From: Pseudomonadota bacterium
GTDB lineage: Bacteria; Pseudomonadota; Gammaproteobacteria; Burkholderiales; Burkholderiaceae_C
Reading direction: 5' to 3'
Assembly: GCA_021845505.1 (NCBI GenBank)
Contig: JAJZVU010000005.1
Location: 1-64,000, forward strand
DNA: 64,000 nt
How positions within the stretch are numbered: the stretch's first letter is position 1; each line of letters starts with the position of its first letter. The notes below the pieces were generated by a model that saw only the letters and a program-made list of their open reading frames with translations, was not told the origin of the DNA and ran no database searches. The translations under genes and the position numbers were made by a program. Positions 1 to 64,000 of this stretch are shown piece after piece.

Positions 1-2802
1 TCGATCAGCGCGGTGCTCGGCGGCAGCGCCGGGCTGGCCAAGACCGGCTCCGGGCTGGTCACGCTGTCGGGCGCCAACACCTACACCGGCGGCACGACGG
101 TCGCCGCCGGAACGCTGCAGCTGTCCGGCAGCGGCACGCTGGGGGCGAGCACAAGCTCGACCAGCATCATCGGCGGCACCCTCGACCTCGGCGGCACCAC
201 GCAGACCCAGTCGGCGGGCGTGACCCTCGATAGCGGTGCCACGCTGCAGAACGGCAGCCTGAGCCCGACCAGCCCCGTCACTTCCTTCGGAGGCACGCTG
301 TCGAGCGTGGCCGGCGGGCCGTCGGTGACGGCCGATGCGGGCTATACGACCACGCTGTCGGGCCACAACGTCCTGGGGACGATCACCAACTCCGGATCGC
401 TGGTCAACTCGGGCAGCACACAGGCCCCGCTGGTCAACTATGCGACGATGACCAACGATGGAACCTACACCGGAGACGTCGTGCTGAACGCCGGACAGAT
501 CACCAACGCCACCGCGGCGACCTGGGCGGGCAATGTCGATCCGGGCGCGAACGAGCCCGGCGCGCTGATCACCAACCAGGGAACCTGGAACGGCAACGCC
601 AGCAACGGTGGCGGCACGATCGACAATGCGCGCACGGGCACCTGGAACGTCGCGCTGAACGGGGCGATAGCCAATCCGTCGGGCGCACTGACCAACGAAG
701 GCACGATCCACGGCAACCTGACAGTCAGCGGCGGCACGGTGACCACCAGCGGCACGATCGACGCCCAGCTGGTCACGCTGCCCAGCGGACAGTTGTACGT
801 GACCGGCGGAACGCTGGGGGCTGCGAGCGGCTCGTGGTCGATCGGCGGTGGAGGCCTTCTCGACCTGGGCGGAACGACCCAGTCGCCCGGGGGCGGTGTC
901 ACGCTGGGCGGCGGCGTGCTGCGCAATGGCGCGGTCAACGCGCCGATCGCCTCGAGCGGCGGGCTGATCAGCAACCTGGGCGGCAGCGCCATCGTGTCCC
1001 TGCTGTCGGGCATCACCATGTTCGAGGGCAGCAATGCCTACACCGGCGCGACGAACATCCAGTCGGGCGCGATCCTGCTCGCGGCCGGCGGCCTGTCGGC
1101 CGCGAGCGCGCTGCGCGACGACGGCATGCTGGCCCTCGACGGCCTGTCCACCACCGTCGGTCCGCTGTCGGGCAGCGGCATCGTGACCAACGTCGGGGGC
1201 GCGCCGGCGACGCTGGGCGTCGACGAGACGGCCTCCACCACCTTCACCGGCACCATCCACGACGGCGCCGCGCTGGCGAGCACGGCGCTCACCGTGCAGG
1301 ACAGCAGCGGTGGCTCCCACGTGCTCAGCCTGTCGGGCGGCAATACCTACAGCGGTCCCACGACGATCACCAGCGGCACCCTGCGCACCACCCAGGCCCA
1401 GGTGCTGCCGGCCGCCACCACCGTCGACGTCGGCGCGGCGGGCAGCCTGGTGACCGGCGGCGCACAGACCCTGGCTTCGGTGCAGGCGGCCGGCCAGGTC
1501 AGCCTCGGCGGAGACCTGACCACCGCGGGAGCGCAGAACTACAGCGGCACGCTGTCCATCGTCGCCGGCACGCCGATCACCCTCGACGCGCCTTCGGTGT
1601 TCGCGCCGGGCGGCGCCAACGACCTGGGCACCCAGCCGCTGTCGATCGTCGCCGGCAGCGCGGTGCTGAACTCGGCATCGGCGCTGACCCTGGGCGATGT
1701 CACGCTGGCTGCCGGCGGGCGGATCGAGGCGCCGACGCTGAGCCTGCAGGGTCGGCTGAGCGTCGACGGCGGCTCGCTCGCACTGGTGGCCAGCGCGACG
1801 CCCGACACCGCGTTGGCCAGCGTTGTGCCCGATGCGCTGGTGCCGGTGGTCGGCCAGCAACTGGCGGTGGTCCCTGCCACCGTCACCCAGGGCTCCGGCA
1901 GTGTCATCGACGTGCAGGCCGGCGCGAGCTTGAGCGTGCAGGCGGCCGGCGGCGGCTCGGTGATGCTGGACCAGGCCGGCAACGAATTCGCCGGTACGCT
2001 GGCGGTGCTCAGCGGCGGGGCCTACGGCACGGCCTGGGTGCCCAACGTGCAGCCGCTTGCGGGCGGCGGTTCGGCCGCGATGCAGTCCGAGGTCTCGCTG
2101 GCCGGCAACCAGATCCTGGTCGGCCAGGCCGGAATCGAGGCCGACCTGGTGGCCATCGACGCCAACAGCCTGGTCACCGCGCCGGGCTCGCAGATCGCGG
2201 CCAGGCTGCCCTACGACTCCATCGCGCAGGGCTCGTCGCTGTCGGCGCCGGCGCTGGTGCTGACCCTGGCCCCGGGGGCGTTCACCGTGCCGTACGCCTT
2301 CGGCAACCTGGGCGATGGCAAGGGCATCGAGGTGTCGGTGGGCTCCAAGACCCTGGGCGGGCGCACCATCGGCCCGGACGCCGGGCTGGTGCTCGTGCTG
2401 CCGCGAGGCAGCGAGATCCCGCCGACCGCGGTGTACCTGATGGGGCCGAAGGTCGGGCTGGATGGCCTGGGCTACCAGTTCTCGGTGCTCGGCGGAACCA
2501 ATCCTCCCAACATCCCGGTGATCTACAACAACGTGGTGCCGGCCGCCGCGCAGGTGTCGGGGGCGCTGTCCTCGGTGGCGGCGCTGGCCGATTCGGCGCA
2601 GCGGCAACTGATCCGGCAGACCGTGCGCACCGAGAACGTGACCGATCGCCTGCATACCGGAGTCGTCGCCCAGCTCGGCCCGGGCGTTCCCGCGACCAAC
2701 GGCGGCGCCGGGGCCGCGCCGCCGCAGCAATGCGTGCCGCAGGGCCTGGGCTGCGCTCCCCGGCGCGCCGGTGCCACGAAGAGCCATAGCCATGCCGACT
2801 GA
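1..2802 (+). CDS. PATR-repeat exoprotein, filamentous-haemagglutinin-like (5' truncated)
   Basis: The frame is open from the first base, so the N-terminus and any secretion signal lie outside the window. The visible 933 residues are very rich in Gly, Ser, Thr and Ala and carry at least three autotransporter-associated beta-strand (PATR) repeats with a core like NTYTGGTT, at about nucleotides 45-120, 1018-1085 and 1318-1385. This predicts a secreted beta-helix adhesin. The C-terminus has no beta-barrel translocator; the last 50 residues are hydrophilic, Pro/Gly-rich and hold two Cys (CVPQGLGC). A two-partner-secretion type exoprotein is therefore more likely than a classical autotransporter, but no TpsB partner is visible. 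The stop overlaps the caspase gene start by 11 nt, implying co-transcription. Confidence 0.8.
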   Translation, partial: SISAVLGGSAGLAKTGSGLVTLSGANTYTGGTTVAAGTLQLSGSGTLGASTSSTSIIGGTLDLGGTTQTQSAGVTLDSGATLQNGSLSPTSPVTSFGGTLSSVAGGPSVTADAGYTTTLSGHNVLGTITNSGSLVNSGSTQAPLVNYATMTNDGTYTGDVVLNAGQITNATAATWAGNVDPGANEPGALITNQGTWNGNASNGGGTIDNARTGTWNVALNGAIANPSGALTNEGTIHGNLTVSGGTVTTSGTIDAQLVTLPSGQLYVTGGTLGAASGSWSIGGGGLLDLGGTTQSPGGGVTLGGGVLRNGAVNAPIASSGGLISNLGGSAIVSLLSGITMFEGSNAYTGATNIQSGAILLAAGGLSAASALRDDGMLALDGLSTTVGPLSGSGIVTNVGGAPATLGVDETASTTFTGTIHDGAALASTALTVQDSSGGSHVLSLSGGNTYSGPTTITSGTLRTTQAQVLPAATTVDVGAAGSLVTGGAQTLASVQAAGQVSLGGDLTTAGAQNYSGTLSIVAGTPITLDAPSVFAPGGANDLGTQPLSIVAGSAVLNSASALTLGDVTLAAGGRIEAPTLSLQGRLSVDGGSLALVASATPDTALASVVPDALVPVVGQQLAVVPATVTQGSGSVIDVQAGASLSVQAAGGGSVMLDQAGNEFAGTLAVLSGGAYGTAWVPNVQPLAGGGSAAMQSEVSLAGNQILVGQAGIEADLVAIDANSLVTAPGSQIAARLPYDSIAQGSSLSAPALVLTLAPGAFTVPYAFGNLGDGKGIEVSVGSKTLGGRTIGPDAGLVLVLPRGSEIPPTAVYLMGPKVGLDGLGYQFSVLGGTNPPNIPVIYNNVVPAAAQVSGALSSVAALADSAQRQLIRQTVRTENVTDRLHTGVVAQLGPGVPATNGGAGAAPPQQCVPQGLGCAPRRAGATKSHSHAD

Positions 2803-4258
2803 ATGCAAACCTCGCACCCCGACGCGCTCCTCGGTGACCAGCAGGACCCGGCGCGGCGTGCTGCGCGCCGCGGTGCTGCTGCCGATGGCGCTGGAACTCG
2901 GAGGCATGTGCGCCGCGCACGCGGCCCCGCCTCCCGGCCAGACCGCGGCGGCTGCCGTGGCCGCCGCGCTGCCGCGCGGCGGCGACGGCACGCAGACGCG
3001 CATCGCACTGCTGCTGGGCAACGCCGACTATCCCGATCCCTTCACGCTGCCGCCGGCGCCGAAGAACGTCACCGATCTGGCGGCGGCGTTGATGCGCCGC
3101 GGCTTCGAGGTGTCGAACGCGCTGAACCTGGGCCTCGACGCGGCGCGCCAGGTGGTCGCGGCCTTCGCCGAGCGGGCCCGGCATGCGTCGGCCGATGGCG
3201 TGCTGTTCTTCTACTTCACCGGGCATGGCGCGCAGGCCGATGCGGCCAACCTGCTGCTGCCGGCCGGGGTCAGCCCGGCCGAGTCGCCCGACAGCCTGCG
3301 CGACGCCTGCCTGCACCTGCTGCGCGACGTCGTGCAGACCATCACGACGCCGCCGCAGGGGCTGACCATCGCGGTGGTCGACGCCTGTCGCACCTCGCTG
3401 CTGGCGACCACCCACCACGATGCCAGCATGAACCAGGTCGAGGCCCCGCCCGGCTCGATGATCGTGTTCTCCACCGCGGCCGGCAAGCCGGCGATCGCAC
3501 CTGCGGTCGCCGACCGCGACACCTTTTTCACGGCCGCGCTGGTCAAGCTGCTGGAAAGCGAATCCGACGAGACCAGCTTCAGCGACCTGTTCCAGCTGGT
3601 GCGCACCGATGTCTACCGGGAAATGCGCGCCTACCCGATCCCGATCATCCGCCAGTTCGCGCAGGACCCGTTCATCGCCGACCACTCCTTCGTGCGGGTC
3701 ACGCTGGGCAGGCCGTCGGCGATGGCACGCGCCGGACAGGGCTTCGGCAGCGTGTCGGAGGAGCAGGCGTGGAAGGAACTGCAGGAGCTGAGCGTGCCCG
3801 AGCAGATCAGCAAGGCCGCGGCGGCCTTCCTCTCGGCCTATCCCCATTCCAAGTACCGCGCCGCGGTGAAGGTCGAATTGCGGGGATCACGGCGCGCCAA
3901 CGCCATCCTGCAGCGCAGCGACATCCAGCTGTATGTCTCCGATTTCGTGCTGCATCCCAAGCGCGACAGCGCGCAGTGGATGCGTGACGTGCGCCGCGCG
4001 GCGCGTGGCGACAAGGACGCGGCGGCCCGCCTCGGTGCCGCGGCGCTGCACGACAAGCGCGGCGGCCCCGAGCGCGCCAGTGCGCGCTACGAGGGCTGGA
4101 TGCAGTTCGCCGCGGCGCTGGGCAACGGCATCGCCAGCTACCAGCTCGCGCTGTACTACCGCGAGCAGCGCCAACCCATGCTGGCTTCGCAGTTCGAGGC
4201 GCTGGCGCTGCGCCTGGGCTACACGCCGCCGCCGACGCTGAGCAACGTGCGGCGCTGA
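2792..4258 (+). CDS. Tat-exported caspase-like (C14) peptidase
   Basis: Caspase-fold cysteine peptidase, 488 aa. The ATG at 2792 is chosen because it gives a signal sequence with a twin-arginine motif (TRRGVLR, Arg20-Arg21), a hydrophobic stretch and an AHA cleavage site near residue 44; a GTG at 2771 would add seven residues. The core begins RIALLLGNADY; the catalytic pair is His145 in TGHGA and Cys199 in VVDACR. The region after about residue 300 has no clear domain; residues 420-480 look helical and Sel1-like. Bacterial caspase homologues cut after basic residues and often sit beside kinases or large exoproteins. Export would place this one outside the cytoplasm, next to the adhesin encoded just upstream. 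The substrate is unknown. Confidence 0.85.
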   Translation: MPTECKPRTPTRSSVTSRTRRGVLRAAVLLPMALELGGMCAAHAAPPPGQTAAAAVAAALPRGGDGTQTRIALLLGNADYPDPFTLPPAPKNVTDLAAALMRRGFEVSNALNLGLDAARQVVAAFAERARHASADGVLFFYFTGHGAQADAANLLLPAGVSPAESPDSLRDACLHLLRDVVQTITTPPQGLTIAVVDACRTSLLATTHHDASMNQVEAPPGSMIVFSTAAGKPAIAPAVADRDTFFTAALVKLLESESDETSFSDLFQLVRTDVYREMRAYPIPIIRQFAQDPFIADHSFVRVTLGRPSAMARAGQGFGSVSEEQAWKELQELSVPEQISKAAAAFLSAYPHSKYRAAVKVELRGSRRANAILQRSDIQLYVSDFVLHPKRDSAQWMRDVRRAARGDKDAAARLGAAALHDKRGGPERASARYEGWMQFAAALGNGIASYQLALYYREQRQPMLASQFEALALRLGYTPPPTLSNVRR

Positions 4259-4295
4259 GCCCGCGGCGCCGTGATGGCCGGCTGCGCGGGCCGGC

Positions 4296-6260
4296 TCAAT
4301 GCACCACGTCGACCGTGAAGCCCGACGCGCCGAAGGCATTGCAGGCGCCGCCGTGGCAATCGCTGGCGGTGCCGAGAAGCGCCGGCAGCCCGGTGGACCG
4401 CACCTGGGCCGCGGCCGCAGCCGCCGCGCTTCCGGTCGGCAGCACCGGGTAGCCCCCCTCGACGTCGGGAGAATAGGCCGCGTAGCTGCGCGGCGCCCGG
4501 CTGACCAGCACCATGAAGCGCTCGGGCCCGGTCGGCGCGGCGGCCTGGATGCGGATGTCGGCCGGCGGCAGGGTCAGCGTCTGGCCCGCAGCGATGCGCA
4601 CGCTGGGCATCGACTGGCTGGGAACGAGTTCGGTCAGGCTGCCGTCCGGGCCGTAGACCAGCACGGTCACGTAGCCCGCGCGCGACGAGTGGACGCGAAA
4701 GCGCAGGTAGTCGCGATTGATGCGCAAGCGAGGAGCCACCGCGTCGGCCTGCACGCTCCAACCGGGGCTCTGACTGTCGAGCAGCCGCTGGAACTCGGCG
4801 CGAACGCGCAACGGCGGCGGTGCGGCGGGCTGTTGCGGCTGCGCTGCCGCCACCTGCGGGGCCGCGGCCTGCCGCACGGCGGGTGTCTGCGCGACCTGCG
4901 CCGCGGGCGGGCGCGCGGCCGGCTGAGTCGCCGGCGCGGCGGCCAACGAGGGCTGCGCCGCCGGCGCAGTCGTCCCGCCCGGCCGCGGGCGCAGCGCCCA
5001 ATAGGCGCCGCCTCCCAGCACCAGCACCGTGGCGGCCAGCGCCGGCCACAGCCAACCCGGCCGGCGCGGCGCCGATGAGCCGGACCCACCCGATGCAGCG
5101 GAGGCTCCGGATGCGCCGGACCGCCCCGCTCCGGCGGTCGCAACCGCTGCCGGCGCAGGGGTCGTGCGAACCAGCGTGACACCGCTGGCCGACCCCGATG
5201 GGGTCGCGGCATCGGCCAGGCCGAGCTGCGCGCGCAGCTCGGCGACCGATTGGGTGCGCGCATCGGGCGCGACGATCAGCGCCTGGTCGATGGCCTGCAG
5301 GAAGGCCTGGCTGTAGCGCCCGGCCGCCGCCGCGGTCAGCGGCTGGTACTGGTCGTTGACCAGCCGGCTGACCGAAGGCGGCGGAGTCTTGCCCATGATG
5401 GCGAAATAGACCATCGCGGCCAGCGCGTAGACGTCGGTCCACGCGCCCTGCTTCATCCCCGGAGCTTCGGCGTACTGCTCGATGGGCGCATAGCCCGGCT
5501 TGAGGATCACCGTCAGCGCCTGGGTCATGTCGCCGATGACTCGTCGCGCGGCTCCGAAGTCCAGCAGCAACGGCGTGCCGCTTCCAGCGAGCAAGATGAC
5601 ATTGTCCGGCGCGATGTCGCGATGGAAGCACTGCTCGGCGTGGATGACCATCAGCGCCCTGGTCAGCGGGTCCAGCAGTTCCAGCAGTTGCGTCTCGTCC
5701 GGCGGCGCCGGCAACGACTTCAGGTGGTCCTTCAGCGTGATGCCCTCGTACAGGGGCATCACCATGTACGCGGTGCCGTTGGCCTCCCAGAATCGGTAGA
5801 CCTTGACCAGCGACGGGTGATCGAAACTGGCCAGCAGGCGCGCTTCGTTGATGAAACTCTTCAGCCCCGCCTCGAAGGTGTCGCGATGCCGCTCCGACTT
5901 GACCCGCACCTCGGTCTCGCCGCTGCGCATGGCCAATGCCGAAGGCATGTACTCCTTGAGCGCGACGCGTCGCTGCAGCGAGTGGTCCATCGCCGTGTAG
6001 ACCACCCCGAATCCGCCCTCGCCTATGAGGTCGAGGATCTCGAACTCGCCGAGCCGGGTGCCGATGCGCAGGCCTGCGCCGGCGGAGCCACGCTGCTGCT
6101 GCGGCGGCGCCTGCTCCCGCACCGGGCCGCCCACGGTCGCGGACTCGCCGGCACCGCCCGCCGCTGCCGCGGCCGCGGGCGCCGGGGCCGAAGCGGCGCT
6201 GTCCCCGCCGGGCGGTCGTATGACGGTACGGTCATCATCGTCGGAATGCGCACTGTTCAT
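4296..6260 (-). CDS. Transmembrane Ser/Thr protein kinase with DUF4384-like C-terminus
   Basis: Hanks-type kinase, 654 aa. ATG 6260 is preferred over an upstream in-frame start because it gives the acidic leader DDDDRTVIRPP common in this family. The kinase domain spans about residues 72-345, with glycine loop GEGGFG (80-85), Lys102, HRDIAPDN (213-220) and DFG (234-236). A single membrane helix lies at about 402-423, then an Ala/Pro/Gln linker, then an extracytoplasmic domain (about 515-640) resembling DUF4384, with a GYVTVLVYGPDG strand and LVPS motif. The predicted topology is cytoplasmic kinase with outside sensor. It is convergent with the caspase gene (37 nt apart) and divergent from the OmpA-like gene, so it may sense or regulate the secreted proteins; that link is inferred. 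Confidence 0.85.
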   Translation of the reverse strand: MNSAHSDDDDRTVIRPPGGDSAASAPAPAAAAAAGGAGESATVGGPVREQAPPQQQRGSAGAGLRIGTRLGEFEILDLIGEGGFGVVYTAMDHSLQRRVALKEYMPSALAMRSGETEVRVKSERHRDTFEAGLKSFINEARLLASFDHPSLVKVYRFWEANGTAYMVMPLYEGITLKDHLKSLPAPPDETQLLELLDPLTRALMVIHAEQCFHRDIAPDNVILLAGSGTPLLLDFGAARRVIGDMTQALTVILKPGYAPIEQYAEAPGMKQGAWTDVYALAAMVYFAIMGKTPPPSVSRLVNDQYQPLTAAAAGRYSQAFLQAIDQALIVAPDARTQSVAELRAQLGLADAATPSGSASGVTLVRTTPAPAAVATAGAGRSGASGASAASGGSGSSAPRRPGWLWPALAATVLVLGGGAYWALRPRPGGTTAPAAQPSLAAAPATQPAARPPAAQVAQTPAVRQAAAPQVAAAQPQQPAAPPPLRVRAEFQRLLDSQSPGWSVQADAVAPRLRINRDYLRFRVHSSRAGYVTVLVYGPDGSLTELVPSQSMPSVRIAAGQTLTLPPADIRIQAAAPTGPERFMVLVSRAPRSYAAYSPDVEGGYPVLPTGSAAAAAAAQVRSTGLPALLGTASDCHGGACNAFGASGFTVDVVH

Positions 6261-6341
6261 TTCGGCCGTACTGGAAACGATCGGGTCGAGGTGCCGTGCG
6301 CGAGGCCGCGAGGCCCGCGCCGGCCCTAGGGTTGGGCACGG

Positions 6342-6369
6342 TTGCCGCAAACTGAATGTACCCTAAAAT
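6342..6369 (+). promoter_or_regulatory. Putative sigma-70 promoter for the OmpA-like gene
   Basis: TTGCCG at 6342-6347 and TAAAAT at 6364-6369 are separated by 16 nt, 44 nt ahead of the ATG at 6413. The -10 lies in an AT-rich inverted repeat (CCCTA-AAATA-TAGGG, 6361-6375) in the divergent gap shared with the kinase gene, so an operator serving both genes is possible. Confidence 0.45.
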
Positions 6370-6412
6370 ATAGGGGTTGATAGTCTCGAGCGGCGTACTT
6401 CGGAGGTCTGCA

Positions 6413-6970
6413 ATGAATCGGAACATTCTGCGTGTGCTGCAATGGGTCGCGGCTGGAGCGAGCATGGTGGCATTCACCGCACACGCCGACCAGACGGTCA
6501 ATGTCGGCAGCAAGGTGCTGACGCCCGGGCAGGTGTCGAAGGGTTTGTTCCCGAATGCCGAGTGCGCCAAACTGAAGGCCGCCGGATTCAAGTGCATGGG
6601 TTTCAAGCCGGCCGTGCAATTCTCGCTGCCGGCGGCGAATTTCCAACTGGGCTCGTCGGTGCTTCCGGAACTGCTGAGAAAGCAGTTGAGCGCGTTTGCG
6701 GTCGCGCTGCGCAAGCGCAATCCGGCCGACGGCAAGGTGCGCATCGTCGGCCATGCCGACGCCTCGGGCACTCCCGAGGTCAACCGCCAGCTGTCGCTGG
6801 CGCGCGCCGAGGCGGCCAAGCAATACCTGGTTTCGCACGGAGTTAATCCCGCTTTGCTGGTCGCTGTCGGCGTGGGATCGAAGGGACTGGAAAATCCCAA
6901 GGATCCGACCGCGGCGGCCAATCGCAGGGTGGTGATCGGGCGCACGCACGCAGGCGCTGCGGACAACTGA
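6413..6970 (+). CDS. OmpA-family peptidoglycan-binding protein
   Basis: A 185-aa exported protein. ATG 6413 gives a signal peptide (MNRNILRV then a hydrophobic core) with cleavage after AHA at residue 25. The C-terminal half, about residues 80-180, is an OmpA-like peptidoglycan-binding domain: FQLGSSVL start, IVGHADASGTPEVN, LSLARAEAAKQYL and ANRRVVI. There is no lipobox and no N-terminal barrel, so it is probably periplasmic and anchors to the cell wall. It is divergent from the kinase gene. Such small OmpA-domain proteins often accompany exported systems; a role with the neighbouring exoprotein is a guess. Confidence 0.85.
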   Translation: MNRNILRVLQWVAAGASMVAFTAHADQTVNVGSKVLTPGQVSKGLFPNAECAKLKAAGFKCMGFKPAVQFSLPAANFQLGSSVLPELLRKQLSAFAVALRKRNPADGKVRIVGHADASGTPEVNRQLSLARAEAAKQYLVSHGVNPALLVAVGVGSKGLENPKDPTAAANRRVVIGRTHAGAADN

Positions 6971-7283
6971 GCCTGGCGCGAGGCCGGCGCCGGCGGACTG
7001 GCTGCGCCGCGACCCCTCGGCACCGGCGCTTGCCAGCCAGTCCGGGCATCGAGGTCCCCGATCGCCAGCGCGAATGCATCGCTGCGCTGGTGGTCGCTGG
7101 TTTCGGACGCACAGCGCCGGGGGAGTTCCCGAGGCGATCGCTGCCGCGACAGGACCTGCGACGGCCGCTCGAGCTGGGTCCTCATGTTGGCCGCGCTCGG
7201 TTTCGATCGAGCCGGCAAACAGCCTGCAGCGCGATATTGCACCCTCCTCGGAACACACCGCGCTTGACCGGGCAAGCGGCGTT
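6971..7283. other. Convergent intergenic region with one inverted repeat
   Basis: Between the OmpA-like gene (plus) and the epimerase gene (minus). The only structure seen is an inverted repeat, GGACTGGCTG at 6995-7004 and CAGCCAGTCC at 7034-7043, with a 29-nt loop and no T tract. It may help end transcription of the OmpA-like gene. Reading frames here show no start, ribosome site or recognisable protein, so no gene is called. Confidence 0.4.
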
Positions 7284-8237
7284 TCACGCCCAGCTGTGCG
7301 CGGCCCGCTCGGAGTCGTCGACCAGCAGCTCGCCGACCGCGGTGACCTGCGCCCGTCCGACCAGCGAGGGTCGTATGCACAGCCTGCCGTGCGCATCGTG
7401 GCCCGCGGGCTGGTAGCTGGCTTCGAACACACTGCCGGTGATCCCCTGCTGGCGCCAGATGCTGCCCGGCTGCAGCTTGCCGTCGGCCGCCAGGCAGGCC
7501 AGCTTGGCGCTGGTGCCGGTTCCGCAGGGCGAGCGGTCGTAGGCCTTGCCGGGGCACAACACGAAATTGCGCGAGTCCATGCCCGACGGCAGACCGGCCG
7601 CCGAGCACAGTTCGATGTGGTCGATCTCGGCACCGTCGCGCCCGCGGATCCCGCGCGCCTGCAGTTGCCCGCGGATCGCCCAGGCCAGTTCGCTCAGCGC
7701 CTCGCGGTTGGCCAGCTCCAGCGCGAGCGGCGGCTGCTCGACGAGGTAGAACCAGTTGCCGCCCCAAGCCACGTCGCCCACCACGCGGCCATGGCCCGGG
7801 ACCTCGAGCGCGACGTCCTTGTGCTCCCGGTACGCGACCACGTTGTCGATGCCGACGCGGCCGTCTCCCAGCCATTGCGCGCGCACCGGGCCCACCGGGG
7901 TGCGCAACCGACACTCGCCGCTGCCGAGCTCTCCGAGGAAGGCCAGCGAGGCCACGAGGCCGATGGTGCCGTGGCCGCACATGCCGAGCAGCCCGACGTT
8001 GTTGAAAAACACCACCTCCCCCGCGGCCTGCCCGGGCGCCGGCGGCCAGTAGACCGCGCCGACCAGGATGTCCGAGCCCCGCGGCTCGACGATCGCCGCC
8101 TCGAGCAGCCAGCCGGATCGCCGGCGAAGCTCGGCGGCCCCGCTCTCCACCCCCTGCGCAGGGCGCTCGACGCCGCCCAGCAGGACCCGCGTCGGCTCGC
8201 CACCGGTGTGGGAATCGATGAACCGCAGCCTTCTCAC
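7284..8237 (-). CDS. Proline racemase / 4-hydroxyproline 2-epimerase family enzyme
   Basis: A 317-aa PLP-independent racemase/epimerase. GTG 8237 is chosen because the conserved start RFIDSHTGGEPTRV follows at once and the upstream small gene stops 2 nt before. Both catalytic cysteines are present: Cys87 in MCGHGT and Cys238 in SPCGTGTSAK. A Thr in the second position would mark trans-3-hydroxyproline dehydratase, so epimerase or racemase chemistry is expected. Canonical hydroxyproline genes (lhp dehydrogenases, deaminase) are absent nearby, so the substrate is open. It may be the last gene of the long minus-strand operon that begins at 16811. Confidence 0.85.
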   Translation of the reverse strand: MRRLRFIDSHTGGEPTRVLLGGVERPAQGVESGAAELRRRSGWLLEAAIVEPRGSDILVGAVYWPPAPGQAAGEVVFFNNVGLLGMCGHGTIGLVASLAFLGELGSGECRLRTPVGPVRAQWLGDGRVGIDNVVAYREHKDVALEVPGHGRVVGDVAWGGNWFYLVEQPPLALELANREALSELAWAIRGQLQARGIRGRDGAEIDHIELCSAAGLPSGMDSRNFVLCPGKAYDRSPCGTGTSAKLACLAADGKLQPGSIWRQQGITGSVFEASYQPAGHDAHGRLCIRPSLVGRAQVTAVGELLVDDSERAAHSWA

Positions 8238-8239
8238 GC

Positions 8240-8449
8240 TCAGCCCAGCAGCTTGATCGCCAGCAGGATCAAAGCGACCGTGACCACGGCCAGCAGCCAC
8301 TGCAGCGCGCGCGACCGCGTGGGCGCGACCGGGTCTTCGCTGCGCGGCCGGTCCGCGGCGTCCTGCTGCCTTTGCGCGCGAGCGGCCTCGATCAACTCGG
8401 GCAGCACGTTGTCCACGTTGGCCTTGGGGGGCGGAAGCTTCGAGGGCAT
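8240..8449 (-). CDS. Small tail-anchored membrane protein of unknown function
   Basis: A 69-aa product beginning MPSKLPPPKAN, with a charged N-terminal half and one C-terminal membrane helix (about residues 48-67) ending in KLLG, giving an N-in tail-anchored topology. It starts 24 nt after the MerE-like gene and stops 2 nt before the epimerase GTG, so it is translated within the same transcript. I do not recognise the family. Confidence 0.6.
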   Translation of the reverse strand: MPSKLPPPKANVDNVLPELIEAARAQRQQDAADRPRSEDPVAPTRSRALQWLLAVVTVALILLAIKLLG

Positions 8450-8473
8450 GGTCGCGCGACCGGCGAGGGCCTG

Positions 8474-8740
8474 TCAGGTCGAAGGCGGAGCGACGCACCC
8501 CCGCTGCTCGCCCGCGCAGTCGCAGTCGCGTCCCGACAGCGCCATCCAGGCCCGCGCCGCGGCCAGCACGAACAGCGCGGCCAGGCCGGCCAGCGCGAGC
8601 AGCCAATGGCTGGCCAGCGCGGCGCCTGCCGCGGTGCCGGCCAGCGCACCGACCAGCAACGGCAGGTGGCATGGGCAGGCCAGCACGGCCACACCGGTCC
8701 ACAGGTAACCGCCGAGGGATTTGCGAGCCGAGGGTTGCAT
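8474..8740 (-). CDS. merE: MerE-like mercury transport membrane protein
   Basis: An 88-aa inner-membrane protein. ATG 8740 gives GYLWTGVAVLACPCHLPLLV, close to the MerE signature of a helix carrying Cys-Pro-Cys-His (Cys22, Cys24, His25). A second helix follows at about 44-66. MerE is normally about 78 aa; the extra C-terminal tail holds three more cysteines (73, 75, 82) that could also bind metal. MerE is known as an importer of Hg(II) and organomercury. No merR, merT, merP or merA is present here, so this is an orphan inside a catabolic gene string. Confidence 0.75.
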   Translation of the reverse strand: MQPSARKSLGGYLWTGVAVLACPCHLPLLVGALAGTAAGAALASHWLLALAGLAALFVLAAARAWMALSGRDCDCAGEQRGCVAPPST

Positions 8741-8822
8741 GGCGAGCCCAGGTAGCGAAGTTCCAGCGCACATCCTACCCTCGGCGGCGTGCCGGCGGCA
8801 CGCCCCATCGCCACCGGCTCGC

Positions 8823-9818
8823 TCAGTCGGGCTCGATGCGCAGCAGCAGCTTGCCCCGGCTGGCACGCCCCTCGAGCAGCCGATGCGCGGTCGCCGCCTC
8901 GGCCAGCGGCAGTTCCCGGTCGATGCTCACCCGCAGCCGACCCGACGACCAGTGCGCGAACAGCTGTTCGCAGCGCTGCCGCAGTTCGTCGCGGGTGGCG
9001 ATGTAGTCGGCCAGGTGCGGCCGGGTGAAAAACACCGAGCCGGCCTCGGCGAGCTCCAGCGGGGTCACCGCCGGCACCGCGCCCGAGCTGGCGCCGTAGA
9101 GTATGCACAGGCCCCTCGGCTTGAGGCAGCGGATGCTGCGCTGGATGGTTTCGCGTCCCACCGAGTCGTAGACCACGTCGACGCCGTTGCGTTCGGTCAG
9201 CGCCAGCACCTGGTCGCGGAAATCGACCTCGCGGTACAGGATGCAGCTGTCGGCTCCGCAACGCATGGCGATGTCCGCCTTGTCGGCGCTGCCAGCGGTG
9301 GCGATCACCCGGGCTCCGCGCAGCTTGGCCAGTTGCACCAGCAGTTGCCCGACTCCGCCGGCCGCCGCGTGCACCAGGCAGGAATGCCCGGGCGACAACG
9401 CGAAGGCCGAGGTCGCGAGATAGTGGGCGGTGCAGCCCTGCAGCATCAGCGCCGCGGCCACCGCGGGCGGCACCTGCCTGGGCACGGGAACCAGCCGCCA
9501 CGCCGGAACCACCGCGAACTCGGCATAGCTGCCGCGCGACAGGCAATACGCCACGCGGGTGCCGACCGCGAGGTCCTGCACGCCCTCGCCCACCTCGACC
9601 ACCGTGCCCGCGCCTTCCATGCCGACCGTCATCGGCAGCGGGGTCTTGTAGGTCTCGGAACGCGCGTACATGCCCTTGCGCATGTACACATCGATGAAAT
9701 TGACCCCGGCACACGACAATCTGACCAGCGCCTCGCCGGGCCCCGGCCGCGGCGGCTCGACGTGGACGAGCCGGAGTTGGTCGGCTTCGCCGAAGCCTTC
9801 GATCTGGATGGCCTGCAC
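8823..9818 (-). CDS. NADPH:quinone oxidoreductase, zinc-independent MDR family
   Basis: A 331-aa medium-chain reductase. A GTG at 9818 starts the product (MQAIQIEGFGEADQL after initiation). An N-terminal GroES-like domain (about 1-125) is followed by a Rossmann fold with AAAGGVGQLLVQLAKLRGA as the NADPH loop and VYDSVG downstream. No structural or catalytic zinc cysteine set is visible, as expected for the Qor branch. It lies 16 nt after the flavin oxidoreductase gene in the mutase operon and may reduce an alpha,beta-unsaturated carbonyl or quinone intermediate of that pathway, which is inferred from context only. Confidence 0.85.
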   Translation of the reverse strand: MQAIQIEGFGEADQLRLVHVEPPRPGPGEALVRLSCAGVNFIDVYMRKGMYARSETYKTPLPMTVGMEGAGTVVEVGEGVQDLAVGTRVAYCLSRGSYAEFAVVPAWRLVPVPRQVPPAVAAALMLQGCTAHYLATSAFALSPGHSCLVHAAAGGVGQLLVQLAKLRGARVIATAGSADKADIAMRCGADSCILYREVDFRDQVLALTERNGVDVVYDSVGRETIQRSIRCLKPRGLCILYGASSGAVPAVTPLELAEAGSVFFTRPHLADYIATRDELRQRCEQLFAHWSSGRLRVSIDRELPLAEAATAHRLLEGRASRGKLLLRIEPD

Positions 9819-9834
9819 GATGCCGTGGCTCCGC

Positions 9835-10806
9835 TCAGCCGGCCGCCGCCTGCGCGGCGGGCTCGCGCCGCAGCCGCGGCATGATCTCGCGGGCGAAATG
9901 GCGCATGCCCTGCAGCGGCGGGATCGGCTGGATGATCAGCGACGACACCCCCGCCGCCTGCCATTGCCCGATCCTGTCGACACAGGCGTCGGCGCTGCCC
10001 CAGAGGTTTTCGTCCAGCACGTCCTGCGGGGTCGGCGGCGTGGCGAAGCGGTGTTCGCGCTCCTTGGCGTACTTGACGCTCCACTCGCCGACCTGCTGCT
10101 GCGAAAGTCCCCCGAGGAACACCGTCGACGTGGCCATGTCCAGCGGCCGCCCGCCGCGTCGGCGCGCCATGTCGGCCGCGTACCCGGCGATCACCCGCGG
10201 CGGCTTGGAATAGAACAGCCAGGCGTCGCCCAGTTCGGCGGCCAGCTGGCGCGTGGCCTCCGAATCCCCCGGCACCCAGATGGGGATATGGGGCTTCTGC
10301 ACCGGCTTGGGCGAGACATGCGCCTGCTTGAGGCGGTAGAAGCGGCCGTCGAAGTCGACGAAGTCCTCGGTCCACATCGCCTTGGCGATCAGCAGGGCCT
10401 CGCGCAGCCGCGCCACGCGATCGTCGTGGTCGTCCCACGGCAGGCCGTAGCCCTCGCTCTCGCGCCGGAACCACGCCGAGCCCAGCGAGTAGATCAGCCT
10501 GCCGCCGAACATGACGTCGAAGGTCGCCGCCATCTTGGCCATCAGCGCGGGATGGCGCAGCGAGTTGTTGAAGGTGTGGCCGGCGAACCGCACCCGCGTG
10601 GTCAGCGCGGCCAGCGCCGACAGCACCGTCCAGCACTCCAGCATCGGCACGTCGACCGCCATGTGGGCGTTCATCACGTGGTCGGGCAGCCACACGCTGT
10701 CGAAACCCAGATCCTCGGCTTCCAGGGTCATCTGCCTGGCCAGATCCCAGCCCTGGCCGGTGGCCCCCATCTCTCCCTGCACCGCAAGCCGGACTCCCAG
10801 ATGCAT
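9835..10806 (-). CDS. LLM-class (luciferase-like) flavin-dependent oxidoreductase
   Basis: A 323-aa TIM-barrel flavoprotein of the bacterial luciferase-like group. Features are the LAEDLGFDSVWLPDH-type early segment (here EAEDLGFDSVWLPDH), GHTFNNSLRHPALMAK, and SLGSAWFRRE for flavin and substrate contacts. It starts 48 nt after the mutase E gene and precedes the quinone reductase by 16 nt. Members use FMN or F420 and act as monooxygenases or dehydrogenases; which applies cannot be read here. Its operon position suggests a step on the same carbon source handled by the mutase. Confidence 0.82.
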   Translation of the reverse strand: MHLGVRLAVQGEMGATGQGWDLARQMTLEAEDLGFDSVWLPDHVMNAHMAVDVPMLECWTVLSALAALTTRVRFAGHTFNNSLRHPALMAKMAATFDVMFGGRLIYSLGSAWFRRESEGYGLPWDDHDDRVARLREALLIAKAMWTEDFVDFDGRFYRLKQAHVSPKPVQKPHIPIWVPGDSEATRQLAAELGDAWLFYSKPPRVIAGYAADMARRRGGRPLDMATSTVFLGGLSQQQVGEWSVKYAKEREHRFATPPTPQDVLDENLWGSADACVDRIGQWQAAGVSSLIIQPIPPLQGMRHFAREIMPRLRREPAAQAAAG

Positions 10807-10854
10807 CGCTGACTCCCGTGTCGTGTGCGCGTCGGCCGAAGGGGCCGCTGCGCC

Positions 10855-12351
10855 TCAGCCCATGCGCGGCTGCCAGGGCAGCAGTTGCGCCAGCGGTTCG
10901 CTGAATTCGTAGACGCTGGACACCGCCAGCGAATGGTCGAACGCGACGCCCTCGCGCTCGGCCCTGCGGCGCAGCGCGGCGTGATGCACTTCCATCACCT
11001 CGGCGGGGATCGGCACCTTGCCGGCGTCGAGGATGCGGATGTAGCCGTCGGCATCGCGCGCCGGCATGATGCGGCTCTTCACATGGCGGTTGGGCGACCA
11101 GGGGATGTCGAGCACGCCGCTGTCGAAGGCGCGCACCGCGCCCAGCGCCGGATCGCCGTCGCCGATCTCCAGCACCTTGTCGACAATGGGCCTGACTTCG
11201 CTGGCGATCAACGCCTTTTCGCGCTCGTATTCCGGCATGCCGTCCAGCCGCAGGCCGCGCGCCATGTAGATGGCCAGGCGGGTCATGCGCAGGCCCTCGG
11301 CGTTGGCGCGGGGCGTCGGGATGCCGATCGCCTCGTGGGTCGACTTGGTGGTCACGCTGACCGCGCCGCCGACCGCGGCCAGCGTGCCGCCGTAGGAGAT
11401 CAGCGCCGCGCACTGCGCCTCGTCGTGCGGCCACGCCCCCATCCAGTGCAGCGAGGTCACCGGGGTGAAGACGTCCGTATAGCCGAACTTGCGCAGGTAT
11501 TCCTGACAGAGTTCGCCGCAGGCGGCGATCGCCGCCGCGTCCTGCACCAGGTGCAGGCACTGCCCGAGTTCGAGCCCGTAGTTGCGAACCCCCTGCGCGG
11601 CCGCCAGCAACGCGTCCAGGATGCAGGTGACGATCGCGATCGACGGCGGGATGTTGGTGCCGGTCAGGAACCCCGGCTGGCGCCGATGCAGTTCCACGCC
11701 CTTCTCGGCGTACAGCGCGGCGAGCCGGTCCAGGTACTGGTAGTTGCGGATGCCCTCCGCGATCGACAGGGTCTTGGTGTACGAGGTGGTGTAGGCGATC
11801 CCCGAGCCCAGGTATCCGGTGTAACCGGCCGCCAGCGCGATTTCGGAGGTGAGCCGGGGCATCGCCGTGCCCGACAGCACGATGTTCGGGCGCGTGCTCG
11901 ACTCCACCAGCCTGCGGCACGTCGCGACCCCGGCGGTGACGATCGGAAAGCCGTTGAGCATCGAGCGCCCCGCCGCCTCGGACTCCGCCATGCCGTGCTG
12001 GGCGGCGTCGAACTGCTCGTTGCGGGTATAGCTGTCGGTGGTCGTCGGAACGATATCGGCCAGGCCCTCGGACTCCAGCACCCGCATCAGTTCCATCTGC
12101 ATCGCCACCGTGCCGAAGCCGCCGCGCGGCTGGGTCAGGCACGCGCGCTGTTCGGCCGCCAGGCGCATCGCCCGCGCCAGGCTCTTGGCCTGCGGCATGG
12201 CCTTGTGGTAGGCCACTGCCTCGTCGATGTCGACCTGGGCTCCGGTCGGCCAGCGCGCGAGGTTGTCGCGGCGCATCGCCGCGAATTCATCCCACGGGAT
12301 CGGGCTCGCACTGACCTCGTGCGCCACCCTAGGCTGCACTGCTGTGTCCAT
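10855..12351 (-). CDS. glmE: Glutamate-mutase-like E (epsilon) subunit with altered substrate pocket
   Basis: Catalytic TIM-barrel subunit of an adenosylcobalamin-dependent carbon-skeleton mutase, 498 aa; ATG 12351 overlaps the MutL-type gene by 23 nt. Conserved family segments include the QPRGG loop, SYTR, AGRSMLNGFP and THEAIGIPT. Aligned from memory with clostridial GlmE at a constant offset of 10, Arg66 and Arg100 are kept (Arg76, Arg110), as are Tyr177/Tyr181 (Tyr187, Tyr191), the coenzyme-contacting Lys326 (Lys336) and Glu330 (Glu340). The third claw arginine, Arg149, is Leu159 and the amino-group ligand Glu171 is Leu181. The fold and B12 chemistry are secure; glutamate as substrate is doubtful. 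A different 2-substituted dicarboxylate or a monocarboxylate is plausible. Confidence 0.88.
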   Translation of the reverse strand: MDTAVQPRVAHEVSASPIPWDEFAAMRRDNLARWPTGAQVDIDEAVAYHKAMPQAKSLARAMRLAAEQRACLTQPRGGFGTVAMQMELMRVLESEGLADIVPTTTDSYTRNEQFDAAQHGMAESEAAGRSMLNGFPIVTAGVATCRRLVESSTRPNIVLSGTAMPRLTSEIALAAGYTGYLGSGIAYTTSYTKTLSIAEGIRNYQYLDRLAALYAEKGVELHRRQPGFLTGTNIPPSIAIVTCILDALLAAAQGVRNYGLELGQCLHLVQDAAAIAACGELCQEYLRKFGYTDVFTPVTSLHWMGAWPHDEAQCAALISYGGTLAAVGGAVSVTTKSTHEAIGIPTPRANAEGLRMTRLAIYMARGLRLDGMPEYEREKALIASEVRPIVDKVLEIGDGDPALGAVRAFDSGVLDIPWSPNRHVKSRIMPARDADGYIRILDAGKVPIPAEVMEVHHAALRRRAEREGVAFDHSLAVSSVYEFSEPLAQLLPWQPRMG

Positions 12352-13762
12352 CACGCACACTCCGCTCGATCGGTTGCAATTGCGAACTCGCCAGCGCCAT
12401 CGCCGCCTCCGGGTCGCGCTCGGCCAGCAGGCCGACCGCGTACAACACGTAGCCGCGGTCGAGGAACATCCGCGGCTGGCGCGGCCGCAGCGACTGCGGC
12501 TCGCCGGGAGCCCAGAGCGCCGCTTCCAGCATGGGCAGCGGGTCGGCGGCATGGATGATCGGCCCGCCGGTGCCGATCACGCTGGCCACCGCGCCCAGGT
12601 CCTTGCCGCGCTGCAGCGCCTTCGGTCCGGTGGCCGTGTAGACCGTCTCCACGGTGCCGGCGTGGCGCCGCATCGCGATGCGGATCGCCGCGCTGGCCAG
12701 CGCCTGGTCGAAGCGCGCTTCCTCGGCGTTCGCCGGCACGCGCTCGACATCGGCCGCCAGCATCGCCAGCAGCTGCGCCGCCCGCGCCTCGGACAGCCCG
12801 GCGGCAGCGGCGACCGGCCCCAGGCCGGCCGCCTCGACGATGGCGGTCGCGTTGTGGCGCATGCCCAGGTCGCCTTCGACGGTGCGCTTGGCGAAAGGCT
12901 CCGGCAGTCCGTGCATCAGCGCGTCGGGCCGCGTCGGCTCGCCGGCGCAGATGGAGTGCACGTCGGTGGTGGCCCCGCCGACATCGACCACCACGAGGTC
13001 GCCCAGCCCCGGCTGCCCCCCGGTGCCGGCGGCCAGCAGGCGAGCGCCCTCGAGCACCGCGGCGGGCGTGGGCATGAGCACCGCGTCGAACATCTCCGCG
13101 GCCCTGTCGATGCCCTTGGCGTGGACGATGCGCTCCATGAACACCTGGCGGATCACGGCCCGCGCCGGGTCGATGTCCAGCACGTTGAGCTCGGGCATCA
13201 CGTTGCCGGCGACGCGCACCTCCTTGCCGCGGCTGGCGAACTGCTCGGCGATCACGTCGGCCACCGCCCGGTTGCCGGCCAGCACCACCGGGCACGCCAG
13301 CTCGCTGGCGCTGAGCAACCCGGCGTTGTGCAGGATCACGTCCTCGTTGCCGCCGTCGGTGCCGCCGCACAGCAGCAGGATGTCGGGCTGCAGCTGCAGC
13401 ACCTGGCGGATGTCCGCCGCGTTGAGCCGGTAGGCGAAGGTGCCGACCAGCTTGGCCCCGGCCCCCAGCGCAGCGCGTCGCGCCGCCTCGGCGGTCAGGT
13501 CCTTGACCAGGCCGACGGTCACCATGCGCAGCCCGCCGGCCGCGCTGCTCGACGCCAGCCTGTGCCGAAAGCGCGGCAACCCGCCCAGGCGCCTGTCGAG
13601 GTCGGCGAGCGCGACGTTCAGCCCGACCGTGACGTCGCTGGTCACCGTCGACGGCCCCTGGCCGCTGCCGAGGATGGCGCCGCCGCGCAGGTCGACCGCC
13701 CGCAGCTTGGTGAAGGTGCTGCCGAAATCGATCAGCAGCGCGACATCGTCGCGCCCGCTCAT
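12329..13762 (-). CDS. glmL: MutL/GlmL-type accessory ATPase of the mutase
   Basis: A 477-aa ASKHA-fold protein of the glutamate-mutase MutL family (unrelated to mismatch-repair MutL). ATG 13762 overlaps the S-subunit stop (ATGA). The phosphate-1 loop [17 protein letters not shown] is at about residues 8-24, and the second phosphate motif [13 protein letters not shown] lies near the middle. Members resemble hydantoinase/diol-dehydratase reactivases and are thought to protect or reactivate the B12 enzyme. The placement S-L-E is typical of clostridial glutamate mutase loci and supports a working three-gene mutase unit. Confidence 0.88.
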
Positions 13763-14220
13763 GATGCCGCCAGCCTCGCCCCGGCGGCACGCGCCGCGAA
13801 ATCGCGGTCGAGGGCCGAGACCACGTCGTCGGGCCGGGTGCCCGGCGGGAAGGCGCGGTCGAAGCCCATCGCCAGGAAGCGCTGCTCGACGTCGGGCCAG
13901 GCTTGCTTGCCGACCACCAGATTGCCGCCGACGTACAGCAGGATGTCGCCGATGCCGGCCTCGATGCACAGGTCGCGGAAGCCCCGGCAGTCGAGTTCGC
14001 CCTGGCCGTACAGCGAGGACACCAGGATGGCGTCGGCCGCGGTCTCGATCGCGCCCTCGATGAATTCGCGCGCCGGGGTCAGCGCGCCCAGCGAAACCAC
14101 CCGGTAGCCGGCGCTCTCCAGCGCGAGCGACAGGATGCGGTTGCCCACGATATGGGTATCCGAGCCGATCACGCCGGTCAGCAGCGTCCTGCCGTGGCGC
14201 GCGGTGGGTTGCGAATGCAT
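13759..14220 (-). CDS. glmS: Glutamate-mutase-like S (sigma) subunit, cobalamin binding
   Basis: A 153-aa B12-binding protein. ATG 14220 lies directly after the stop of the enolase-superfamily gene. The base-off/His-on cobalamin motif DxHxxG is present as SDTHIVGN, followed by VSSLYGQGE and [10 protein letters not shown], which wrap the nucleotide tail. The length fits GlmS/MutS (about 137 aa) plus a short tail. It pairs with the E subunit to form the heterotetrameric mutase. It is better conserved than the E-subunit pocket, consistent with kept cofactor chemistry and changed substrate. Confidence 0.92.
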
Positions 14221-14221
14221 G

Positions 14222-15325
14222 TCAGACCACTCCCTGGGAACTGGGTACCTTGCCAAAATGCGCCTGCTCGACGCTCACCCTTGCCAGCGCCGCCTCGTCG
14301 AGCCTGGGCGGCTCGGGCTCGAGCCAGAGCATGCCCCCCTCGACCCGCAGGGGCCTTCGCACCAGCGGCGCCGACTGCTTCAAGAAACCGTTCATCTCGC
14401 CGGCGTTGCGGATGTGACTGCGCGCCACGCAGGCCTCCATCCAGCAGCCGATCTCGGTCGCGACCCCGTTGCCCAGCACCGGCTCCATGCCCAGCGACCG
14501 CACGCGCTGCAGCGCGTTCCCGAGGCGCTGCACATCGCCGAGCTTCATCAGCTTGAGCTTGACGTAGCGCGCGCCGATCGCGGCCGCCCGTTCGATGTCG
14601 GACTCGTCGTAGATCGATTCGTCGAGCATCAGCGGGGCGTTGGAAACACGGGCCACCGCCTCGGCGGCGTGCCAGTCCTCGGCTGCGCAGGGCTGCTCGA
14701 TGAGCTCGATGTCCCGCGGGTCGACCGCGCCGACGAAGCGGCAGGCCTCGGCCTGGCTGAAACCCTGGTTGGCGTCGATGCGGATCTGCGCTCGCCCGCC
14801 GACGCAGCGCTGCACCTCGGCCACGCGGGCCAGGTCCTGCGCGACGTCGAAGCCGACCTTCATCTTCAGCGTGCGGTAGCCCTGCGCCAGGTGGCGCTCG
14901 ATCTCCGCGGCCAGTTCGGGGCCGCCGTCGGCGCCCAGGGTCGCCAGCAGCGGCACCCCGGTCGCCTCGGTCACCTGCAGCGCCGGGTCGGCCTGCAGCA
15001 TGTCCAGCGCCGTCGCGAAGGCCGTCGCGGTGAAGGGCGCGCTGGCGTAGTGCCCCGCGAGGTGCTGCCGCGCCCGCGCGGCCGACATCCCCGGCAGTCG
15101 CGCGGCCAGCTCGCGCGCCAGCGCCCAGGCGCCCTCGACGGTCTCGTCGGTGTAGCCGGTCAGGATGGTCGCGTCGCCCCACCCGCTGCCGGCCGGCGCG
15201 TCGACGCGCACCAGGATGGTGTCGAACCTTGTCACCGCGCCCAGCGACAGCTTGTAGGGCGCCTTCAGCGGCACCTGCAGGCGCCGCACCACCACGGACT
15301 CGACCGTCACGCTCGCATCGCCCAT
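14222..15325 (-). CDS. Enolase-superfamily enzyme, muconate-lactonizing (MLE) subgroup
   Basis: A 367-aa mandelate racemase/muconate lactonizing type enzyme. ATG 15325 has a strong Shine-Dalgarno stretch (GGAAGGAAG) just upstream; a second in-frame ATG lies at 15352. Catalytic features are KMK (Lys154, Lys156), metal ligands Asp184 in RIDANQG, Glu210 in ELIEQP and Asp235 in MLDES, and the opposite base Lys258 in KLKLMKLGD, like dipeptide epimerases and cycloisomerases. The superfamily always abstracts a proton alpha to a carboxylate. The enzyme sits where a methylaspartate ammonia-lyase would be expected, but its motifs are not those of canonical MAL. It could be a lyase, epimerase or cycloisomerase acting before or after the mutase. 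Confidence 0.85.
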
Positions 15326-15386
15326 CGATGGCTTCCTTCCTTCGATTCGCATCCCTGCCCGGGGCGGCCGGCCGCGGCCGCTCGGG

Positions 15387-16811
15387 TCATTTGCCCACCA
15401 AGGCGCCCGGCACCGCGTCGCCGGACATCGCGGCGGTGTCGCCGGACACCTCCTCCAGCGTGCGCTTGGCCGTTTCCTTGCCCCAGAACAGCACCACGAT
15501 GGGGCCGGCGATGCCGACGAGCCCGATCACCCGGAAAATCCCCGCGATACCCACCGTCGCCAGCAGAACCGGCACGAAATACGGACCGACGACCCCGCCG
15601 AGCAGCCGGCTCACCGCTTCCACCGTCGACGACCCGGTCGCACGCAGGCGCGTCGGATATTGCTCGGCATAATACATCTTCAAACCCGGGAAGGTGCCGG
15701 TCCCGAAGAAACTCATCAGGCAGCCGTAGGTAATGACCAGCGGCAGCGAATGCACTTCTCCGAAAAACATCGCCCCCACCGACGCCAGCACCATGAAAAG
15801 GATATAGACCGGTTTGCGTCCCCAGGTATCCGAAAGCCATCCGTTCAACAGCTTCCCGGGAATCGCCGAGCCGGTGATGATGGCCGTGTAGAGCAGCGAA
15901 TGGGCGATGCTGTAGCCGTCCTTGACCAGCAGGCTGGGCATGTAGATCATCACCACGTAGAACATCAGCAGCGCCGAGATCATCGCCGCGCTGCCGACCA
16001 CCGTCTTGCCCAGCTGGGCGCCGCTCCAGACCTCGGCGACGGTCGGCCGCGGCTTGCCCTGCGGCACCAGCAGCGGGATCATCCGCGGCGCCGGCAGCGC
16101 CCTGCCGGTCTCGTGCTCGACCCTCTGCTCGATCGCCCGCATCGCGCCCTCGGCCCGCTCGCGGCCCAGGCGCACCTCCATCCAGCGCGGCGACTCGGGC
16201 ATCCACTTGTGGGCGATCGCCGCATACACCAGCGGCAGCCCGCTGACCACCAGGAACACCCGCCACGACTCGGTGGGAGCGAAGCGCGGAAGGATCAGCG
16301 CGCCGAGCAGCGGGGCCAGGAAATAACCGACCGACAGGCAGCCGTCGAGGATGCCGTTGAAACGGGCGCGGGTGGTTTTCGGAACGAATTCGCTCACGAT
16401 CGCGTAGGGCAGCGGGAAAACCGCACCCATGCCCAGCCCCGACAGGAAGCGGATGGTCAGCAGCACGTGGTAATTCGGGCTGAACGCCGCCAGCACGGTC
16501 AGCGTGCTGTACTCGATCACCCCCCATACCAGAACGCGCTTGCGACCGTAGCGGTCGGCCAGATAGCCGGCCGGGATCAAGCCGAGGACGATGCCGAAGG
16601 TCGACGACACCGCCAGCATGCCCACCTGCCCCGGGGTCAGTTGCATCACCCGGCGCACGCTCTCGAGCACGACGCCGATGGCGCCGATATCCAGCGACTC
16701 GATGAACCAGGCCGCCCCGGCGAACCAGATAACCAGCCATGTGAATCCGCTGAGCGGCAGCCTTTCCATGCGGCCCGCGATATTCAGCGGTTCCATCGAT
16801 TCCTTAGCCAT
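15387..16811 (-). CDS. MFS transporter, organic/aromatic acid:H+ symporter type
   Basis: A 474-aa, 12-helix major facilitator. ATG 16811 is preceded by GAAGGAG at good spacing. Sugar-porter/aromatic-acid symporter signatures are present: an Asp in helix 1 (IESLDIGAIG), GYLADRYGRKRVL after helix 2, PESPRWM before the central loop, and GWLSDTWGRKP after helix 8. It is the first gene of the minus-strand operon, 61 nt before the enolase-family gene, and most likely imports the acid that the mutase pathway degrades. Confidence 0.88.
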   Translation of the reverse strand: MAKESMEPLNIAGRMERLPLSGFTWLVIWFAGAAWFIESLDIGAIGVVLESVRRVMQLTPGQVGMLAVSSTFGIVLGLIPAGYLADRYGRKRVLVWGVIEYSTLTVLAAFSPNYHVLLTIRFLSGLGMGAVFPLPYAIVSEFVPKTTRARFNGILDGCLSVGYFLAPLLGALILPRFAPTESWRVFLVVSGLPLVYAAIAHKWMPESPRWMEVRLGRERAEGAMRAIEQRVEHETGRALPAPRMIPLLVPQGKPRPTVAEVWSGAQLGKTVVGSAAMISALLMFYVVMIYMPSLLVKDGYSIAHSLLYTAIITGSAIPGKLLNGWLSDTWGRKPVYILFMVLASVGAMFFGEVHSLPLVITYGCLMSFFGTGTFPGLKMYYAEQYPTRLRATGSSTVEAVSRLLGGVVGPYFVPVLLATVGIAGIFRVIGLVGIAGPIVVLFWGKETAKRTLEEVSGDTAAMSGDAVPGALVGK

Positions 16812-17102
16812 AGCAGTCTCCTTCAGGCACAGTGGCGCTCGGTCTTGTTGTTGTCGGGAGCGTATCAATCCTGCGGCCGTCGTCCGCCGCCGAACCGCAA
16901 CCAGCGCCAGCGCCCCGCGAACAGGGCGTGAATATCGTTGCGACACGCTGGTTACCGGCAATCACTGTAAGGCGGCGCGACCCGGGCTGTCCAGCGGGGG
17001 AAACACCGATAGGTGCCGGCGTACCGTATCCGACTGTATCGGAACGTGAACTTGCGGCGGCGCGGCACGCCGATTTCGCCTGCCGAAATCGGCCCTGCAA
17101 AC
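16812..17102. promoter_or_regulatory. Upstream region of the mutase operon
   Basis: A 291-nt gap between the MFS start and the tRNA-Ser terminator, less GC-rich than its flanks. It must hold the operon promoter, but I see no convincing -35/-10 pair, operator palindrome or cobalamin riboswitch (no B12-box-like block). No regulator gene is adjacent. Confidence 0.35.
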
Positions 17103-17134
17103 AAAAAATCCCATTTTCGTCGAAAATGGGATTT
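17103..17134 (-). terminator. Rho-independent terminator of tRNA-Ser
   Basis: A perfect 13-bp inverted repeat, arms 17106-17118 and 17122-17134 with loop GTC, followed on the minus strand by a T run (A tract at 17103-17108). It separates the tRNA from the mutase operon promoter region. Confidence 0.9.
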
Positions 17135-17141
17135 CTGTTTT

Positions 17142-17229
17142 TGGCGGAAGCGGTGAGATTCGAACTCACGGACGGTTGCCCGTCGCCGGTTTTCAAGACC
17201 GGTGCAATCGACCACTCTGCCACGCTTCC
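17142..17229 (-). tRNA. tRNA-Ser (UGA)
   Basis: Reads on the minus strand from GGAAGCG to the matching CGCTTCC plus G and an encoded CCA at 17142-17144. The anticodon loop CTTGAAA gives UGA, the T loop is GTTCGAATC, and the long variable arm is of the serine class. Length 88 nt including CCA. Confidence 0.97.
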
Positions 17230-17416
17230 GGGGACCGCGGGCAGTTTACTGCCTGGCCGGGCGCCGGGGCGCGCGCCGCCCCGGCGCCCGGGGCCGTCGC
17301 GGCCGGCGGGCGCGGCGGCCCATGGTCGGCGGTGGGCGATTTCCCTTGCCCCACCAAGGCCGGCAAGCCTGGCTTAGCGTACGAAGCCTGTCAACGCACT
17401 TCGCAGGAGATGCGCG

Positions 17417-18618
17417 ATGCCACGCCTGTCCAACTCCCCGCGAATCCGCGATGCCCGTCGCATGCCGCTGGCGCTGATCGCCTGGGCCGCATGCGCCGCA
17501 TGCGGCCCGGAGCCGGCCGCCGCCGGTGGGATCCAGGTCGATGGCTGGAACGTGATCGGCCGCTCGTGCGCCCCCGCCGGCGCGCAGCAGAGCATCACCT
17601 ACAAGCCCTTCGATCATCGCGTGCTGTGGACGGCGTCCGCGCACTACGACCCCAGCGGCAACTGGCTGCACAACGTCAACACCGTGGCGCAGTCTCCGGC
17701 GACCGGAGGCTGGCAGGACACCTGGCGCTCCTACGCGGGGCATCTCGGCAGCGAATTCTGGTACGGCCGGGTGGTCGGCCATCACTGGGCGAAGGACGGG
17801 GACTGGATCCATCCGCTGGCAGTCACCGAGGCGCGCGACTGCAACCTCGGTGCCCGGGTCTCGCCCGGCGCGTCGATGACACCACCCGCGCCGATCGCCA
17901 CCGAGCCCTCGGCACCGGCCTGCGAGTGGCCGGCAGCGGTGGCGTCGCTGCCCGCGGCACCGGCCGATGCCCTGTCGCCGCTGCTCCCGCTGGCCCACCC
18001 GCTGCCCGACGCCGATCCGCGCCTGGGAGTGCCCCGCGGCAAGGTCACCGTCTTGTCCATCGACGATCTGCCTGCGTGGCTGCGCGCCGACGCGCTGCGG
18101 CAACTGCGCGACGATGCCGCGGGCTTCGAATGCATCCCCGCGGTGGTGCTGAGCGACGCCACGCAAGCCATCGCCAGGTTGCCGCGACAGCCGGTGGCAG
18201 CCGGGGTCGGCGACTCCCCCGGACTGCTGCCGCTGCGCTCCACCCCGCTGGCGAACTGGATATTCCTCGGCAGGCTGCCGGGGCTCGAACTCGACGGTCG
18301 CACGGTGATCGCGGCCCGGGCCTTCGACCACGATCGGGGCGCGCTGCCGACCCTGGAGGAATTCCATTACCTGCGCTCCCCCGGGGCCGCCATCGTGCGA
18401 ATCGGCGAATTGGCGAATTGGCCAATGCCCGCGTCGGCGGCCACCCCGCCCGGCTGTGGATCCAGCGCGCGCCCGACGGCGACGCCGCGACCCGGCTGCA
18501 TTGGGTGACCGATCGGGCCGCCTACACCCTGGTGCTCCACGACGATGTCGACCACCCCCGCCGGCCGCAGTGGAGCCGGGAGTGGCTGCTGGAGCTGGCT
18601 GCCAGCCTGCGCACCTGA
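17417..18618 (+). pseudogene. Exported protein of unknown function, frameshifted by an 8-bp duplication
   Basis: As sequenced, the ATG 17417 frame stops at 18508 (363 aa) with a poor-looking tail. It has an N-terminal signal segment (LALIAWAACAACG, probable cleavage near AAA-GG) and a Trp-rich exported domain (DTWRSYAGHLGSEFWYGR and similar). Removing one copy of the tandem octamer GCGAATTG at 18405-18420 joins this frame to the one ending at 18618, giving a coherent end (GGHPARLWIQ, LHWVTDRAAYTLVLHDD, REWLLELAASLRT) and about 397 aa. The gene is therefore either freshly disrupted, phase-variable, or mis-sequenced. I do not recognise the family. It is divergent from tRNA-Ser and convergent with hemW. 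Confidence 0.65.
18405..18420. repeat. 8-bp tandem duplication (GCGAATTG x2)
   Basis: Copies at 18405-18412 and 18413-18420. The unit is not a multiple of three, and losing one copy restores the reading frame of the surrounding gene to 18618. Confidence 0.85.
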
Positions 18619-18648
18619 GGCACCGCGGGAGCCGGCGGGCCCGCCGCC

Positions 18649-19935
18649 TCAGCCCGCGCTGCCTGCGGGAAGGAACAGCTGCAGCACGTCGTTGAGCAGA
18701 TCCCAGCCGCGCTCGGTGGCGGCGATGCGCGTGGCCGAGGACTCGAGCAGCCCCAGTTCGACCGCGCGCTGCAGCCCGGGCTGCAGGCTCGACATCGGCA
18801 GCCCGGTGCGCTCGCTGTAGATCCGCGGGTCGAAGCCCTCGCGCAGCCGCAGCGCGTTGAGCAGGAATTCGAAGGGCAGCTCGCCGCGCCCGACCTCGCG
18901 CTCGGACTCCACCGCCTTCCCCTGCCCGGCCTGCTGCATGTAGCGCTCGGGTTGCGCATGGCGCACCTGGCGCAGCACCCGATGCGCGAAGGAGATCTTG
19001 GAATGCGCCCCGGCGCCGATTCCCAGATAGTCTCCGAACTCCCAGTAGTTGCCGTTGTGCCGGCTGCGGCAGCCGGCGCGCGCGTAGGCCGAGACCTCGT
19101 AGCGCTGCAACCCGGCCGCGGCCGCCTGCCCGGCCAGCGCCTGCTGCATGTCGGCGGCCAGGTCGCCCTGCGGCAGCCCCGGCGGCGGGCGGCGGGCGAA
19201 GGCGGTCTGCGGTTCGATGTTCAGCTGGTACAGCGACAGGTGGGGCGGGGCATAGTCCAGAGCCTGCTCGAGGTCGTGCTGCGCCTGTGGCAGGCTCTGC
19301 CCGGGCAGCCCGAACATCAGGTCGATGTTGTACTGCCCGACCACCGTGGCCGCCTCCTCGATCGCCGCGCGCGCCTGCGCGCGGTCGTGCACCCGCCCCA
19401 GTCGTTGCAGCATGGTGTCGTCGAAACTCTGCACCCCGATCGACAGCCGGTTCACCCCGGCCGCGGCGTAGGCGGCGAAGCGCCGGCGCTCGAAGGTACC
19501 CGGATTGGCCTCGAGGGTGATTTCGGCATCGGGCTGCAGCCGCAGGCGGGCGCGGATCCCGGCCAGCAGGCGCTCGATGGCCTCGGGGGAGAACAGGCTG
19601 GGAGTGCCCCCGCCGACGAACACGCTGATCACCCCGCGCCCCCACACCAGCGGCAGCGCGGTCTCCAGGTCCTGCAGCAGCGCCTGCACGTAGCGCGCCT
19701 CGGGCAGCTCGTCGCGCGACTGGCGCCAGCCATGCGAGTTGAAGTCGCAATAGGGGCATTTGCGCAGGCACCAGGGCAGATGCACGTACAGCCCCAGCGG
19801 AGGCAGCTGGCGCAACTGCAAGGTGCCCTCCCGCAGGTGGCGGGGCAATGCGGCCGCCGCGCTCTGCAGCGCCTGCGCATGCTCGTCGCGCTGGCGCGCT
19901 GCCGCGCGCGGCATGGGCAGCGGACGCGGTTCCAT
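18649..19935 (-). CDS. hemW: HemW, radical SAM haem chaperone
   Basis: A 428-aa radical SAM protein of the HemN-like group. The 4Fe-4S motif CxxxCxxC is Cys56-Cys60-Cys63 in WCLRKCPYCDFN; FVGGGTPSL and IGVQSFDD follow. The true coproporphyrinogen dehydrogenase HemN uses CxxxCxxC plus one further Cys; HemW lacks this and the N-terminal trip-wire and is thought to insert haem into proteins. ATG 19935 overlaps the rdgB stop (ATGA), so the two are translationally coupled in the order rph-rdgB-hemW. Confidence 0.92.
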   Translation of the reverse strand: MEPRPLPMPRAAARQRDEHAQALQSAAAALPRHLREGTLQLRQLPPLGLYVHLPWCLRKCPYCDFNSHGWRQSRDELPEARYVQALLQDLETALPLVWGRGVISVFVGGGTPSLFSPEAIERLLAGIRARLRLQPDAEITLEANPGTFERRRFAAYAAAGVNRLSIGVQSFDDTMLQRLGRVHDRAQARAAIEEAATVVGQYNIDLMFGLPGQSLPQAQHDLEQALDYAPPHLSLYQLNIEPQTAFARRPPPGLPQGDLAADMQQALAGQAAAAGLQRYEVSAYARAGCRSRHNGNYWEFGDYLGIGAGAHSKISFAHRVLRQVRHAQPERYMQQAGQGKAVESEREVGRGELPFEFLLNALRLREGFDPRIYSERTGLPMSSLQPGLQRAVELGLLESSATRIAATERGWDLLNDVLQLFLPAGSAG

Positions 19936-20594
19936 CAAAGGCTCTGGTGCCCGGCGGTCGGGGAAACCCCCCAGAAGGCCTGGAGCAATTGCGCCATCTG
20001 CCCGGCGGCGCGGGCGCGGTGGCTGATGCGGTTCTTGTGCTCGGCGTCGAGCTGGCCCAGGGTCAGGCCCTGCTGGGGCAGCACGAACAGCGGGTCGTAG
20101 CCGAAGCCGCCCTGGCCTTGCGCGGCGGCCGCGATGTGGCCATGCAGCCAGCCATGGGCGACCAAGGGCTCGGGGTCGTCGGGGTCGCGCAGCGCCACCA
20201 GCACGCACACGAAATGCGCCCGCCTGTCGCCCACGCCCTGCAGGCGCTGCAGCAGCAGGCGGTTGTTGGCGTCGTCCTGCCGCGCGCGCGCAGCCCCGTC
20301 GCCGGAGCCCTGTTCGTCGAGCCGGGCGTAGCGCGCCGAGCGCACCCCCGGGGCGCCGCCCAGCGCCTGCACGCACAGCCCGGAGTCGTCGGCCAGCGCC
20401 GGCCTTGCGCTGTGCCTGCTGGCCTCGCGGGCCTTGGCCAACGCGTTCTCGACGAAGGTTCCATGGGGTTCGGGGCATTCGGGAAGCGACGGATCGGGGT
20501 CGAGCAGGCGCAGCCGCAGGCCGCCGAACAGACTGCGAAACTCGGCTCGTTTTCCCGGGTTGCCGGTGGCCAGCAACAGCTCGGTCGCGGGCAT
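19935..20594 (-). CDS. rdgB: XTP/dITP pyrophosphatase RdgB
   Basis: A 219-aa Ham1/RdgB family enzyme that hydrolyses dITP, XTP and related non-canonical nucleotides to the monophosphate, keeping them out of DNA. Motifs: LLATGNPGKRAEF at the start, ENALAKA, LADDSGLCV, GGFGYDPLF, and the terminal KNRISHRARA. The length is slightly above the usual 197-205 aa because of an inserted acidic loop near residue 110. It starts 2 nt before the rph stop and overlaps hemW by 1 nt. Confidence 0.95.
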   Translation of the reverse strand: MPATELLLATGNPGKRAEFRSLFGGLRLRLLDPDPSLPECPEPHGTFVENALAKAREASRHSARPALADDSGLCVQALGGAPGVRSARYARLDEQGSGDGAARARQDDANNRLLLQRLQGVGDRRAHFVCVLVALRDPDDPEPLVAHGWLHGHIAAAAQGQGGFGYDPLFVLPQQGLTLGQLDAEHKNRISHRARAAGQMAQLLQAFWGVSPTAGHQSL

Positions 20595-20596
20595 GC

Positions 20597-21322
20597 TCAG
20601 CCCTGCAACGCGCGCAGCTGCAGCTGGTGCAGCTCGCCCAGCGCGCGCTGCGCGGCATCGATCAGGGCGTCGAGCTCGGCGCGGCTGAAGGGGCTGCCTT
20701 CCGCGGTGCCCTGCACTTCCACCAGCCCGCCGGACGCGCTGCCCACGACGTTCATGTCGCAGTCGCAGCGCGAATCCTCCTCGTAGGCCAGGTCGACCAG
20801 CACCCGTCCCTCGAGCAGCCCCACCGAAACCGCGGCCAGCAGTTCGCGCATCGGCTGGCGCTGCACGCGACCGGCGCGCAACAGGCCTTCGCAGGCGTCC
20901 CAGGCCGCGACCGCGGCCCCGGTGATCGCCGCGGTGCGCGTGCCGCCGTCGGCCTGCAGCACGTCGCAGTCCAGCACCAGCTGGCGCTCGCCCAGCGCCT
21001 GGAAGTCGAACACGCTGCGCAGGCTGCGTCCGATCAGCCGCTGGATTTCCTCGGTGCGGCCCTGCGGGCGCCCGCGCTTGGCCTCGCGCTCGTTGCGGGT
21101 GTGGGTGGCGCGCGGCAGCATGCCGTATTCCGCGGTGACCCAGCCCAGGCCGCTGCCGCGCCGGTGCGGCGGCACCTTGTCCTCGACACTGGCGGTACAC
21201 AGGACCCGGGTACGCCCGAACTCGACCAGCACCGAGCCTTCGGCGTGGCAGTTGAAGCCGCGGGTGAAGCGGATGTCGCGCAGCTGGTCGGCGGAGCGAC
21301 CGTCCATACGGGGAAGGGTCAT
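20597..21322 (-). CDS. rph: Ribonuclease PH
   Basis: A 241-aa phosphorolytic exoribonuclease trimming tRNA 3' ends. ATG 21322. Signatures: [58 protein letters not shown] and [17 protein letters not shown]. Full length. It follows the PP2C phosphatase by 14 nt and leads directly into rdgB, a widespread order. Confidence 0.96.
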
Positions 21323-21336
21323 CGACTGCGGGGGGT

Positions 21337-22263
21337 TCACTTGCGGCTGGCCGCCTTGCGGATGGCTTCGTTGATTTCGGCGATCGAACGCTCGATCTCG
21401 GCGTCGTCGAGCTCGTCGACCGCGACGTCGGGCAGCCCGGCCTGGAAGGTCGAGGCGAACACCCCGGGGGCCAGGTTCTCGGTGCTCACCCCCTGCGTGC
21501 TGTCGCGCTCGGCTTCGGCTTCCCACTCGATGGCCAGCGCGGTCACGTTGTCGGATTCCGCCGAGCGGTTGCGCAACGCGCTTTCGACGAGCTCGGGCAC
21601 CGCATCGGCCAGCGCGCGCCGGCTGAGCAGCTGCACGATCGCGCCCTGCTCGACCTGGCTCCACAGGCCGTCGGAGCACAGCAGCACCACGTCGCCCTGG
21701 CGCAAGGCCTGCGGCACGCCGATTTCGATGAACGGCGCCTGCGGCGATCCCAGGCAGGTATACAGCACGTTGCGGTTGGTGCCCCGCGCCTGCGCCGCCT
21801 GCGACAGGCTGCCGGCGAGCGCGGTCTGCAGCATGCGCTGCTCGGCATGGGAATGGTCGAGGGTGCGGGTCAGCAACGCACCCTCGCGCACGAAGTACAG
21901 CCGCGAATCGCCCACGTGGGCCCATTGGGCGATTCCGTCCTGCAGCACGCACAGCACCACGGTGGTGCGGGGGAAGTCCTCCAGTCGCTGCTCGCGGGCG
22001 TAGCGGTGGATGTGTTCGTGCGCCGCATAGATCGCACGGCGCAGGAAGGCCCGCACGTCCTGCAGCCCGGGCCGGGCCTCGCGCTGGAACATGGCCGAGA
22101 TGGTCTGCAGCGCCAATTGCGCGGCCACGTCGCCGCGCGGATGGCCGCCCATGCCGTCGGCCAGTCCCAGCAGCGCGCTGTCGGGGGTGTAGCAGTACCC
22201 CACGCGATCCTCGTTGGTCGAACGGCCGCCGCGGCGGCTGACCTGGTAGACCGAAAATCTCAT
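21337..22263 (-). CDS. PP2C-type Ser/Thr protein phosphatase
   Basis: A 308-aa PPM-family phosphatase with metal motifs NEDR (17-20), ADGMGGH (35-41) and [10 protein letters not shown], and the late CSDGLW and [11 protein letters not shown]-terminal acidic segment of about 60 residues is extra to the catalytic core. It lies 31 nt after the kinase gene 22295-23320, so it is the likely reverse partner of that kinase, acting on the same cytoplasmic targets. No membrane helix. Confidence 0.9.
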
Positions 22264-22294
22264 CGCAATGCCCCGTCGGATGCCCGCTGCGCCA

Positions 22295-23320
22295 TCAGGA
22301 ACGGCGCGCGCCGCCGCCGAAGCGGGTCAGGTGGATCGCCTTGTCCACGCGCGCCTTGGTGTCGTTGACCAGTTCGTCGATCTGCATGCGCAGTTTCTCG
22401 CTCAGCGTGAGCTGGGTGTAGCGCCGGGGATTCTCGGCGCCCAGCTCCTTTTGCAGGTTGAACACACTCTGCGGCCGCGCCAGCGGGTCCAGCGACATGC
22501 ACCACTCGACGATCTCGATCAGGTTGTCCGAATACACCCCGCGCAGCTTGGCCAGTTGCGCTCCCAGGCGGTCCTTTTCCAGGCGCTGCGTGGCCTCGTG
22601 GGGCGGGTAGCCGGTCATGCAGGCGTAGATGCAGGCGCCGACCGCGTAGATGTCGGTCCACGGGCCGAACGACGCGTCGCGCTTGTACATCTCCGGCGGC
22701 GCGAAGCCCGGCGTGTACATCGGGCGGAAGCGCTTGTCCTGCTGGCCGATGACCTCGCGCGCCGCGCCGAAGTCGATGAGGATCGGCTTGTCGTCGTCGG
22801 TGATGAACAAATTGGCGGGCTTGATATCGAGATGCAGCATCTTGTGCTGATGCACAACCCGAAGCCCTTGCAGGATTTCGTCGTACAGCGAGCGGATCGT
22901 CGACTCGCGAAAGATCTTCTTGCGCCGCAGGTCTCGCGCCGTGATGATGAAATCCTGCAGGGACGAGCCCTCGAGGTAGTTCATCACCATGTAGACGGTT
23001 TCGTTCTCCCGGAAGAAATTCAGCACCCCGACGACGCTGGGGTGGGAGATCTGGGCCAGCGACCTGCCCTCCTCGAAAAAGCTCTTCAGCCCCAGCCGGT
23101 ACAGCGCCAGCTTTTCCGACTGCACCACGGGGATGGTTTCGCCCACCTGGCGCTCGACCAGCGAAGCGGGCAGGTATTCCTTGATCGCCACCCTCTGGCC
23201 GTCGCCGCCGACCGCCAGGTACACCACGCCGAAGCCGCCGCTGGCGAGCTTGCGCAGCACGCGGTAGCCCCCGACCTGGGTGTCCGGCTCGAGCGGGGCG
23301 GGCTTGTTCTTGGTCGACAT
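22295..23320 (-). CDS. Soluble Ser/Thr protein kinase (HLD variant)
   Basis: A 341-aa Hanks-type kinase without membrane segment. Glycine loop ASGGFGVV (26-33), Lys47, catalytic loop HLDIKPAN (163-170) and DFG (183-185). Arg of the usual HRD is Leu, so activation-loop phosphorylation is probably not needed. It shares IKEYLP and YMVMNYLEG with the membrane kinase at 4296-6260, suggesting paralogy. Followed by its PP2C partner; divergent from yicC with a 114-nt gap. Confidence 0.9.
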   Translation of the reverse strand: MSTKNKPAPLEPDTQVGGYRVLRKLASGGFGVVYLAVGGDGQRVAIKEYLPASLVERQVGETIPVVQSEKLALYRLGLKSFFEEGRSLAQISHPSVVGVLNFFRENETVYMVMNYLEGSSLQDFIITARDLRRKKIFRESTIRSLYDEILQGLRVVHQHKMLHLDIKPANLFITDDDKPILIDFGAAREVIGQQDKRFRPMYTPGFAPPEMYKRDASFGPWTDIYAVGACIYACMTGYPPHEATQRLEKDRLGAQLAKLRGVYSDNLIEIVEWCMSLDPLARPQSVFNLQKELGAENPRRYTQLTLSEKLRMQIDELVNDTKARVDKAIHLTRFGGGARRS

Positions 23321-23434
23321 GCGGTACTGGCCGTGGCCGGCGAGGCCGACGGCATGTTGGTGGGCTGCGCCACGGCAGGGCTGTGGAAAAATGCGGCCCA
23401 CGATCCGAACAACCTTCCAGCCCGGGAGCGCGCA

Positions 23435-24334
23435 GTGACAGCCATTTATAGCATGACCGGTTACGGCGAGGCGTCGGCGCCCGTGGGTACCGACGGCAAC
23501 CTGAGCGTACACGTCGATCTGCGCAGCGTAAACGGGCGCTTCCTGGATCTGGCGTTCCGGCTGCCCGACGAACTGCGCGCAGCCGAGGCCACGCTGCGCG
23601 CCCGGCTGGCGAGCGCGCTGCGACGCGGCAAGGTGGAGTGCCGGCTGAACCTGGAGGCCGCCGGCACCGCCAGCGCGGTACCCGCGGCCGAACGGGTCGA
23701 GCCGCTGATTCGCGCCCAGCAGGAGCTGCTGCAGCGCTGGCCGCAGTTGCAGCCGCTGTCGGTGGCCGAGGCCTGGCGCCTGGCCGGCTCGCCGAGCTCC
23801 GCGCGGGAGGATGGCGGCGAACTGCTGGCGGCCGCCGAGGCGGCGCTGACGCAAGCGCTGCGCGCGCTGCAGTCGGCGCGCGAGGCCGAAGGCCAGCGGC
23901 TGCGCGCCTTCGTGCTCGAGCGTTGCGCCAGGCTGCGCGAACTGGCGGGCCAGGCACAGGAACTCGCGCCGCAGGCGGTGGCCCGGCTGCAGCAGCGCTT
24001 CCTCGCTCGCTTCGCGGAGGCGCTGCAACTGCTGGGCGGCGCCGCCGACTCCCAGCAGGCGCAGGAGCGGCTGCTGCAGGAGGCGGCGGCGTTCGCGCTG
24101 CGCATCGACGTGGCCGAGGAAATCGCCCGCCTACAATCCCACCTCGACGCCACCGAGGCGGCGCTGGAACGAGGCGCGGAGGTCGGCAAACGCCTGGATT
24201 TCCTGGTGCAGGAACTCCACCGCGAGGCCAACACCCTGGGATCCAAGTCGGCGCTGCTGGAACTCAGCGAAGTCGCGGTGGACATGAAGGTCTGCATCGA
24301 GCAGATCCGCGAACAGGTGCAGAACCTGGAGTGA
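23435..24334 (+). CDS. yicC: YicC family endoribonuclease
   Basis: A 299-aa YicC/YloC protein, a family with reported RNase activity and influence on sRNA turnover. The GTG at 23435 is preferred because GGGAG lies 7 nt before it and TAIYSMTGYGEA then matches the usual MIRSMTxYxR start; ATG 23453 would cut this. The conserved LRSVNGRFLDLAFRLP and the C-terminal GKRLDFLVQELHREANTLGSK are present. Next in the row are gmk and rpoZ, the classic order. Confidence 0.93.
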   Translation: MTAIYSMTGYGEASAPVGTDGNLSVHVDLRSVNGRFLDLAFRLPDELRAAEATLRARLASALRRGKVECRLNLEAAGTASAVPAAERVEPLIRAQQELLQRWPQLQPLSVAEAWRLAGSPSSAREDGGELLAAAEAALTQALRALQSAREAEGQRLRAFVLERCARLRELAGQAQELAPQAVARLQQRFLARFAEALQLLGGAADSQQAQERLLQEAAAFALRIDVAEEIARLQSHLDATEAALERGAEVGKRLDFLVQELHREANTLGSKSALLELSEVAVDMKVCIEQIREQVQNLE

Positions 24335-24380
24335 AGCGCTGCGCGGGCGCGGCATCCCGCCGCCCCACACCGAGGACCCC

Positions 24381-25025
24381 ATGGATTTCCCGGGCAACCT
24401 GTTTGTCGTCGCAGCCCCCAGCGGGGCGGGCAAGTCCAGCCTGGTCGCCGAGTTGCTGGCTCGCGACCCCGCGCTGCGACTGTCGGTATCGACCACCACC
24501 CGCGCTCCGCGCGGACAGGAACAGGACGGGCGCGAGTACTGCTTCGTCACGCGGGAGGAGTTCGAGCGCCGGGTGCAGGCGGGCGAGTTCCTGGAGTGGG
24601 CCGAGGTCCACGGCAACCTGTACGGCACCTCCAGGCAGTGGCTGCAGCAACGCATCAGCGAAGGAGACGACGTGCTGCTGGAGATCGACTGGCAGGGCGC
24701 CGCCCAGGTGCGCAGGCACTTCGCCAACGCGGTCAGCGTGTTCATCCTGCCGCCTTCCTTCGAGGAGCTCGAGGCCCGGCTGCGGCGCCGCGGCGAGGAC
24801 AGCGAGCAGGCCATCGTGCGCCGTCTCGCCGAGGCCCATGTGGAAACCGCGCATGCTCCGGGCTTCGACTTTATAATCGTGAACAGACATTTTCATCAGG
24901 CACTGCGCGAGCTCGAGTCCATCGTCGTCGCCCAGCGCCTGCGGTACGCGGCGCAGCGCCGTGCCCATCCGGAAGTGTTTCGCGCGCTGGGGATCGACCA
25001 CCCGGCGGGCGATACACGCAAGTGA
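24381..25025 (+). CDS. gmk: Guanylate kinase
   Basis: A 214-aa GMP kinase, ATP + GMP to ADP + GDP. P-loop APSGAGKSS near residue 11, then [20 protein letters not shown] for GMP binding, YGTS, and [11 protein letters not shown]. Full length. Lies 46 nt after yicC and 10 nt before rpoZ, so all three are probably one transcript with spoT, linking guanine nucleotide supply to (p)ppGpp turnover. Confidence 0.97.
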
Positions 25026-25035
25026 AGGAAACGCC

Positions 25036-25239
25036 ATGGCCCGTATCACGGTCGAAGATTGCCTCGACAAGATCCCCAACCGCTTCCAGCTGGTGCTGGC
25101 CGCGACCTATCGGGCGCGCATGCTGGCGCAGGGCCACAGCCCGAAGATCGAGACGCGGGACAAGCCGGTGGTGACCGCGCTGCGCGAAATCGCGGCCGGT
25201 CAGATCGGCCTGGAAATGCTCAAGCGCGTACCCGTCTGA
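25036..25239 (+). CDS. rpoZ: RNA polymerase omega subunit
   Basis: 67 aa, beginning [13 protein letters not shown] with the conserved [16 protein letters not shown] and [14 protein letters not shown] 25036 follows an AGGAA ribosome site. Omega helps fold and assemble the beta-prime subunit and forms part of a ppGpp site. Confidence 0.97.
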
Positions 25240-25312
25240 GCCCGGCGCGGCGCGGCTCGGCGGTTCCCGGGCCCGCCGATCCGGGGCGGCCCGGTGCGTC
25301 GTCGACACCCTG

Positions 25313-27598
25313 ATGCAAAGCCGCCCCCTGTCAGCGGGGTCCACCCCGCCCCCTCGCAACCGACCCGCGGTGCACCGCCGGCCGGAGCAGCGCGCTGCGC
25401 AGGCCGCGCTGGCCGAGGCGGCGGTGGGCGAGCGCCCGGCGGCGGTCAGCCTGGCCGGGCTGCTCGAGCGCCTGGCCGGCTACCTGTCGGAGCCGGAGCT
25501 GCAACAGATCCGCAGCGCCTACCGCTTCGCCGATGCGGCGCACCTGGGCCAGTACCGCGCCAGCGGCGAACCGTACATCTCCCACCCGGTGGCGGTGGCG
25601 GAAATCTGCGCCGAGTGGAAGCTCGACACCCCGGCCTTGATGGCGGCGCTGCTGCACGACACCGCCGAGGACAAGGGCATCACCCAGGCCGAACTGCTGG
25701 AGCACTTCGGCTCGACGGTCGCGATGCTGGTCGACGGATTGACCAAGCTCGACAAGATCCGCTTTTCCAACCGCGAGGAAAACCAGGCGGAGAGCTTTCG
25801 CAAGATGCTCCTCGCGATGGCCAGGGACATCCGGGTCATCCTGGTCAAGCTCGCGGACCGCTTGCACAACATGCGGACCCTGGGCGCGATGGTCGTCGAG
25901 AAGCGCCGGCGCATCGCCGACGAGACCATGGACATCTACGCCCCGATCGCCTACCGGCTGGGGCTGAACCAGGTCTACCGGGAATTGCAGGACCTCGGCT
26001 TCCAGCATACCCACCCGATGCGCTACGCGGTGCTCAGCCAGGCGGTCCGGGTGGCGCGGGGCAACCGCCGCGACCTGGTCGACCGCATCCTCGCCGCGAC
26101 CACCAAGTCGCTGGCCGACGCCGGCATCCAGGCCCAGCTGTTCGGGCGGGAAAAGACCCTGTACTCGATCTACCGGAAGATGCAGCGCAAGCACCGATCC
26201 TTCGCCCATGTGCAGGACGTGTTCGGCTTCCGTGTGATCGTCCCCGAGGTGCTCGACTGCTACCGCGCGCTGGGGGTGCTGCATGCCCAGTACAAGCCGA
26301 TGCCGGGCAAGTTCGAGGATTTCATCGCCATCCCCAAGCTCAACGGCTACCAGTCGCTGCACACCACCCTGGTCGGGCCGACCGGCGTGCCGGTGGAATT
26401 CCAGATCCGCACCGAGGCGATGCACCGCGTGGCCGAGAGCGGGGTCGCCGCGCACTGGCTGTACAAGGCGGGGGAAAGCGCCGACGCGGTGGCCCAGGTG
26501 ACGACCGCGGCGTGGCTGCAGTCGCTGCTGGACATCCAGAACGAGAATCGCGACGCAGCCGAGTTCATCGAGACCGTGAAGGTCGACCTGGCGCCCGACG
26601 CGGTCTATGTGTTCACCCCCAAGTCGCGCATCCTGGCGCTGCCGCGCGGCGCCACCCCGGTGGACTTCGCCTACGCGGTGCACACCGACCTGGGCAACCA
26701 GACGGTAGCCGCCAAGGTCAACGGCGAACTCGTCCCGCTGCGCACCGAGTTGCGCAGCGGCGACGTGGTGGACATCGTCACCGCGCCGCACTCCCGCCCG
26801 AACCCGAACTGGCTGAGCTTCGTGCGCACGGGTCGCGCGCGCTCGAAGATCCGCCACGAACTCAAGGTGTCGCAGCAGGACGAGTCGCAGGCGCTGGGCA
26901 AGCGCCTGCTGGCCCGCGCGTTGCAGCAACTCGAACTGCGAGCCGACGAGCTCGACCCCCAGCAGTGGAACCGGCTGTTGCACTGGAGCGGCAACAAGAC
27001 CCAGGAAGACCTCTACGCCGACATAGGCATGGGCAAGCGGGTGGCGGAGATCGTCGCCAAGCGCCTGCAGATGCAGCTGGCCGCGGCCGACCCGCGCGCG
27101 CTCGAAGAGCCTGCCGCAGCGGGAGCCGAGGGCCATGCCGCGGGGATGTTGCAACTCGACGGCAGCGAAGGAGCCTCGGTGCACTACGCCGAGTGCTGCC
27201 ACCCGATCCCCGGCGACGCCATCCTGGGTTACCTCGGCAAGGGCGAGGGCCTGACGGTGCACCAGCAGGATTGCCCGCAGGCGCGGCGCCTGTTCCAGAA
27301 GCATCCGCGGAGCTGGATCGACCTGGCGTGGTCGGCCTCGGTCAACGGGCTGTACCGCGTCGGGCTGTCGGTGGTGGTCAGCAACGGCAAGGGCGTGCTG
27401 GCCAAGCTGGCCTCGGCGATCAGCGAGCACGACGCGGACATCATCCACGTGCGCATGGACGACGACGCCGGGCAGCCGACCATCGAACTGCGTTTCATCC
27501 TGGCCGTGCGCGACCGCAAGCACCTTGCCGACGTGCTGCGCGCGGTGCGCGCCCACAAATTCGTCTCGCGCGCGTTCCGCGTCAAGCCGCGCGCCTGA
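25313..27598 (+). CDS. spoT: Bifunctional (p)ppGpp synthetase/hydrolase SpoT
   Basis: A 761-aa RelA/SpoT homologue. The HD hydrolase domain is intact (His115-Asp116 in ALLHDTAED), then the synthetase domain (about 260-385, with GREKTLYSIYRKMQRK and PKLNGYQSLHTT), TGS domain (VYVFTPKSRILALPRGATP), and a C-terminal ACT domain ending HKFVSRAFRVKP. A working HD marks it as the bifunctional enzyme, in the usual place after rpoZ. Start ATG 25313 gives a Pro/Arg-rich leader; a later start cannot be excluded. Confidence 0.95.
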   Translation: MQSRPLSAGSTPPPRNRPAVHRRPEQRAAQAALAEAAVGERPAAVSLAGLLERLAGYLSEPELQQIRSAYRFADAAHLGQYRASGEPYISHPVAVAEICAEWKLDTPALMAALLHDTAEDKGITQAELLEHFGSTVAMLVDGLTKLDKIRFSNREENQAESFRKMLLAMARDIRVILVKLADRLHNMRTLGAMVVEKRRRIADETMDIYAPIAYRLGLNQVYRELQDLGFQHTHPMRYAVLSQAVRVARGNRRDLVDRILAATTKSLADAGIQAQLFGREKTLYSIYRKMQRKHRSFAHVQDVFGFRVIVPEVLDCYRALGVLHAQYKPMPGKFEDFIAIPKLNGYQSLHTTLVGPTGVPVEFQIRTEAMHRVAESGVAAHWLYKAGESADAVAQVTTAAWLQSLLDIQNENRDAAEFIETVKVDLAPDAVYVFTPKSRILALPRGATPVDFAYAVHTDLGNQTVAAKVNGELVPLRTELRSGDVVDIVTAPHSRPNPNWLSFVRTGRARSKIRHELKVSQQDESQALGKRLLARALQQLELRADELDPQQWNRLLHWSGNKTQEDLYADIGMGKRVAEIVAKRLQMQLAAADPRALEEPAAAGAEGHAAGMLQLDGSEGASVHYAECCHPIPGDAILGYLGKGEGLTVHQQDCPQARRLFQKHPRSWIDLAWSASVNGLYRVGLSVVVSNGKGVLAKLASAISEHDADIIHVRMDDDAGQPTIELRFILAVRDRKHLADVLRAVRAHKFVSRAFRVKPRA

Positions 27599-27624
27599 AG
27601 CCCCCGTCGGCCCGGCCGCGCGCC

Positions 27625-28188
27625 TCAGCCGGGCGGCGGATAGCTCACCCGCAGCACCTCGAGGCTGCGAGGCCCGCCCGGAGTGGCCAGGTTGACCACG
27701 TCGCCGACCGCGGACTTGAGCAGCGCGCGCGCCACCGGCGACACCCAGCTGATGCGCCCGCCGGCGCTGTCGACCTCGTCGATCCCGACGATGGTCACCT
27801 CGGTTTCGCTGCCGTCGGCCTGCGCATAGCGCACGGTCGCGCCGAAGTACACCCGGTCATTGCCGTGCTGCAGCGACGGGTCGACGACCTGCGCGCAGTC
27901 CAGGCGCTTGCCCAGGAAGCGGATGCGGCGATCGATTTCCCGCAGGCGCTTCTTGCCGTACAGGTAGTCGCCGTTTTCCGAGCGGTCGCCGTTGGAGGCC
28001 GCCCAGGCCACCGTCTCGACCACCTGCGGACGCTCGACGTCGAGCAATTGCCTGAGCTCGTGCCGCAGGCGCGCGTAGCCGGCCGGGGTGATGTAGTTGC
28101 GGCTTCCGGCGGGAAGCGGCGGCAGCGCCTGGCCTTCGCCATCGTCGTCGTCCGCGTCGTCGCGCTCGCTCACAAAGGCCTTGCTCAT
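27625..28188 (-). CDS. greB: Transcription elongation factor GreB
   Basis: A 187-aa Gre factor that rescues backtracked RNA polymerase by stimulating transcript cleavage. The acidic coiled-coil tip segment reads NGDRSENGDYLYGKKRLREI, typical of GreB rather than GreA. ATG 28188 is chosen over an upstream start at 28248, which would run through the terminator hairpin. The N-terminal 25 residues are unusually acidic (ERDDADDDDGEG). Convergent with spoT, 26 nt apart. Confidence 0.94.
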   Translation of the reverse strand: MSKAFVSERDDADDDDGEGQALPPLPAGSRNYITPAGYARLRHELRQLLDVERPQVVETVAWAASNGDRSENGDYLYGKKRLREIDRRIRFLGKRLDCAQVVDPSLQHGNDRVYFGATVRYAQADGSETEVTIVGIDEVDSAGGRISWVSPVARALLKSAVGDVVNLATPGGPRSLEVLRVSYPPPG

Positions 28189-28199
28189 CGGTCCATCCC

Positions 28200-28279
28200 A
28201 AAACAAAACGCCCGCCAGGCGACCCCGGGGGCGTTGCAAAAGGCGCACCGCTTCCGGGATCGTCCGGTCGCGGTGCGCT
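28200..28279 (-). terminator. Double terminator downstream of livK
   Basis: Two hairpins in the livK-greB gap, read on the minus strand. The first pairs arms 28270-28278 and 28244-28252 (GCGCACCGC with GCGGTGCGC) followed by CTTTT. The second pairs AACGCCC (28208-28214 complement) with 28230-28236 and ends in a T-rich tract opposite 28201-28209. Positions may be off by one. Confidence 0.75.
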
Positions 28280-28300
28280 TGACGCTGCGGACGGCTGCGT

Positions 28301-29455
28301 TCAGCCGACCTGTTCGACGGCCACCACCTTCTTCACGCCCTTGTCGAAGGTCGACAGCGTGATGGTCGGATCGGCCAGGTTGCCGTTGGCGAGGAAGTGG
28401 ATGTCCTTCTTGGTCACGCCGTTGTAATCGATGTTCTGGATGTCCTTCAGGTACTTGGCCGGATCGGTCGACTTCGCCTTCATCATCGCGTGCGCGAGCA
28501 CCATGGTCGCGTCGTAGGAGTACGGCGAGTAGATCTGGAAGGCCTTCGGGCCGAACTCGGCGTCATAGCGCTTCTTCCACGCCACGCCACCAGGCATCTG
28601 CGCGATCGGGGCCCCACCCTCGGCGCACACCGTGATGTCGGCCGCGTCGCCGGCCAGCTTGGCCAGCTCCGGCGCGCAGATCCCGTCGCCACCCATGAAC
28701 TTGGCCTTGATCCCCAGCTGCTGGATCTGGCGCAGCATCGGGCCGGCCTGGCTGTACATGCCGCCGTAGAAGATCACGTCCGGGTGCAGCGACTTGATCT
28801 TGGTCAGGATGGCGGAAAAGTCCGTCGCCTTGTCGTTGGTGTACTCGCGGTCGAGCACCTTCAGGCCGTCCTTGGTCGCGGTCTTGGAGAACACGTCGGC
28901 GACACCCTGGCCGTAGGCGGTGCGATCGTCGATCACCGCCACGGTCTTGGCCTTCAGGTCCTTCTTCGCATAGTTGGCCAGACCGGCGCCGAGCGCGTTG
29001 TCATTGGCAATGATGCGGAAAAAGGTCTTGAAGCCCTGCTCGGCGATCTTCGGATCGGTCGACGACGGGGTGATGTCGGGAATCCCGGCCTGGTTGTAGA
29101 TGCGTGAAGCGGGGAAGGTGCAACCCGAATTCAGGTGACCGACGACTCCGTTGACCTTCTCGTCGACGAACTTCTGCGCGACAGTCGTTGCCTGCTTGGG
29201 ATCGGCCTGGTCATCCTGGGCATCGATCTTCCAGATCACCTTCTTGCCACCGATGACGATGTTCTGCTTGTTCAGGTCATTGATGGCCATGCGCACGCCA
29301 TTGGTGTTGTCGGCACCGAACGCGGCCTGCGGGCCGGAAATCGGAGCCGCCGAACCGATGGTGACCGTGACCTCGCCGGCGGCGAAGGCACTGCCGCAGG
29401 CGCCCGCCAGGGCAAACCCGATGGACAGGGCAAGGACTGTGTGTTTGCGTTTCAT
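28301..29455 (-). CDS. livK: Branched-chain amino acid ABC transporter binding protein (LivK type)
   Basis: A 384-aa periplasmic solute-binding protein. Signal peptide MKRKHTVLALSIGFALAGAC, cleaved near residue 25 (AFA-AGEV). The type-1 fold motifs GSAAPISGPQAAFGADN, GVVGHLNSGCTFPAS, IPDITPSSTDP and NDKATDFSAIL match Leu/Ile/Val binding proteins. The liv permease and ATPase genes are not nearby, so it works with components encoded elsewhere. It is a monocistron with a clear promoter and terminator, compatible with high expression. Confidence 0.92.
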   Translation of the reverse strand: MKRKHTVLALSIGFALAGACGSAFAAGEVTVTIGSAAPISGPQAAFGADNTNGVRMAINDLNKQNIVIGGKKVIWKIDAQDDQADPKQATTVAQKFVDEKVNGVVGHLNSGCTFPASRIYNQAGIPDITPSSTDPKIAEQGFKTFFRIIANDNALGAGLANYAKKDLKAKTVAVIDDRTAYGQGVADVFSKTATKDGLKVLDREYTNDKATDFSAILTKIKSLHPDVIFYGGMYSQAGPMLRQIQQLGIKAKFMGGDGICAPELAKLAGDAADITVCAEGGAPIAQMPGGVAWKKRYDAEFGPKAFQIYSPYSYDATMVLAHAMMKAKSTDPAKYLKDIQNIDYNGVTKKDIHFLANGNLADPTITLSTFDKGVKKVVAVEQVG

Positions 29456-29531
29456 GTGAACGAACCTCCCGGTTATTGGATTTTGGCGATTGTGTGCACC
29501 AATTCTCTGTCGGGAACACCCAACGGCGGCC

Positions 29532-29560
29532 ACTATACACACCCGCGCAACCAACCGTAA
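29532..29560 (-). promoter_or_regulatory. Sigma-70 promoter of livK
   Basis: On the minus strand TTACGG (29555-29560) and TATAGT (29532-29537) are 17 nt apart, about 77 nt upstream of the ATG at 29455. An AT-rich island in otherwise GC-rich DNA. A GGGAGG ribosome site lies close to the start codon. Confidence 0.6.
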
Positions 29561-29719
29561 ACGGGAGATGCGCGAAAAACCCTGGCGCAGGGGCGCGCCG
29601 CCCGCGAATGGGGGGGCCGGGGCCGCCGCGCCGCACCGCGGTTGCCGGTCCCGACGCCGACGCAGGCGATCCTGTGGATATGAATAGATGGTGATTCGAA
29701 AATCGCCCCGGGGCGCCGC

Positions 29720-30031
29720 TCAGTCGCTTCCGCCCTGCTCGTCCAGCCATTCGTGCATGCGCGGCTGCAGGCGCCGGGCCAGCTCGCTGGCCGTTTCCCG
29801 CAGCAACGCGGCCAGCCGGGGCTCGAGCACCTCGCGCAGCGCCTGCTCGAGCTCGAGCTCGAGCACGGCGCGGGCCATCTGCTCGGACACGGCCGGTGGC
29901 CGCGCGCCGCGCGGCGCGGCCGCCGCGGGCTGCGGCGCCGCGGCCTGGCTCGGCGGGGGAGTCGCTCGATCACCCGCTTGCGCGAGTTCCAGCACTTCGG
30001 TCAACAACGGCAGGCGTTCACCGGGTCTCAT
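29720..30031 (-). CDS. Small helical protein of unknown function
   Basis: 103 aa, starting [17 protein letters not shown], with an Ala/Pro-rich middle and a long amphipathic helix (LELELEQALREVLEPRLAAL). No signal peptide or membrane helix. ATG 30031 overlaps the holC stop by 14 nt, so it is translated from the pepA-holC message. Comparable small open frames follow holC in other Burkholderiales, as far as I recall; no function is known to me. Confidence 0.65.
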   Translation of the reverse strand: MRPGERLPLLTEVLELAQAGDRATPPPSQAAAPQPAAAAPRGARPPAVSEQMARAVLELELEQALREVLEPRLAALLRETASELARRLQPRMHEWLDEQGGSD

Positions 30032-30488
30032 CGGCCACCTCCAGGGTCTGCGGCCGGCAACCGGCATCGCGGTAGGCACGAAAGCGCTGGCGCGCCGCGG
30101 ACTTCGCGGCCTCGTCGTCGGCCACCAGCTCGATCACCCGCGGCAGGCGCTCCCAACCCCGCACCAGCGCGCCGCCGAGGTTGATCAGGCAATCCCGGTC
30201 CTGCAGCGCCGCGACGTCGGCGCCCGCGCACAGCACGATCGGGCTGCGCCGCTCGACGGCATCGCCGACCCGGCAGTGCGCCAGGAACTCTCCGGGAGCG
30301 AAGGTCCACAGCCTGCGGTCGAGTTCGTCGACCAGCGGCGCCGCGGCGCACACCACCGGGCGCGCACCGCGGGAGGTGGCGGTGCGCAACAGCGCGCAGC
30401 AGTAGCCGAGGACGTCGCGCAGGCCGACGCGGAATTCCACCCGCGTACCCGCCGCGGGAGCGCAGTCGGCGGCCGGCGCGTCGCTCAC
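30018..30488 (-). CDS. holC: DNA polymerase III chi subunit
   Basis: A 156-aa clamp-loader accessory protein that links polymerase III to SSB. GTG 30488 overlaps the pepA stop (GTGA). Conserved segments: [44 protein letters not shown] and LINLGG. The pepA-holC order with divergent lptF is that of E. coli, supporting the call despite low sequence conservation of the family. Confidence 0.88.
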
Positions 30489-31975
30489 TCCCCGCCTCGG
30501 CCGCGCGCCCCGGCAGCCGGTTGCTGCGCGAGCAGGTAGTGCACCAGCAGTGGCACCGGCCGCCCGGTGGCGCCCTTGTTCGCGCCGCTCTTCCAGGCGG
30601 TTCCCGCGATGTCCAGGTGGGCCCAGCGGTAGGCCTTGGTGAAACGCTGCAGGAAGCAGGCGGCGGTCACGCTGCCGGCCGCCCGCCCGGCGATGTTGGC
30701 GACGTCGGCGAAACGCGAGCGCAGCCCTTCGGCGTACTCGTCCCCCAGCGGCATGCGCCAGCACGAGTCCTGGGAGGCCTTCGCAGCATCCACAAGCGCC
30801 TGGGCCAGTTCGTCGTCGGGGCTGAACAAACCGCTGTGCACATGCCCCAACGCGATCACACAGGCTCCGGTCAGGGTCGCGATGTCGACCACGCTGGCAG
30901 GCTTGAAGCGCTCGGCGTAGTTCAGCGCGTCGCACAGGATCAGCCGCCCCTCGGCATCGGTGTTGAGGATCTCGATGGTCTGCCCGGAGCGGCTGGTCAC
31001 CACGTCGCCCGGCTTGACCGCGGTGCCGCCGGGCAGGTTCTCGGTGGCGGGAATCAACCCGACCAGGTTGATCTTCGGGCGCAGCCTGGCGACCGCCTCG
31101 AAGGCGCCGAGCACCGAGGCGGCGCCTGCCATGTCGAACTTCATCTCGTCCATCTCGGCGCCGGGCTTGAGGGAAATCCCGCCGCTGTCGAAGGTCACCC
31201 CCTTGCCCACCAGCACATGCGGAGGCTGGGTGCGCGCGGCCCCCTGGTAGCGCAGCACGATGAACCGCGCCGGTTGCTGCGATCCCTGCGCCACAGCGCG
31301 CAGCGCTCCCATGCGCTCGCGCTCGATGTCGGCCGGGCCGAGCACCTCCACCTTCAGCTTGTGGCGCTTGCCCAGTGCCTGCGCGACCTTGCCCAGGTGG
31401 GTCGGCGTGCAGTGGTTGCCGGGCAGGTTGGCCAGGTCACGGCAGAGGTCGACCCCGGCCTGCACCGCCTCGGCGCGCTGCAGCCGCGACCTGGCCGCGG
31501 CGGCCTGTCGCGCGGCGACCAGGATGTGCAACGACCGCACGCGGCAGCCGACCTCGGCGTCGGGCTTGCGCGTGGCCGTGTAGACATAGGCGAAGTCGCC
31601 GAAGGCCCGCACCGCGGCGTCGATCAACGGCTGCTGGGCGTCCGCGCAGACCAGGTGCACCCGCGCCGCCGCGCGGCCCTTGAGCGCCGCGCAGGCCGCC
31701 TCGGCCGCCTTGCGCCAGCACTGGGCATCGGTGGGTCCGGCACCGAGGCCGACCAGCAGCAGTCGTCTCGCGGCGAGGCCCTGCGGGCGATTGGCCAGGT
31801 AGGTGCTGCCTGCCTGCCCGCTGAAATCCCCATCCTCGCGCGCCTGGGCGGCGATCGCGTCGATGGCCTGCTCGTCGAGCGCGGCCGCGGCCTGCTCCGA
31901 TGACTGCAGGAAGACCACCAGGCAATCGGTGTGCAACGACGACAATGTCTTGAGGGGGGCTATGCTAAATTCCAT
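30485..31975 (-). CDS. pepA: Leucyl aminopeptidase (M17)
   Basis: A 496-aa dizinc cytosolic aminopeptidase. ATG 31975. The C-terminal catalytic domain contains [24 protein letters not shown] and the hallmark NTDAEGRL, with metal-binding Asp/Glu and catalytic Lys/Arg in place. The N-terminal half is the macrodomain-like DNA-binding part of the family. Divergent from lptF across 131 nt. PepA also acts as a DNA-binding factor in E. coli. Confidence 0.95.
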
Positions 31976-32106
31976 GGCGGCTCCGAAGGTGGCTCGGGCG
32001 ATTATTCCACCGCAGGGGTCCGGCTGTCTCGCGCCGTGGCCGCATCGACGCCGGCCTGCCGTCAGCGCGCGCCGCAACGCCCGCGTCCCCGCCCCCACCG
32101 AATCCC

Positions 32107-33216
32107 ATGCTGCTCGACAGTTCGCTGCGCAATGAAATGGCGCGCCACTTCGGTGCCAGCTTCACGGTGCTGTTCTCGGTGGTGCTGACCCTGCTGCTCA
32201 TCCGCATCCTCGGCCAGGCGACCGAGGGGCTGGCCGATCCGCGCGACCTGTTCCTGCTCATCGGGCTGGCCTGCCTGAGCTACCTGCAGTTCATCCTCGG
32301 CCTGGCGCTGTTCCTGGCCGTGCTGATGAGCTTTTCCCGCATGTATCGCGACTCGGAGATGGTCATCTGGTCGGGCGCCGGAGCGCAGCCAGGGCACTTC
32401 TTCCGCATCGCGCTGCGCTTCAGTGCCCCGGTGCTGGTGGTCATCGCGCTGCTCACCCTGGTCGCATGGCCCTGGGCCAACCGCCAGGACTACGCGCTGC
32501 GCGAGCGTTTCGAGCAGCGCTCCGACCTGTCGCGCGCGGCCCCCGGGCAGTTCCGCCATTCGGCTTCGGGCACGCGGGTGTTCTTCATCGCCAAGGGCGC
32601 GAACGCCAACGGGCTGGCACGCGATATTTTCATCCGCGATCTCGAACAGGGCCGCGAGACCGTCACGCTGGCCCGCGCGGCCACGCTGATCCAGCGCGAC
32701 GGCTCGCGCTACCTGCTGCTGTCCGACGGCCACCGCTACACCCACACCGTGGGCCAGTCGGACTACCAGATCACCGGCTTCGCGCAGATGGGTGTGCGCC
32801 TGTCGGCGCTGCGCGGGCCGGCGGTGAGCGCATTGCCGGGGGCGGCCGGGCTGGCCACGACGCCCAGCCGGGAGATCGCCACCACCACGCTGGCGCTGTC
32901 GGACAACCCCCAGTGGCTCGGAGAGTTGTCCTGGCGAATCGGCGTTCCGGTGTCGTCGGTGCTTCTGGTGCTGATGGCCATTCCGCTGGCCGCGACCAAT
33001 CCGCGCGCGGGCCGAGCGCTGCAGCTCATCGTCGCCGTGCTGGTCTACCTGATCTACCTGAACTTCCTCAACGCGACCCAGCACTGGATCGATGCCGGGG
33101 TGCTGCACCTGGGCAGCGGGCTGCTGCTGCTGCACGGCAGCGCGCTGCTCGTGCTGCTGCTGCTGGCCTACGCCAAGCGCCTGCTGCCGCGCCCGCTGGC
33201 GGCGCGCGCCGCATGA
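32107..33216 (+). CDS. lptF: LPS export permease LptF
   Basis: A 369-aa inner-membrane subunit of the LptB2FG complex, which extracts lipopolysaccharide from the inner membrane. Three N-terminal helices (about 15-125), a periplasmic beta-jellyroll (about 130-260) and three C-terminal helices. Start [19 protein letters not shown]; the stretch [20 protein letters not shown] is conserved in the family. Leads into lptG after 22 nt. Confidence 0.94.
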
Positions 33217-33238
33217 CCGGGCAGCGCCCGCGCAGCCG

Positions 33239-34327
33239 ATGCAGACCCTCCGCCGCTACCTGTTCCGCCAGCTGCTGGGCGCCACCGCGCTGGTGCTGCT
33301 GGTGTTCGTCGGACTGCTGTTCTTTCTCGACGTGCTGAACCAGCTCAGCAGCAACGGCCACGGCTTCGCCCAGGCGCTGGCGCTGGTGTCCTTGCAGATC
33401 CCGATGCGGGCCTACGAAGTGCTGCCCATCGCGGTGCTCACGGCTGCCGTGTACGTGCTGGCGGGACTGGCGGCGTCGTCCGAATTCACCGTCATGCGCA
33501 TGGCCGGGCTGGGCCCGGTGGTCGCGCTGGCGCAATTGGCCGGCTTCGGCCTGCTGTGCGCCGCGGTGCTGTTCTGCCTGGGCGACTTCGTCGCGCCAGC
33601 CGCGCAACGCCTGCAAGCCACGCTGCAGGCGCAGGGCCGAGGTGAAGCGGGCAACGCGCCGGGCCCCGGACTGTGGGTGCGCAACCGCGAAGGCGCCAAC
33701 GACGACCAGATGATCCAGATCGGCCGCGTTTCCGCGGGCGGGCAATGGCACGACGTGAGCATCTACGTGCTCGACGACTCGGCGCACCTGCTGCGAACCG
33801 TCCGCGCCCGCTCGGGGGTCTACCTCGGCGATGGGAACTGGATGCTGCACGACGTGCGCTCGGTACGCCTGCCGGCGGGCAGCCAGGGCGGCATCCAGCG
33901 CAGCCGGCTGCCGCAGCTGCGCTGGCACACCGCGGTGTCGCCGGCGGTGCTCGACGCGCTGGTGCTGAGCCCGCAAAGCATGTCGGTGTTCGAATTGTGG
34001 CGCTACATCGACCACCTGCGCGCCAACGGCCAGGCCGTGCAGCGCGACCAGCTGGAGCTCTGGCGCAAGCTGCTGTACCCGTTGAGTGCCGTGATCATGA
34101 TGATGCTGGCCCTGCCCTTCGCCTATCTGCATGCGCGCTCCGGTCAGTTGAGCTGGAAGGTGTTCGCCGGCATCATGCTCGGGGTGAGCTTCATCCTGAT
34201 CAACACCCTGGCGTCCAGGCTCGGCCTGGTCGCCAGCTGGCCGGTCTGGCTGGCCGCCGCGCTGCCCTACCTGCTGTACGGCGGCGCGGCGCTGGGCTTT
34301 TTCGTCTGGCGCGTGCAGCGTCACTGA
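33239..34327 (+). CDS. lptG: LPS export permease LptG
   Basis: A 362-aa partner of LptF with the same helix-jellyroll-helix layout. ATG 33239 (MQTLRRYLFRQLLGATALVL). The coupling-helix segment SSEFTVMRMAGLGP and the C-terminal LWRKLLYPLSAVIMMMLALP are typical. The cysB gene follows after 21 nt and may share transcription. Confidence 0.94.
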   Translation: MQTLRRYLFRQLLGATALVLLVFVGLLFFLDVLNQLSSNGHGFAQALALVSLQIPMRAYEVLPIAVLTAAVYVLAGLAASSEFTVMRMAGLGPVVALAQLAGFGLLCAAVLFCLGDFVAPAAQRLQATLQAQGRGEAGNAPGPGLWVRNREGANDDQMIQIGRVSAGGQWHDVSIYVLDDSAHLLRTVRARSGVYLGDGNWMLHDVRSVRLPAGSQGGIQRSRLPQLRWHTAVSPAVLDALVLSPQSMSVFELWRYIDHLRANGQAVQRDQLELWRKLLYPLSAVIMMMLALPFAYLHARSGQLSWKVFAGIMLGVSFILINTLASRLGLVASWPVWLAAALPYLLYGGAALGFFVWRVQRH

Positions 34328-34348
34328 ACCGTCCGGGGCGCGAGAGCG

Positions 34349-35293
34349 ATGAACCTGCATCAATTCCGCTTCCTGCAGGAGGCCGTGCGCCGCAATTTCA
34401 ACCTCACCGAGGCAGCGCGCGCGCTGTTCACTTCCCAGCCGGGGGTGTCCAAGGCCATCATCGAGCTCGAGGGCGAACTGGGAGTGGAAATCTTCAGTCG
34501 CCACGGCAAGCGCATCCGCAAGCTCACCGCGCCGGGCGTCGAGGTGCTGCGCAGCGTGGAAATCATCCTGCGCGAAGTCGGCAATCTCAAGCGCATCGGC
34601 CAGAACTACGCGGCTCAGGACAGCGGCCAGCTGACCATCGCCGCCACCCACACGCAGGCGCGCTACCGCCTGCCGCAGGTCGTCGCCGAATTCCGGCGCC
34701 GCTTTCCCAAGGTGTCGGTGCATCTGTTCCAGGGCAGCCCCGAGCAGGTCGCCGGCGCGGTGCTCGAGGAGCGGGCCGACCTCGGGCTGGCCACCGAGAG
34801 CCTGCTCGAGCAGGGCGAACTCATCACCCTGCCCTGCTACGAATGGCAGCACATGCTGGTCACGCCGCCCGCGCACGCGCTGAACCAGATCGACGACGTG
34901 TCGCTGCAGGAACTGGCGCGCTACCCGATCGTGACCTACGGCCAGGGCTTCGCCGGACGCCGCCGGATCGACCAGGCCTTCGCCCAGCACGGACTGCGAC
35001 CCGACATCGTGCTGGAGGCCATCGACTCGGACGTGTTGAAGACCTACGTCGAACTCGGCCTCGGCGTCGGCCTGATCGCCGAGATGGCCTTCCAGTCCGA
35101 GCGTGATTCGCAGTTGCAGGCGCGCCCGGTCGGCCAGCTGTTCGGCTCCAACCTGACCCGCGTGGCCTTCAAGCGCGGGGTCTACCAGCGCGGCTTTGTC
35201 TACGTGCTGGCCGAACTGCTGTCGCCGCGGCTTTCGCGCAAGCTGGTCGAGCAGGTGTTGCGCGGCGAATCGGCCGGGGATTTCTCGATCTGA
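34349..35293 (+). CDS. cysB: CysB-type LysR regulator
   Basis: A 314-aa LysR-family regulator. N-terminal winged helix-turn-helix (MNLHQFRFLQEAVRRNFNLT, then SQPGVSKAIIELE), then the inducer domain with ATHTQARYRLP and SDVLKTYVELGLGVGLI, diagnostic of CysB/Cbl. In enterics it activates sulfate assimilation with N-acetylserine as inducer; the cys genes are not in the window. Placement after lptFG is seen in related genomes. Confidence 0.92.
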   Translation: MNLHQFRFLQEAVRRNFNLTEAARALFTSQPGVSKAIIELEGELGVEIFSRHGKRIRKLTAPGVEVLRSVEIILREVGNLKRIGQNYAAQDSGQLTIAATHTQARYRLPQVVAEFRRRFPKVSVHLFQGSPEQVAGAVLEERADLGLATESLLEQGELITLPCYEWQHMLVTPPAHALNQIDDVSLQELARYPIVTYGQGFAGRRRIDQAFAQHGLRPDIVLEAIDSDVLKTYVELGLGVGLIAEMAFQSERDSQLQARPVGQLFGSNLTRVAFKRGVYQRGFVYVLAELLSPRLSRKLVEQVLRGESAGDFSI

Positions 35294-35328
35294 TCGCGGC
35301 GCCGCCGCGCCCGGCCCCGGCGGCACGT

Positions 35329-36513
35329 TCAACGAAGCGTCGGTCCGCCCCACGACTCCCCGCGCCCCCGCAGGGGCGCGAGGTCGAGCGGCCAATCCAG
35401 CGGCGTCGCGGTCGATGCGCCGCCCTCGGCGCGCTGGAGTTCGCAGGCCAGCGCATGCAGCTCGAGCAGATCGCGGTAGGCAGGCAGCTCGAAGCCCACC
35501 CTGGGCTCGAGCGGGTCCCCGGCGATCATGCGCTCGATCACGTGCGGGCAGGCCGCGCTGTTCCAGGACTCGCTCAGCCGCGCCAACGCCCGGGGATACT
35601 CCAGCAGGTCGCGAGGAGCCTGGCCCGTCGCCTCGTCCCAGCCCGGAATGCGCGCGTTCAGCAGCGACCCACGCTCGGCCAGCAGCCGTTCGTAGTCCTG
35701 CCTGCGTCCGCCGCGCCGATACAGATCGAACAGGTACAGGCAGGGCAGCGCTCCCGGACCGCGATCGGCCTCCAGCAGCGCCCGGCGCATGATGTCGATG
35801 GCCTTGTCGTGGTCGCCGATGCCGATGAAGAAATCCGCCAGGTGAGCATGGTCGACCAGCTCGTCGACCTGCACCTGCCCGGCAGCCGCGAGCGACCGCG
35901 CGAGGCCTTCGCGGTCGGCGTCCGGGTCGTGCGCCACGCGTGCGGCCCGCGGCATCGGCGGCCCGGCCGGCGGCCGCCACGGACGCGCCCGACCGCGCGC
36001 CGGCGCCGGGCAAGCGTCGCGCGGGCTGCGATAGCGCGGCGGCCGGCGCTGCCACAGCCACAGCCCCAGCAGCAGCCCCAGCGCCGCCAGTGCCGCCAAC
36101 CCCGGCTTGCGCCAGCGCCGCTTCGGCGGGCAGGGCCGGGCATCGGCGGCAGGCACGGCGTTCCCGCCGCTCAGGCTTGCGCGCGCTTGCCCGCGCGGCG
36201 CGGCAGCGGCGACCTGGCGCAGCCGGACGTCGACCCGGCGGGCGGCCGGCGACGGCCCCGGATCGACGTGCGCCGGGATGTGCGCCGGGATGTGCGCCGG
36301 GATGTGCGCCGGACTGCGCGCCGGACTGCGCGCCGGGATGCGCGCCGGGATGCGCGCCGGGATGTGCCCCTCCAGCGCGCTGCCCGGTTGCAGCCTGGCC
36401 TGCGCGGGGCCCAAGCTCAGCGCGTTCGCTGCCGGCACGCCGAGCACCGCCAGCAACTGCCATGCCTGGGCGAGCCGGCATGCGAAGCGGTGCAGAGCGC
36501 AGGATCGCGACAC
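35329..36513 (-). CDS. FimV-like membrane protein with tetrapeptide repeats
   Basis: About 394 aa if started at GTG 36513, chosen because it yields a signal-like segment (LAQAWQLLAVLGVPAANA) followed by ALSLGPAQ, similar to the FimV N-terminus. After it come eight to nine PAxI/PAxS tetrapeptides encoded by a 12-bp tandem repeat, a membrane helix (LAALAALGLLLGLWLW), and a C-terminal helical domain with HLADFFIGIGDHDKAIDIMR, a TPR-like motif of FimV. The true start is uncertain (a TTG at 36636 is also in frame). Likely in the cell envelope; FimV proteins organise polar pili and peptidoglycan contacts. Convergent with cysB. Confidence 0.6.
   Translation of the reverse strand: MSRSCALHRFACRLAQAWQLLAVLGVPAANALSLGPAQARLQPGSALEGHIPARIPARIPARSPARSPAHIPAHIPAHIPAHVDPGPSPAARRVDVRLRQVAAAAPRGQARASLSGGNAVPAADARPCPPKRRWRKPGLAALAALGLLLGLWLWQRRPPRYRSPRDACPAPARGRARPWRPPAGPPMPRAARVAHDPDADREGLARSLAAAGQVQVDELVDHAHLADFFIGIGDHDKAIDIMRRALLEADRGPGALPCLYLFDLYRRGGRRQDYERLLAERGSLLNARIPGWDEATGQAPRDLLEYPRALARLSESWNSAACPHVIERMIAGDPLEPRVGFELPAYRDLLELHALACELQRAEGGASTATPLDWPLDLAPLRGRGESWGGPTLR
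36265..36368. repeat. 12-bp tandem repeat in the FimV-like gene
   Basis: Eight full units of the type GATGTGCGCCGG (variants GACGTG-, ACTGCG- and GATGCG-) plus a partial ninth. The unit is four codons long, so copy changes keep the frame and alter only the number of PAHI/PARI/PARS units. Confidence 0.9.
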
Positions 36514-36704
36514 CGGGAATTCGGCGGCAGGAAGGAACCATCGACAGCGGACGGACCGCGGCCAATGTAGCAGCCGGGGCTGCGCGCCTGGGCGCAGCCC
36601 GCGCCTAATCCGGCCCAGGCGAGCGGTTGTTTGCAAGAATGGGCCCTGTTGCGGGCGCCGGCACGAGCCGGGGCCCGATCGGCCTCCTTCGCACCGCAGC
36701 CGCC

Positions 36705-37400
36705 ATGCCCTCCGCCTTCGATCCAGCCGACGCGCCCCTTTGCGAACCCGCAGACGACCCGGTCGCGCTGCTCGAACTGCCGGCGGCCGACCCGGCCGGC
36801 GGCCTGCCCGGGGCGTTCCTGAGCGCGGGCATCGAGGTGGTGTCGACGGCGCTGCGCGACCCCCAGGTCCGGGTCATCGTGCTGAGCTGCCGCGCCGGCG
36901 CATCGGCCGCGACGGCTGCCGCGTCCGACACCCTGGATGCCACCCACGACCTGCTGCTGGCGCTGGCCGAGAGCGACAAGCCGACGCTGGCCGCGCTGGA
37001 GGGCCCGATCGGCGGCGCGACGCTCGGCCTGGCGCTGGCCTGCGACCTGCTGGTGGCCTCGCAAGCGACACGGCTGCATCTGGCCATGCCGATGCAGCGA
37101 GCCGGGCGCTGCGCTGCCGCGGCCTGGCAGCTCGCCCGACGCCTGCCGCCCCAGCAGGCGATGGCGATGGCGCTGGGCTGCGAACTCGACGCGGTGCGCG
37201 CGCATGCGCTGGGCCTGCTGCACGAAGTCGCGCCGCCCGGGCTGGCGCTCGAACGCGCGCTCGCACTGGCACGGCGCATCGCCGCGGCGCCGGCTTCCGA
37301 CCTGCTGGAAGCCAGGCGCCGGCTGGCCCGCTGCGCTTCGCAGACCCTGGCCCAGCATCTCGACGAAGAGCGCGCGCGCTGGCTGCTCGGCCGGGGTTGA
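36705..37400 (+). CDS. Enoyl-CoA hydratase/isomerase family protein
   Basis: A 231-aa crotonase-fold protein. ATG 36705. The oxyanion-hole region reads ALEGPIGGATLGLALACDLLVAS, typical of the family, and LARRLPPQQAMAMAL follows. It is shorter than usual (about 255-265 aa), with a trimmed N-terminus, and neither catalytic glutamate of true hydratases is obvious, so the reaction is not defined. It is alone on the plus strand, 133 nt before the FAH-family gene; a joint catabolic role is possible. Confidence 0.75.
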   Translation: MPSAFDPADAPLCEPADDPVALLELPAADPAGGLPGAFLSAGIEVVSTALRDPQVRVIVLSCRAGASAATAAASDTLDATHDLLLALAESDKPTLAALEGPIGGATLGLALACDLLVASQATRLHLAMPMQRAGRCAAAAWQLARRLPPQQAMAMALGCELDAVRAHALGLLHEVAPPGLALERALALARRIAAAPASDLLEARRRLARCASQTLAQHLDEERARWLLGRG

Positions 37401-37533
37401 AGAGCCGGGCCGGCGGCACACCGCGCCGGCTCGCGCAACAATAGAGGGTGCGGCCTGGCGCCGGCGACTCTTTCCCATCCACGGCCCGCGGCGCGTGCAC
37501 GACGCGGCGCCGCTTATCCCGCAAGGAGACACG

Positions 37534-38451
37534 ATGAAACTGGTGCGTTACGGTAGCAATGGGCGCGAGCGGCCGGGGCTGATCGACCCGCGCGGAGCGC
37601 TGCGCAGCCTGCAGGGCGTGGTGGCCGACATCGGCCCCGCGGTCTACAGTCCGGCCGGACAACGCGCGCTGGCGCGCCTGGACGTCGACTCCCTCCCGCT
37701 GGTCAAGGGCAAGCCGAGGCTGGGGGTCCCGTTCGTCGGCATAGGCAAGTTCATCGCGATCGGGCTGAACTACCACGACCACGCGCGCGAGACCGGCGCC
37801 AAGGCTCCGAGCGAGCCGATCGTGTTCAACAAGTGGACGACCTGCCTGAGCGGGCCCTTCGACCCCATCGAGCAGCCGCCGCATTCCACCCGCCTGGACT
37901 GGGAGGTCGAACTCGGCGTGGTCATCGGCCGCGCCGCGCGCTGCGTCGGCGTCGCGCAGGCGCTGCGCCACGTGGCCGGCTACTGCACGCTCAACGACGT
38001 ATCGGAGCGCCAGTTCCAGCTCGGCCGCGGCAGCCAGTGGGACAAGGGCAAGGGCTGCGACACCTTCGGTCCGGTCGGCCCCTGGCTGGTCACCGCCGAC
38101 GAAGTCGGCGACCCGCAGAACCTGCAGCTGACCCTGTCGGTCAACGGCCAGCGCATGCAGCAGGGAACGACGCGGGAGATGATCTTCGGAGTGGCGCAGA
38201 TCGTCAGCTACCTGAGCCATTTCATGACCCTGCTGCCCGGCGACCTGATCGCCACCGGGACGCCCGCCGGCGTGGGACTGGGAATGAATCCGCCGCGCTT
38301 CCTGCAGCCCGGCGACGTGGTCGAGCTCGAGGTGCAGGGGCTGGGGGCGCAACGCCAGCAGGTGGTCGCCAGCCGGCTGCGGGTCGCCGAGGACGCACGC
38401 GGCCTGGTCGACCCCGCGCAGGGCGGGAACCTGGCGGCGCTGCGCGCCTGA
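37534..38451 (+). CDS. Fumarylacetoacetate hydrolase (FAH) family protein
   Basis: A 305-aa enzyme with a strong AAGGAG ribosome site before ATG 37534. The FAH core runs from [15 protein letters not shown] to [11 protein letters not shown]. Metal ligands are visible as Glu-x-Glu in [12 protein letters not shown] and a later Asp in [15 protein letters not shown]. Members hydrolyse or hydrate 2-oxo acids (2-keto-4-pentenoate, fumarylpyruvate and similar); this subtype is often named ureidoglycolate lyase by automated tools without proof. Confidence 0.87.
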
Positions 38452-38509
38452 AGCGGCAGCGCCGGCGCCCGCCCGGGCCCGCCGGCGCTGCCAGCCCCGC
38501 CATCGGCCG

Positions 38510-40363
38510 ATGTCCGACAACCCACCGACCCGCAGCCCGCAACGTCTGCTGCAGGACATCTGGGGCTACCCCAGCTTCCGCGGCATGCAACTCCCCGTCA
38601 TCGAGCACGTGGCGGGCGGAGGCGACGCGCTGGTGCTGATGCCCACAGGCGGCGGCAAGTCGCTTTGCTTCCAGATCCCGGCGCTGCTGCGCGACGGGGT
38701 CGCGGTCGTGGTCTCGCCGCTGATCGCCCTGATGCAGGACCAGGTGGCGGCGCTGCACGAACTGGGCCTGCGCGCGGCCTTCCTCAACTCCTCGCTCGAC
38801 GCGGCCAGCGCGCGGCGGGTGCAGGAACAGGCCCGCGCCGGCGAACTCGACCTGCTGTACATGGCACCCGAGCGGCTGCTCGCCGAGTCCGGGCAACGCC
38901 TGCTCGGCCAGTGCAGGCTGGCGCTGTTCGCGATCGACGAGGCGCACTGCGTATCGCAGTGGGGGCACGACTTCCGGCCCGAATACGGCCAGCTGGAAAT
39001 CCTGCGCGAACGCTGGCCCGAGGTCCCGCGGGTGGCCCTGACCGCCACCGCGGACATCGCCACCCGCGGCGAAATCGCCCAGCGCCTGCTGCGCGACGAC
39101 GCGCGCCTGTTCGTCTCCAGCTTCGATCGGCCGAACATCCGCTACCGGGTGGTCGAAAAGCGCGACGGCCGCTCCCAGCTGCTGCAGTTCATCCGCGAGG
39201 AGCACCCGAGCGACTGCGGCGTGGTCTACGCGCTGTCGCGCAACAGCGTCGACGAGGTGGCCGCGATGCTGGCGGCCCATGGCATCCAGGCGCTGCCCTA
39301 CCACGCCGGCCTGGACGCGCGGGTGCGCCAGCTGCACCTGCGGCGCTTTCTCGACGAGGACTCCGTGGTGATGGTGGCCACCATCGCCTTCGGCATGGGG
39401 ATCGACAAGCCCGACGTGCGCTTTGTCGCGCACCTGGACATGCCCCGCTCGATCGAGGGGTATTTCCAGGAAACCGGCCGCGCCGGGCGCGACGGCTTGC
39501 CGGCGCAGGCCTGGATGGCCTACGGCCTGGCCGACGTGGTGCAGCAGCGGCGGCTGATCGAGCTGGGCGAGGCCGAGGACGCCTACAAGCGGCTGTCCAG
39601 CGCCAAGCTCGACGCGATGCTCGCGCTGGCCGAGGCCGCCGACTGCCGGCGGGTGCGGCTGCTGGCCTATTTCGGCGAGGCCTCCACGCCCTGCGGGAAC
39701 TGCGACAACTGCCTGCAGCCCCCGCAATGGACCGACGCGACCGAACAGGCGCAAAAGCTGCTTTCGACGGTGTATCGCTGCCGGCAGACCAGCGGCACGA
39801 GCTTCGCGGCAGCGCATGTGATCGACGTGCTGCGGGGCAAGCACAGCGACAAGGTGCGGCGCTACGGCCATGACGCGCTGTCCACCTTCGGCATCGGCGC
39901 CGACTGGTCGGAACAGGACTGGCGGGTGTTGCTGCGCCAGCTGGTCGCGCAGCACCTGCTGGAAGTCGACTCCCAGCACTACAACGTGCTGCGGCTGACC
40001 GCGACCAGCCGCGAAGTGCTGCGCGGCACCCGGCGCGTCGGCCTGCGGCGGCAGTCGCGCGCCCCCGCCGGCCGCGGCCGGCGTGCCGCCCAGGCCGGCA
40101 CGCAGGCCGCGCCGCTGGCGGCGAGCGACGCACCACTGTTCGATGCGCTGCGCGGCTGGCGCGGCGACATCGCGCGCGAACACGGCGTGCCGGCCTACGT
40201 GGTGTTCCCCGACGCGACGCTGCGCGCCATCGCGGCGGCACGGCCGCGCGACCTGCAGCAGCTGCGCGCCATCTCCGGAGTCGGCGACAAGAAGCGCGAC
40301 AGCTACGGCGAGTCGCTGCTGCGGCTGATCGCCGAGGCCGGGGAGCCGGCGGCGGAGCCCTGA
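38510..40363 (+). CDS. recQ: ATP-dependent DNA helicase RecQ
   Basis: A 617-aa 3'-5' helicase. Walker [13 protein letters not shown] (Lys50), DEAH box about residue 143 followed by [13 protein letters not shown] (aromatic-rich loop), ALTATAD, and motif [12 protein letters not shown]. The zinc-binding RQC part has [12 protein letters not shown] and CGNCDNC. A C-terminal HRDC domain (about 545-617) ends in [12 protein letters not shown]. Complete. Its 3' end overlaps the convergent lipoprotein gene by 61 bp. Confidence 0.95.
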
Positions 40364-40986
40364 GCGGCGCGCAGCGCCGCCGCGGTGCGGCGCAGCACCT
40401 GCGCCAGCGCGTCATCCAGCAGCCGCTGGGTGGCGGCGGCGTAGCCGGCTGCGTCCTGCGCGGCCGGCTGACGGGTGGAGTCGAAGCGCCAACTGGCCGC
40501 CAGGCGCCCCGACGCGTTGTCGACCAGCTGGCAAGCCAGGCCGAGCTCGACCCTGTGCGCGTACACGTCGTGCTCGAGCCGCTGCAGGCGACACTCCAGC
40601 GTCCATTGGCTGCGCCCCAGCGGCAGCATGCCTTCGACGCCATCGACCCAGCGCTGGCGCGCCAGGGTCTGGCGCAACGCGGAGTCGATCATCTGCGCCG
40701 GCGGCACCAGCCAGCGGCTGTCGCGATAAGGCATCAGCTGCAGCGGCTGCTCGCTGTAGAGCATGTCCACGCCGTCGAGCCCGGGCGCCGCCTGCATCGG
40801 CAGCACCCGCAGCACCACCGGGCGCAACCCCGGCTCGGCCAGCCGCTGCGGCGAAGGCAGCAGGCGGTACTGGGTCTGCGCCGGCCGGCGTGTCACCCGC
40901 GGCAGCGCGCAAGCGGCCAGCGCGAGCACGCAGGGCGCGAGCACCAAAGCGCGCAGCCAGCGCGCGCATGGGCGGCATGAGTTCAA
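40303..40986 (-). CDS. PqiC-like ABC transport auxiliary lipoprotein
   Basis: A 227-aa outer-membrane-type lipoprotein. The start is TTG 40986, one base after the stop of the MCE gene; it gives a signal sequence ending in lipobox LAAC. The PqiC/DUF330-like domain has [33 protein letters not shown] and LRQTLARQ. In Pqi/Mla-type systems it completes the lipid path at the outer membrane. It is the last gene of the MCE operon. Its end overlaps recQ by 61 bp tail to tail. Confidence 0.85.
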
Positions 40987-40987
40987 T

Positions 40988-41953
40988 TCAATGCTCCCCC
41001 GGTCCGGGCGGCGGCAGCGGCGCCCCGAACAACAGCTGGTTGGGATTGTGCTGCAGGCTGCGGCTGAGATCGGTGAGCTGGGAGCTCAGCCGCTGCAGCT
41101 GATCGCCCAGGCGGTTGAACTCCGGCAGGGTTCCGCGCTGCAGCTGCAGCGCCGCCTGGGTGCCGGCCTCGCCCAGGCGGGTGGCCTGGCGCCCGGCCTG
41201 CTGCCATTGCCCGGCCGTGGCGTCGATGCGCCGCAGCGTACCCTGCGCCGCCTGCGCGGTGCGCTGCAGTTGCGCCAGCAGCCGCGAGGCCTGCGCGCCC
41301 ACCTGCTGCCCGCTGGCCGCCAGCGCCTGCAGTTGCCCGCTCGCGCGGCGCAGGTTGCGCAGGGTGTCGCCCAGGTCCTGGCGGTGGGCGTCGAGCACCG
41401 CGGTGGTGCGCTCCAGGTGCTGCAGCGTGCGGCTGATCGCCACCAGGTTGCGCTGGCTGAGCAGGCCGTCCAGGCGGTTGGCGATTTTCGACAGGATCAC
41501 CGCGGCGTCGCTCAGTCCGCCCTCCAGGCGGGAAAACACCGAAGGTTCGTAATGGATCACCGCGTAGCGGTGACCGGGCCGGGGCAGCAGCGGCCGCGGC
41601 GAATGGCCTCCGCTGAGGTTGATGACCGACAGCCCGGTGACCCCGCGCGGCGACAACTGGGCCACCGTGTCGGCGCGCACCGGCACGCCGCTCTGGATGG
41701 CCACGCGGATGCGGATCAACGCCGGATTCGCCGGGTCGATCTCGATCGAGGCGACGCGCCCGACCTTCACGCCGCGGTATTGCACGTCGCTGGCCGGGCT
41801 CAGCCCGGTCACGTTGTCGGTGGCGTAGATCAGGTAGGTCGTGGTGTCGGCGTGGCGCGCTGCGCTGCTCAGCCACCACACGGCGCCGGCCAGCGCCATC
41901 AGCAGTCCGATGACAAAGGCTCCGACGGCGGTGTAGTTGACCTTCGATTCCAT
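40988..41953 (-). CDS. MlaD-type MCE substrate-binding protein
   Basis: A 321-aa periplasmic protein with one N-terminal helix (about 10-30), an MCE domain (about 38-120: YLIYATDNVTGLSPASDV, VQYRGVKVG, LSPRGVTGLSVINLSGG) and a long helical tail rich in Gln, Ala and Leu that would form a hexameric tunnel. It binds lipids between the inner-membrane ABC unit and the lipoprotein encoded next. The start is 10 nt after the ATPase stop. Confidence 0.92.
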   Translation of the reverse strand: MESKVNYTAVGAFVIGLLMALAGAVWWLSSAARHADTTTYLIYATDNVTGLSPASDVQYRGVKVGRVASIEIDPANPALIRIRVAIQSGVPVRADTVAQLSPRGVTGLSVINLSGGHSPRPLLPRPGHRYAVIHYEPSVFSRLEGGLSDAAVILSKIANRLDGLLSQRNLVAISRTLQHLERTTAVLDAHRQDLGDTLRNLRRASGQLQALAASGQQVGAQASRLLAQLQRTAQAAQGTLRRIDATAGQWQQAGRQATRLGEAGTQAALQLQRGTLPEFNRLGDQLQRLSSQLTDLSRSLQHNPNQLLFGAPLPPPGPGEH

Positions 41954-41963
41954 GGCGTGGGCC

Positions 41964-42794
41964 TCAGGCGCTGCGGCCGATGCGCTCCTGCGGGGAGCAT
42001 AGCGCCGCCGCGCCGCCGCTACGCTCCCAGTAGGCCCGCGAGCGGGAACTGCGGAAGTACTCGACCAGTTCGGGCTCGTCGCGTGCCGCCAGCTCGGCCG
42101 CGGGGCCCACCGCCAGCACCCTCTTGCGCCCGAGGAAGGCCACGAGGTCGCTGGCGTGCCAGATCGAGTCCAGGTCGTGGGTGGCCTGCAGCACCGTGAG
42201 GCCGAGCAGCTGGCGCAGCTGGCCGATCAGTTCATCGAAGGCCGCCGCGGCCAGCGGATCCAGCCCCGAGGTCGGCTCGTCGAGCACCAGCAGCTCCGGG
42301 TCCAGCGCGAGCGCGCGCGCCAACGCGGCGCGCTTGACCATGCCCCCCGACAGCTCGGCGGGCAATTTGTGCGCGGCATCGGCGGGCAGGCCGGCCAGCC
42401 CGAGCTTGAGCATCGCGACCTCGGGCATCTGCCGCCGCGCCAGGGTCGAATGCTCGCGCAACACGAACAGCACGTTTTCCAGCACGCTCAAGCCGGTGAA
42501 CAGCGCGCCGCCCTGGAACAGCACGCCGATGCGCATGCGCAGCCGGTTGCGGGCCTCCGCCGCGGCCTGCAGCGCGTCCTCGCCGAACAGCCGCAGCGAC
42601 CCGGCCTGCGGAGTGCGCAGCAGGCACAGGGTGCGCAACAGCACCGACTTGCCGGTGCCCGATCCGCCGACCAGCGCGACGACGCGGCCCCGCGGCAGAT
42701 CGAGGTCGAGCTGTTCGTGCACGCTGACGGCGCCGAAGCGGTTGACCAGGCCGCGCGCCTGCAGCACCAGGTCGGGCGCGGGCGGGGCGTTCAT
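41964..42794 (-). CDS. MlaF-type ABC ATPase
   Basis: A 276-aa ATPase of the lipid ABC transporter. Walker A GGSGTGKSVLLRTL, signature ELSGGMVKRAALARALAL, Walker B LLVLDEPTSGLDPL and switch His in QATHDLDS. The SGGMVKR form of the signature is typical of MlaF/Mkl. ATG 42794 overlaps the permease stop (ATGA), showing tight coupling with MlaE. Confidence 0.93.
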   Translation of the reverse strand: MNAPPAPDLVLQARGLVNRFGAVSVHEQLDLDLPRGRVVALVGGSGTGKSVLLRTLCLLRTPQAGSLRLFGEDALQAAAEARNRLRMRIGVLFQGGALFTGLSVLENVLFVLREHSTLARRQMPEVAMLKLGLAGLPADAAHKLPAELSGGMVKRAALARALALDPELLVLDEPTSGLDPLAAAAFDELIGQLRQLLGLTVLQATHDLDSIWHASDLVAFLGRKRVLAVGPAAELAARDEPELVEYFRSSRSRAYWERSGGAAALCSPQERIGRSA

Positions 42795-43933
42795 AGGCCG
42801 AGCATCTTGTACAGCACCGAGAACGCGGCGTCGATCACGATGACCAGGAAGATCGACTGCACCACGCTGGTCGTCGCGGCGCGCCCCACCGCCCCGGCGC
42901 TGCCGCGCACCCGCAGCCCCTGCATGCATCCGACGAGGGCGATGACCACCGCGAACACCGGGGTCTTGACCAGCCCCAGCAGCAGGGTGCGCACGTCCAC
43001 CACCTCGGGCACGCGCATCAGGTACTCCCGCCAGGGCACGCCGAATCCCAGCGACGCGACCATGCCGCCGCCCAGCAGCCCCATCGCATCGGCCAGCAGC
43101 GACAGCAGGGGCATCGCCACCACCAGCGCCAGCACCTTGGGCAGCACGAGCATTTCGAAGGGGGACAGCCCGAGCGCCCGCAGCGCATCGATCTCCTCGG
43201 TGATGCGCATGGTCCCGAGCTGCGCCGCGTACGACGATCCGGTGCGCCCGGCGACCAGGATGGCCGCCAGCAACGGCCCCATCTCCCGCAGGGTGATGAT
43301 GGCCACGAGGTTGACGATGAGCACATTGGCCCCGTAGGTGGCCAGGGTCGCGCCCCCCTGGTAGGCCATGACCATGCCGATCAGGAAGGACAGCAGCCCG
43401 ACGATGCCCACCGCGCGCAGCCCCCCGGCCTCGAGTTCGGCGGCCACCTCGCGCCAGCGCAGCCTGCGCGGCCGCAGCAGCAGCGGGGCGCCGTCCCATA
43501 CGAGCTCGCCCACCATGGTGACAAAGGCGCGCCCTTCGCGCATCGCCGAGAACACCGCGCGGCCGATGTCGCCGAGCAGCCCGGCGTGCGCGCGCGGCGT
43601 CGCCTGCGGCAGCGCCAGTTGGCGCTGCTCGACGAGTTCGAGCAGCCGCAGCTGCGCCTGGCCCAGCTGCGACAAGTCCACGTCGACTCCCCCGCGCCGC
43701 AGCCCCTGCACCGCCTGCAGCAGCAGGCAGGCGCCCGCGGTGTCGATGCGCAGGTCCTGCGCCGCCCGCACGCTGGCTCGCCGCACTCCGGCCGGAGCCG
43801 CCAGCGCGGGCGCGGCCAGTCCGCCGCGCACCGTCCAGGCGCCGCCGATGCGCAGCACCGCGACCGCGTCCGGCTGCGACCCCGGCTCCCAGACCGCCGC
43901 TGCGGCGGCCGGCGCGGCCCGGCCGGTGCTCAT
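42791..43933 (-). CDS. MlaE-type permease with N-terminal STAS domain
   Basis: A 380-aa protein. The N-terminal 130 residues look like a STAS (MlaB-like) domain (LRIDTAGACLLLQAVQ); the rest is the MlaE permease with LSFLIGMVMAYQGG, MGPLLAAILVAGRTGSSYAA and LGTMRITEEIDALRALG. The separate MlaB of E. coli is thus fused in. ATG 43933 overlaps the GspE stop. With MlaF, MCE protein and lipoprotein it forms a complete MCE-type lipid transporter; transport direction cannot be read from sequence. Confidence 0.92.
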   Translation of the reverse strand: MSTGRAAPAAAAAVWEPGSQPDAVAVLRIGGAWTVRGGLAAPALAAPAGVRRASVRAAQDLRIDTAGACLLLQAVQGLRRGGVDVDLSQLGQAQLRLLELVEQRQLALPQATPRAHAGLLGDIGRAVFSAMREGRAFVTMVGELVWDGAPLLLRPRRLRWREVAAELEAGGLRAVGIVGLLSFLIGMVMAYQGGATLATYGANVLIVNLVAIITLREMGPLLAAILVAGRTGSSYAAQLGTMRITEEIDALRALGLSPFEMLVLPKVLALVVAMPLLSLLADAMGLLGGGMVASLGFGVPWREYLMRVPEVVDVRTLLLGLVKTPVFAVVIALVGCMQGLRVRGSAGAVGRAATTSVVQSIFLVIVIDAAFSVLYKMLGL

Positions 43934-45807
43934 CCCTGGGGTGCCGGAGTGGCGCGCAGCACCTCCTCCAGCGTGGTCACGCCCTCGGCCACCTTCAGCG
44001 CGCCGGCCAGCCGCAGCGGGCGCATGCCGTCGCGCACGGCCTGCGCGCGCAGCGCGTCCAGGTTCGCGCCACCGCCTATGAGTTCGCGTTGCGCCGCTGT
44101 CACGCTCAGCAGCTCGTAGAGTCCGACGCGTCCCAGGTAACCCGTGTTGCGGCACTCCAGGCAGCCCACGGCGCGGCTCGGGCGCACCTGGGAACTCGGC
44201 TTCCACGGCGCCACCGCGGCGTCGAAACTGCGCTGGTCGAAAGCGGGATCGGGCTGCCTGCAGTGCGGGCACAGGGTGCGCACCAGGCGCTGCGCCAGCA
44301 CGCCCAGCAGGGTCGCGCCCAGCAGGTACGGAGCGACCCCCAGCTCGAGCAGTCGGGTGACCGCCCCCGCGGCGTCGTTGGTGTGCAGGGTCGACAGCAC
44401 CAGGTGCCCGGTCAGCGCCGCCTGCACCGCCATGTCGGCGGTCTCGCGGTCGCGGATTTCCCCCACCATGATGATGTCCGGATCCTGGCGCATCAGCGCG
44501 CGCAGCCCCTCGGCGAAACCCAGGTCGATGGCGCTCTGCACCTGCATCTGGTTGAACGCCGGCTCGACCATCTCGATCGGGTCCTCGACCGTGCACACGT
44601 TGACCTCGTCGCTGGCGAGGCGCTTGAGGGTGGAGTACAGCGTGGTCGTCTTGCCGCTGCCGGTGGGCCCGGTGACCAGCACGATGCCGTGCGGATGGGA
44701 GGTCAGCTCCTCCCAGCGCGACGCCTCGGCTGCCGGGAAGCCCAGCGCGGCGAACTCGCGCAACACGACATCGCGGTCGAAGATGCGCATCACCAGCTTT
44801 TCGCCGAAGGCCGTCGGCAGGGTCGACAGGCGCAGCTCGACCTCCTCGCCGTCGGGACGCCGCGTCTTGATGCGCCCATCCTGCGGGCGACGGCGCTCGA
44901 CCACGTCCATGCGCCCGAGCAGCTTGATGCGGCTGGTCATCGCCCCCAGCACCGCCGGCGGCACCTGGTAGACCACGTGCAGCATGCCGTCGATGCGGAA
45001 GCGGATCACCCCCAGCTCCCGCCTGGGCTCGACATGGATATCCGAGGCGCGCTGCTCGAAGGCGTATTGCCACAGCCAGTCCACCACCTGCACGATGCCG
45101 GCGTCGTTGGCGTCGATCGCGCGGCCGCTGCGGCCGAGTTCGACGAGTTGCTCGAACTGGTTGGCTCCCGCAGGCAACTGGGTACCCTGGCGTTGCGCCT
45201 CGCGCACCGAGCGCGCCAGCGCGAAGAACTCGGCCGTGTAGCGCGCGATGTCCACCGGGCTGGCCACCGCCAGACGGATCGGCCGCCTCAGCATGCGCTC
45301 GAGTTCGGGCACCCAGCCCAGATCGAAGGGCTCCGAGGTGGCGATGGTCGCCCCTTCGGCATCGGCCGACACCGGCAGGATGCGATGGCGCTCGGCATAG
45401 TTGCGCGACAACAGCTCGCCCACGCGGCCGATGTCGATCTTCAGCGGATCGATGCGCAGCAGCGGCAGGCCGCAACGCTCGGCCAGCCAGGCGGTCAGCG
45501 CCTCGATGTCCAGCAGCTTGCCGTCGGACTTGCGCGCCAGCGACACCGCGGCGACGCGCTGCAGCGCGTGCAGGCGCGAACTGCCGTGGGAGCAGCGCTC
45601 GAGCGCGCGGCGCAGCGTGGGCTCGTCGATCCACTGGTCCTCGAACAGCGCCTGCAGCACGGCCTGCCAGTGCAGCGGACCCTGCAGCCGCAGCCGCGCC
45701 TGCGGCGGATGCGCGCCGGCGCCCGAAGCCGCGGAAGCGCCGGAGGCGGCATGGGAGGCGGATCGCGAGGGCATCGGCGCAAGGTCCGTCGAAAGGGGTG
45801 GTTTCAT
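43930..45807 (-). CDS. GspE/PilB-type secretion ATPase
   Basis: A 625-aa type II secretion/type IV pilus ATPase. ATG 45807 overlaps the glycosylase stop. The N1E-like domain (about 50-200) is followed by the RecA-like ATPase: Walker A GPTGSGKTTTLYSTL (about residue 380), Asp box VEDPIEM, Walker B DPDIIMVGEIRD, His box LVLSTLHTND, and a tetracysteine zinc site (CPHC ... CLEC). Complete. No other secretion or pilus genes are near; instead it is locked by 4-bp overlaps to the MlaE gene, which is unusual. Confidence 0.92.
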   Translation of the reverse strand: MKPPLSTDLAPMPSRSASHAASGASAASGAGAHPPQARLRLQGPLHWQAVLQALFEDQWIDEPTLRRALERCSHGSSRLHALQRVAAVSLARKSDGKLLDIEALTAWLAERCGLPLLRIDPLKIDIGRVGELLSRNYAERHRILPVSADAEGATIATSEPFDLGWVPELERMLRRPIRLAVASPVDIARYTAEFFALARSVREAQRQGTQLPAGANQFEQLVELGRSGRAIDANDAGIVQVVDWLWQYAFEQRASDIHVEPRRELGVIRFRIDGMLHVVYQVPPAVLGAMTSRIKLLGRMDVVERRRPQDGRIKTRRPDGEEVELRLSTLPTAFGEKLVMRIFDRDVVLREFAALGFPAAEASRWEELTSHPHGIVLVTGPTGSGKTTTLYSTLKRLASDEVNVCTVEDPIEMVEPAFNQMQVQSAIDLGFAEGLRALMRQDPDIIMVGEIRDRETADMAVQAALTGHLVLSTLHTNDAAGAVTRLLELGVAPYLLGATLLGVLAQRLVRTLCPHCRQPDPAFDQRSFDAAVAPWKPSSQVRPSRAVGCLECRNTGYLGRVGLYELLSVTAAQRELIGGGANLDALRAQAVRDGMRPLRLAGALKVAEGVTTLEEVLRATPAPQG

Positions 45808-46352
45808 AGTGTAGAGCGTGGCGCCGCCGTCGCCCGCGGCTCGAGCAGCCCGCAACTGGCGAACACCTCGCGCCAGGCGGCGAGCTTGCGCTGGAAGCTC
45901 CACGAAGCGTTGGCCGGGCTGCTCGACGGCAGGCGCCAGCAGTGCGCGGCCAGGTCGCGCGTGACCCGCAGCGAGCGCGCCGATTCGCCGCCGTTGTGGG
46001 CGATGCCCTGCAGCATGGGAAGCCGCCGCACCAGCGCGGCCAGGTCGTTGGGCTGCGCGCTGCGAATGCTGGCGTCCAGGCTGCCCTCGCGCTCGCAGGC
46101 GGCGTAGACATCCCAGATGCCCAGGCCGCGGCTGAGCACCTCGCGCAAGCGCTCCTGGTAGCTCATCGCGCGCAGCTCCAGCCCGAACAGTTCGGACAGC
46201 AGCGGCCAGAACTGGTTGCGCGGGTGGGCGTAGTACTGGCGTGCGGCCAGCGATGCGCCGCCGGGGAAACTTCCCAGCAGCAGCAGGCGGGTCGCGGGGC
46301 CAGCCACCGGGGCAAGGCCACGCAGGCGGGAGACGGGCTCGGCGGTCGACAT
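45804..46352 (-). CDS. DNA-deoxyinosine glycosylase (family 6 UDG)
   Basis: A 182-aa uracil-DNA-glycosylase-fold protein of the hypoxanthine glycosylase (HDG) group. Motif 1 region LLLGSFPGGASLAARQYYAH is followed by PRNQFWPLLSELF and GLGIWDVY, diagnostic of family 6; IAHNGGESA and LPSSSPAN are the later motifs. It removes deaminated adenine from DNA. ATG 46352 is the first gene of the run ending at 40303, and its upstream region is occupied by the MITE-like element, whose left end lies 12 bp from the start codon. Confidence 0.87.
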   Translation of the reverse strand: MSTAEPVSRLRGLAPVAGPATRLLLLGSFPGGASLAARQYYAHPRNQFWPLLSELFGLELRAMSYQERLREVLSRGLGIWDVYAACEREGSLDASIRSAQPNDLAALVRRLPMLQGIAHNGGESARSLRVTRDLAAHCWRLPSSSPANASWSFQRKLAAWREVFASCGLLEPRATAAPRSTL

Positions 46353-46480
46353 CGCAGGCTTGGGATGCTGTTCAGAACGCACGTGGTGCGCGTTCGAGGT
46401 CCACGCGGGATGCATGGCCTGCCTGCGCGGCGCAGCCTGTGCCGGTGGCACAGGCAAGCCGACAGGTGGGGCAGGCGCCC

Positions 46481-46540
46481 GTTTGGGCCCGAACCGTTTG
46501 GGCCCGAACCGCTTGGGCCCGAACCGCTTGGGCCCGAACC
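46481..46540. repeat. 15-bp tandem repeat x4 inside the MITE-like element
   Basis: Units at 46481, 46496, 46511 and 46526: two of GTTTGGGCCCGAACC and two of GCTTGGGCCCGAACC. Each unit contains the palindrome GGGCCC. The unit is five codons but no believable gene spans it. Confidence 0.9.
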
Positions 46541-46576
46541 CTTCGGGGCGGTGGCTGCCGGCCGCGCTGCGGCGTT

Positions 46577-46617
46577 GCAAAACCAGGCAAGGCGTCCAGC
46601 CTTGCCTGGGGTTTTGC
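46577..46617. repeat. Hairpin in the MITE-like element
   Basis: An 11-bp perfect stem CCAGGCAAGGC / GCCTTGCCTGG (46583-46593 and 46599-46609, loop GTCCA), extended outward by GCAAAA / TTTTGC with two unpaired G. It could act as a transcription terminator in either direction. Confidence 0.7.
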
Positions 46618-46760
46618 GCCTGGCATCGCATCCCGCCAGCCACCGCCGCGCGCCGCGTGCGTTCTGAACAGCATCGCTTGGTGTCCAATACTACCGCGTC
46701 GGCCTGCGCCGCCCGGGCGGCCCGCGCCGCTGCCTCGAACCCCCTGATGGAGATTGCCGC

Positions 46761-47945
46761 ATGAGTCCGAATGTTCCCGCGCCCGGCGAGCCGCCGCGGG
46801 CCGCACAGCGCAGCCGGCTGCCGCAGGTCGGCACGACCATTTTCACCGTGATGTCGGCCCTGGCGCAGAGCTGCGGCGCCATCAACCTGGGCCAGGGCTT
46901 CCCCGATTTCGAGCCCGATCCCGCGCTGCTCGACGCGGTGACGCGGGCGCTGCACGGGGGCCACAACCAGTACCCGCCGATGGCCGGGGTGGCCGCGCTG
47001 CGCGAGGCGCTGGCCGAGAAGATCGAGTCGATGTACGGCGCGCGCTACGACCCCGGCGAGGAAATCACCATCACCGCCGGCGCCACCCAGGCGCTGCTGA
47101 CCGCCATCCTGTGCGTCGTGCAGCCTGGAGACGAGGTGGTGGTGCTGACGCCGGCCTACGACAGCTACCTGCCGGCGATCGAGCTGGCCGGCGGGATCGC
47201 GCGCTGCGTTGCGCTGAGCGCCGATTTCACTCCCGACTGGCCGGCGATCGCCGCGGCGCTGGGACCGCGCACCCGGGCCATGCTGATCAACTCGCCGCAC
47301 AACCCGAGCGGCCGGGTGTGGAGCGCGCAGGACATGCAGCGCCTGGGCGAACTCCTCGCACCCACCGACGTCGTGTTGATCAGCGACGAGGTCTACGAGC
47401 ACATGGTGTACGACTCGCGCAGCCACTGCAGCGCGGCCGCGCAGGCGCTGCTGCGCCCGCGCAGCCTGGTGGTCTCGAGCTTCGGCAAGACCTACCACGC
47501 CACCGGCTGGAAGGTCGGCATGGTCGCCGCGCCGCGCGAACTCAGCGCCGAGTTCCGCAAGGTGCACCAGTTCAATGTGTTCACGGTCAACACCCCGATG
47601 CAGTGGGCGCTGGCCGACTACCTGCGCAACCGCCCGCAGGCCCACCTGCAGCTGCCGGACTTCTACCAGGCCAAGCGCGACCGCTTTCGCGCCGGCCTGC
47701 AGTCGACGAGGCTGCGGCTGCTGCCCTGCGAAGGCACGTATTTCCAGTGCGTCGACTACAGCGAGGTCAGCGAGCTGCCGGAGGCCGAGTTCTGCGGCTG
47801 GCTGACCCGGCAGCTCAAGGTGGCGGCGATCCCGCTGACAGCGTTCGAGCCGGTACCCGACACCCGGCGCCGGGTCGCGCGCTTTTGCTTCGCCAAGCGC
47901 GACGAGACGCTGGACACCGCGCTGCAGCGCCTGGCCCGGCTGTGA
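46761..47945 (+). CDS. Methionine/aromatic aminotransferase (class I/II, YbdL-like)
   Basis: A 394-aa PLP enzyme of the kynurenine/methionine aminotransferase branch. The start region [17 protein letters not shown] and [13 protein letters not shown] is typical of YbdL. The PLP lysine is Lys243 in [22 protein letters not shown] and [15 protein letters not shown] (substrate carboxylate Arg) are present. ATG 46761 is in a purine-rich context. The MITE-like element lies just upstream, where its promoter should be. Confidence 0.9.
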
Positions 47946-48031
47946 GCGCTGCCCGACCGCGCCGCTCGGCGGCCCGCGCGCGGCTCGGCGCATGCCCGGC
48001 GGCGGCGCGCTGTTGTACACTTTGGCGCCTC

Positions 48032-48105
48032 GCGGGTGTAGTTCAATGGTAGAACGGCAGCTTCCCAAGCTTCATACGAGGGTTCGATTCCCTTCACCCG
48101 CTCCA
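48032..48105 (+). tRNA. tRNA-Gly (CCC)
   Basis: Acceptor arms GCGGGTG (48032-48038) and CACCCGC pair fully; discriminator T and encoded CCA end at 48105. The anticodon loop TTCCCAA gives CCC; the T loop is GGTTCGATTCC. Length 74 nt. Confidence 0.97.
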
Positions 48106-48873
48106 GATCCCGCCGCCGACCCGAGCGCGGCGGCGCAGCATTCGGCGTCACCTCCGGCGCCGCACGACGATGCCGCCGAGCGATCGAAGGCTCCGCTTCG
48201 GACCATCCGCTCGTATGTGCTGCGCACCGGCCGGCTGACCAGCGGCCAGGCGCGCGCGCTGGACGAACTCGGTCCGCGCTTCGTGCTGCCCTATGCGAGC
48301 CGGCCTGTCGACTGGGACGGGGTGTTCGGCCGCAGCGCACCCCGCGTGCTGGAGGTGGGTTTCGGCATGGGCGAGGCCACCGCGCTGCTGGCGCAGGCGC
48401 AGCCCGAGCGCGATTTCATCGGCGTCGAGGTGCATACGCCCGGAGTGGGCGCGCTGCTGCTGCGCATCCGTGAGCTGGGACTGGGCAACCTGCGCATCGT
48501 CTGCCACGACGCGGTGCAGGTGCTGCGCGACATGGTGGGCGAGGCGTCGCTGGACGCGCTGCACGTGTACTTCCCCGATCCCTGGCACAAGAAGCGGCAC
48601 CACAAGCGGCGGCTGATCCAGCCCGGCTTCGTCGCGCTGGCCGCGTCGCGGCTGCGCCCGGGCGGGCTGCTGCACTGCGCCACCGACTGGCAGGACTACG
48701 CGCAGCACATGCTGCAGGTGTTGCAGCAGCAGCCCCTGCTGCGCAACACCAGCGCGGACCCGCAGGGCTACTGCGCGCGCCCCGCCTGGCGCATGCCCAG
48801 CAGGTTCGAGCAGCGCGGGCTGCGGCTGGGCCACGGCGTGTGGGACCTGGTGTTCGAGCGCAGCGCAGGCTGA
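48046..48873 (+). CDS. trmB: tRNA (guanine-N7)-methyltransferase TrmB (start uncertain)
   Basis: SAM-dependent methylation of G46 in tRNA. Family motifs: [17 protein letters not shown] near the N-terminus, [15 protein letters not shown] (SAM), [15 protein letters not shown], and [18 protein letters not shown]. Between the tRNA-Gly end (48105) and the conserved start there is no ATG, GTG or TTG in frame. The nearest upstream in-frame ATG is 48046, inside the tRNA; the nearest downstream is GTG 48217, which cuts into conserved sequence. The gene itself is secure; its first 57 codons are not. Confidence 0.85.
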
Positions 48874-48895
48874 GCGCGGACGCGCCCGGCCGCGC

Positions 48896-50167
48896 TCACG
48901 ACAGCGCCCCGGTGATGCCGCCGTAGACGCCGAGCGCCGAGGTGGCGGCGACGACCGCCAGCACCAGCCACAGGTACCAGCCGCGCAGCCGGTGCTCCGC
49001 CGGCAGCGCCTTGATCGCCAGCGCGACCAGGAAGCCCAGCACGATCGGCAGCATCAGCGCGTTCATCACCTCCACGCCGATGGACAGCGCGACCAGGTCC
49101 GGCGCCAGCGCCACCACCAGCGCGCCGCCGATGACCCCGGCGGAGAACACCAGGTAGAACCAGGGGGCCTCCAGCGGGTGCAGTTCCAGCGAGTGCTTGT
49201 AGCCGCTGACCTCGCCGAAGCCCCAGGCGGCGGCCAGCGCGACCACGATGGCCGCGACCATCGCCGCGCCCAGCATGCCCAGGCCGAACAGCGTATGGCC
49301 CAGGCTCTGGCCGAGGAAGGGCGTCAGCGCCTGCGCGAGCTGGCCGACGGTGTTCAACGGCGGGCTGAGATGGCCGGCCCACAGCGTCGCGGCGGCCACC
49401 ACCAGCACCGCGGCCATCACCACCTGGGTGAGCAGCGCGCCGAACGCGGTGTCCCAGCGCGCGGCCGTGTATTCCTCGGGCCGCAGGCCCTTGTCGGCGA
49501 CCGCCGACTGTTGATAGAACACCATCCAGGGCATGATCACCGCGCCGATGTTGGCCGCCACGAGGTAGCGCATGTCCGGGTTGCGCAGCGGGTTGGTACC
49601 CAGGCCCGCGGCCACGTCGCCGAGGTGGGCCGGCGCCTGCAGCGCCACGCCGATGAACACGATCTCGAACAGCCCGAGCGCGATGGCCACGCGCTCGACC
49701 CGGCGGTAGCTGCCGGTCCACACCACCAGCAACAGGAAGCCCGCGGCCAGAGCCAGGCTCAACGCACGCGGCACGCCGAACAATTCGCCGACCCCGGCGA
49801 CGCCGGAGAACTCGGTCAGCAGCGCACCGACCGTGGCGACGGCCAGGCCGCCGACCGACACCCAGGCCCAGAACCCGCCGAAGGTCTCGCGGATCAGCTC
49901 GCCATGCCCCTTGCCGGTGAAGATCCCCAGCCGCACGGTGAGTTCCTGCACGACGAACAGGATGGGCACGAGGGCCAGTTGCAGCCCGAGCAGCTGGTAG
50001 CCCCACTGCGCGCCGCTTTGCGCCGCGGTCAGGATGCTTCCGACGTCGGTGTCGGCCAGCATGACGACCAGGCCCGGACCGAGCACAGCGAGGAAGATGC
50101 GCCACCGGGCCCGCAGCGGCGAGGAACTTCCGGGGCCAGGATCGACGGGTTGGGCGAGCGCGGACAT
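48896..50167 (-). CDS. Nramp-family metal ion transporter, atypical TM1 motif
   Basis: A 423-aa, 11-helix Nramp-superfamily protein; ATG 50167. The usual metal-binding DPGN of helix 1 is DVGS here (Asp41-Ser44, preceded by Asp39: LADTDVGSILTAAQSG), and helix 6, normally MPHN, reads VIMPWMVFYQQS. GELIRETFG and TGSYRRVERV are retained. Such variants form a separate clade whose ion (Mn, Fe, Mg or other) cannot be assumed from canonical MntH. A Fur-like site lies upstream, hinting at metal control. Confidence 0.85.
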   Translation of the reverse strand: MSALAQPVDPGPGSSSPLRARWRIFLAVLGPGLVVMLADTDVGSILTAAQSGAQWGYQLLGLQLALVPILFVVQELTVRLGIFTGKGHGELIRETFGGFWAWVSVGGLAVATVGALLTEFSGVAGVGELFGVPRALSLALAAGFLLLVVWTGSYRRVERVAIALGLFEIVFIGVALQAPAHLGDVAAGLGTNPLRNPDMRYLVAANIGAVIMPWMVFYQQSAVADKGLRPEEYTAARWDTAFGALLTQVVMAAVLVVAAATLWAGHLSPPLNTVGQLAQALTPFLGQSLGHTLFGLGMLGAAMVAAIVVALAAAWGFGEVSGYKHSLELHPLEAPWFYLVFSAGVIGGALVVALAPDLVALSIGVEVMNALMLPIVLGFLVALAIKALPAEHRLRGWYLWLVLAVVAATSALGVYGGITGALS

Positions 50168-50181
50168 GAGCGATGGCAAGA

Positions 50182-50217
50182 GGAACTGCGGGAACTGCGG
50201 AAGCTGCGGAAGCTGCA
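50182..50217. repeat. 9-bp tandem repeat x4 upstream of the Nramp gene
   Basis: GGAACTGCG twice and GAAGCTGCG/GAAGCTGCA once each, back to back, 15-50 bp before the ATG at 50167. The unit is three codons, so it would add a Leu-Pro-Gln/Phe-rich stretch if translation began further upstream. Confidence 0.8.
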
Positions 50218-50327
50218 AAACGGCGGGTTGCCAGACGAAAGGCAACCCGGGAACCGGAGCGCTGGCCCTGACCTGCGCCGGGCGACCGCGGGGCGGCCGG
50301 CTTGCCGCAGCGCAGCAGGGTTTGCGT

Positions 50328-50346
50328 AAATGATAATCGTTCTTGA
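50328..50346. promoter_or_regulatory. Fur-box-like site between the Nramp and pcm genes
   Basis: AAATGATAATCGTTCTTGA resembles the Fur consensus: the left half TGATAAT is perfect and the right half is degenerate. It is AT-rich in a GC-rich setting and about 160 bp from the Nramp start. Fur control by iron is the simplest reading; a Mn regulator is possible. Confidence 0.5.
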
Positions 50347-50451
50347 TATCGGCGCAAGCCCCCGTCATGACCCGAGGCGTTCCGGAGCGCTTTCGGGCGC
50401 GGCGGACGCCGGGGTAAAATGGCAGCTTCCCGTCCGAACCGAGTACAAGCG

Positions 50452-51102
50452 ATGGATTTCGAACAAGCGCGCTTCAACATGATCGAGCAGCAGATCCGCC
50501 CGTGGGATGTGCTCGATCCGGATGTGCTGGATTTGCTGGCTGCGGTCAAGCGCGAAGACTTCGTTCCCCCGGCCTATCGTTCGCTGGCCTTTGCCGACAT
50601 GGAGATCCCGCTGCCCTGCGGCGAGAGCATGCTGGCACCGAAGGTGGAGGCGCGGCTGCTGCAGGAACTGGCGGTGCGCAAGCACGAGTGGGTGCTCGAG
50701 GTCGGCACGGGCAGCGGTTTCATGGCCGCGCTGCTCGGCCACTGCGCGGCGCACGTGCTGAGCCTGGAGATCCACTCCGAGCTGGCCGAAGCCGCGCAGC
50801 AGCGGCTGCGCCAGGCCGGGGTGATGAACGCCAACGTGCGCTGCCTGGACGCGTCGCAGGAAATTCCCCCCGGCGAGTTCGACGTCATCGTGCTGTCGGG
50901 CTCGGTGGCGCAGCTTCCGCAACCCTTGGTCGACCGCCTCAAGCCGGGCGGCCGCCTGTGCGCGGTGGTCGGCGACCTGCCGGTGATGCGCGCCCAGCTG
51001 CTCACCCGCACCGGCGAGCGCGAGTCGCGGCTGGTCGACCTGTTCGACACCGTGGCGCCGCGGCTGCACGGTTTCGCCGAGACCCCGCGCTTTCGCTTCT
51101 GA
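50452..51102 (+). CDS. pcm: Protein-L-isoaspartate O-methyltransferase
   Basis: A 216-aa PIMT-family methyltransferase. ATG 50452 (MDFEQARFNMIEQQIRPWDV) is preferred to an in-frame ATG at 50419. SAM motif LEVGTGSGFMAALLG, followed by LKPGGRLCAVVGD. The active-site loop reads MLAPKVEARLL in place of the canonical SQP series, so repair of isoaspartate should not be taken as proven; this variant is common beside a rhodanese gene in betaproteobacteria. Divergent from the Nramp gene. Confidence 0.88.
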   Translation: MDFEQARFNMIEQQIRPWDVLDPDVLDLLAAVKREDFVPPAYRSLAFADMEIPLPCGESMLAPKVEARLLQELAVRKHEWVLEVGTGSGFMAALLGHCAAHVLSLEIHSELAEAAQQRLRQAGVMNANVRCLDASQEIPPGEFDVIVLSGSVAQLPQPLVDRLKPGGRLCAVVGDLPVMRAQLLTRTGERESRLVDLFDTVAPRLHGFAETPRFRF

Positions 51103-51169
51103 TCCGCCCCGGCCCGCGAGCGGGCCGGCCCTTGCGCACGAGTCGTTCCTCCAGCCCCTGCGAACTGCC

Positions 51170-51517
51170 ATGACGATAGCCCAACTCACCGTCGGCGAAC
51201 TGCGCGACATGCTCGACAACCGACCCCAGGAGTTCGACTCCTGGCATGTGGTGGACGTGCGCGAACCCTGGGAGCTCGAGCGCGCCAGCATCCGCCATGC
51301 GTGCTTTCGCTGCAGCGCGATCCCCAAGGGCACGGTGCTCGATCGCCTGGCCGAGCTGCCGCGCGACAAGAAGCTGCTGATCATGTGCCGCACCGGAGGC
51401 CGCAGCACCGAGGTCGCGAGCTGGCTGCTGCAAAGCGGCTTCGACGAGGTGTACAACCTGCAGGGCGGAATCACCGCCTGGTCGCGCGAGGTCGACCCCT
51501 CGGTACCGACCTATTGA
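51170..51517 (+). CDS. Rhodanese-domain protein
   Basis: A 115-aa single-domain rhodanese. Catalytic Cys73 in MCRTGGRS, a six-residue active loop of the sulfurtransferase class; HVVDVREPWELERA and NLQGGITAW are the flanking family motifs. Cytoplasmic, no signal peptide. It follows pcm by 67 nt. Its 3' end overlaps the convergent waaA gene by 7 bp. Confidence 0.93.
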   Translation: MTIAQLTVGELRDMLDNRPQEFDSWHVVDVREPWELERASIRHACFRCSAIPKGTVLDRLAELPRDKKLLIMCRTGGRSTEVASWLLQSGFDEVYNLQGGITAWSREVDPSVPTY

Positions 51518-52845
51518 GGCGTCGGCGCCGGCCGGCCCGGGCTGCCCGCCGCCTGGCGCAGGTAGCCGGCGATCCAGTGCGCCTGGGCCTGCGCCGCGCC
51601 GCGGTGGGCGGCGCTGAACTCGCGCGCGGCACGGCGCGCGTCGCGCAGCGCCCCGGCATCGTCCAGCCAGCGCTGCAGTTGCGCCCACACCTGGCCGGCG
51701 TCGGCCGCCTGCGCCAGCGCGCCGGCGCGCCCCGCCTGCTCGACCGCGTGCGTGAAATTGAACACATGCGGGCCGATGACCACCGCGCAGCCTTCCGCGC
51801 AGGCCTCGATCAGGTTCTGCCCGCCCAGCGGCAGCAGGCTGCCGCCGATGAAGGCCGCGTCGGCCATCGCATAGTAGGCCGGCATTTCGCCCAGGCTGTC
51901 GCCGACCCAGACCTGCAGCTGCGCGTCGGGCTCGCCCTGGCTGCGCAGGCGGTAGCGCAAGCCCCGCTGCTCGAGCAACTGCACCAGTTGCCCGACGCGC
52001 TCCAGGTGCCGCGGCACCAGCACCAGCAACGCGCGCTCGAGCAGCTGCGGCGGCAGGCTGTCCAGCAGCAACTGCTCCTCGGCGGTCGCGCGGTGCTCGC
52101 GGGTCGATGCCAGCACCAGCACCGGCCGCCCGCCGGCGGCCGCGCGCCACTGCCGCCCCAGCATGCGCAGGGCCGCGTCTCCGCGGCGGTCGAACTTCAG
52201 GTTGCCGGCGACCATCACCCCGGGTGCGCCCAGGTCGCGCAGCCGCGAGGCATCGGCGCCGGTCTGCGCGGCCGCGCCGGCCAGCGCGCCGAATGCGGCG
52301 GTGGCCAGCCCCGGCCAGCGCGCCCAGCGCGCCCAGCTGCGCGCCGACAGGCGGGCGTTGGCCAGCAACAGCGCCACCCGGTGGCCGGCGCAGGCCTGCG
52401 CCAGGTTCGGCCAGATCTCGGTCTCCATGAGCACCCCGACCTGCGGCCTGAAGGCCTGCAGGAAGCGCTCGACCGCGGCCGGCAGGTCGTAGGGCAGCCA
52501 GGCCTGCAGGTCGCCCGGGCGCAGCAACTCGGCGCCGGCTGCGCGCCCGGTGGGCGTGGTGTGGGTCAGCAGCAGCTGCAGCTGCGGGACTTCGCGCCGC
52601 AACGCGTCCAGCAACGGCGCGGCGGCCCGCGTCTCACCCAGCGACACCGCGTGCAGCCACAGCCGCGGGCCCGGCGGCGGCGGCGGCGGCTGGCGGTAGC
52701 GGCCGAATCGCTCGCCCAGGCGGCTGCGGTAGGCCTGGTCGTGCCTGGAGCGCCACAGCAAGCGCAGCACCGCCAGCGGCGCCAGCAGGCGCCACAGCAG
52801 GGTGTACAGGCCCAGCGCCCGCCGCTGGCTCGCCGCCAGCCTCAT
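51511..52845 (-). CDS. waaA: Kdo transferase WaaA
   Basis: A 444-aa glycosyltransferase that adds Kdo residues to the lipid IV-A precursor at the cytoplasmic face of the inner membrane. N-terminal membrane anchor (LYTLLWRLLAPLAVLRLL); WLHAVSLGETRAAAPLL with the catalytic Glu; VLMETEIWPNL; the late GGSLLPLGGQNLIEA and GPHVFNF. ATG 52845 overlaps the waaC stop (ATGA). Confidence 0.95.
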   Translation of the reverse strand: MRLAASQRRALGLYTLLWRLLAPLAVLRLLWRSRHDQAYRSRLGERFGRYRQPPPPPPGPRLWLHAVSLGETRAAAPLLDALRREVPQLQLLLTHTTPTGRAAGAELLRPGDLQAWLPYDLPAAVERFLQAFRPQVGVLMETEIWPNLAQACAGHRVALLLANARLSARSWARWARWPGLATAAFGALAGAAAQTGADASRLRDLGAPGVMVAGNLKFDRRGDAALRMLGRQWRAAAGGRPVLVLASTREHRATAEEQLLLDSLPPQLLERALLVLVPRHLERVGQLVQLLEQRGLRYRLRSQGEPDAQLQVWVGDSLGEMPAYYAMADAAFIGGSLLPLGGQNLIEACAEGCAVVIGPHVFNFTHAVEQAGRAGALAQAADAGQVWAQLQRWLDDAGALRDARRAAREFSAAHRGAAQAQAHWIAGYLRQAAGSPGRPAPTPQ

Positions 52846-53906
52846 GCCAGAGCCCCCAGGCGCGTCGCCCCGGCCCCGTCGACCGGGGCAGGCGCCGCCT
52901 GGAGCAGTTCCAGCGCCACCTGCAGGACCTCGCCCGCCGACGGCGGCCGGCCGACGTCGCCCAGGTTGCGATGCGGCGAGCGGGCGCGGATTCCCACCTG
53001 CGCCGGCGAGGTCGCGGTGTAGATCGCGATCACCGGGGCGGCGACCGCCGCGGCCAGGAAGCTCAGCCCGGTGTCGACTCCGACGACCAGCGCACTGGCT
53101 CGCAGCACCCCGGCCCACTCGCCCAGGCCGAGCCGGTGCGGCGCGAGCTCGACCGGCGGCGGCGCCGCGCCGGCCTGCGCGGCGCGCACCCCCTCGGCGA
53201 TGCGCGCCGCGCGCTCGCGTTCGGTGTCGCTGCCCCAGGCCAGCACCAGCGCCAGGCCGCGCGAACGCAACTGCCGGCCGAGTTCCACCCAGCTGGCCTC
53301 GGGCCAGAGCTTTTCGTCGCGCGCGGTCGCCGACAGCAGCACCGCGAAGGGCTGCCGGCCGCCGAGCCAGTCCGGCCGCGCCGGCAGCACCCGCAGGCCG
53401 TACGCCGGGTCCCCCTGGGGCGTGTAGCCCAGCACCCGGGCGCACAGGTTGCGGTAGCGGGTCACCGCGGCCAGGCTGTCGAAGGCCGGGGCCGCGATGC
53501 GCACGTCGTACAGACACGCCGCGATGGGCTCGCGGCACGCCCGCCCCTTCCAGCCGTAGCGCCTGCCCTGCGCCAATCGCGCCAGCACGGCGCTCTTGCA
53601 CAGGCCCTGCAGGTCGATGACGGCGTCGTAGGGATGCTGCGCCAGATCGCTGCGCAGTTCACGCCACTGGCGGCGGGTGGTCGACGCCAAGGGCCTGCGC
53701 CACCAACTGCGCCACGGAACCTGGATGACCCGCGACACTCCGGGATGGGCCTGCACCAGCTCCGCGTACCCGGGCTCGAGCATCCAGTCGATGCTGCAGC
53801 CCGCCCGGTGCTCCAGGATGTCGTGCACCACCGGCAAGGCCTGCACGATGTCGCCCATCGAGCTGGTCTTGACCAGCAGCACCCGCGACGGTGTGCAATC
53901 GGGCAT
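52842..53906 (-). CDS. waaC: LPS heptosyltransferase I WaaC
   Basis: A 354-aa GT9 enzyme adding the first heptose to Kdo. Start RVLLVKTSSMGDIVQALPVV, then VIDLQGLCKSAVLA, WPEASWVEL and GVDTGLSFLAAAVAAPVIAIY for ADP-heptose binding. Full length. It forms a core-LPS pair with waaA and follows the phosphohexomutase gene by 28 nt. Confidence 0.94.
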   Translation of the reverse strand: MPDCTPSRVLLVKTSSMGDIVQALPVVHDILEHRAGCSIDWMLEPGYAELVQAHPGVSRVIQVPWRSWWRRPLASTTRRQWRELRSDLAQHPYDAVIDLQGLCKSAVLARLAQGRRYGWKGRACREPIAACLYDVRIAAPAFDSLAAVTRYRNLCARVLGYTPQGDPAYGLRVLPARPDWLGGRQPFAVLLSATARDEKLWPEASWVELGRQLRSRGLALVLAWGSDTERERAARIAEGVRAAQAGAAPPPVELAPHRLGLGEWAGVLRASALVVGVDTGLSFLAAAVAAPVIAIYTATSPAQVGIRARSPHRNLGDVGRPPSAGEVLQVALELLQAAPAPVDGAGATRLGALA

Positions 53907-53934
53907 CGCGACGTCCCCGCGCGGGCTCACGGGC

Positions 53935-55311
53935 TCAGAAAGGCAGTTGCAGGTCGGGCTGCAGCGCCAGCAGAGCGGCGCGGAACTCCTGCTGGATGCG
54001 CGCCATCGCCTGCTGGTCGCCGGCCTCGAAGCGCAACACCACGCAGGGGGTCGTGTTGGAGGGGCGGGCCAGCCCGAAACCGTCGGCGTACTCGGCACGC
54101 ACGCCGTCGATGGTGTGGATGCGCAGCGCGGTCGGGAAGCGCCCCTCGCGCTGCAATCGCTCGCACAGCGCGAACTGCTGCTGCGGCGCGGTGGCGATCT
54201 TCAACTCGGGGGTGGACAGCGAATCGGGCAGGCCCAGCAGCTCGGCCTGGGCATCGGCCGCGCGCGCCAGCAGCTCCAGCAGGCGCGCGGCGACGTACTG
54301 CGCGTCGTCGAAGCCGAACCAGCGATCCTTGAAGAAGATGTGGCCGCTCATCTCCCCGGCCAGCGGCGCCGCGACCTCCTTCATGCGAGCCTTGATCAGC
54401 GAGTGCCCCGTGCGCCACATCATCGGCTCGCCGCCGTGCCGGCGCACCCAGGGGTCGAGCTGGGCCGTGCACTTGACGTCGTACAGGATCGGCGCTCCCG
54501 GGTGGCGCTGCAGCACATCGGCCGCGTACAGCATCAACTGGCGATCCGGCCAGATGATGTGGCCGTCCTTGGTCACCACCCCCAGGCGGTCGCCGTCGCC
54601 GTCGAAGGCCAGCCCGATCTCGGCGTCGCCTTCGCGCAGCACGCGCTGCAGGTCCTGCAGGTTGCGGGGATCGGCCGGGTCGGGATGGTGGTTGGGAAAG
54701 CTGCCGTCGACCTCGCAGTACAACTCGGTGACCCGGCACCCCAGCCGGCGCAGCAATTGCGGCGCGAAGGCGCCGGCCACGCCGTTGCCGCAGTCCACCG
54801 CGACATGCATCGGGCGCGCCAGGTGCACGTCGTCCGCGATGCGCTGCATGTAGGCTTCGACCACGCTGGCGCTGCGCTGCCCGCCGTGGCCGCTGCTGTA
54901 GGCCTCCGACAGCGTGAGCTCGCGCAGCGCGGCGATTTCCTCGCCATGCAGCGCGTCGCCCTGCAGCACCAGCTTGAGCCCGTTGTACTCGGGAGGGTTG
55001 TGGCTGCCGGTGATCTGGATGCCGTTGCCGATGTCGGTGGTGGCGCAGGCGAAATACAGCATCGGCGTCGCGTTCATGCCCAGGTCGACCACCTCGAGTC
55101 CGCCTGCGCGCAGGCCCTCGCCCAGCGCCTGCGCGAGCCGCGGGCCGGAGTCGCGTCCGTCGCGGCTGAGGTAGACGCAGCGTTCGCCGCGCGAGCGCGC
55201 CAGCGTGGCGTAGGCGCGCCCGATGTGGGTGCAGGCTTCGGAGTCCAGCGAGACGGAAACGATGCCGCGGATGTCGTAGGCCTTGAACAGCGAGGAGTCG
55301 AGTTGCGCCAT
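53935..55311 (-). CDS. Phosphomannomutase/phosphoglucomutase
   Basis: A 458-aa alpha-D-phosphohexomutase (AlgC/ManB type). Start [12 protein letters not shown]; phosphoserine loop [11 protein letters not shown]; metal loop FDGDGDRLG; sugar loop GEMSGHIFF; phosphate-binding RPSNTTP near the end. It supplies mannose-1-P or glucose-1-P for surface polysaccharide and LPS, fitting the waa genes downstream. Divergent from apaH. Confidence 0.93.
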
Positions 55312-55389
55312 GGGTCGGGTCGAGGCAGCGGCGCCGCGGCGGACACCGGGCGAACGAGGCAAAATGCCATTTTCTCACGACACGCGGCG

Positions 55390-56220
55390 ATGGCCACCTA
55401 TCTGATCGGGGACTTGCAGGGTTGCGACGACGCGTTCGGCCGGCTGCTCGACGCGCTGGACTTCCAGCCTGCGCGCGACCGCCTGGTCGTGCTCGGCGAC
55501 GCGGTCAACCGCGGCCCCGCCTCGGCCGCCTGCCTGCGCCGGCTGATGCGCCTGGGCGAGGCCGCGCAGTGCCTGCTGGGCAACCACGACCTGCACCTGC
55601 TGGCGGTGGCCGAAGGGGTGCGGCGGGAACACCGCAGCGATACCTTGCAGGACATCCTGCAGGCGCCCGACCGCGACGAGCTGCTCGACTGGGTGCGCCG
55701 CCGCCCGCTGGCGCTGCTCGAACAAGGGTGGCTGCTGGTGCACGCCGGCGTGCTGCCGCAGTGGAGCGTGCCGCAGACGCTGGAACTGGCGGCCGAGGTC
55801 GAGGGGCAACTGCGCGACGGCGTGCTGCGCGACTTCCTGGCCGACCTGTTCGGCAACCAGCCCGCGACCTGGTCGCAACGGCTGCAAGGCCCCGAGCGCT
55901 GGCGCATCACCGTCAACGCCCTGACCCGCTTGCGGTACATCGACACCCGCGACTCCAGCATCGACTTCCATTGCAAGCAGGCGCCTGCGGCGGCCCCGCC
56001 CGAACTGCTGCCGTGGTTCGCGGTACCGGGCCGCGCCAGCCGCGACACCCCGATCGCCTTCGGCCACTGGTCGAGCCTCGGTCTTTCGTGGCGCGACTCG
56101 GCGCTGTGCCTGGACAGCGGCTGTCTGTGGGGCGGCAGCCTCAGCAGCCTGCGGCTGCAGCCGGGCTTCCCGCGCTGGCTCGAGGTGGTCTCGGTGGGGT
56201 GCGACCACTCCGGTGTATAA
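55390..56220 (+). CDS. apaH: Symmetrical Ap4A hydrolase ApaH
   Basis: A 276-aa metallophosphoesterase cleaving diadenosine tetraphosphate to two [17 protein letters not shown] and GNHDLH are the dimetal motifs, and FGHWSSLG comes later. ATG 55390. Its stop codon is part of the -10 box of the following rpmB promoter. Confidence 0.95.
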
Positions 56221-56221
56221 T
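56216..56221 (+). promoter_or_regulatory. -10 box of the rpmB-rpmG promoter
   Basis: TATAAT overlaps the apaH stop codon, 38 nt before the rpmB ATG. The -35 is poor by consensus (GC-rich), with TG directly upstream of the hexamer. A perfect -10 in this GC-rich genome is notable. Confidence 0.6.
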
Positions 56222-56258
56222 GCCCGTTTTTGCCAACGCTAAATTAGTGGAGTGCTGC

Positions 56259-56492
56259 ATGGCACGCGTCTGTCAGGTTACCGGCAAAGCGCCGATGGTG
56301 GGAAACAATGTGTCCCACGCCAACAACAAGACCAAGCGTCGCTTCCTCCCCAACCTGCAATACCGCAGGATCTGGGTCGAGAGCGAGAATCGTTTCGTGC
56401 GCTTGCGCATTTCCAACGCCGCGCTGCGCCTGATCGACAAGGTCGGCATCGACACGGTGCTGGCCGACCTGCGCGCGCGCGGCCAGGTCTGA
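56259..56492 (+). CDS. rpmB: 50S ribosomal protein L28
   Basis: 77 aa, starting [20 protein letters not shown] with the conserved [12 protein letters not shown] and [14 protein letters not shown]. Full length, 23 nt before rpmG. Confidence 0.98.
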
Positions 56493-56515
56493 ACCCCACC
56501 CAGGAGTGAGTCGCG

Positions 56516-56683
56516 ATGGCCAAAGGCGGACGTGAAAAGATCAAGCTGGAGTCGACCGCTGGTACCGGTCACTTCTACACCACGACCAAGAACAAGCGCA
56601 CCCAACCGGACAAGATGGAAATCGCCAAGTTCGATCCGGTGGCCCGCAAGCACGTGGTCTACAAGGAAACCAAGCTGAAGTGA
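56516..56683 (+). CDS. rpmG: 50S ribosomal protein L33
   Basis: 55 aa, [20 protein letters not shown] at the start, [20 protein letters not shown] in the middle, ending KETKLK. The zinc cysteines of the C+ form are absent, so this is the zinc-independent C- paralogue. Preceded by AGGAG. Confidence 0.97.
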
Positions 56684-56787
56684 AGGCCGTCGCGGGCCGC
56701 GACCGCAGCAGCGGCGCGGCGCGCGACCGCCTCGATGCAACCGGTCCGCGACGCGCGGACTCCGGACCATCGCAGTCCGGCCCCCCG

Positions 56788-56811
56788 AAGCCCGCGCATG
56801 CGGGCTTTCTT
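56788..56811 (+). terminator. Terminator of rpmBG
   Basis: Stem AGCCCGC (56789-56795) and GCGGGCT (56800-56806), loop GCAT, followed by TTCTT. Confidence 0.75.
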
Positions 56812-56845
56812 GCATCCGGACCCGCATGCGCGGGCCCTCCAACGC

Positions 56846-56870
56846 AAAGGCCCGCAAGATGCGGGCCTTT
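56846..56870 (-). terminator. Hairpin between rpmG and the lipoprotein gene
   Basis: Perfect stem AAAGGCCCGC / GCGGGCCTTT with loop AAGAT. It lies 55 nt past the end of the minus-strand lipoprotein gene and can act in both directions. Confidence 0.7.
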
Positions 56871-56924
56871 GCATGGGTGCTGCTCGCGCGCGGCAGGCCG
56901 ACGCCCACCGCGGCAACCGTCGAT

Positions 56925-57185
56925 TTACTTCTGCTCGCTGGCGGCAGCGGCGGGGGCCGAAGCGGCGCCCGAAGCAGCGGCAGCCGGGGCGGCCGAAGCG
57001 GCAGCGGCGGGCTTGGAGGCAGCAGCCGAGGCGGCGGGCGCGGCGCTCGAGGCGGGAGCAGCAGCCGAGGCCGGAGCGGCGGCGGAGGCCGGCGCCGAAG
57101 CCGGAGCGGCTTGCTCTTCCTTCTTGCCGCAGGCTGCCAGGGCCAGCACAGCGATCATGGAAGCCAACAACACGGACTTTTTCAT
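56925..57185 (-). CDS. Small Ala/Pro-rich lipoprotein
   Basis: An 86-aa precursor. ATG 57185 gives MKKSVLLASMIAVLALAACG with a clear lipobox (LAAC), then KKEEQ and about 55 residues made almost only of Ala, Pro and Ser in AAPASA-type units. GAGG lies upstream. The mature chain of about 67 residues is probably an unstructured spacer tethered to a membrane by lipid. Such small lipoproteins are abundant in betaproteobacteria, with no known role. Confidence 0.8.
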   Translation of the reverse strand: MKKSVLLASMIAVLALAACGKKEEQAAPASAPASAAAPASAAAPASSAAPAASAAASKPAAAASAAPAAAASGAASAPAAAASEQK

Positions 57186-57379
57186 TTGGTTCCTCAAGCG
57201 TCAGAACGACAAACAGGCAAGGTGTATCCGGTGGACCCGGACAGATAGTGAGTCATGAACCTGTCCCTTGGACGGAACTCTCGGTTCAACACAAAAGTAT
57301 AGCGCGGTACAGGGTTTGCCCGAATGCCTCTGCAAAAAATGCTTCAATTCGTTGCAGTCTGTGCACAAACCCTGCGGAA

Positions 57380-57877
57380 TCACAAACCCAGCACATCGGG
57401 GGCGAAACCCGGCTCGGCCAGGTCCCATGCCTGCTCGAAGGGCTCGCTCGACACCTGCCAACGCGCGCCGCGCAGCACCAGCGAGCGGCGCTGGCCCTGC
57501 GCCGGCAGCGCGAGCACCGCTCGCTCGCCGCGCAGCCACAACCCTTCCGGCGGAGCCTCGATGGCAGGCGGGAGCTCGCGGCACTCGACGACATAGCCGC
57601 ACTCCAGCCTCCAGCGGGAAAAGCGCGGGAAATCCCTGGGGAAGTCACGGTAGCTGCGGGCCAGCATGCGCACGCAGCTGCGCCGTCGCGCCAGCGCCCA
57701 GGCGCGCAAGCCCTGCACGACCTCGGGCTCGTCGAGCGGCCAGTCCTCGTACCGCTCGCTGTACATCCAGAAGCCGGCTCCGGGCTCGCGCAGGCCGTCG
57801 CGCAAGGCCTGCTGCCAGGCGACGCGGCCGACCAGCACCGGCTGCTGCGCCGGCGCTTCGGGGGGTTGTGGCTTCAT
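57380..57877 (-). CDS. Conserved protein of unknown function, coupled to roxA
   Basis: A 165-aa soluble protein. ATG 57877 overlaps the roxA stop (ATGA). The central part, FWMYSERYEDWPLDEP, AWALARRRSCVRMLARSY and FPRFSRWR, resembles a domain seen in small betaproteobacterial proteins that I cannot name. No signal peptide or helix. Translational coupling suggests a function with the ribosomal oxygenase or simply shared expression. Confidence 0.75.
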   Translation of the reverse strand: MKPQPPEAPAQQPVLVGRVAWQQALRDGLREPGAGFWMYSERYEDWPLDEPEVVQGLRAWALARRRSCVRMLARSYRDFPRDFPRFSRWRLECGYVVECRELPPAIEAPPEGLWLRGERAVLALPAQGQRRSLVLRGARWQVSSEPFEQAWDLAEPGFAPDVLGL

Positions 57878-59034
57878 GCTGGCTCCTGCGGCCCATGCCG
57901 GGCCCTGTCGGCGGGATGCGCCCAGCCGTCGCGGCACCACTGCAACAGCAACTCGCGTTCGGCGGGCGTGGCCTGGGCATAGTGCGCCGGACTCAGCTCG
58001 CGCAGGTCGGCCAGGCGGCGCAGGAGCCGGGAGGCTGCCAGCTGCGGCGCGACGCTCTCGCCGTTGATGGCCAGCGCAGCCGGCGCCCACAACATGCGGC
58101 TGCGCCTGTCCAGGCGCACGCCGGCGCGCGCCAGGCGCCGCGCCAGCCCGACACGATCGCCGGGGCTGAACACCACCTCCTGCTTGGGTTCGGTGAGCAA
58201 CTCGGCCAGCGCGCGGGTGTAGCCTGCGCGCGATGGGCGCAGCCGGGCGAAAGCCTCGGCGACAAAGTCCACCATGCCCTCGGGCAGGCGCGCCGGGTGC
58301 GCGGCCCAGCCGCGCCCGAGCGCGCCGCGATCGCTGTAGCGCACGCCGGCGGGAAGTTCCTCGGCGAGCTTCCACAGCAGGTGGCGCAGCAGTTCGTCGG
58401 CGGGCGGCGAGCGGAATCCCACCGAGTAGGTCATGCACTCGCCTTCGGCCACGCCGTCGTGCCCCCAGCCCGGCGGCAGGTACAGCAGGTCGCCGGGCTC
58501 GACCCACAGTTCCTGCTCCGGCTCGAAGTCCTGCAGCAGCTTCAGCGGTTGCCCGGGCCGCAGCCGCGGCCGCGCCACCGGCCCCAGCCGCCAGCGGCGG
58601 CGCCCCTGCGCCTGCAGCAGGAACACGTCGTAGTCATCCACGTGCGGCCCCACCCCGCCGCCGTCGCTGGCCCAGGAGATCATCAGGTCGTCCAGCCGCG
58701 CATCGGGAACGAAGCGAAAGCGCCGCAGCAGCTCCGCCACGCCCTCGTCGTGCAGGTCGACGCCCTGCACCAGCAGCGTCCAGTCCGGCCGCCGCACCGC
58801 GCCCAGATCCCGCGCGCGCAGCGGCGAGCGCAGCACCTGCCAGTGCGTTCCCTCGCGCCGCACCACCCGCGCCTCCACGTCCTCGCGCAACGCCAGTTCG
58901 AACAGCCGGCGGCGGTCGATCAGCGGCTTGAAGCCCGGCAGCGCCTGGCGCAACAGCAGCGGCCTGCGCTGCCAGTGCAGGCGCAGGAATTCCTCGTGGC
59001 TGAGCCCGGGCAAGCGCAGCAGATCCTGTGACAC
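57874..59034 (-). CDS. roxA: Ribosomal protein L16 arginine hydroxylase (RoxA/YcfD)
   Basis: A 386-aa Fe(II)/2-oxoglutarate oxygenase with JmjC fold, hydroxylating an arginine of L16. GTG 59034 start (VSQDLLRLPGLSHEEFLRLH). Iron ligands His131 and Asp133 in GPHVDDYDVFLLQ and a later His in LPPGWGHDGVAEG. RRRWRLG follows the first motif as in RoxA. The C-terminal half is the winged-helix part of the family. Confidence 0.9.
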   Translation of the reverse strand: MSQDLLRLPGLSHEEFLRLHWQRRPLLLRQALPGFKPLIDRRRLFELALREDVEARVVRREGTHWQVLRSPLRARDLGAVRRPDWTLLVQGVDLHDEGVAELLRRFRFVPDARLDDLMISWASDGGGVGPHVDDYDVFLLQAQGRRRWRLGPVARPRLRPGQPLKLLQDFEPEQELWVEPGDLLYLPPGWGHDGVAEGECMTYSVGFRSPPADELLRHLLWKLAEELPAGVRYSDRGALGRGWAAHPARLPEGMVDFVAEAFARLRPSRAGYTRALAELLTEPKQEVVFSPGDRVGLARRLARAGVRLDRRSRMLWAPAALAINGESVAPQLAASRLLRRLADLRELSPAHYAQATPAERELLLQWCRDGWAHPADRARHGPQEPA

Positions 59035-59169
59035 CGTCGACTCCCGCGGACGCGCACCTGCGGCCCTCGGCCGCGCAGTCTAGTCCACTGCGGCTGGCAC
59101 GCGGTCCGGCCTTGGCCGCAAAATACCGCCTTCGCACAGCAGCCGCCGAGCCCGGCAGGAAGCCCCATC

Positions 59170-59685
59170 ATGCAGATCGCCCCCGACACCGTGGTCACCC
59201 TGGCCTGGCGCCTGACCGACGCCCAGAACGAAGCCCTGGCCGAGGACGACCAGGGGACCGATTTCTACGTCGGCGGCGCCGACCTGCTGCCGGCGATCTC
59301 GCGCGACCTGCTCGGCAAGTCCGCCGGCGACAGCGGTGCGCTGCAGATCGAGCCCGCCGATGCCTTCGGCGACTACGACCCGCTGCGCCTGCGGGTCGAG
59401 GACCGCGCGTGCTTTCCGGCGCTGCTCGAACCCGGCATGCAGTTCGAGCAGCTGCCTGCGGGCTGCGCCCCCGCCGAGGCCGGCTGCCTGTACACGGTCA
59501 CCGACATCGCCGAGGACAAGGTGGTGCTCGACGGCAACCACCCGCTGGCCGGCATGGCGCTGCGGGTGCACTATCGCATCGTCGACGTGCGCGAACCCGA
59601 CCCCGACGAACTCGAGGCGCACAGCGCGCATCTGGACGAAGTCGACACCGGCATGTTCCTCGTCGGCCGCACGCCCGGGGCCTGA
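59170..59685 (+). CDS. FKBP-type peptidyl-prolyl isomerase, SlyD-like
   Basis: A 171-aa cytoplasmic FKBP. VVTLAWRLTDAQNEAL and YVGGADLLPAISRDLLGK begin the FKBP fold; an insert-in-flap domain sits at about 75-125; DGNHPLAGMALRVHYRI closes it. The His/Cys-rich nickel tail of E. coli SlyD is missing, so a folding role is more likely than metal delivery. Confidence 0.88.
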   Translation: MQIAPDTVVTLAWRLTDAQNEALAEDDQGTDFYVGGADLLPAISRDLLGKSAGDSGALQIEPADAFGDYDPLRLRVEDRACFPALLEPGMQFEQLPAGCAPAEAGCLYTVTDIAEDKVVLDGNHPLAGMALRVHYRIVDVREPDPDELEAHSAHLDEVDTGMFLVGRTPGA

Positions 59686-59709
59686 GGTCCGGCGGCCGGG
59701 CGCCCTCCT

Positions 59710-60852
59710 TCAGGCCGCCAGCGCGAGCGAGCGCCGCAGGCGAGCCAGCGCGAACGCGAAGAACACCGCGCCGATCGCAGCGATGGCCAGCAGCTGCGGC
59801 CACACCACGGCCAGCCCGGCGCCGCGGAACAGCGTCGCCTGCGAGAGGCTGACGAAGTGGGTGGTGGGAGCCGCCTGCATCAGCATGCGCACCAGCGCGG
59901 GCATGCTTTCGCGCGGGGTGCTGGCTCCCGACAGCATTTCCAGCGGCAGCAGCACCATGATCAGAAGCAACCCCATCTGGGGCATCGAGCGCGCCACGGT
60001 GCCGAAGAAGATGCCCATCGAGGTCACCGCGAACATCTGCAGCGCCGCCCCCAGCACGAACACCCAGGTCGCCGCGGGCAGCGGCACGCCGAGCAGGCCG
60101 TGCACGACCAGCAGCAAGGACGCGCAGGTTCCCAGCAGCACGACCAGCCCCATCGACCAGACCTTGGCCGCCATGATCTGCAGAGGACTCAGCGGCATCG
60201 ACAGCAGATGCTCCAGCGTGCCGTGCTCGCGTTCGCGCAGCAGCGCGGCGCTGGTCAGCACGATGCCCAGCATGGTCACGTTGTTGATCAGCTCGGCCAC
60301 CGCGCCGAACCAGGACGGGGTCAGCGCGGCATTGAAGCGATTGCGCAGCACCAGCCGTGCCGGCTGCGCCAGCGGCGGTCCGCCGGGCGGGCCGCGCAGC
60401 TCGAAGGCGGCGATCTCCCCCTGGGCGATGGCCTGCACATAGGCGCCGCCGGCGAAGGCCTGCAGCATGCGCGTGGCATCGACGCTGAGCTGCAGCCCGG
60501 GCCTGCGCCCGCCGAACAGGTCGCGCTGGAAATGCGGCGGGATGTCGAGCACGAAGGTGTAGAGCCCGGCATCCATCGCGGGATCGACCTGGCTCGGCGC
60601 CAGTCGCGGCGGCGGCAGGAAATACGGCGGCCCGAAGGCCTGGCTCAGCCGATCGGACAGCACCGAATGGTCCTCGTCGACCACCGCCAGCGGCGCTCTC
60701 TGCAGGGTCTCGGGGGTCCCGGTGGCGGCGCTGTAGATGGCCAGCGTGAAGGCGAAGCCCATCAGCAGCAGCATGGCCGGGTCGTGCCACAGGCTGCGCA
60801 GTTCCTTGACCCCGAGGTGCCACACGTTGGACAGCCACGCCATGGCGGTCAT
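59710..60852 (-). CDS. ABC-2 type permease (YhhJ-like)
   Basis: A 380-aa membrane subunit. ATG 60852 lies 2 nt after the stop of the ATPase fusion gene. One N-terminal helix, a large extracytoplasmic domain (about 50-180) and five C-terminal helices with LREREHGTLEHLLSMPLSP, the ABC-2 signature. Third gene of a YhiI-RbbA-YhhJ type exporter. Confidence 0.9.
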   Translation of the reverse strand: MTAMAWLSNVWHLGVKELRSLWHDPAMLLLMGFAFTLAIYSAATGTPETLQRAPLAVVDEDHSVLSDRLSQAFGPPYFLPPPRLAPSQVDPAMDAGLYTFVLDIPPHFQRDLFGGRRPGLQLSVDATRMLQAFAGGAYVQAIAQGEIAAFELRGPPGGPPLAQPARLVLRNRFNAALTPSWFGAVAELINNVTMLGIVLTSAALLREREHGTLEHLLSMPLSPLQIMAAKVWSMGLVVLLGTCASLLLVVHGLLGVPLPAATWVFVLGAALQMFAVTSMGIFFGTVARSMPQMGLLLIMVLLPLEMLSGASTPRESMPALVRMLMQAAPTTHFVSLSQATLFRGAGLAVVWPQLLAIAAIGAVFFAFALARLRRSLALAA

Positions 60853-60854
60853 CC

Positions 60855-63605
60855 TCAGCGCTCCTGCCGGCCCAGCAGCACCAGCCCGGCCGCCGCGAGC
60901 AGCGGCGCGGCCAGCAGCAGCGCAAGCAGCTCGGGCGCCAGCTCGCCCAGGCTCAGCGCCTTCGAGAAGGTGCCCCGGCAGATGGTCAGGAAGTGGGTCG
61001 TCGGGTAGATCCGGCCGATCCACGCCGCCGGCCCCTGCAGCGCCGAAGTCGGCGTGAGCAAGCCGGAGAACTGCACGGCCGGCAGCATGGTGCCGATGGT
61101 GGTGGCGAAGATCGCCGCCGTCTGGGTGCGCAGGAAGCTCGACATCAGCAGCCCCAGCGCGCTGGCGTCGAACACGTACAGCAGCGAGGCCAGCGCGTAG
61201 GCCACCGGGCTTCCGGTGAAGGGCACGCGGAACACCGCGACCGTCCAGGCCCACAGCAGCAGCGAATTGAGCAGCCCGAGCGCGACATAGGGCAGCTGCT
61301 TGCCCAGCAGGAATTCCAGCCGCGTGGCGGGCCCGGCGTAGAAGTTCAGGATCGAGCCGAGCTCCTTCTCGCGCACCACGCTGAGGGCGGCAAGCATGGC
61401 CGGGATCATCATCAGCAACAGCGGCAGGATGGCCGGAGCCATCGCCACCAGGCTGCTGAGCTCGGGGTTGTAGCGGTAGCGGATGTCGATGCCGACGCTG
61501 CCGGCCGCCGGCGGCAGCGCGGCGCGCTCGGCGGCGCGGCGCAACAGCCACGACGCATGCACTCCCTCGACGAAGGCGTCGATGTTCTCGGCGCGCGACG
61601 GCATCGAGCCGTCGACCCAGGCGCCGATGGACGGCGACAGCCCGCGCTGCACGTCCCTGGCGAAACCCGGCGGGATCTCCAGGGCCATCGCCAGTTCGCC
61701 GCTGCGCATGCGGCGATCGAGGTCGGCGTCGCTGCGCAGCGGCGATCGCTCGCTGAATTCCCTCGCGCTGGCGAAGTCGGCCACGTAATCGCGGCTGAGC
61801 ACGCTGGCGTCGCGGTCGAGCACGGCGAAGCGCAGGTGTTGCACGTCGAGGTTGATGCCGTAGCCCATGATCACCAGCAGCAGCACGCTGCCCGCCAGCG
61901 CCAGCGCCGAGCGCACGGGGTCGTGCAGCAGCTCCAGCGCCTCGCGCCAGCTGTGGGCGAGCAGTCGCGTGGCCGAGCGCGCCAGCGCCCCGGGGTAGCG
62001 CCGCGGCCGCTGCGCCGAGACCAGCGCGGCATCGTCGGCGGCCGGCTGCGGCGCCTGCTGCGCGGCGATCCACCGCACGAAGGCCTGCTCCAGCGAGCCG
62101 GCGCCTCGCGCCGCGGCGATGTCGCGCGGCGTGCCGCTGGCCAGCACCCGCCCGGCGTGCATCAGCGCCACCCGATCGCAGCGCTCGGCCTCGTCCATGC
62201 GGTGGGTGGAAACGAACACCGTCACGCCATCGCGTCGCGCCAGTTCCTGCAGCCGATTCCAGAACCAGTCGCGGGCCAGCGGATCGACGCCCGAAGTCGG
62301 CTCGTCGAGGATCAGCAGTTCCGGTGCGTGCAGGGTCGCCACCGCCAGCGACAGGCGCTGGCGCATGCCCAGCGGCAGTTGCGCCGGGTGCATCGGCAGC
62401 ACCTGCCGCAGTCCGTAGCGCGCCGCCGCGCGTTCCACGACCTCGCGCTGGCGCTGCGCGGGCAGGCCGAACAGCCGTGCGTGCAGCTCCAGGTTCTGCA
62501 GCACGCTCAGCTCCCCCCACAGCGAAAAGCCCTGGGTCATGTAGCCCACCCGGCGGCGCGAGCCGAGGTCGCGCGGCGCCGGCTCGCGACCGAAGACCCG
62601 CACGCTGCCGGCGCTCGGCTCGAGCAGGCCGGCGAGCATCTTCATGGTCGTGGTCTTGCCGCATCCGTTGGAGCCGATGAAGCCGAAGATCTCGCCGCGC
62701 GCGATGCGCAGGTCGACCGCGTCGACCGCGACGAAGTCGCCGAAACGCCGGACCAGCCCCTGCGCCTCCACCACCGGCTGCCGCTGCGGCAGCGGCTGCG
62801 GCCGTGCCGGCGCCCCGGCGGCGGCGGGCTCCTGCGACTGCGGCGCGAGCCGCTGCGGCAACAGCGCGACAAAGGCGTGCTCCAGGTCGTCGCAGCCGGT
62901 GCGCTCGAGCAGCCTGCGCGGCGTGCCGCGCGCCACCACCCGGCCGCCGTCCATCGCCACCAGCCAGTCGAAGCCCCGGGCCTCGTCCATGTACGAGGTG
63001 GCCACCAGCACGCTCATCCCCGGGTGGCGGCGGCGAAGCCGCGCGATCAGCTCCCAGAACTGCACCCGCGACAGCGGATCCACCCCGGTCGTCGGTTCGT
63101 CGAGCACCAGCAGTTCCGGGTCGTGCAGCAACGCGCAGCACAAGGCCAGTTTCTGCTTCATCCCGCCCGACAGCGTGGCCACCGGCCGCGCCGCGAACTC
63201 GGCCAGCCCGGTCGCGCGCAGCAGCTCGGCCTGCCTGGCGATTCGCGATGCGGGATCGAAGCCGCGCTGGCGGCCGAAGAACTCCAGGTTCTGCGCGACC
63301 GACAGGCGCGGGTACAGGCTGCGCCCCAGGCCCTGCGGCATGTAGGCGACGCGGTGGCGCAGCCTGGCGAGCTCGCGGGGCCGGCGCAGGTCGGCGCCCA
63401 GCACCTCGATCTCGCCGGCCTGCAGCCTGCGCACCCCGGCCAGCAGCGCGAGCAGGCTGGATTTGCCCACCCCATCGGGCCCGATCAACCCGACCATGCG
63501 GCCCGCCGGAAGGCACAGATGCGCGACGTCCAGCACCCGCCGGTCGCGGTAGCGCAGCTCGACATGCCGCAGCAGCGCCAGCCCGCCTCGCGCCCGCTCG
63601 CTCAC
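60855..63605 (-). CDS. ABC exporter: two ATPase domains fused to a permease (RbbA/YhiH-like)
   Basis: A 916-aa fusion; GTG 63605 overlaps the upstream HlyD-type stop (GTGA). ATPase 1 (about 1-240): Walker A GPDGVGKSS (Lys48), LSGGMKQKLAL, LLVLDEPTTGVDPL. ATPase 2 (about 285-510): GSNGCGKTTTMKML, LILDEPTSGVDPL, with a degenerate signature LPLGMRQRLSLA. Permease (about 560-916) with a large loop and KELGSILNFYAGP. Same length and domain order as E. coli RbbA (about 911 aa). Likely a drug or ion exporter; the substrate is unknown. Confidence 0.92.
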   Translation of the reverse strand: MSERARGGLALLRHVELRYRDRRVLDVAHLCLPAGRMVGLIGPDGVGKSSLLALLAGVRRLQAGEIEVLGADLRRPRELARLRHRVAYMPQGLGRSLYPRLSVAQNLEFFGRQRGFDPASRIARQAELLRATGLAEFAARPVATLSGGMKQKLALCCALLHDPELLVLDEPTTGVDPLSRVQFWELIARLRRRHPGMSVLVATSYMDEARGFDWLVAMDGGRVVARGTPRRLLERTGCDDLEHAFVALLPQRLAPQSQEPAAAGAPARPQPLPQRQPVVEAQGLVRRFGDFVAVDAVDLRIARGEIFGFIGSNGCGKTTTMKMLAGLLEPSAGSVRVFGREPAPRDLGSRRRVGYMTQGFSLWGELSVLQNLELHARLFGLPAQRQREVVERAAARYGLRQVLPMHPAQLPLGMRQRLSLAVATLHAPELLILDEPTSGVDPLARDWFWNRLQELARRDGVTVFVSTHRMDEAERCDRVALMHAGRVLASGTPRDIAAARGAGSLEQAFVRWIAAQQAPQPAADDAALVSAQRPRRYPGALARSATRLLAHSWREALELLHDPVRSALALAGSVLLLVIMGYGINLDVQHLRFAVLDRDASVLSRDYVADFASAREFSERSPLRSDADLDRRMRSGELAMALEIPPGFARDVQRGLSPSIGAWVDGSMPSRAENIDAFVEGVHASWLLRRAAERAALPPAAGSVGIDIRYRYNPELSSLVAMAPAILPLLLMMIPAMLAALSVVREKELGSILNFYAGPATRLEFLLGKQLPYVALGLLNSLLLWAWTVAVFRVPFTGSPVAYALASLLYVFDASALGLLMSSFLRTQTAAIFATTIGTMLPAVQFSGLLTPTSALQGPAAWIGRIYPTTHFLTICRGTFSKALSLGELAPELLALLLAAPLLAAAGLVLLGRQER

Positions 63606-64000
63606 GGCAGCGCGCTCCTCGCCGGGCCGCGCCCCGGCTCGGCGGCGGAGGCGGCCGCAGCGCCCGTCTGCAGGCGCTGCGGCCACGCCAGGCCGCGCTC
63701 CAGCCGGACATAGGCCATGCCGGGCATGCCGCTCTTGAGTTCGGGCAGGTGGGCGGCGGCCCAGCGCGGGTCGACGCGGGCGCGCACCCGGAACATCAGC
63801 TTCTGGCGCTCGCTGGCGGTCTCCACGCTCTTCGGGGTGAACTGGGCGACCGCCGACACGTAGGACACCCGCGCCGGCACCGCCCTGTCCGGCCGCGCGT
63901 CGAGCACCAGCCGCGCCTCGTCGCCGAGCAGCACCTTGCCGGCGTCGGCCTCGGGCAGGAAGAACGACATGCCCAGGTCGGACGTGTCGAGCAGGCTGAC
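63602..64000 (-). CDS. HlyD-family periplasmic adaptor (YhiI-like), 5' part outside the window
   Basis: The frame stays open to the window end. The visible C-terminal part has LLDTSDLGMSFFLPEADAGKV, VLLGDEARLVLDARPD and ELKSGMPGMAYVRLE, typical of membrane-fusion proteins of YhiI type. It overlaps the ATPase/permease gene by 4 bp and completes the three-gene exporter. Confidence 0.87.
   Translation of the reverse strand, partial: VSLLDTSDLGMSFFLPEADAGKVLLGDEARLVLDARPDRAVPARVSYVSAVAQFTPKSVETASERQKLMFRVRARVDPRWAAAHLPELKSGMPGMAYVRLERGLAWPQRLQTGAAAASAAEPGRGPARSALP

Follow-up and report, generated by a model that had tools for sequence, protein, structure and literature searches.

The window analysed here, a stretch of 64,000 nucleotides from a Pseudomonadota bacterium, carries on its minus strand three adjoining genes homologous to those of the coenzyme B12-dependent glutamate mutase of Clostridium cochlearium (GlmS/GlmL/GlmE), in the same S-L-E order. 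The first of the three encodes a B12-binding subunit (S, 13759-14220) with matches to TIGR01501 (179.1 bits, cut-off 135.8) and PF02310 and with a DTHIVG sequence that we take to be the DxHxxG B12-binding motif. It is followed by a GlmL/MutL-type accessory ATPase (L, 12329-13762; PF13941, 538.7 bits; NF040745, 585.1 bits, cut-off 475) and by the substrate-binding subunit of 498 amino acids (E, 10855-12351; TIGR01503, 447.1 bits, cut-off 390.1). The two features that define adenosylcobalamin (AdoCbl) carbon-skeleton mutases of the glutamate mutase fold, the barrel and the DxHxxG B12-binding subunit, are both present.

Upstream of S, on the same strand, lies a gene for an enolase-superfamily enzyme (14222-15352; PF13378) with the bi-lysine set of the L-Ala-D/L-Glu epimerase (AEE)-like proteins, which is proposed to epimerise either the substrate or the product of the mutase. 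The run that holds the mutase genes begins with a major facilitator superfamily (MFS) transporter of the aromatic acid/H+ symport type (15387-16811, with the start codon chosen by us), which scores 218 bits against TIGR00895, below the cut-off of 418.55. Downstream of E, also on the minus strand, are a luciferase-like (LLM) flavin oxidoreductase (9835-10806; PF00296) and an MDR quinone-oxidoreductase-like enzyme (8823-9818). The former matches TIGR03560 (171.3 bits), SfnG (123.7 bits) and, at about 99 bits, alkanesulfonate monooxygenase, without reaching any of the respective cut-offs; the nearest solved structure to the latter is 8j6e, followed by the 2-haloacrylate reductase 1wly (229 bits). 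When neighbours of the mutase were grouped into single-linkage clusters of conserved open reading frames, delineated independently of a gene finder, the LLM cluster was present in 3 of 56 loci and the MDR cluster in 22.

Residues 21-481 of E align with residues 11-471 of GlmE (chain B of 1cb7 and 6h9e) without a gap and at a constant offset of 10 (phmmer, E = 1.2e-117), and the AlphaFold model of E superimposes on 6h9e chain B in the same constant register (Z 60.2, rmsd 1.2 over 477 residues), which bears out the alignment given in an earlier, sequence-only reading of the locus. At GlmE positions 66, 100, 149, 150, 171, 177, 181, 326 and 330, E has R, R, L, S, L, Y, Y, K and E, respectively. 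Thus, Arg66, Arg100, Tyr177 and Tyr181 are kept, as are the cofactor residues Lys326 and Glu330, which are retained across all aligned rows, whereas the arginine claw (Arg66/Arg100/Arg149) is incomplete through the exchange of Arg149 for Leu, His150 is replaced by Ser, and Leu occupies the position of Glu171, which has been reported to contact the substrate amine in glutamate mutase (PMC9545868). The sequence-only reading had both the conserved and the exchanged residues exactly so, and a proper alignment, set beforehand as a test that could overturn it, places neither Arg nor Glu at positions 149 and 171 and so leaves it unrefuted.

The exchange of these ligands of the migrating glycyl group is clade-wide. 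Leu149/Leu171 is found in all 55 clade rows that cover both sites (that of the window and 54 of the 55 fetched loci, L054 being too short) and in none of the 12 canonical rows, every one of which has Arg149/Glu171; therefore, neither chance nor sequencing error can account for it. The fetched loci include those of Azospirillum oleiclasticum (L007) and Hyphomicrobium sp. CS1BSMeth3 (L053). Altogether, 24 positions separate the clade from the canonical set, 22 in addition to 149 and 171. Position 150, His in GlmE, is Ser or Thr in the clade, and Glu214 (GlmE numbering) is replaced by Arg in 49 of the 55 clade rows and retained in six divergent ones (L046-L049, L051 and L052), among which the genomes of L046 and L047 were included in the genome searches described below. 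In a phylogenetic tree of the rows other than L036, L037, L044, L054 and L060, the clade holds together (node values 96/93), and all 200 bootstrap trees (100%) show a single change; the Leu/Leu form accordingly makes its own clade, a question that the sequence-only reading had put to a family tree. All 30 plasmid records with a relative fall below 60% identity, and the Leu/Leu form occurs in none of the ten plasmid relatives that were fetched. The three-gene set looks like a branch apart from glutamate mutase, with a rebuilt active site. The sequence-only reading had caught part of the pocket change; the wider set of positions, Arg214 and the sulfonate context described below came later.

The partner enzymes differ as well. 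Genome searches covered the genome of the window and those of 50 of the 55 fetched loci (all but L048, L049, L051, L052 and L054). A full-length methylaspartate ammonia-lyase (PF07476) was detected in only one of these 51 clade genomes, which is not that of the window. Among plasmid-borne relatives, a methylaspartate ammonia-lyase is annotated next to the mutase in six operons; three biosynthetic-looking stretches carry the mutase with no adjoining annotated ammonia-lyase, and one more had no annotation. Unlike the glutamate mutase operons, the clade has the AEE-type enolase-superfamily enzyme in place of the ammonia-lyase: it was found in 45 of the 51 clade genomes (three of the 45 hits being partial, and those in G384, G400, G407 and G413 showing just 36-42% identity) compared to 1 of 299 genomes in a phylum sample, namely, the genome of the window itself (p = 1.6e-50 with this genome removed from the background). 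The bi-lysine set and the three metal ligands of 1jpm, the L-Ala-D/L-Glu epimerase that is the nearest solved structure, are aligned in 30 of 30 members of the cluster; however, the similarity amounts to only 111 bits and the gene context is different, so the substrate is probably different, too. The altered pocket and the near-absence of the ammonia-lyase led us to reject roles in glutamate fermentation or the methylaspartate cycle. The earlier proposal of a carbon-skeleton mutase with a substrate other than glutamate is supported by the fixed Leu149/Leu171 clade, by the lack of a full-length ammonia-lyase in 50 of 51 genomes and by the enolase-superfamily partner.

The neighbourhood, again unlike that of glutamate mutase operons, points to sulfonates. 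In the accessible part of its description, the sulfoacetate pathway consists of SauS, SauCD and Xsc along with the TTT transporter SauXYZ, and neither a mutase nor an enolase-superfamily enzyme is named there (PMC12625764). Genes for SauS, SucCD/SauCD-like proteins, Xsc and TctABC- and TauE-type proteins occur close to the mutase or at least in genomes that carry it. Two of these, SauS and Xsc, act in sulfoacetaldehyde metabolism. SauS scored over the cut-off in 40 of the 51 clade genomes compared to 6 of the 299 genomes of the phylum sample, and Xsc in 41 compared to 21, with the genome of the window counted on both sides (Xsc at G000:C24:58305-60059 and SauS at G000:C24:67220-68605), with a search depth that was unequal here and for the enolase-superfamily enzyme alike (4 to 6 candidates per genome in the background and up to 38 in the clade), and with genomes that are mostly metagenome-assembled and from related lineages, so that shared lifestyle or kinship could yield such an association. 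Over-cut-off Xsc was absent from 10 and SauS from 11 of the 51 genomes, some of which are fragmentary; both were absent from the genomes of L031, L032, L040, L046 and L047. Physical linkage was also observed. Of the 56 loci, which reach up to 10 kb to either side of E, 15 include a SauS-cluster gene and 23 at least one gene of the SauS, SauC, SauD, Xsc or TauE clusters; some clade loci contain same-strand runs of the form S-L-E-SauS-SauC-SauD, and in 13 genomes, by hand count, no more than 11 kb separates the enolase-superfamily gene from a SauS gene that scores over the cut-off. TctABC-type clusters are present in 16-22 of the 56 loci, and TauE/SafE-family genes in some. The SauS, Xsc, TctA and three TauE clusters were each named from one tested member (sulfonate-cluster genes of L021 and L017, for example, reached 782.9 bits against NF047625 and 928 against TIGR03457), SauS and Xsc being identified through the genome searches as well; SauC and SauD are our reading, each from a single member that resembles succinate-CoA ligase and scores slightly under the cut-offs for that enzyme, and the names TctB and TctC are likewise our own reading.

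In the phylum sample, 20 genomes apart from that of the window have Xsc over the cut-off, five of them together with SauS, and a PF06368 gene is missing from every one. This suggests that the mutase accompanies SauS and Xsc but that they do not depend on it, a pattern that suits a branch lying upstream; the idea that sulfoacetaldehyde degradation requires the mutase was rejected on the same count. Sulfopyruvate decarboxylase (TIGR03846), over the cut-off in only 4 of the 51 clade genomes, was rejected as a general exit route.

Given the rebuilt active site and the travel with sulfonate genes, the mutase probably rearranges an acid of a sulfonate pathway rather than glutamate. The explanation that we favour, and consider reasonably likely, is that S and E form an AdoCbl carbon-skeleton mutase which, together with the epimerase, feeds an organosulfonate into the sulfoacetyl-CoA/sulfoacetaldehyde route. 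In this scheme, L would reactivate the mutase, and AdoCbl homolysis would lead to hydrogen abstraction from an acid of the form R-CH2-CH2-COO- or CH3-CH(R)-COO-. The acrylate-like half would be held by the retained Arg100 and Tyr177, and an anionic R lacking an amino group by Arg66 and perhaps the new Arg214, a putative pocket residue, while R migrates between neighbouring carbons. The loss of Arg149, with no fixed replacement nearby, is odd for an anionic R and counts against this explanation.

Methylmalonyl-CoA mutase pairs with methylmalonyl-CoA epimerase, and the AEE-like enzyme may similarly epimerise the branched acid at its alpha carbon; unlike that system, in which the mutase acts on CoA esters (Z about 22 against the E model), the epimerase here would belong to the enolase superfamily. 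The linear acid would then be converted to sulfoacetyl-CoA, which SauS would reduce to sulfoacetaldehyde and Xsc would split into acetyl phosphate and sulfite, making the pathway one of organosulfonate catabolism. From this context, we infer that the mutase substrate bears the sulfonate. Our first guess for the substrate pair is 2-methyl-3-sulfopropionate to 4-sulfobutyrate, the latter of which would yield sulfoacetyl-CoA and acetyl-CoA via beta-oxidation (no fixed beta-oxidation set was seen beside the mutase in the locus neighbourhoods), and the second guess is 2-sulfopropionate to 3-sulfopropionate. That the enzyme shifts CH2-SO3- or SO3- between neighbouring carbons in one of these two ways, via a split into acrylate and a sulfur-containing radical, is a tentative proposal to which we give somewhat less than an even chance.

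Conceivably, the mutase could act instead on a sulfur-free acid (glutarate/methylsuccinate, 2-hydroxyglutarate/3-methylmalate or 2-methyleneglutarate/3-methylitaconate), the sulfonate genes being fellow travellers in organic-acid specialists. A migrating CH2-COO- group would suit the lost amine ligand, and the TctABC-type transporters may import many acids. A divergent SDH-like flavoprotein, found in 34 of 40 clade genomes (that of the window and those of 39 of the 55 loci), would, together with class I fumarase genes lying close to the mutase, suit a route from methylsuccinate via mesaconate to citramalate. A 2-hydroxyacid-dehydrogenase-like gene lies near the mutase in L047, L048 and L049, and the genomes of L046 and L047 are among those without over-cut-off SauS and Xsc. 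However, the frequencies of SauS and Xsc in the clade and the S-L-E-SauS-SauC-SauD runs are hard to square with such a substrate, and all three genomes with the SDH-like protein in the background (40 hand-picked phylum-sample genomes, eight of them Xsc- or SauS-positive) are themselves positive for Xsc or SauS. We regard this alternative as unlikely. That the protein pair has lost its mutase function, or carries out a different B12 radical reaction (cleavage of a C-S bond, for instance), appears quite improbable: a beta-sulfonyl radical could lose sulfite, and TauE/SafE-family genes are present in some loci, but the cofactor residues Lys326 and Glu330 persist in every aligned row and desulfonation is already supplied by Xsc in most of the clade genomes. 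Least probable of all is that the enzyme is still a glutamate mutase with an altered mode of substrate binding, which would be consistent with the TIGR01503 equivalog score and the retained Arg66, Arg100, Tyr177 and Tyr181 but at odds with the fixed absence, throughout the clade, of the amine ligand and of one claw arginine, with the near-complete lack of a full-length ammonia-lyase and with the different partner enzyme.

Only a few coenzyme B12-dependent carbon-skeleton mutases are known. No sulfonate-linked one appeared among the literature matches listed (titles and beginnings of abstracts), and, to our knowledge, no carbon-skeleton mutase of sulfonate catabolism has been described before. 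If the sulfonate-pathway mutase proposed here is borne out, it would be the first of its kind, paired with an enolase-superfamily epimerase and present in many uncultured bacteria. It would add a new substrate class and a new pathway branch to the organosulfur cycling of environmental bacteria, and would rename a protein group that NCBI's model would call methylaspartate mutase.

Seven minus-strand genes are closely packed in the window, with overlaps of at most 23 bases and gaps of at most 48 (coordinates rest on manually chosen starts): an MFS transporter (15387-16811), an enolase-superfamily enzyme (14222-15352), the B12-binding subunit S (13759-14220), the accessory ATPase L (12329-13762) and the substrate-binding subunit E (10855-12351) of a glutamate-mutase-like enzyme, a luciferase-like oxidoreductase (LLM, 9835-10806) and a quinone-oxidoreductase-like enzyme (MDR, 8823-9818). 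S, L and E score as GlmS, GlmL and GlmE; E surpasses the TIGR01503 equivalog cut-off (447.1 versus 390.1), and therefore NCBI's model would name it methylaspartate mutase E. Directly downstream of the MDR gene, on the minus strand, lie a MerE-like small protein gene (8474-8866) and a proline-racemase/4-hydroxyproline-epimerase-like gene (7284-8201).

A phmmer comparison with PDB sequences aligned E to 1cb7 and 6h9e without gaps, at an offset of 10 (E-value 1.2e-117). Consistent with the sequence-only reading, the window protein shares Arg66, Arg100, Tyr177, Tyr181, Lys326 and Glu330 (Clostridium cochlearium GlmE numbering) with glutamate mutase, whereas Arg149, His150 and Glu171 are replaced by Leu, Ser and Leu. 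The AlphaFold model of E (mean pLDDT 91.7, pTM 0.92) superimposes on 6h9e_B with Z 60.2 and rmsd 1.2 over 477 residues at 40% identity; after 1cb7, structure matches drop to lysine 5,6-aminomutase (Z 26.9) and lower. According to the excerpted text of PMC9545868, Arg66, Arg149 and Glu171 of glutamate mutase bind the glycyl part of the substrate, while Arg100 and Tyr177 bind its acrylate part. On these assignments, E thus retains the acrylate-half ligands, and for the migrating half it lacks one carboxylate ligand and the amine ligand.

Scanning species genomes for E relatives yielded 55 loci. Leu149 and Leu171 are present in the window and in all 54 fetched loci covering these positions, and all 12 canonical rows (Clostridium, Peptoclostridium, Prevotella, E. 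coli, Ensifer, Gemmobacter, Rhizobium, Roseibium, Methylobacter, Streptomyces and two more genomes) carry Arg149, His150 and Glu171. Position 150 is Ser or Thr across the Leu/Leu rows, the sole exception being Pro in L051, a Desulfobacterales MAG where Asp177 and Phe181 replace both tyrosines and the substrate may differ again. Two GlmE-like proteins fall outside both residue sets: L059 from genome G014 of the same class (Q66 R100 V149 T150 S171 E177 H181), by its residues another candidate for an altered substrate, and L068, a Fusobacterium vincentii record (Y66 R100 K149 H150 D171 H177 F181).

The Leu/Leu form constitutes a clade of its own: in a 65-row tree, which came with long-branch warnings, 51 Leu/Leu rows (L003, 97% identical to the window, counted as a near-copy) hold together with 96/93 support, and 100% of 200 bootstrap trees require a single Leu/Leu change. 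The two sets differ at 24 switched positions, including 102 (N to E), 147 (Q to I), 180 (P to S), 216 (F to P) and, in 47 rows, 322 (K to S). Glu214 is Arg and His291 is Leu in 49 of 55 Leu/Leu rows, with the original residue in six at each position; for Arg214, as for the retained Arg66, we infer a role in the altered enzyme. By label, the loci are mostly from Pseudomonadota, with three from Rokubacteria and single MAGs assigned to Nitrospira, Acidobacteria, Bacillota, Chloroflexi, Desulfobacterales and Deltaproteobacteria.

Neighbor clusters were counted over 56 loci, many ending early at contig ends. Apart from TctC (22), TctA (20), TctB (16) and MDR (22) clusters, these include the sulfoacetaldehyde/sulfoacetate route enzymes SauS (15), SauC-like (11), SauD-like (10) and Xsc (4), and three TauE-type clusters, named by Pfam (5, 4 and 3); at least one SauS, SauC, SauD, Xsc or TauE gene occurs in 23 loci. 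The assignments include SauS of L021 (782.9; NF047625 cut-off 600) and Xsc of L017 (928; cut-off 676.4). The same-strand order S-L-E-SauS-SauC-SauD recurs in L015, L020, L021, L022 and L045, and Azospirillum oleiclasticum (L007) has LLM-TctC-enolase-S-L-E-MDR-TctB-TctA-SauS-SauC-SauD. In L012, L017 and L033, a luciferase-like gene shortly precedes S-L-E, with Xsc, oxaloacetate-decarboxylase-alpha-like and PRISE-like genes nearby.

The linkage extends to whole genomes. Xsc scores over cut-off in 41 of 51 clade genomes versus 21 of 299 phylum-sample genomes, and SauS in 40 of 51 versus 6 of 299 (own genome in both sets; the sample scored more shallowly, at 4 to 5 candidates per genome). With the own genome removed from the background, Fisher p values are 9e-29 and 8e-37, uncorrected for kinship and shallower sample scoring. 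Clade genomes without over-cut-off Xsc are G382, G391, G397, G398, G399, G407, G410, G411, G413 and G414, and those without over-cut-off SauS are G381, G386, G394, G397, G398, G399, G407, G408, G409, G413 and G414; several hold fragments. The phylum sample includes seven genomes of the same family; SauS does not reach its cut-off in any of them, and Xsc is present in two. In the own genome, contig C24 encodes both enzymes, separated by TctABC-like genes. Only four of the 51 clade genomes have over-cut-off sulfopyruvate decarboxylase.

Methylaspartate ammonia-lyase adjoins the mutase in six canonical plasmid operons and is absent from three other fetched canonical stretches, which look biosynthetic. 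In L067 (Roseibium aggregatum plasmid), a canonical-type E adjoins an amino acid adenylation protein and an aromatic amino acid lyase, in what looks like a natural-product cluster. In contrast to the catabolic plasmid operons, Leu/Leu genomes have the enolase-superfamily protein instead: full-length PF07476 (methylaspartate ammonia-lyase) was found in only one of 51 (G418, 345 bits), the low cut-off being passed in seven, otherwise by partial matches of about 27-34 bits, and in 2 of 14 control genomes. The enolase cluster occurs in 30 of 56 loci. Genome-wide, the protein reaches E ≤ 1e-40 in 45 of the 51 clade genomes (at only 36-42% identity in four of these); among the 299 genomes of the phylum sample, with at most six candidates scored in each, the own genome is the only one to have it. 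By hand count, it lies within 11 kb of over-cut-off SauS on the same contig in 13 genomes. Among solved structures, L-Ala-D/L-Glu epimerase 1jpm is the closest (111 bits), and the lysines and three metal ligands are kept in 30 of 30 cluster members. This protein would epimerize a carbon alpha to a carboxylate, an activity to be expected next to a mutase producing a branched acid.

Nine loci have a divergent succinate-dehydrogenase-like iron-sulfur cluster near the mutase, and five have genes for class I fumarase; in L026 and L043 these share the mutase strand. Together with L015, L022, L045 and others, these two loci carry the flavoprotein/iron-sulfur set along with the fumarase, in some cases with TauE genes as well. 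The flavoprotein (E ≤ 1e-120) turned up in 34 of the 40 clade genomes examined, one of them the source of the query, compared with 3 of 40 background genomes picked by hand; all three belong to the eight in this background with over-cut-off Xsc or SauS. The tested copy, truncated by a contig end, scores below every SdhA/FrdA model cut-off. The set, frequent in these genomes, may serve to dehydrogenate and hydrate a succinate look-alike.

Among the open-access matches listed, as excerpted, a sulfonate-linked mutase of this kind was not found, the searches covering glutamate/methylaspartate mutase with sulfonate or sulfoacetaldehyde, candidate substrates, mutases generally, and sulfonate with adenosylcobalamin. 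Methylaspartate mutase together with sulfoacetaldehyde gave no open-access match, and the excerpts of PMC8473912 handle glutamate mutase and Xsc separately.

Most likely, the mutase and epimerase form a pair isomerizing a sulfonated acid whose carbon chain would end in sulfoacetyl-CoA or sulfoacetaldehyde, the reaction presumably running toward that end. The first candidate substrate pair would be 2-methyl-3-sulfopropionate/4-sulfobutyrate; the second, 2-/3-sulfopropionate; the third, a sulfur-free dicarboxylate. The second-best solved match of MDR, 2-haloacrylate reductase 1wly, would fit a 2-substituted acrylate/propionate pair. The SDH-like flavoprotein would suit 3-sulfopropionate, a succinate look-alike and, in the excerpts of PMC11489063, a product of sulfoquinovose and DHPS fermentation, or sulfur-free methylsuccinate. 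Against a sulfonated acid, outer branches retain Glu214, neither of the two outer-branch genomes searched has SauS or Xsc over the cut-off, and the clade's MAG lineages are mutually related. Apart from the own genome, 20 in the phylum sample have over-cut-off Xsc, five of these with SauS as well, and a PF06368 gene is absent from all 20. The mutase thus accompanies the sulfoacetaldehyde route, whereas the route also occurs without the mutase, which resembles an upstream branch of it.
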